Assembly (NCBI GenBank): GCA_004114245.1
Contig: QZWS01000130.1
Coordinates: forward strand, 1 to 23,276
Direction of reading: 5' to 3'
DNA length: 23,276 bases
Source of the DNA: Zoopage sp. CT-All
Lineage: Eukaryota; Zoopagomycota; Zoopagomycetes; Zoopagales; Zoopagaceae
A model generated the notes under the pieces. It was not told where the DNA came from. It saw nothing but the letters and a program-made list of their open reading frames with translations, and did no database searches. The translations under genes and the position numbers were made by a program. Of the stretch, positions 1-23,276 are shown piece after piece. The first letter of the stretch is position 1, and every line of letters starts with the position of its first letter.

Positions 1-55
1 TGGGCACTGACGGTATCCGCTCTGTTTGCTGGAAGGTACCTGCCCCGCGTTGTCG
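1..55. repeat. Left-edge arm of an exact 55-bp inverted repeat
   Basis: These 55 bases are identical to the reverse complement of 1284-1338, which spans the end of exon 2 and start of intron 2 of the TBC1D5-like gene. The identity stops abruptly at 55/56 and includes intron sequence, so it is either very recent or an assembly fold-back at a contig end. Confidence 0.95.
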
Positions 56-1636
56 ATTTTCTCCAGTTGATGAAAAATCTTGAACGACCATTCGATGACT
101 GGTGTTTGCTTTCCGGTAGGTTGCTGGGGGATTTTTTTAAATTCACCAAGCAATAGTTACTGGTTAGTGTTGGCCACCCACTGATATGGTTGGAAGACTT
201 ATTGGAGTCGAGTTCTGAACTCGCACTAACTTACCTCTGGGGTCTCTGATCTACCAAAGAGCTGGGTTTGAGGTACGTTCGTTGGCTGTTCATGTACATC
301 AAAACCAGGGCTAATAGTAAGCTTTTGCTTTCCATCCAGTCTATTCCACAAATCAGGCGTAGCCTTGACTTTCGTAAACGCACCTTGGATTTTCTGCCTG
401 GGAAGCCTTCTTCGCTGAACTCGTACCAGGGCTTGGCCCGAGACATCAAACTTGAAAACAAGGCAAAGGTATCGTGCTCGATATAAGTCGAGTCCAGCAC
501 GCTCTTGATCACCTCCAGCGTCGCGTCCCTAAGTGCCATCGTTCACAAACGTAAAGCTCAATAAGTGCAGAATAAAAGCAGCCGGTCATGAAAAGATGGG
601 TGACATACGGCACTTACGATGTCATCGTAGGTTCGGAATGGATATCGAGACTCTCGGAAGATACAACCCATAGAACATGTGCCAGCAGCTCGTGCATTCC
701 CTGACGATAGGACACGTCGTGGTTGATCTTACAGTATATAAACAGAATGTCGCTCAATTGCTCCTGAACTCGTTCAGACCGGAAGTAGTCATTGTCTGGT
801 AGTCTATTTCACAAGGCGAACAAAAAAAAAAAAAAAAAAAAGTCGGGGTCAAGATTCAGCATAGCTGCCCTTCCTCCCCTCCCATGACGATCTTTTTACA
901 TCCCCTTTAACAGAAGGTGCACATGGACTCACGTTCGCTCCACATCCTGCTTGATAATCTTCTTGAGTTCTGAATCAACAAAGAACTGCTGCCAGGGGCT
1001 GTCCTCTGCCAGACTCAATGGGTTGTTCACCTCTAGGTCCGGCTCTGAACCTTCCTCGCTCCCGATAGCTCGAATATACTGTTTTCGAAGTTGTATGTAC
1101 CGCTCACGCTCTTTGTTCATAGCAGACGGCCATGTGGAAAGTTCGAGTGAAGGCAGACATGATAAGTACACCTAGGCAGACAAATGCGAGAAACACATGT
1201 GAGAAACTAAGCTCTTTACCACATATTGAAAAAAAAAGCCTTTTGAAGCAAAAGTCATTCAAAGTAGCTAGTCAAGGAAAGGACGACAACGCGGGGCAGG
1301 TACCTTCCAGCAAACAGAGCGGATACCGTCAGTGCCCAGGTTGGAGTGCTGTGACAGCGCTCGCGCTTTGAGCGACGCTAGGGTCAGACTGGGATCCTCA
1401 AAGACCTCGGTCCATTTCTCTCTAGGCGAGTGGAAGACAGCATGGCAGAAAAGATGGAGCCACAGAAAAGGAGAGCAGTGAGGATCACGGAGCAACCGTT
1501 GGGTGATGGAGGTGCCTGAGCAGTTTGACCATGCTGGCTGCCCACTGCTACGCCTATTTTCGTGTGCCTGTGCCTATGCCCAAGCCCATGCCCATGCCCA
1601 GTCCATGGCGTACCTTGCTCCTTTGAGGGTGTTCAT
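1..1636 (-). CDS. TBC1D5-like Rab GTPase-activating protein, 3' end missing
   Basis: Six exons are supported: 1636-1614, 1421-1304, 1171-933, 803-618, 528-384, 327-235, then 123 to the edge; all introns are GT-AG and keep phase. The first 23-nt exon (MNTLKGA) is inferred from the only ATG plus donor that fits the phase. The protein reads as a TBC domain of the TBC1D5 type: a VNNPLS motif near residue 95, the arginine-finger motif IKQDVER (residues 120-126, R126) and the glutamine-finger motif YRQG (159-162), both intact, so GAP activity is expected. The family stimulates GTP hydrolysis by Rab proteins (TBC1D5 acts on Rab7 with retromer); the substrate here is inference. About 310 codons are visible; the last 18 codons lie in an inverted duplicate of the gene's own exon/intron sequence and are probably not genuine. 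The acceptor of the exon at 327 could also be at 321. Family assignment is firm, the extreme N-terminus less so. Confidence 0.85.
822..841. repeat. A20 homopolymer in an intron
   Basis: An uninterrupted run of 20 A on the plus strand. On the sense (minus) strand it is a T20 tract upstream of the acceptor at 804, within the 129-nt intron 3 of the TBC1D5-like gene, and may act as its polypyrimidine tract. Its length is likely to be unstable and error-prone. Confidence 0.9.
1284..1338. repeat. Internal arm of the 55-bp inverted repeat
   Basis: This is the native copy: it encodes the residues GTDGIRSVCWK of the TBC domain and carries the splice donor GTACCT at 1303. Its inverted twin occupies the first 55 bases of the window. 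Confidence 0.95.
1561..1605. repeat. Degenerate CCCATG hexamer repeats in intron 1
   Basis: A run of CCCATG-like hexamers (TGTGCC, TATGCC, CAAGCC, CATGCC, CATGCC) lies in the first intron of the TBC1D5-like gene. It is imperfect, simple-sequence in nature, with no evident function. Confidence 0.6.
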
Positions 1637-2095
1637 TCAATCAGCCGATGTGGGTGAGCAAGTAGATACAGGTATGAGGAGTGAGAGGAAGGGGACAGCG
1701 AGTGCAAGGAGACAGGCAGTGAAGGAGAAGTGTGAACGGTGCAGACGTCGAGGTGGTCTGCAGGGCAGAAATGGGCAAATGGGGGTTGTGCGCGGGTTGT
1801 GTCGAGAGAGAGAGTCTGGGAAAAGAAAAAGGGCGAGAGAGAGCGGGGGAACGCATAGCTGTGGAAAAAAGGAACCTGACCAATAGCCACGCGATTGTGC
1901 CACCATTCCACCAAACTTGAAATGCTGCTGCTCCATACTATCAATAATAAGTGGGTGTCGAGCGACTACACTATTACGGCGCGTCAGGACGCGTGTGGGG
2001 CTATGTACAGGGTGCTTATCTACAGGATCATCCTCCGCACGGTTGCCCACAATGTGCGCAAGGAGTGATCAATAATATAAAACATAAAAACGAGC
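1637..2095 (-). promoter_or_regulatory. Intergenic region: promoter of the TBC1D5-like gene and 3' end of the chitin-synthase-like gene
   Basis: No gene was found in these 459 bases. Roughly 1676-1860 is purine-rich on the plus strand, hence CT-rich on the sense strand, a common fungal core-promoter feature upstream of the start codon. A CCAAT sequence at 1880-1884 lies about 245 bp upstream of the ATG at 1636 (inverted relative to the gene). No canonical AATAAA was seen just after the upstream gene's stop at 2096. Long open frames here are low-complexity shadows of the purine tract. Confidence 0.45.
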
Positions 2096-5000
2096 CTAGA
2101 GTTCGTTTTGAAGGTGCGGTTCACTCGTCGTCTTGGATGAGTGTATGCTATGCCACTGCGCCAAGTATCGTAGCCTGCGACTGCCGTTGGCGCTGCTTGT
2201 TGCGCTCGTCTGCAGCATCTGATCTGTGTCTGTGTCTTGGTCAACAAGCGGCGCCTCCACAGGGGGCTCAGAACTGTCGTCGAACGAGCCTGATGCCAGC
2301 CAGGGTTCGGTTTCTGTAACATAAAAATACAATCCAGTGAGTACCGAGAACATGTCTGAGCAGAGGCGCTTCGCAAGTGCATCCGAAACGTATAACTTAC
2401 TGTCAAAGTGCAAGAATGCATATACAGGCACAAAGACGTATCGGAGGGGAATAGTGACGAGAAAAAGAATAAATCCCGCGAGATTCGCTGCTGGACCTTG
2501 AAATCCAAGGAGAAGGCCCAAGAGCGGTTGCAGCACCAACACAGACAGCGCAAACGCGAGTGCCAGAATCGTTGGCAAGGAAAACAAGGCACCTACTCCC
2601 GTAACAGCCCCTACAGCCACAAGGACAGTCATCGCCCACGCCAGGACAACGATAACAGGCGAAAGTACAATGCTCAACCACTCGAGAAAGACCAAAACGT
2701 AGACCAAGACGCCTCGTGTCGCACGAGGTTGTGCTGACCGCAAGTGTTCCCATAAAGCGTGGAATCGACCGATGGCGGCTCGGGTCTGTTGGCGAAGATA
2801 TGTCGAAAAAGTGACCGTGGCTCTTGTGTGGTAGATGGCATCAGGTAGGTACACTACTCTCCTGCTGGGAAGTGCTCTGCCGAGGAGGCCTGTCAAAAAC
2901 CGATCCTCGGTGCCATCAACGAGCATGCTTCGCTCGTGTAGCGTGCGGGTCTTGACGGCAGTAAACGCCGAGACGACGTCCGGATGGATCAGGATCGGAA
3001 TGAACCGCTGATGACTCTCTTTGCCAACTGGTTCTAATGAGCTGGCGAGTTTGTCGCCAGCATCGTCACTATCCACATCTTGTCGAAGTCCAGCCTTGAA
3101 CTCGCCTTCATCCGAGCCATGTTCCACTGCGCTCTCCATGTGGACACTAGAATCATCGCCTGAGCAGCGTTCCATCACACTGACCCCAGGCCTGCGTTCA
3201 CTTTCCGATCGCGTCACCTTGATACGATACAGAGAAAATCCGCTCGGCAGACAGTCCACTGCGCCGATCAACGATTCGAATGCCACACTGAACTGCAGAG
3301 CAAGGTGGCTCTCATAGTCCTGAACCCGCGTCAGCCAGGTGTCGAGACTGTTTGATATCCGTCGCTTGGCACAGACACCCACGATCCTCTCGTTGTTGCG
3401 CAAGGCAGCGACCATTCGAAAGATGCTCTGCTCTTCACACTCGCTCCCGACTGCCGCCATGAGCATCAAATCAAAGTGCTCTGGCCCGTGTCCCAAAACT
3501 GCCCTGGTCTTTTCAAAGAGCGAGTACTCAAAGGCCGTGACAGGCTCATTGAAGCAAATGCGGTGTAGCCAGCGCAGCACAAGTCTCTTCTTTGACCAAC
3601 TACTATAGTCTTCCTGCGACGAGCGACGGCGGGAGGTGGGGAGGCTGATAACGACATACGGTACTCGATGAGTCTCCACCTGGTAAAACCCTGAATATAT
3701 CGCGGAGACGCCGTCTGGAACTGTGTCTGCCTGCTGCAAATTACAAACAGCTAAAGACTCGACATCCTGCTCAATGTCCGCTGCTCCTGCTGTACCCTTT
3801 TCATCTAGAGCTAATACAGATGCAGCTGTCACCGACTGATCCATGAGCCGCACACAGGATTGTGCTCCCTGACCGGTGCCTCCCGGAAGGTGCTCTGCAG
3901 CCTCGTCTGCCACCACGAGCAAAAGCGTTCTGCCCGATCGATTGGCCAAGACTAGCGAGTCCAAAGTCGCCTTGATCTGCTGCTCCTGATCGGTCGCTCG
4001 ACAAGTAACAAACATGAGAACTGGATTGTCACCGTTGGTTTCGCCATTGATATTAGTCCCAAGATATCCCTTCTCAGTGCGGGTGATGGGGCGAAGGAAC
4101 ATCCAGCGATACACCAGCGCTGACACCAGACGCATAAAGCTAATCAGTAGTAGAACAGATAGCGCCAGCGTGTTGATCACAATAGATGCCAAGCAGCCGT
4201 TGGTTTGTCCAGAGAGAACACCGACTTTGAACGCTCCTTGAAGACAATGGGCCAGAATTCGGTGATCGGGCTGCCTCCGGATGGCTATGGTCGCGTCCTT
4301 GCCCACCAGACTTCTGATCCAGACCATCTTGTCCTTTTCCTCCGCGCTGGCGATGTTGCTTATGTTCTGGGCCAGATAGTTGGTGACATCGAGAACGGTA
4401 CCGTCATACACAAAGAGTTGTCGTTCAAGAGCGCCATTCCGAACATCATCCCAATCGTACACTATCCTGATATCGCTCCTTGCAAATCGCCGCATCACGC
4501 CCTCAGGTGCCGGGGTGCTGTGACAATGGTTGAAATCGCCGCGTACCAACGAGCACTTTCCAAAGCCATTCGCCAAACCAAACAGTTGACACGTAGGGTT
4601 TAGATCCGCTGGAGGGAACAGAAATGAAATGTCGTCGCCGTAGTTTGCTGACAGAAAAGCATCCAGTGCCGCCCAGGTGACATTGTATCCAGACATCGAC
4701 GGATGAAAGCCTTCCAAGAAGAGTCCTCTGACATCGTATATCACGCCCTGAATCGTGCAAAGTCCTCCTTGTTCATTCGCGTTGATGGCCGAGTCTCCGT
4801 ATTGTGCCTTGAAGTCAGCGGGCTTGATGGATTGGACAGAGCGAGGTCGGCAAGTTATCAGCGCTAGTCCAAAGGCTAGGAAACCAAGCGCCACCGACAG
4901 TACTATAATCATGATACATAGAGCAACCTTCTCCCTCCAGTCCTGCCGCCGGTCTTTGCTCCATGACTTTGGAAACATCCTTGATGGACAACAAAGGGTG

Positions 5001-7158
5001 GTACACTGGGAGAAGACGAGCCAAGCATAGTTTCTTGACCGTTCCTTGAATCGCCTTCGACGAATGATCCGCCTATTGAGATGCTTTTCCATGTCATGCT
5101 GTTTTTCGCGTTCTGAGCGGCTTTTGCTAGGAGGTCCCTGTAGGCAAATATCGGTGACGGAGGTCGCGTTCGCATGGACAAGAATGGAACTCGTGGCATG
5201 AGGATGAATTTCAAGCCGGTAGTCGATCTCTGCTGCTCCATATCGTGGAATGATACCGCTTCGATGTACAGTGTATGTCTGCGTTGAGGGTGTGAGTTCT
5301 GCCAAGGTCTTGGAGGTTGTTTGTTGAGACTGCTCGTTAGAACTAGCGTGAGCAACACCTACCGCGTCATTCATAGGAGCTACTGGCGAGGGTCGCTCTG
5401 GTACCGATCGTTCTGCTGCTGGTGACACTACATCATCTGCATTCGCCAACATTGAGGAAGGATTACTTCGCTCGGCTAACAGGGCGGGAGGCATAGTTGC
5501 GTCGGTAGCCGACGGCAGAGGAGAAACAGGCTCGTCCAAAGAAAGTTTAGGTTGAATAGGGGCAACGTTGATCGAGCGCGGGCGGCGCCCCTTGGGTGCA
5601 GGAGCCAGGCGCGAGGATAAGGCGGATTGTCGTGAGATGGTGCTGTTATGCGCCGAGAAGGACCTTCGCGGGCGATAATGGTCCTCCTCTTGAGCCTCTT
5701 CGGGGACGGAGGGCAGCGAGGGTGCTGGAGAGTGTGTGCGTCGCGAGGGCGATCTTGGCACGGCAGGAAGAATCTGCTGAATCAGGGTCATTGAGCTGAT
5801 ACCGGATCCTGAGCCAGTGCCCGAGACTGTCCCTGAGGACGACGTCGACAGGTTGATGTCCCTAGCAAGGAATTTCGAGATATAGGACGCGATGGACTTG
5901 TGGCCCGCGTCCCAGGACAAACTACGCGCGTTCTTTCCGTTCGCAGTCCTGATGTGGGGATCTGCTCCATGGGCTAACAGCAGCTTGCATGCCTCAAGCT
6001 TGCCCGCGTAGGCCGCCAGCATCAGTGAGGACCAGCCATACTGATCCAGGGTGTTGAGCGAGGCGCCTTGCTCAATGAGCTCAGCCATGACATCGACATG
6101 GCCAGCGTAGGATGCAAGGAGCAGTGCGGACTTTAAAGTGTTGTCCTGCTGATTGACGTCTGCATGGCCAACGGCGATGAGCAGGCGGCAGATGGAGACA
6201 AAGCCGTTGTATGACGCGATGATGAGCGGGGTGATTGATTCCTGTTTGGCATGGAGGAGTACGAGCGAATGTATGGATTGTACGGATGCACAGATACGTA
6301 TCACAAGGCGAAGAGCCGTCAGGGACAGAAGGGGCAGGGGGACCAAAAAGACCAGCGGGACAGGGGTTCAAGGAGCACAAATAAATACATTAACAAACTG
6401 GTTAGTGCGCTTTTCAATTATACAACAGCTGCGTTTTTGGCACCATAGAGCGAAGGCTGTTTCTCACTGCGGAACACTCAGGGGTGGGTCATCTTACCTC
6501 GTTGCCCAGCATGGCGGATGCGCCAGCATGCAGCAGAAGCTGGACACACTCTGTCGAGCCAGCCGCTGCGGCCTGGTACAGCGCCGTCTCGCCCTCGTCA
6601 TCTGGGCAAGCGACCATCGAGGATAGTCGCGAAAGCCAAAGAGGGGTTGCAGGAATAAAAAGGAAAAAAAAAAGGCCTCGTTGCAGATGAGTGATACAAT
6701 CATTCCTCCTTGAGCAACAATTCAATGCATAGTCCCCTTGCTCGCTTGAAAGTATCAATTCTCGAACGACCAGCGTGATCGCCTTTTTTTTTGAAAACGG
6801 AGTGCTCATTACCTTGCATATCAACATCGATCGACGGCAGAGCCAAGAGATATCGAAGCACACGGTGCTTGTTCTCTGTGCCTGCCACCATGAGCATCGT
6901 CTTGCCCTCTCTGTCACGTATTTTGTTGGGGTCCAGAGAGAGGCTGGTGAGGACATGGTCCAGGTGCTCAGTGTTCTGGACCAGCACTGCATGGAAGAGT
7001 GACCGCACCACCCCTGCCACCGAGTAGCGCCGCGTGGAGGGAATAGGGGTGATGGTTGCAGCCGTGGTGGTGGTGGAACTGGATGTCTCCAGGAACGAGG
7101 ACTCGTCCAGATCCGAGCTGGCACTGTTCTCATGGCCGTGGAAACCGTTGGTCTCCAT
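2096..7158 (-). CDS. Ankyrin-repeat / cytochrome-b5-like / chitin synthase family protein, probable pseudoenzyme
   Basis: Four exons: 7158-6813, 6601-6498, 6241-2401, 2313-2096; 1502 residues. Order: about six ankyrin repeats (40-277, e.g. GETALYQAAAAGSTECVQLL); a Ser/Pro-rich linker (280-550); a membrane segment (588-612); a cytochrome-b5-like region (627-825); a second membrane segment (830-860); a division-2 (class IV/V/VII) chitin synthase domain from about 890; several C-terminal membrane segments (1320-1420); an FLHFDKTEPW end resembling the family's FWHFDDFSWG. The catalytic signature is eroded. The DADT metal site reads as MAAVGSE (about 1078-1084), LPGCF reads LPSGF, and QRRRW reads QQTRAA (about 1301); only the ED of GEDR remains (TEDRF, about 1262). 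Active chitin synthases polymerise UDP-GlcNAc at the plasma membrane; this one probably cannot, and may scaffold or regulate other synthases (inference). The last 87-nt intron is in frame and stop-free, so it could be retained. Family call is firm; loss of activity is inferred from motifs. Confidence 0.88.
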
Positions 7159-7742
7159 GACAGCGGTGGCCGCTCTATCGGCGTATATGTAATTCCCGTT
7201 GCGTTTTTGGCGTGTGTGTGTGGAGTACGCGGCTGTCGAGCAATGTACTTTTCTTCAAGAAGCAGCAATATGGCGCAGAAGCAATGCGTGGAGGAGCTGG
7301 CTTGAGGTTGTGTACAGGAGCGAATGGATATACGGTTGGCAAAAAAGGGATTTTTTTTTTTTGGCTCGAAACAAGAACGTTGAGCAACAACCCTTGAGGA
7401 CCGAATCTGAGAAATAGATGAGTGTTGGGGTCTCACAGATGGTCGATGACGGAAAACAAGGTACGAGCGAGCAAAGGACGTCTGAAAGACACGATTTGTG
7501 AGCCAGGTCGCACCACTGCGAATGTAGGTAACAGCAACAAAGGTCAGGAACTGTGTTGTCAACAACCCAAACAGGATGAGGATGCAAGGAAGGAAGAGTG
7601 AAGGGGACAGATAGGAAGAGAGAAAGAGTGAGAGAGAAAAAAGTAGTTGGGGGTCAGGTTGCTGTTGCTGTGGTAGAGAAGAAAGAGTTTAGAAAAGGCA
7701 AACCTGCGGGTGCGAGGCAGATCAAGTTCCGATCATTCGCCA

Positions 7743-7754
7743 AGCGCATGCGCT
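7743..7754. promoter_or_regulatory. Perfect palindrome AGCGCATGCGCT
   Basis: A 12-bp perfect palindrome containing GCGCATGCGC, about 585 bp upstream of the chitin-synthase-like ATG and between the GA-rich and CT-rich tracts. It resembles the metazoan NRF-1 site; whether a fungal factor binds it is unknown. Confidence 0.35.
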
Positions 7755-8934
7755 ACACTCGAGCTCGCAACCCCCAGCTTTGAGAACAGAACAAAACAAT
7801 AAAAAAAGGACCAGAGAAACACACCCACCGGTGTTCTGTTCATGCCCCTTCCTTCCTGTCCGTCTCACTCCCTCTTTCTCTCGCACTCTTTTTTAGTTCT
7901 CTCGGTCGCGTTCCCTCGTCGTCTCTTTACCCCCCTCCTTCCTCATGTACGTCGCTCAGTCAGAGGGTCCACAATATGCTTCTCCCTCGGCCTCCCTCTT
8001 TGTGTGTCTATTGTGTACCGTATGTGTATATGTTTACATACGCGAACGTATTCATTGCTACGTTAGAGTAAAGAGTGTGCTGTCATGCGATTTCCTGTTC
8101 CTGAAAAAAAAAACACTCTCTTCCTCTGACTCGTCTATCTTGCTCGTGCCCCTCTTTTCCTCTCCATCCCCTCCTTGGGTTGTGTAGCCGAGGTGCCTTT
8201 TCGTGCGTTTATCACTCTTTAAAGCTTTTTACAGAGTACTGCACTGCACTTGCTGTTGACTTTTTGAATATTCCAACATGCGCTGGTTGTAGAGTACCAC
8301 CACATCCCAATGTGTATATACCCTCTGTGGCGACCCCTCTTGGGGGCAAAATGCGAGTGTGTGGCAGCATGGGGGTATCGGAAAATAGGAGTCAGGGAAG
8401 CGACCAAGAGCACGCCTCCTTTACACCACACTTCTTTTCGTAATTTTTTTTCTCACCGACTGTCCATGTATGTACACCGCCGTCCAAAGGGTTACGACCA
8501 CGGGTCGTCGCGCGTTTTATTCTATCCAAAAGAGTCGAGCTGTGTCATACTACCTCATGCCAATAGGTCCCCTCCTTGCTTCATGTTGTTTAGGTTTTTT
8601 TTTGCACGCACCAACAGCCGCTCCTTCTATTTGGTTCGGAGGATAGGGGCATTTTTTTTTCTTTCTTTCTACTTTTTCATGAATCACTGAACAGCATGAA
8701 CTAGCGCTGCACACATTAGGGATCACCAGGGTTGTACAGATATTTTATTTTTATTTTTATGCTGCTGCAGCTCACAAGCTACTCATGCGCTCCACGCCAA
8801 AAAAAAAAAAATGCACCTCTGCGCGTCACCTCGACATTGTGAGCTGGACCTGATCAGATGAAAGGGCAGATCGGGTAACAAAACATGTCCAACGCCCATT
8901 TACATAAGCCAAGGACCATGGAAACACAAGGTGA

Positions 8935-8940
8935 TTTATT
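8935..8940 (-). terminator. Polyadenylation signal AATAAA of the MCM-binding protein gene
   Basis: AATAAA on the minus strand about 100 bp past the stop codon at 9038-9040, in the expected orientation and range for a 3' UTR. Confidence 0.5.
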
Positions 8941-9037
8941 TTAGACCCAGCATAGCAGAACGGAGTCTGTTAGGGCGATCGGGGAGGGCAGAGGGGCAAA
9001 GAGGCAGAGAGGCACAGCACTACGAAATCCGTGTTTG

Positions 9038-11802
9038 TTACTGCTTCTCTCTGGACTTTATCAATGTCGACAGAGCCACAGCATGCTCCCAGCTTTGTTT
9101 AGAGAGCACATGCTCGCCGCGACTCAAGGCCACAAGTCTAGTCGTCAGTCATGTATGTAATGAATTTAGCAGCCGAAAAAAAATCAATAATAGGGGACAT
9201 ACAAGTACATCTTCCATCTTCAGAGACACGATGGATACTTCCTACATACCTTGCAAGCGAAATCTTGAATGCAAGTTCATTAGGCGTTGTAAGCGCGGTT
9301 CCTGCAGCTGTTGCAGCTTTACGCTGTTCCATGAACTCTGTCTCGATTTCCTGTTTAGTCCATTTTTAATGAAAACAAGGGAAAAAATGCGCGGGAAAAA
9401 CGGGCAGGGCGGGAAGTAGCAAAAAAAAAAAAAACTTAGTTGGGCTGTGACGAGGGGTAGCTAACGGCACAAAAGTAAAAACAATCGTCGTAAGCAACCC
9501 GGTGATCATGCATTACCGTGGCCATCTCTTCAGAGAGTGTGTAATCCGCCAAGCGGGAAACACTGATGTATTTCCTGAATGATCTGAGTTGTGTCTCAGT
9601 TGGCTGAGAGGGCTGTACCGTTCCCGATGGCTCGGGCCGCAGTGTGATCGCACAGTCAACCTAAATTCAAATGGTAAGAACACCTGTCAACACAAACGCT
9701 GCTTTCTTCCCGCCAAAACTGAACATATCATGCAAAGTGGGAGAGACCCAACTTACAGGAACTAATGAATTTCCAAGCGACACAATAAGCAATGAAATGT
9801 CCGTCTGGAAGTCGAGGTTGTTGAACGGGAAGACGTAGTTGAGAGTCTGGTACAAACTAATGTCCGAGACAGCCTTTAGATTTTTGATGCCTATACACGA
9901 TGTGGAGGGGTTAGGTATTATTATTCTATATTGCAAGTCTATTCACCTTCTTAGCGGGAAAAGCGGGTAGTTTACCTTTGTCCACAAGTGTCCCTTCCTC
10001 CATGACTGTCTCGTCGAGGAGTAGAGTCGTTCCACGAGTGACCTGAAGAATCCCAGACGAAAGCTGCTCATCGCCGCGTGGGAAGAAAAAGCTGTTGTTC
10101 AAGGTGTTGAGCGTCATGGGGACGACGTGGAACTTGGGCAGGACATTCTGCAAAACATGGGCAAGTTTTTGGGGTACCACAGAGTTGGCGGAAGTGTCTC
10201 TGAGATTCAAGCTAAACTTTCCAAGAACTGCACCGCTAGGTCTTGAGTAACTATACAAGTGGCAAAAACATGTCAACTCTTGAATGGGTCAAAGAATTCT
10301 TGAGAACCTTGAGACCGAGTAATTGAACAAGACTTACACTCGAGACAAGAACTGGAGCAAGACAAGCTCTGCTGCAAGAAGATCACCATGCACAGCCGGT
10401 GCAATGTACTGGATTAATTCCTTGCGAATGGCCTCTGCCTCCTTCGCGTGAAGTTCGAGATCGCTAGCCTCGGGTCGCCCATCCAGTTTTAACTCGGGAT
10501 GACCATGGTCATCCACCTTGCGCATAAGAATAGCATGCACAGTTGGTATTTGGGGAGTGCTGGCCGATTCTTCATGAAACTCGAAGGAGTCGCCGCTCAG
10601 CAGCCTAGAAGGATTCAATATCGGATGTCAGCCAGCAGTCGATATGTATGACATTTCCATTTCTTGCTCCAGGTCCAGCGTCCATCTCGTACACTCTGTC
10701 GTTGGATCCCAATACGCCGATGACATCCACTGTGTCCGTGACTCCGATTGAAATATCTGAGGAGTGCGTCTTGACGACAGCTGCGAAATGAGCATCCCCT
10801 GGGAAGGGATAGCGCTCCTGAATCACCTGTGGTGCTTTGGCATCATCCACAGTCAGTCCTACCATCATAGAGATCATAGAGGGGTTGAGTGAGCTATTTA
10901 CATGCCGTGAAGAGTATTGGTCCCAGATTTGCCAGAGTTAATCCGGCCTGCATTGTACCTTGAAGTGCTGAAGCCAAGCTATTGCTCGCTGGCCATTCAT
11001 ACTCCTTGACCCAAGGCGTCTCTCCTGGTACAGAAATGCAGTAGTAGCTGCTTCTCAGGTCCATGATATCCTGGTTACGATCACTACCAAAATCCTATGA
11101 CAGGCAAACAGAAAAGGCGGGATGAGCAACGTTGGATCTTGAGCAGCTAGTCCTCTAAAGTTGAACGACATGACAACATCAACCCTACAAGGCTTTCCTC
11201 TGGTCCATCTGAATATCTATGACAAACTAGCTTCTGTAAAAGGCTGTCAGTATCCAGAAGCAACATTACGCAGTTCAACGTTGATCTACTGACGGCGAAA
11301 ACGGTGACCACTTACTTCCTCGCCGTTGGGCTGAGTGATGGTGGTCGACGCTAGCAACGCCACTTCCTGCGAGAGCTCTGTGTCCTGAACCATGCACCTG
11401 AAGCGCACAAGCGAATTCTTGGGGAGCGTCCTGATCGAGTCGGCATTGAGGACAGGAATCTAGCCCCAAAACGTTTTTTTTTTTTTGGAATCACAAATTG
11501 TTCCTGTCAAAGGCCATGGTCAAGAACCAAAGAGTGACATGATGTTCCACGGCAAAGAAAATACCTGCTGGAGCTTTTCGCGAGTGTCGAAGAGGTCATG
11601 AAAGTACTCAGGGACGCCAAACTCATTCTTCTCGCTTGGTTGGGCAAGCTTCCAGTTCTTGTCTAATGAGAATAAGGCCGCAGAAAATCAGTCATTGTCA
11701 GAGCTGAGCAAGCATGGACGAAGCGGCATTCTTCCTCGAGATGTGTCGATCCCTACTGAACAAGTCCTGAATTGTCTCCAGTGGGCGCTCAATGGCTGTC
11801 AT
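9038..11802 (-). CDS. MCMBP: MCM-binding protein (MCMBP/Mcb1/ETG1 family)
   Basis: Twelve exons join in frame to 551 residues: 11802-11757, 11662-11565, 11459-11316, 11233-11189, 11094-10959, 10858-10693, 10604-10338, 10250-9976, 9890-9757, 9660-9517, 9350-9250, 9137-9038. The product matches the MCMBP family from end to end: ETIQDLF at the N-terminus, NSLVRFRCMVQDTE (compare human NSFVKFRCMIQDMF), ISVPGETPWVKE, a conserved core from VIGVLGSNDRV on, GKFSLNL, LLLDETVMEEG, and a C-terminal SEEMAT / SWEHAVAL pair. Human MCMBP is about 640 residues, so this copy is somewhat shorter, mainly in the central linker. The nuclear protein binds MCM2-7 subunits and helps assembly and chromatin unloading of the replicative helicase. 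The 45-nt exon 4 (KLVCHRYSDGPEESL) is the least certain; it keeps phase and sits where the family has a KYRD-like motif. Confidence 0.92.
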
Positions 11803-11971
11803 GGCGAAGTAGGTAGGTGGTCAAACCGTTGAATCAATGCGCAAACAAAAACAGGGTCACGAGAACTTAGCCAGACCCTTAAATTATGTATAGAATTGTT
11901 TTAGTCAACGACTACGGGGATTTCTCAAACAAAGGCGGCATAACGTAAAATGAGGATCATCTTTATAGTGT

Positions 11972-14900
11972 TTAGAGTGAGATCTTGGCCAGGTTGCTTG
12001 CGGCGTCCAGGCTATTCGACCGCGTCTTCATCGTCATGGCATGTGTCGATGCTACAGTCCCGACAGGTGGTCCTTTACTATCGACCTTCCCCCGCCTTCC
12101 TCGCAGAGCCTTCTCCTCGTCTTCCTCCCTCTCGTCGTCCTCATCCGAAGGTGACGGTGGCTTCTCGACTACCTCATAAAACATCATGGTCGTATCGTCA
12201 ATGTCCACATGGTCTGGTACTTCCAAGTGGCCCTCCTCCGTGGGAGCGTAAAATCCAGTTGCGACAGACGGTACCCCACTTCCCGAGATCGAGGACGCTG
12301 AAGATCCCGCATGCGAGGTGGAGGGTGAGTTCGATCCTGAGGCAGAGGGAGATGTCAGCGTTGTCCCGAGAGCACCGAGTCCGCTCATGCTACTGATCTG
12401 CTGATGACTAGCCGCTGCAAGCGCCTTCTGGATTCGTTCCTGCAACTTGTACTGCTCATCAATCTTGGGTCGCACATCATCAACTCCCTCGAGCGTCTCC
12501 AGAAACGACATGACCTTGGAGAGTTCCCGATCCGACTTGTCGTCGTACCACGATTCGATCGGAATTCCATTCGAAATTTGATATCCAAAGGCTTGGGGTG
12601 AGTTGTCAATGATCACGACCTTGGACAGGTCTCGGTTCAAAATTCGCAGGTCCTTGACGTAGTTTCCAAAGACTGGCACGCAAGAGTCGCGGTAGTATCG
12701 GTGTTTGATGAACTTTTTCTCCGGGTCAATGATCTTGAGCAGTGCCTCTGCGTAGCATTCCTGACTGGCCGTGAACGTGATGACTTCAAACTTGGTCGAC
12801 ATTTTTTCTAAAGTCGCAAAGCGAGCACCATGAGAGGAGATTAGCATCGTCTAGCAAGGTTGATACGCAGTGCTTGTGTCATCGAGAAAGAGAGTCCATA
12901 TCCGTACCCAAAAATTCGAGCATGCCAGGGCGAATCCTGCCATAAACTTCCCAAGTCTCCTGGTTATACTCGACCGGGAACACAATATCGGGCGAGTCTG
13001 ATTTGATTTTGACGGTTCAAAGCGCAATGGTTAGCTGTGCAAATAAAGATGTGCCGGGCTCGCATCAAGGTGCCAATTTTTCGGGTAGCTCATTATACCT
13101 AGTGGTCTGGTAGCACAATGCACCAAAGTCTCATCGATATCCAAAACAAGTGTGATGGGCGGGGTTGTGCTGGTCCTCTCGGGCATCGTAAAGAGATAAT
13201 TCGAAGGCAACGGTCCCAACGGTGGCAGAGTAGCGATGAATTCCCAACTAAGGAAGTTTTAGCAGAGTGCGTGTTAGAGACATGGATGATTCAATCCAAT
13301 CCTTCCGTCAGCTGTGGTACTTGGCACTTACATATCAATCTCCTCAAAATCGTCCTCGTCGTCCTCAGATTCCAAGTCCGCATCCTCTGATTCGGAGGAT
13401 AATATCCCATCATCATCTGTCGTGCAATGAAAATGAAAAGAAAAATGGTGAATAATGAGTATCTCTTCAACGTTCAATTCCAGGCTGCTCGGGATGTTGC
13501 GACACAAATCCAAAGACTCACCATCCCCACGCGGATTCTTGAGAATACTGTAAAACGTCTTCAGGTACGCAGTTCGGTCTCCATCGCTCGCCTCGTCGAT
13601 CCTGGCAAGCTTGGTACTGACGACCTGACCCTCGTCCATTGAAACTGAAGGAGCATCCTCCATATCCTCGTCCTCAACTTTCCGCTTTGCATGATGAGTT
13701 GACCCTTGCATATTGGTGAGATTGCCAACTGTACCACTCAAGCCGACGGTAAATGAAGTTAGAGACGCTTCAGGTTTTGAGGCAATAAAGCCATCCAGTG
13801 TTGACACTAAGGCGCTGACATCTTCCATGACCTGCTGGCGAGCCTCCAACCCTGTCGATGTCTGCTCTCCTGCATCCAACATCTCCTCATCGGGGTCACT
13901 CCTGGGATAACTGTCGTATTCTGCATCGTCGTCCTCTTCTTCTTCCTCCTCATCTTCTTCCTCCTCGTCCTCCTCCTCACCAAGTCCGCCCTCGCCGTCA
14001 ATCCCCATCTTGGCGACTTTGGTGGTTCGGGCACGAAGACGTCGTCGGCTAGTGGGTAGACTGGGTACTGTGTGGTTATCCAGAGACTTTTTCTTCATTT
14101 TGGTTGGAGCTCCATCGTGTTCTGCAGAGGAATGAGTAGCAGCAGCAGCAAGCGTCTTGTTTTTCACCACTGGGCCGTCCTGACTACTTGAGCTGGTGGA
14201 AGAGCGGGATCGTCTTCCTTGCTGTTGGTCTTCAAGGGGTGGCTGACGCTGATGCCTTCTTTGGTCGTCGGTTTTTTTCGAATGTACGCCATGGTGTCCA
14301 TGTTCCTGATCAGGCTCATCCCCAATATCATGTCCTGATTCATGACGTGCGCCCAATCGGGTCAAGCGAGGCGTCATGGGGTGCGACAGAGCAGATGCGG
14401 TGTCGACGGCGGCTGATGCTGAAAGCACTTCTGGTGCTGTTGTTTTTGCCTGAGATCGGTGCCGTCGCCGGTGAGCTGGCGAGCGCAAATGATATCGGAT
14501 GCGGACCTCGTCCTCCTCGTCATCATCGTCTTCGTCTGACTTTTCGGCGTCGACTCCTGGCACTTGCAACGTTTTGGCGGGCATCGCTCGAGCGCGTGCA
14601 CGAGTCCTGCCGGTCCTGGGCCTAGTGGGATCTCTCGTCTGGGACGTGCTGCGCGTTGCGATCCTAGACCGCCTTTCGCCCATCGCTGTGGACAAGCCGT
14701 TGCTGTCCTCCGTAGCAATCGACGTTGGGCTATGACTCGATGCAGCAAGAATCCTGGACGAGGATGCAGGTGACACGGGCGATGAAGACTCTACTAAGGG
14801 GTCTGCCACAGAGATTGTTGCGCTGCAGTTACTGCCGGTGCTACTATTGCTGGCAGTACTACTGATGGTGGACGAGGAGGCCCTTGAAGCCCGCGTCTGA

Positions 14901-15418
14901 ACGGGGCCGCCCAGCATCATATCGGTTGCATCCAGTCGCGGGCTTGAGTCTGTTGACATGGCGGTGGTAGTGGTAGTGGTAGTGGTTGTCGTGGTTGTCG
15001 TCATAGTCGTCGTCATGGTAGTGGTGGTTGTTGAAGTGGTTGTTAAACCGGCTGCTTTGTGGTTGCTATTGGTGTTGATGGTATATTGCGACAACTGGCT
15101 GCCAGCCTGGCCCGGATCCGGTTGTTGTTGTTGCTGACGCGAGGACTTTTTCGATCGGGCATTGTGCATCCTCGCGCTGGCATTTCTGGTCTGCATCCGA
15201 GTGGAGGCACGCAAAGCAGGTCCTGGTCCTCGAGCAAAAATGTCTGGACTCTGAGCAGGTTCCTTGAGCGCACTGGCCTTTTTGCGGAGGAGAAGCCTGG
15301 GACTGTGTCGGAGAGTGGCGACCACGGATGTGGAGCTGGGTCGGGGATCATCGTCCTCCTCGTGAAGCGTCTGACGATGCATCTGTGTTGAAGGCGAAGC
15401 GAAGCTGATGGTGGACAT
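11972..15418 (-). CDS. CTDSPL2-like FCP1-homology (DxDxT) protein phosphatase
   Basis: Five exons, 15418-13522, 13416-13332, 13247-13099, 12997-12908 and 12807-11972, give 1018 residues. The phosphatase domain (about 660-860) is closest to CTDSPL2: [12 protein letters not shown] with catalytic D697 and D699, [15 protein letters not shown], the HRYYRDSCV and GNYVKDL blocks, and [22 protein letters not shown], including the conserved DN (808-809). The family is HAD-superfamily Ser/Thr phosphatases acting on RNA polymerase II CTD-like or SMAD-type substrates; the fungal substrate is unknown. The first 660 residues are disordered: a Thr-rich run near residues 120-155, basic SR-like stretches, and acidic runs around 480-500 and 640-660. 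A Ser-rich tail follows the domain. The first intron (105 nt) is a multiple of three and stop-free, so unspliced message is also open. The stop lies 170 bp upstream of the MCMBP start on the same strand, giving that gene a very short promoter region. Confidence 0.9.
13918..13980 (-). repeat. GAR-codon tract encoding an acidic run
   Basis: GAA/GAG/GAC codons encode an almost pure Glu/Asp stretch of about 20 residues in the CTDSPL2-like protein. Such runs are common in nuclear proteins that contact histones or basic partners. Confidence 0.75.
14957..15050 (-). repeat. ACN trinucleotide tract encoding poly-threonine
   Basis: A mixed ACC/ACT/ACG repeat encodes about 30 near-continuous Thr residues in the disordered N-terminus of the CTDSPL2-like phosphatase. 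The varied third bases suggest an old tract, or one tolerated at protein level, not a recent slippage expansion. Confidence 0.8.
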
Positions 15419-16483
15419 GTGGCCAGTCTTTGTTGTCGGATGGTTGGGCTGGGATCGATGTTCTCAGGACAGGCTGCTGCTCGGTGGGTATTTGGGGCGG
15501 GAGTGGTGAGTAGCTCCTGTGGGCTGGGCCTGGGACTTGACAAGGTACGGTGCAAGGAATATAAAGACTTATTGTCAGAAGGAGAACCAACCAAGTATAT
15601 GCCCTGCTGTGCAAGAACAGGTGTGCGTGTTTGGATGTGTGGGTGTGTGGGTGTGTGGGTGCTGTGGTGATGGTGGTATACTGGAGAATCAGAGTGGGCG
15701 ATGGTCTGTTCTCGCAAGGTGGGCAGACAGAGCGGGTTGATGACAGCAGCAAACGAATGAATGAATGACAGAAGGCGAGAAAGTTAAAAGAATGTGAAGG
15801 AGTGAAAGAGAGATTGAGCGAAGGGAAAAAGAGTCAAGATGGTGGCACCGAGAAGGGGTATGCGAGCAAGAGCAAGAGAGAGAGTGCGTGAAAGAGAGTC
15901 AGACCAGCCGCTATTGGCGAGTGCGGTGAAGCATAATACAGTCGGGCCAATAAAAACGAAAGGCACGCCCCAGCAGAGGCAAAGGCGTATGTGCGGCAGG
16001 GGGGGAGGAGGGCAGGGGAATGATCCGTGTTGGGTGCTGGAGGCAGCAAAGGCCAGATGACAATGACGAGATGACGGACTGAAGGGGAACAACAAGAAAT
16101 CATCTCGCTCGCTCTTTCTCATATACACGCTCAATACAGAGAACATGGAAAAAAAAAGGGGGGGGGGGTCTGCGAGGGCAAAGGGAACTTTTTTTTTTCT
16201 ATTTTGTGACAGCACGCACGGGCTTGTTGCTATCGTCCAGGAAGCATAACGCAAAAAATACGTCCACACAGGCATTCATCCCCATGCCCTATGCTGCCAC
16301 AGCCCACGGCTCATAACAGCTACTTCAGGAAGCAAGAGCGCCAGCAAAGACAAAGAAAGAAAGCCGCACTTGATCGTCATATGGCTAATCAATTAAAAAA
16401 ATGAGTTGGGGCCACTTCCCGCTACCGTTTCTTGTTTTATGTGGCCCGCAGTTCCGATATGTACATGTTGCCCAGTTGCTCCT
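15419..16483 (-). promoter_or_regulatory. Intergenic region: promoter of the phosphatase gene and 3' side of the DUF7721-like gene
   Basis: No gene was found in 1065 bases. A purine-rich tract at 15770-15910 (CT-rich in sense) lies about 350-490 bp upstream of the ATG at 15418. Two CCAAT-type elements flank it: ATTGG at 15913-15917 and CCAAT at 15947-15951. A GTGTGTGG tandem repeat occupies 15638-15660 and GAAT repeats lie near 15752-15767. G9 and T9 homopolymers occur near 16155-16200. Confidence 0.45.
15638..15660. repeat. Short tandem GTGTGTGG repeat
   Basis: Three near-perfect copies of an 8-bp GTGTGTGG unit, about 220 bp upstream of the phosphatase start codon. Confidence 0.7.
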
Positions 16484-17535
16484 CTACATGAACTTCTTGA
16501 GCATACCCTGGATCTGAGGGTTCTCGAGCGCCTGAGCGACCTGAGGGTTCGACATCAAGGACGCAAGTCCTCCACCGCTACCACCACCGCTTCCGCCAGA
16601 CTTGCTCATAAACATCTTGGTGGCCATGGCAATCGCATTCTTGAGAACCTCGGTCTTGTCCTGGCCGCCTCCACCGCCAGACATCAGTTTCTGGACCTCG
16701 GCCATCACCATCTGCACAAGCTTGCCCTGTCCTCCTTCCTCAGACCTCTGGGTCTCCTCCTCCTTCTCGTACTCCTTAAATGCCTGCACACCGGCGGCCT
16801 TTCCAAGCTCCTCGTCTGTGGCTTCCTTGGTGTTGTTTTGCTGGTACACCTTTGCGTGAGCGGCGTTGGCGTCATTGAGGTCGGTGTCCGAGGCAGGAGT
16901 GGTACTGCTCTGCTGAGTGCTCTGCTCACTGTGAGTGGGCTTGTCTGTTATTAAACGCGAGAATTCAAGAGTGGGCATGGTTAGGGGGAAAGTGAGGGGT
17001 CTGGTTTTATCGGGGGGAGTGTGCGCGGTTCGACTGCGAGACATGGTAAAAAAAAACGAATAAGGGTGGCATGATATTTTTTCGCGTGAGAAAAAAGTGC
17101 AGTTGCCCATGGGAAAGATCCATCGTTGCTGCCCAGTCTAACCAACGCAGGCACCACTTTCTCTATCATCCGTGCCCTCCAAAACGCCCTGCTACCTTCA
17201 CCGTTTAAGGCTCATCTCGGCAGCCGAATGGTTGCAAGGTTCTGTCCATCCTGACATATTTGGCGCAGGATCCCAGCTGCATCTGTTGAGCGGGTGTCAA
17301 CCTTAACATATCATACTATGCCCCAATGGCGTCGATGCAGCTGTGGCATACGCAGGCACGGATCCTGTCGCGTGTGGTGCAAGTACATGGCATTTCGCAG
17401 TTCATAGTAGCTCCCACAAAAACGTTGCAAAGAAGGGTATTAAGTCAAAAGAGAAGTGCTGTTTGAAGTTGTACCGTCATCATCTTTGTTAGCATGTTGC
17501 TGGTATGCAGCGGCGGCCTGCTTGAGGAAATCCAT
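16484..17535 (-). CDS. Small DUF7721-like fungal protein
   Basis: Two exons, 17535-17475 and 16944-16484, join in phase across an unusually long 530-nt intron to give 173 residues starting MDFLKQAAAAYQQHA. From memory of the family, the layout fits fungal DUF7721 proteins: a short amphipathic N-terminal helix, a HAKVYQQ-type motif near residue 55, an alanine-rich helix (GKAAGVQAFKEYE), GKLVQMVMAEVQKLM, a Gly-rich linker, then a TKMFMS helix and a terminal Gly-rich SLMSNPQ segment. No enzyme motif, signal peptide or membrane segment is visible and the function is unknown. Exon 2 stays open upstream of its acceptor to an in-frame ATG at 16978 (MPTLEFSRLIT), so an alternative first exon is possible. 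A CT-rich sense-strand promoter tract lies just upstream of 17535. Confidence 0.75.
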
Positions 17536-17934
17536 GATGTTGTGTGAGAGAGAGAGTGTGTGTAGCTGAAGGAAAGGAAAAGTGTATAGGGAGCGAGGAT
17601 GAGATAGATGAGAAGAAGAGAAACGAGAAAAGGAAGAAGAAAAAGGAACGTGAAAGCGGAAAATCGTTTTATGGTAAGTCATCTGCTCCAAAGTGCGCTT
17701 CGAGCATTTTTGGGTGCTTACCTCACTGGCGCTTTTTTTTTTTTGGTCTCCTCTTTCCCCTTTACGCATGCCACTTTAGTCTGGGACCCCAAAACACCAA
17801 AGACCAAATCAAGTGTCAAAGATCCTCCCTCTTGCTCGATGTACTTGCAGAAGCATCGACACATAACAGTGCGGAATCAAAAAGTGATCATGTCGCTCCC
17901 TTTCCAGTACATGTGCCGTTGCCCCTCGCGATCA

Positions 17935-18210
17935 TCATATCGTGAAAACTTGATACGGCCTGTAGTCATTGAACCTCGTCTCGTTGAAACCAATCTGGTA
18001 AAACTTGTCCTTCAACTGTAAAATGATCTTCCTTCGCATTCAAGTCAGAGCAGGGGTCGTCGCGCGCTAAAAATATCTTTCGGTGCCAGTGAAACCTTAT
18101 TCAAATATTCTCACTACTTTGCAACCAGGAGCCGCCTCGCGACACAGCCAGCGTTTGTACAGAGTGTGCTTGAACAAACAGATGCTGATACGTGTTGAGC
18201 GCAACATCAT
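17935..18210 (-). CDS. Possible two-exon microprotein, unknown function
   Basis: Speculative. ATG at 18210 opens a 31-codon exon (18210-18118) ending at a donor GTAGTG; a 102-nt intron with a CTGAC branch-like site and a TTTTACAG acceptor joins it in phase to 18015-17935, which ends in TGA. The 57-residue product has a basic N-terminus without acidic residues (MMLRSTRISICLFKHTLYKRW), reminiscent of a mitochondrial presequence, and an aromatic, polar C-terminus (FYQIGFNETRFNDYRPYQVF) that does not look like random low complexity. I do not recognise the family. Alternatively only the 34-codon frame from the ATG at 18039 is used, or nothing is. It sits only 77 bp past the stop of the Gyp5-like gene, which argues for caution. 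Confidence 0.25.
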
Positions 18211-18277
18211 GAGAGGACATAAAAAATTACCTCAGCCTAGCCCGCCTTTCAAATCTTGCAGTGATTTTTTGCAGTGC

Positions 18278-18283
18278 TTTATT
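18278..18283 (-). terminator. Polyadenylation signal AATAAA of the Gyp5-like gene
   Basis: AATAAA on the minus strand starts 4 bases after the TGA at 18287-18289, in the sense orientation of the RabGAP gene. It is close to the stop, so the 3' UTR would be very short. Confidence 0.45.
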
Positions 18284-18286
18284 AGA

Positions 18287-21200
18287 TCAAGCAACTCCTA
18301 GTGCCTTACGGAGATCGCTTAACTTTCTGGTCAGCGCATCTCTCTCGTTCTCACTCTCCGCATACTTCATCTTGGTATCGATCAAAAGTCCCTCCAGAAA
18401 ACTGCACTGATCTGCCGCCTCCTCATTCTTCCGCACCAACTCCACATTCTTTTCCATCACGCTTTGGATCTCCTCCTTGAACCGATCTTCCACCTCCTTG
18501 GCCTGAGAGTCTACGATCTTTGTCAGATCAGAGACCTTCTGCGTCAGCACATCATTCTGGTCTTGAAGCTGAGCCATCTCCAACTTGCGCGCGATCAGTT
18601 CCTTCGCCAGATCCACATGTTCCTTGTTCAGGGTGTGCAACGATCCTTCCAGACGCCGGACATGCATTGAAAGCTGACGGTTCGACTCGCGAAGAGACTC
18701 TTCTGCTGCCAACTCGGCCTGCTGCCGTTGGATCATGGCCGTGTACTTTTGAGCGTACTGTGTCAGCTTCTTGGGGGTCACCTTGACATTGTACGCGTCC
18801 TGAACAAATTTGCTTGCATCGTTCTATGGTTTCAAAGCAAAGGGGTAACATATTAGCATACAAGATAAATAGGTCATATCGTAAATTCCCGAGTTGCTTG
18901 GGTGGTCAAGGTCATTACCATGTAAGGCTCAAAGAGCCCGTTTTTCAAAAACTCGATCAGTGTCTCAAAGTCGTGGTTGAGGATCTGGTCATGGTTGGCC
19001 TTGAGCAGCGCAATGGCAAACCGCAGTAGAGACTCTACACCCTCGACAAAAAGGATGTCATAGACCCTGAACACTAGATCTAGCGGGAACTTGTACGCGA
19101 ACAGCGTCATGAACCATTGAGACGCGTACATGGTCGACCGGATGCCCTGATTCTGAAAGTGCTTATAGACCAAGGGCACAGTTTCCTCCATTAGCTGTTC
19201 ATACTGGTAGAGTCGAAGCTGGAGCATATTCATGTCCGGCGTGAAATGGCCTCGCATCTCGTACGAGCTCATCATCCGCACCAGCACGCAGAATGCTTCT
19301 TCGTCTGGCATCTAAGAAATTCATCAATGATATCATCAACATTCGCACTAGTCACTTTTCCTTAAACTCTCCCACGGTTGAAAGCAAGGGGCAGATAAAG
19401 GATAACCTCCTTACATTCAGGAGCAATGGTCCCACGACAAAGCTCAGTCCTTGGCAGTATCCGACCTCGGCGTCATGTAAGCTGTAGGCCTTGACGACAT
19501 TGAAAAGCGCCTCTTGCCCCAGTCCCTCGGCCTGAAAGTAATCGTGGTTAGGAAACGTTCGGCTCATATCCCGTTGAATCTGCTTCTCGTGTGAGCTGGT
19601 CGACTTTAGGAGCTCTGCATAGGTCGCTTCCAGTTGGCTATCCTTGGACTTTGCGAGCAGTTGCCAGATTAACCCTCGCAGAGCCGGAGGAACACCCTTT
19701 TGGATCATTTGTGTCAACTGCTTGGGGTTCTTCTTCACAACACCATTGTAGTCGTGCATCAAGGCACCCCAATAATCTACATCGAAATGAGACATGAGAT
19801 GGTGAGGGAGAGTTGAGTTCGTCAGAATTCCTGCTCGTAGTGCTGTAGTGTAAAGTCAGCAATGCAACGATAAATTTGGGTATATTCCCATCCCTTACCC
19901 CAATCAATATCTTCGCCTGTCGATTCCGATTCTTCCTTGGCATGACCCAGCGCGCGGTCCATCTCAATATCTCCCTTTTTAGTGTCTTGTTCCAGCATGG
20001 AGTTTTGGGCGTCCAGGCGAGAAAGCAGTAGGTCCATGTTTGAATCTGTGGTCATGGCAGAGTAAGTCGAGGCTCGTTCGGGGCTGATGCTGTTCGTAGA
20101 TCTGAGATCGATACCTCCTGATCCCGAGGTACTGATCCTCATGCCATTGTTCGATTCGCGCTGGCTGGTCCTGCTAGGCGTACGACGAAGTGGTTGTGCA
20201 CTGCCACCGCCTCCGAATCCTCTGCCCATGAATGCCCCTTGGATGCTACTTGCGATTGAGCTGATGGAGGTGGACGCACTACGAGCAATTGGAGGCCGAT
20301 CTGGTGGTGCTGATGGTGTCGAGGCCATCGAGGCTGCGGCTGCTGCTGCAGGAGTGGGGCCAGCAGTGTCAGAACTTGGCTGCTGTTGGTATTGTTGTGA
20401 CTTTGGGTGCGGTCGTCCGCCAAAGAAACTGGAAGGAAATCCGGAACCTGAAGGCACTGCTGGGGCCCTGGGGGTAGCGATAGTGCTGCCACTAACGCCA
20501 CTGATACGCTTAGAAGCAGTGGCTTGAGAAGAAGGCTCATCCAGCGAGACATCATTCAGTTCCGCGTCCGAAAGGTCGGAATAAGGCATATGGCGGTTGT
20601 GCTGTGGATCCTGGTATCCGTTCGCGAATCCTCTAGAAGATGAAGTGTTGGAGAGCGTGCGGTTCAGCATCCCTGGTCGCTGACTGCTGTTTCTGCTGAT
20701 GTGGCCATTGAGTGAAGGGGTTCGAATGTCTCCAGAGGAGGTGGACGCATCGCTCTCCGAACCCGAGGGCCGCGGGACGGCTTGATCCGAGGGCGTGTTG
20801 GAAGTAGACATAGACTTTTGCGAAGCTGCATCAACCGGCGCCGTGGGAGGGTGTTTTGTGGTGACGGGTGACAGTGGTACATCAGACTCTGGTTGAGGGA
20901 TAGTTTCTGGAGCAGCTGCAGGTGGTCCATCTGCAAGACCCTTGGGCAGCTGTTGCTCCTTGGCTTGTTTCTCCTTGAATTCCGATTGCGGAGACTCTGC
21001 AGTGTCGCCGCTGGCAGAGCGAACGAGCGTTGGTGAGCCAGGTTGGGAGCCTAGCCTTGAGCGGGAGCCAATACTGGGAACTGAAGGCGACCCTGAGGAA
21101 GTCGGTGGAACAGGGTGTGCAGGTGAGGACAATGCGTTCTCATAGGCATCCTCTCCACCTGACTCTGACTCTGTGCTGTCCTCAGACTCTGATTCAGATG

Positions 21201-21720
21201 GCTCGGGCCTGTCTTCGTCGTAGCCAAACGAGTGGTGCTTTGTATGACTCGAGTACGACTTGCCCGAGTTGACGGACGCGCGAGTGTTGGTCAACGACGC
21301 GCGGAATAGATTGGGGTTCGGCGGTTGAGTAGTGTCGTCTTCAGGATCAGAGTCTTGGTCAAACGTCATCTCTGCTGTTGGGCGGTTCGCTGTCTCTACC
21401 TGATGATCCTTCAAGCTACGCTGGGGACGCTCTTCATACTCGTCTTCGTCCTCGTCATCATAGTCGTCTCCATAGGCGTCGCCATAGTCGTATGTGTCCG
21501 CAGGATAGGGCTCATCGTCGCTGTCGTTCTCTTCCCAAGAATTTCTTGAGCTCTTTTCTTTCTCAGGGACTGGAGATCCCTGTTTGTCGGAACTGTGCTG
21601 GTCTGCTGATTTGGCTGGTGGATGAGCACGTGTGTGAGCTGCATCGTCTGCATAGTTATCCAGCGGGTCGTATTCCTGGTAATCGTCTGATGCAAGTGAT
21701 GCGTGTTTGTTGGCCATCAT
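18287..21720 (-). CDS. Gyp5/EVI5-like Rab GTPase-activating protein
   Basis: Four exons, 21720-19899, 19776-19415, 19311-18919 and 18823-18287, give 1037 residues. Residues 1-600 are a disordered Ser/Pro/Asp-rich region with acidic patches. The TBC domain starts near 608 and carries IQRDMSR (674-680, arginine finger R680) and YCQG (714-717, glutamine finger), both intact, plus the EVI5/Gyp5 hallmarks LGQEALFNVVKAYSLHDAEV, MPDEEAFCV and SMYASQWFMTLF. The last exon forms a long coiled coil (about 870-1037), as in EVI5 and Gyp5. The family stimulates GTP hydrolysis by exocytic or recycling Rabs (Sec4/Ypt1 for Gyp5, Rab11-type for EVI5); the substrate here is inferred. Met1 and Met2 are adjacent, so the start could be one codon later. 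The gene is divergent from the WW-domain gene across 829 bp. Confidence 0.92.
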
Positions 21721-22549
21721 TCTGATGATGTGGGGAATGGAAATACTCTATCAGGGCAGTGTTTGCGTCTTTGATGGAGGTTGTGCACGGGCTTTTACAG
21801 GTGCTTGTAAAGTAAGATTCTAGCACGAGTAACAGGTATAGTGGAGAGGGGAGGAGATGCAGTGTGCTCTAGTGAATCTGCCTGAAGGGAGTGTATGGAT
21901 GGGATGGGGAAGGAAGGATGGTGAGGCAGCTGATGAGGCGAAGCTGTCTCAATAGACCCCTTTTTGCGAAACATCAAGTATGCTCCAGTCAGATTTTTTT
22001 TAGATTATTGGCATTTGGCGTAGCGAAATAAATCTCGCAGACCTATCAAAATAGGCCCCAGGTCAGCAAGATGTGGGCGCCGGTACCACTTACGGCGGCC
22101 ATATTTAGAACTGTACAGACTGCATGTACTGAGGCTACTGTAGCGAATACAACCCTAATGCACTCTGGCCCATGCCCTATCCGTGGCCAAGCGGGCTCCT
22201 CTGCTGAGCATGAGCGACGTTTGTGAGCAAAACTGCCGATCACCATCCGTAGATCGTAGATCGGGCAAGCATGTGTCTATCATCTGCATCTTCGTCGTCG
22301 TCATTAACAAAGATTCGCGTTCCTACCTTTCTATAGCTGACTGTGGTAGAGTCAGGCAACCGATTCGGTTGCTGCGCGGCACCCCGTGCCCGTTTCAAGC
22401 GTAGATCGTCGCCAATGAAAAAATTTGTGGACGGTTGTGAACGAGGAGCCGTCTTACAACATGCCAGTATTCGTTTCGAGGGCGCAACGGTCCTTTCCTC
22501 TTCGCAACTCATTCTTTTTATACGCACTAATACACTTCCTTCTTCTGTG
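21721..22549. promoter_or_regulatory. Shared divergent promoter region of the Gyp5-like and WW-domain genes
   Basis: No gene is supported in these 829 bases. A purine-rich plus-strand tract near 21840-21930 is CT-rich in the sense of the RabGAP gene. ATTGG at 22007-22011 is a CCAAT box in RabGAP sense, about 290 bp upstream of its ATG. A TTTTTATACG TATA-like element at 22515-22524 lies close to the WW-gene start. A GTAGATC unit is repeated near 22246-22262 and again near 22402. Confidence 0.45.
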
Positions 22550-23276
22550 ATGGGATCCTGTCTAAGCACACGAAATCTTTCTGGAGGGAACGCAGCATAC
22601 CGCCAGAACATTCCTCCCCCGCCTGCTCAGCCAACCCCACAATCCCATGGTCTACCTCAAGGATGGTACGAAAAACTGCTTTCCCCACAACAGGTGAACC
22701 ACGCTGTTATTCTCCTCATTGATGTACCGTAATGTTTTTCACATCGCTCCATAGGCTCTGCCAGTACGATCCTCAGAGCCGGCGCCTCTTCTACGTAAAC
22801 ACTACAACAAGTCAGCGGCAATGGGAACATCCAAATGGACCGGCAGCTGGAGCCAACGATGAATCCCAGTTTCGAAACCAAATGATCCAGTATGAGCAGA
22901 GCCTTGCAGCGTACAACCGCATGTACAGCAACGCTGGCGCTGGGCCACCTCAGATGAGTCAGCAATACAATCCAGGATATGGCAATGGCATGATGGGCGG
23001 AGGTTATGGACGCACTGGAGGTGGAGGAATGGGAGGCATGGCTAAAGGAGGCCTTATGGGACTCTTGGCTGGTTCTCTTCTAGGCAACTCTTTCGGAGCT
23101 CACCGAGGCAACGCGAATTACGGAGGCGGATACAACGATCACAGCAACGACAATGGGGGCGGATTCTTTGGAGGCAATGATGGCTATGGTGGCGGCTCTG
23201 GCGGATACGACAATATCAACAACGGCAACGGCAGCGACTTTTTCGGAGGTGGAGGAGGTGGAGGAGTCACCGATCC
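22550..23276 (+). CDS. WW-domain protein with predicted N-myristoylation and glycine-rich tail, 3' end outside the window
   Basis: Exon 1 is 22550-22665 and exon 2 runs from 22755 past the edge. The 89-nt intron uses donor GTACGA at 22666; this choice restores a canonical WW domain, LPQGW followed by LCQYDPQSRRLFYVN and QRQWEHP, with both tryptophans, the tyrosine pair and the proline in place. The more obvious downstream donor (GTGAAC at 22686) would break the frame. WW domains bind proline-rich ligands. The start MGSCLST fits the MGxxxS/T N-myristoylation consensus with a cysteine at position 4 for possible palmitoylation, suggesting a membrane anchor. A proline-rich segment (IPPPPAQPTP) precedes the WW domain. 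The tail is Gly/Asn/Tyr-rich with a glycine-zipper-like GGLMGLLAGSLLGNSFG segment that may associate with membranes. Its biological role is unknown. Confidence 0.8.

Follow-up and report, generated by a model that had tools for sequence, protein, structure and literature searches.

A Mortierellaceae-type, ankyrin-fused chitin synthase homologue without its catalytic motifs as a probable membrane pseudoenzyme

The window (the whole stretch of DNA analysed here, 23,276 nucleotides of contig QZWS01000130.1) carries on its minus strand a gene for an ankyrin-fused, motif-less homologue of division-2 chitin synthases (CHS; positions 2096..7158, 1502 amino acids, four exons). With moderate confidence, this protein is taken to be an old ankyrin-CHS that would have lost catalysis in an ancestor of the Mortierellaceae, a family of soil fungi, and been kept as a membrane pseudoenzyme acting as scaffold or regulator. 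Its descent, the loss of motifs, and its retention with constraint shifted to the ankyrins and a new linear motif are supported as far as sequence comparison reaches.

The gene starts with the ATG at 7158, and its stop codon ends at 2096; all features given here lie on the minus strand. Exon 1 (6813..7158) contains the start codon and the first ankyrin repeats and is followed by a GT donor at 6812; exon 2 (6498..6601, with AG and GT borders) encodes one ankyrin repeat. Exon 3 (2401..6241), one open frame of 1280 codons, runs from the last four ankyrin repeats through the linker into the chitin synthase part, almost all of which it encodes, and exon 4 (2096..2313) encodes the C-terminal tail and the stop, behind an 87-bp GT..AG intron (2400-2314). 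The three introns (211, 256, and 87 bp) are each of the GT...AG type, and the spliced protein has no internal stop. An independent gene model from Mortierella sp. AD094 (P0016) aligns at 7158-6805, 6614-6498, and 6253-2903, which corresponds to the first three exons. The extent and intact frame of the gene proposed in a first-pass annotation of this DNA were, thus, exact. That annotation had also named a separate transcript for the ankyrin exons as a possibility to be checked; this was rejected and the fusion holds, since four of the repeats are encoded in frame with the CHS core on exon 3. A frameshift artefact of this assembly alone was likewise ruled out, as the losses described below recur in four records of M. 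alpina and in other genera.

Scanning the protein with Pfam identified Ank_2, Ank, and Ank_4, as well as Chitin_synth_2 (PF03142) in two stretches, the best at residues 888-1165 (201.9 bits against a cut-off of 27). The N-terminal ankyrins (residues 45-284) had been predicted to comprise about six repeats; counted by eye, there are about seven units, those from exon 3 spanning residues 151-284 (5840..6241). Then follow a first membrane segment (residues 585-616, 4844..4939; hydropathy), a CHS4-like/b5-like domain (PF22997, residues 743-825, 4217..4465; Pfam), a second membrane stretch before the core (residues 830-864, 4100..4204; hydropathy), the degenerate GT2 catalytic core (residues 888-1315, 2747..4030; PF03142 and predicted fold), and C-terminal membrane segments (residues 1324-1427, 2411..2722; hydropathy). 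Synthase domain and C-terminal segments are, therefore, as initially annotated; the cytochrome-b5-like domain stands in the form of PF22997, but Cyt-b5 itself (PF00173) was not found in the window protein by the Pfam scan at E 0.001. Among homologues, PF00173 was below the threshold in P0002 and above the cut-off in P0010 and P0145. Myosin head (PF00063) and DEK_C (PF08766), by which class V/VII enzymes would be recognised, were absent from the window protein at the same E value. Judged by PF03142, the CHS4/b5-like domain, and the flanking membrane segments, the protein is a member of the division-2 chitin synthase family. Structure comparison of the model showed that the predicted fold resembles chitin, hyaluronan, and cellulose synthases, with low Foldseek TM-scores (best row 0.35) because the model is only moderate. 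When the sequence of exon 3 was searched against solved structures, the matches listed (60 of 386) were ankyrin proteins or fusions, with no chitin synthase among them.

The motif readings first reported for the window, AAVGS (residue 1079), LPSGF (1148), EDRFLT (1262), and QQTRAA (1301), were all found. With the 26 homologues found, the window protein gives a Mortierellaceae-type set of 27 rows. The former metal-binding DAD reads AVG in the window (residues 1080-1082, 3446..3454); DxD is present in none of the 27 rows, and in every one the second Asp is replaced by Gly. The former KRDxQ stretch has become W-x-x-K (residues 1032-1035, 3587..3598), with Trp and Lys fixed in 27/27, and alignment of the rows places LPS at the LPG gate motif (3242..3250). 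The claim that the surrounding sequence is kept was correct for EDRFLT but had missed further losses, namely the Tyr of VTCY, the Gly of ADG, the KRDxQ stretch, and SWG. At the former QRRRW, the rows align with QQTRA (2777..2791), a register that is ambiguous by one residue, the alternative being QTRAA with the Gln kept. Exact QRRRW occurs in none of the 24 rows with residues there, QxxxW in five of them (P0008, P0011, P0143, P0144, and P0147), and Gln1302, which in the shifted register may be the Gln of QRRRW, in 22. Because of these remnants, loss of the acceptor site is, on the alignment, partial and later than that of DxD.

Other residues of the core are retained: EDR (residues 1262-1264, 2900..2908) in 19 of the 26 rows with residues there, the window included, and Asp929 of ADG and Gln1124 in all 27. 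Together with Gln1302, the five QxxxW rows, and the GT2 fold kept in the structure model, they would be compatible with a repurposed enzyme, having residual, metal-independent transferase or ligand-binding activity toward another substrate. With DxD, KRDxQ, and SWG lost, however, with the general-base Asp1263 replaced in 4/26 rows (one of the four a broken model), and with the core being the fast-evolving part of the protein, such an activity is quite improbable.

In contrast to the Mortierellaceae-type rows, D-x-D was retained in 123 of 123 rows with residues there among 124 other CHS, a control sample that consists mostly of best matches to a motif-intact query and is biased towards intact rows. 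Motif-intact ankyrin-CHS are present in many early-diverging fungi (records from Glomeromycotina, Endogone, Calcarisporiella, Basidiobolus, Entomophthora, Coemansia, Syncephalis, and Blastocladiella), which rules out the fusion as a novelty of Mortierella and does not bear out the novelty that the first-pass annotation had implied for it: the fusion is old and sits mostly on motif-intact enzymes. Orthologues with DAD and QRRRW, which that annotation had considered evidence against a pseudoenzyme, were absent among the Mortierellaceae-type rows found and present outside them; therefore, the missing motifs seem to be a derived feature of the Mortierellaceae.

The catalytic-core tree could not place the Mortierellaceae clade, which has a long stem there and in which the window row was flagged for odd residue make-up; non-core columns were, therefore, used. 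In the resulting tree (45 rows, all past the residue filter), the Mortierellaceae group with rows from Endogone, Calcarisporiella, and Glomeromycotina (98/99 branch), again on a long stem and with some other rows flagged as long. As its ankyrins are alignable and in frame with the core, the window protein is, by this grouping on non-catalytic columns and with the long Mortierellaceae stem, assigned to the ankyrin-CHS orthologous group.

The putatively active ankyrin-CHS on contig C374 was considered a candidate for that of the window's own organism but was doubted. It pairs with Syncephalis in the non-core tree (95/87, with its row flagged as long) and has a third-codon GC of 0.70 versus 0.57 for exon 3 of the window; no named Mortierellaceae protein was among the best 120 of its 3122 matches. 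The assembly may, therefore, be mixed, and neither C374 nor C386 was counted as belonging to the window organism. For the most part, two RPB2-like loci of the assembly are 31-40% alike, with one piece of 41 residues reaching 68%; they look like polymerase paralogues.

Conservation is distributed differently in the two groups. Median identity in the Mortierellaceae was 0.82 for the ankyrins and 0.50 for the core, compared with 0.56 and 0.82, respectively, for motif-intact relatives (calculated on the fuller rows, 14 of the 27 of Mortierellaceae type and 12 of the 35 from ankyrin-CHS comparators; the groups are unlike in age and sampling). Residues 45-284 of the window are 82-98% identical to twelve Mortierellaceae rows covering most of the stretch and 80-89% identical to three partial ones, ranges that leave out rows P0140-P0150. 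After the ankyrins, the motif SPSRRTHSPxPSLPSVPEE was present in 26/27 Mortierellaceae-type rows and in 0/127 other rows compared; in the window it reads SPSRRTHSPAPSLPSVPEE and lies in the linker (residues 314-332, 5696..5752). It is supported as a new, phosphorylation-like candidate linear motif specific to the Mortierellaceae.

Fast evolution of the core would also fit a pseudogene or slow decay, or ankyrins that alone matter, with the core kept by chance, as would four gene models that stop or change near EDR (P0016, P0148, P0149, and P0150), breaks that are either annotation errors or real truncations. Yet core identity was at least 0.40 in 91/91 pairs of 14 chosen Mortierellaceae-type rows, 62 of 342 core columns were at least 95% conserved across the 27 rows, the window frame is intact with GT-AG introns, and the new residues are fixed, so that decay by any of these routes is very improbable. 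The earlier proposal of a selected pseudoenzyme rather than decay is, by comparison of the rows, well supported because DxD loss and the fixed replacements are uniform, long frames occur in many genera, and the ankyrins have replaced the core as the constrained part. A dead core might, alternatively, pair with active division-2 synthases and turn them down as a dominant-negative subunit. The retained synthase body and membrane segments would suit this role, and dimers of yeast Chs1 and Phytophthora Chs1 are reported in the review PMC12653383; however, conservation does not centre on the core, the ankyrins being under the strongest constraint, which makes a subunit of this kind unlikely.

The favoured reading, a membrane pseudoenzyme of ancestral origin, would proceed as follows. 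The protein would be the Mortierellaceae representative of an old group in early-diverging fungi, division-2 chitin synthases with fused ankyrins, and the relatives found outside that family are motif-intact. In an ancestor of the sampled Mortierellaceae, both the metal site and the KRDxQ stretch of the donor site would have disappeared; the acceptor motif QRRRW would have eroded later, while the protein was kept at the membrane. Its probable location would be the plasma membrane or chitin-synthase vesicles, the cytoplasmic side bearing the ankyrins, the motif, and the dead GT domain. Ankyrins and motif may hold a conserved partner, for example a trafficking, cytoskeletal, or signalling protein, and the dead synthase body would anchor this platform beside active synthases, placing or regulating the synthesis of chitin while producing none itself. 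A role as adaptor or regulator is in this sense inferred. More tentatively, the whole family may form a membrane pseudoenzyme hub, in which ankyrins and a fixed phospho-motif recruit the partner, and the donor site, where Trp, Lys, and Gly are now fixed, acts as a pocket that has a structural or ligand-sensing function and tunes chitin synthesis. Against the main reading count the retained EDR, Asp929, Gln1302, and, in five rows, QxxxW, as well as the four gene models broken near EDR, the bias of the control rows, the long stem in both trees together with the failure of the core tree to place the clade, and the unlike age and sampling of the two groups whose conservation was compared.

Chitin synthases are drug targets and are classified by motif and fusion domain. 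No description of an ankyrin-CHS or of a chitin-synthase pseudoenzyme was found by searches of the open-access PMC literature. What appears new from sequence is the family-level loss of catalysis in ankyrin-CHS; the fusion itself, on motif-intact enzymes, is old, and forms a class undescribed in the literature searched that occurs in many early-diverging fungi, including arbuscular mycorrhizal ones. If the pseudoenzyme hub is real, no family of chitin-synthase pseudoenzymes would have been described before it, as far as that literature shows. Natural loss of catalysis at the level of a family under continued selection would provide a natural experiment on non-synthetic roles of chitin synthase bodies and on the control of their placement. 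Public records name such proteins "chitin synthase-domain-containing protein," "ATP-dependent RNA helicase," or "hypothetical protein"; therefore, domain-based chitin synthase counts in these genomes may be off.

Among known systems, motif-intact ankyrin-CHS have their ankyrins, CHS4-like domain, and CHS core arranged as in the window protein, and in most rows their ankyrins are alignable with those of the window over most of the stretch. They differ in that DxD, EDR, and QRRRW are kept where residues are present, in that the core and not the ankyrin part is best conserved, and in that none of those compared has the SPSRRTHSP motif. Division-2 chitin synthases, defined in PMC5122149 as superclasses IV and V (classes IV, V, and VII), have the Chitin_synth_2 core, the CHS4/b5-like domain, and the flanking membrane segments in common with the window protein. 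The latter lacks DxD, exact QRRRW, and SWG, bears N-terminal ankyrins, and has neither a myosin head nor a DEK domain. Myosin-fused chitin synthases are catalytically intact. For these enzymes (class V/VII, myosin XVII), PMC12653383 describes an N-terminal partner domain with a role in trafficking and tethering. Like the window protein, they carry such a domain in front of a division-2 synthase, but theirs is a motor domain in the place that ankyrins occupy in the window protein.

The ankyrin-chitin synthase (CHS) gene occupies 2096..7158 on the minus strand in four exons (7158-6813, 6601-6498, 6241-2401 and 2313-2096), separated by GT...AG introns and spliced to a 1502-aa protein with no internal stops. 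Independent support comes from P0016, a gene model of Mortierella sp. AD094, whose alignment almost reproduces the borders of exons 1-3. Because a single exon, exon 3, reads from the four final ankyrin repeats through the linker and across nearly all of the CHS part, the fusion is independent of the splice model. Directly downstream lies a TBC-domain gene (49-1423, minus strand), whose model in a relative is named TBC1 domain, member 5. As single gene models merge both genes in P0016 and in P0009 (Entomortierella chlamydospora), this neighbourhood is common to these relatives. The contig start (1-55) recurs 1.3 kb inward (1284-1338) as a perfect 55-bp inverted repeat, which looks like a fold-back chimera from amplification or assembly.

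Orthologues sharing both the fusion and the missing motifs, which the first-pass annotation had named as support for its reading, were found. The CHS half as query returned 18 proteins, of which 15, from Mortierellaceae, combine ankyrins with CHS and the other three are distant CHS. A profile search returned 26, including 11 additional ones of the same kind: eight from Gamsiella, Modicella, Lobosporangium, Mortierella sp. AM989, Dissophora globulifera, Linnemannia gamsii and L. zychae (two), and P0140, P0141 and P0143, which are assigned to Mortierellaceae by similarity only; in P0141 (873 aa), no ankyrin family was detected. All genera named among the motif-less homologues belong to Mortierellaceae. 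Neither search yielded a row from several genera of this family, Podila, Benniella and Actinomortierella among them; each scored only the ∼8000 candidates with most words in common, so absence outside the rows found is not proven.

The motifs, to which a 2025 review assigns the donor-binding tub, general base, acceptor site and gate (PMC12653383), were aligned in 27 Mortierellaceae-type rows (window protein and 26 homologues) and 40 comparators, 35 of them ankyrin-CHS, plus P0017 and P0033, in which no ankyrin was detected, and C386, P0018 and P0151. The second Asp of DxD was Gly in 27/27 Mortierellaceae-type rows, and the first was E (17), A (5), K (4) or T (1). KRDxQ had likewise changed throughout (Arg to Trp and Gln to Lys, both 27/27), and SWG was absent from the last 250 C-terminal residues of all 27. 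Exact QRRRW occurred in none of the 24 rows with residues there, and Gln1302 was retained in 22 of these. In P0008, P0011, P0143, P0144 and P0147, the acceptor motif appears only partly eroded (QRLYW, QRLLW or QSQLW, shifted by one residue). Since the DxD and KRDxQ changes are uniform and those of QRRRW patchy, the metal site and the KRDxQ stretch were probably lost first, followed by uneven erosion of QRRRW. Against the reading as a pseudoenzyme platform count the retention of Asp929 in ADG (27/27), of exact EDR (19/26) and of QxxxW in five rows, and the four gene models that break off or differ from the other rows close to EDR. The Linnemannia models P0148, P0149 and P0150 drop or alter sequence around EDR, which may reflect faulty annotation or a genuine truncation of the dead core.

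Orthologues keeping DAD and QRRRW, which would have spoken against a selected pseudoenzyme, were absent among the Mortierellaceae-type rows found and present outside them. In 124 other CHS rows, mostly matches to a motif-intact query and thus biased toward intact rows, D-x-D was kept in 123/123 with residues, EDR in 114/114 and exact QRRRW in 113/114 (one TRRRW).

A motif-intact ankyrin-CHS encoded on C374, a contig of the same assembly, listed among its matches ankyrin-CHS of Glomeromycotina, Geosiphon, Endogone, Calcarisporiella, Basidiobolus, Entomophthora, Coemansia, Syncephalis and Blastocladiella; no Mortierellaceae were among the named proteins in the best 120 of 3122 matches. Each of the 37 ankyrin-CHS rows compared was matched by the window ankyrins, in most cases at 37-51% identity (Coemansia and Entomophthora, 30-39%; P0136, 29.6% over 54 residues). 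By these sequence comparisons, the fusion is old. In a tree of ankyrin and CHS4 columns, excluding the catalytic core, Mortierellaceae formed a single clade (100/100). A 98/99 split set this clade, together with Endogone, Calcarisporiella and Glomeromycotina, apart from Basidiobolus, Entomophthora, Coemansia, Syncephalis, C374 and Blastocladiella; the Mortierellaceae stem was long (1.32), and long rows were flagged for Blastocladiella, Entomophthora and C374. The catalytic-core tree had a very long stem and left the clade unplaced, with odd residue make-up flagged for the window, P0003 and P0012. Vertical descent with catalysis lost along the Mortierellaceae stem would be the simplest history. 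The C374 gene (L010, 2386-6206) differs from the window in third-codon GC, and its closest named relatives among the matches listed are Syncephalis and Thamnocephalis; the assembly may mix a Mortierella-like fungus with another fungus.

Median identities among 14 chosen Mortierellaceae-type rows were 0.82 (ankyrins), 0.44 (linker), 0.51 (CHS4) and 0.50 (core), versus 0.56, 0.31, 0.55 and 0.82 among 12 chosen motif-intact ankyrin-CHS. As the groups are unequal in age, the within-pair contrast counts and not the absolute identities: ankyrins exceeded the core in 55/55 usable Mortierellaceae pairs versus 0/66 motif-intact pairs. CHS4 is about equally conserved in the dead and the live family. Directly after the ankyrins, S-P/S-S-R-R/K-T-H-S-P-x-P-S-L-P-S-V-P-E-E was present in 26/27 Mortierellaceae-type rows, the exception being P0141, which lacks residues at that position, versus 0/127 other rows, succeeded in most of the former by an RSFS...NSTISRQS-like stretch. 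Its S-P and basic patterns suggest putative kinase sites.

In the parts of the open-access literature searched, neither ankyrin-CHS as a class nor any CHS pseudoenzyme was described; the main text of the CHS classification paper (PMC5122149) contains no word starting 'ank', and 'ankyrin' is absent from the 2025 review (PMC12653383). Among the matches listed, motif-intact ankyrin-CHS P0026, P0029, P0054, P0073 and P0080 are publicly named 'ATP-dependent RNA helicase', probably a spreading wrong name. P0088 (Boothiomyces macroporosus), recorded as a chitin synthase, has kinesin-type domains in its precomputed annotation (PF00225, PF16796) and is possibly a kinesin-CHS fusion or a gene-model merger.

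The strongest constraint lies on the ankyrins and the adjoining linear motif, and the dead core diverges quickly with its fold retained in the predicted structure, which suggests a membrane-anchored platform. Partner binding by the ankyrins and linear motif would be controlled by phosphorylation, with the synthase body positioning them in the chitin-synthase compartment. The protein may also pair with active synthases. An analogy is the myosin head of class V/VII synthases, to which the review ascribes a trafficking and tethering role (PMC12653383).
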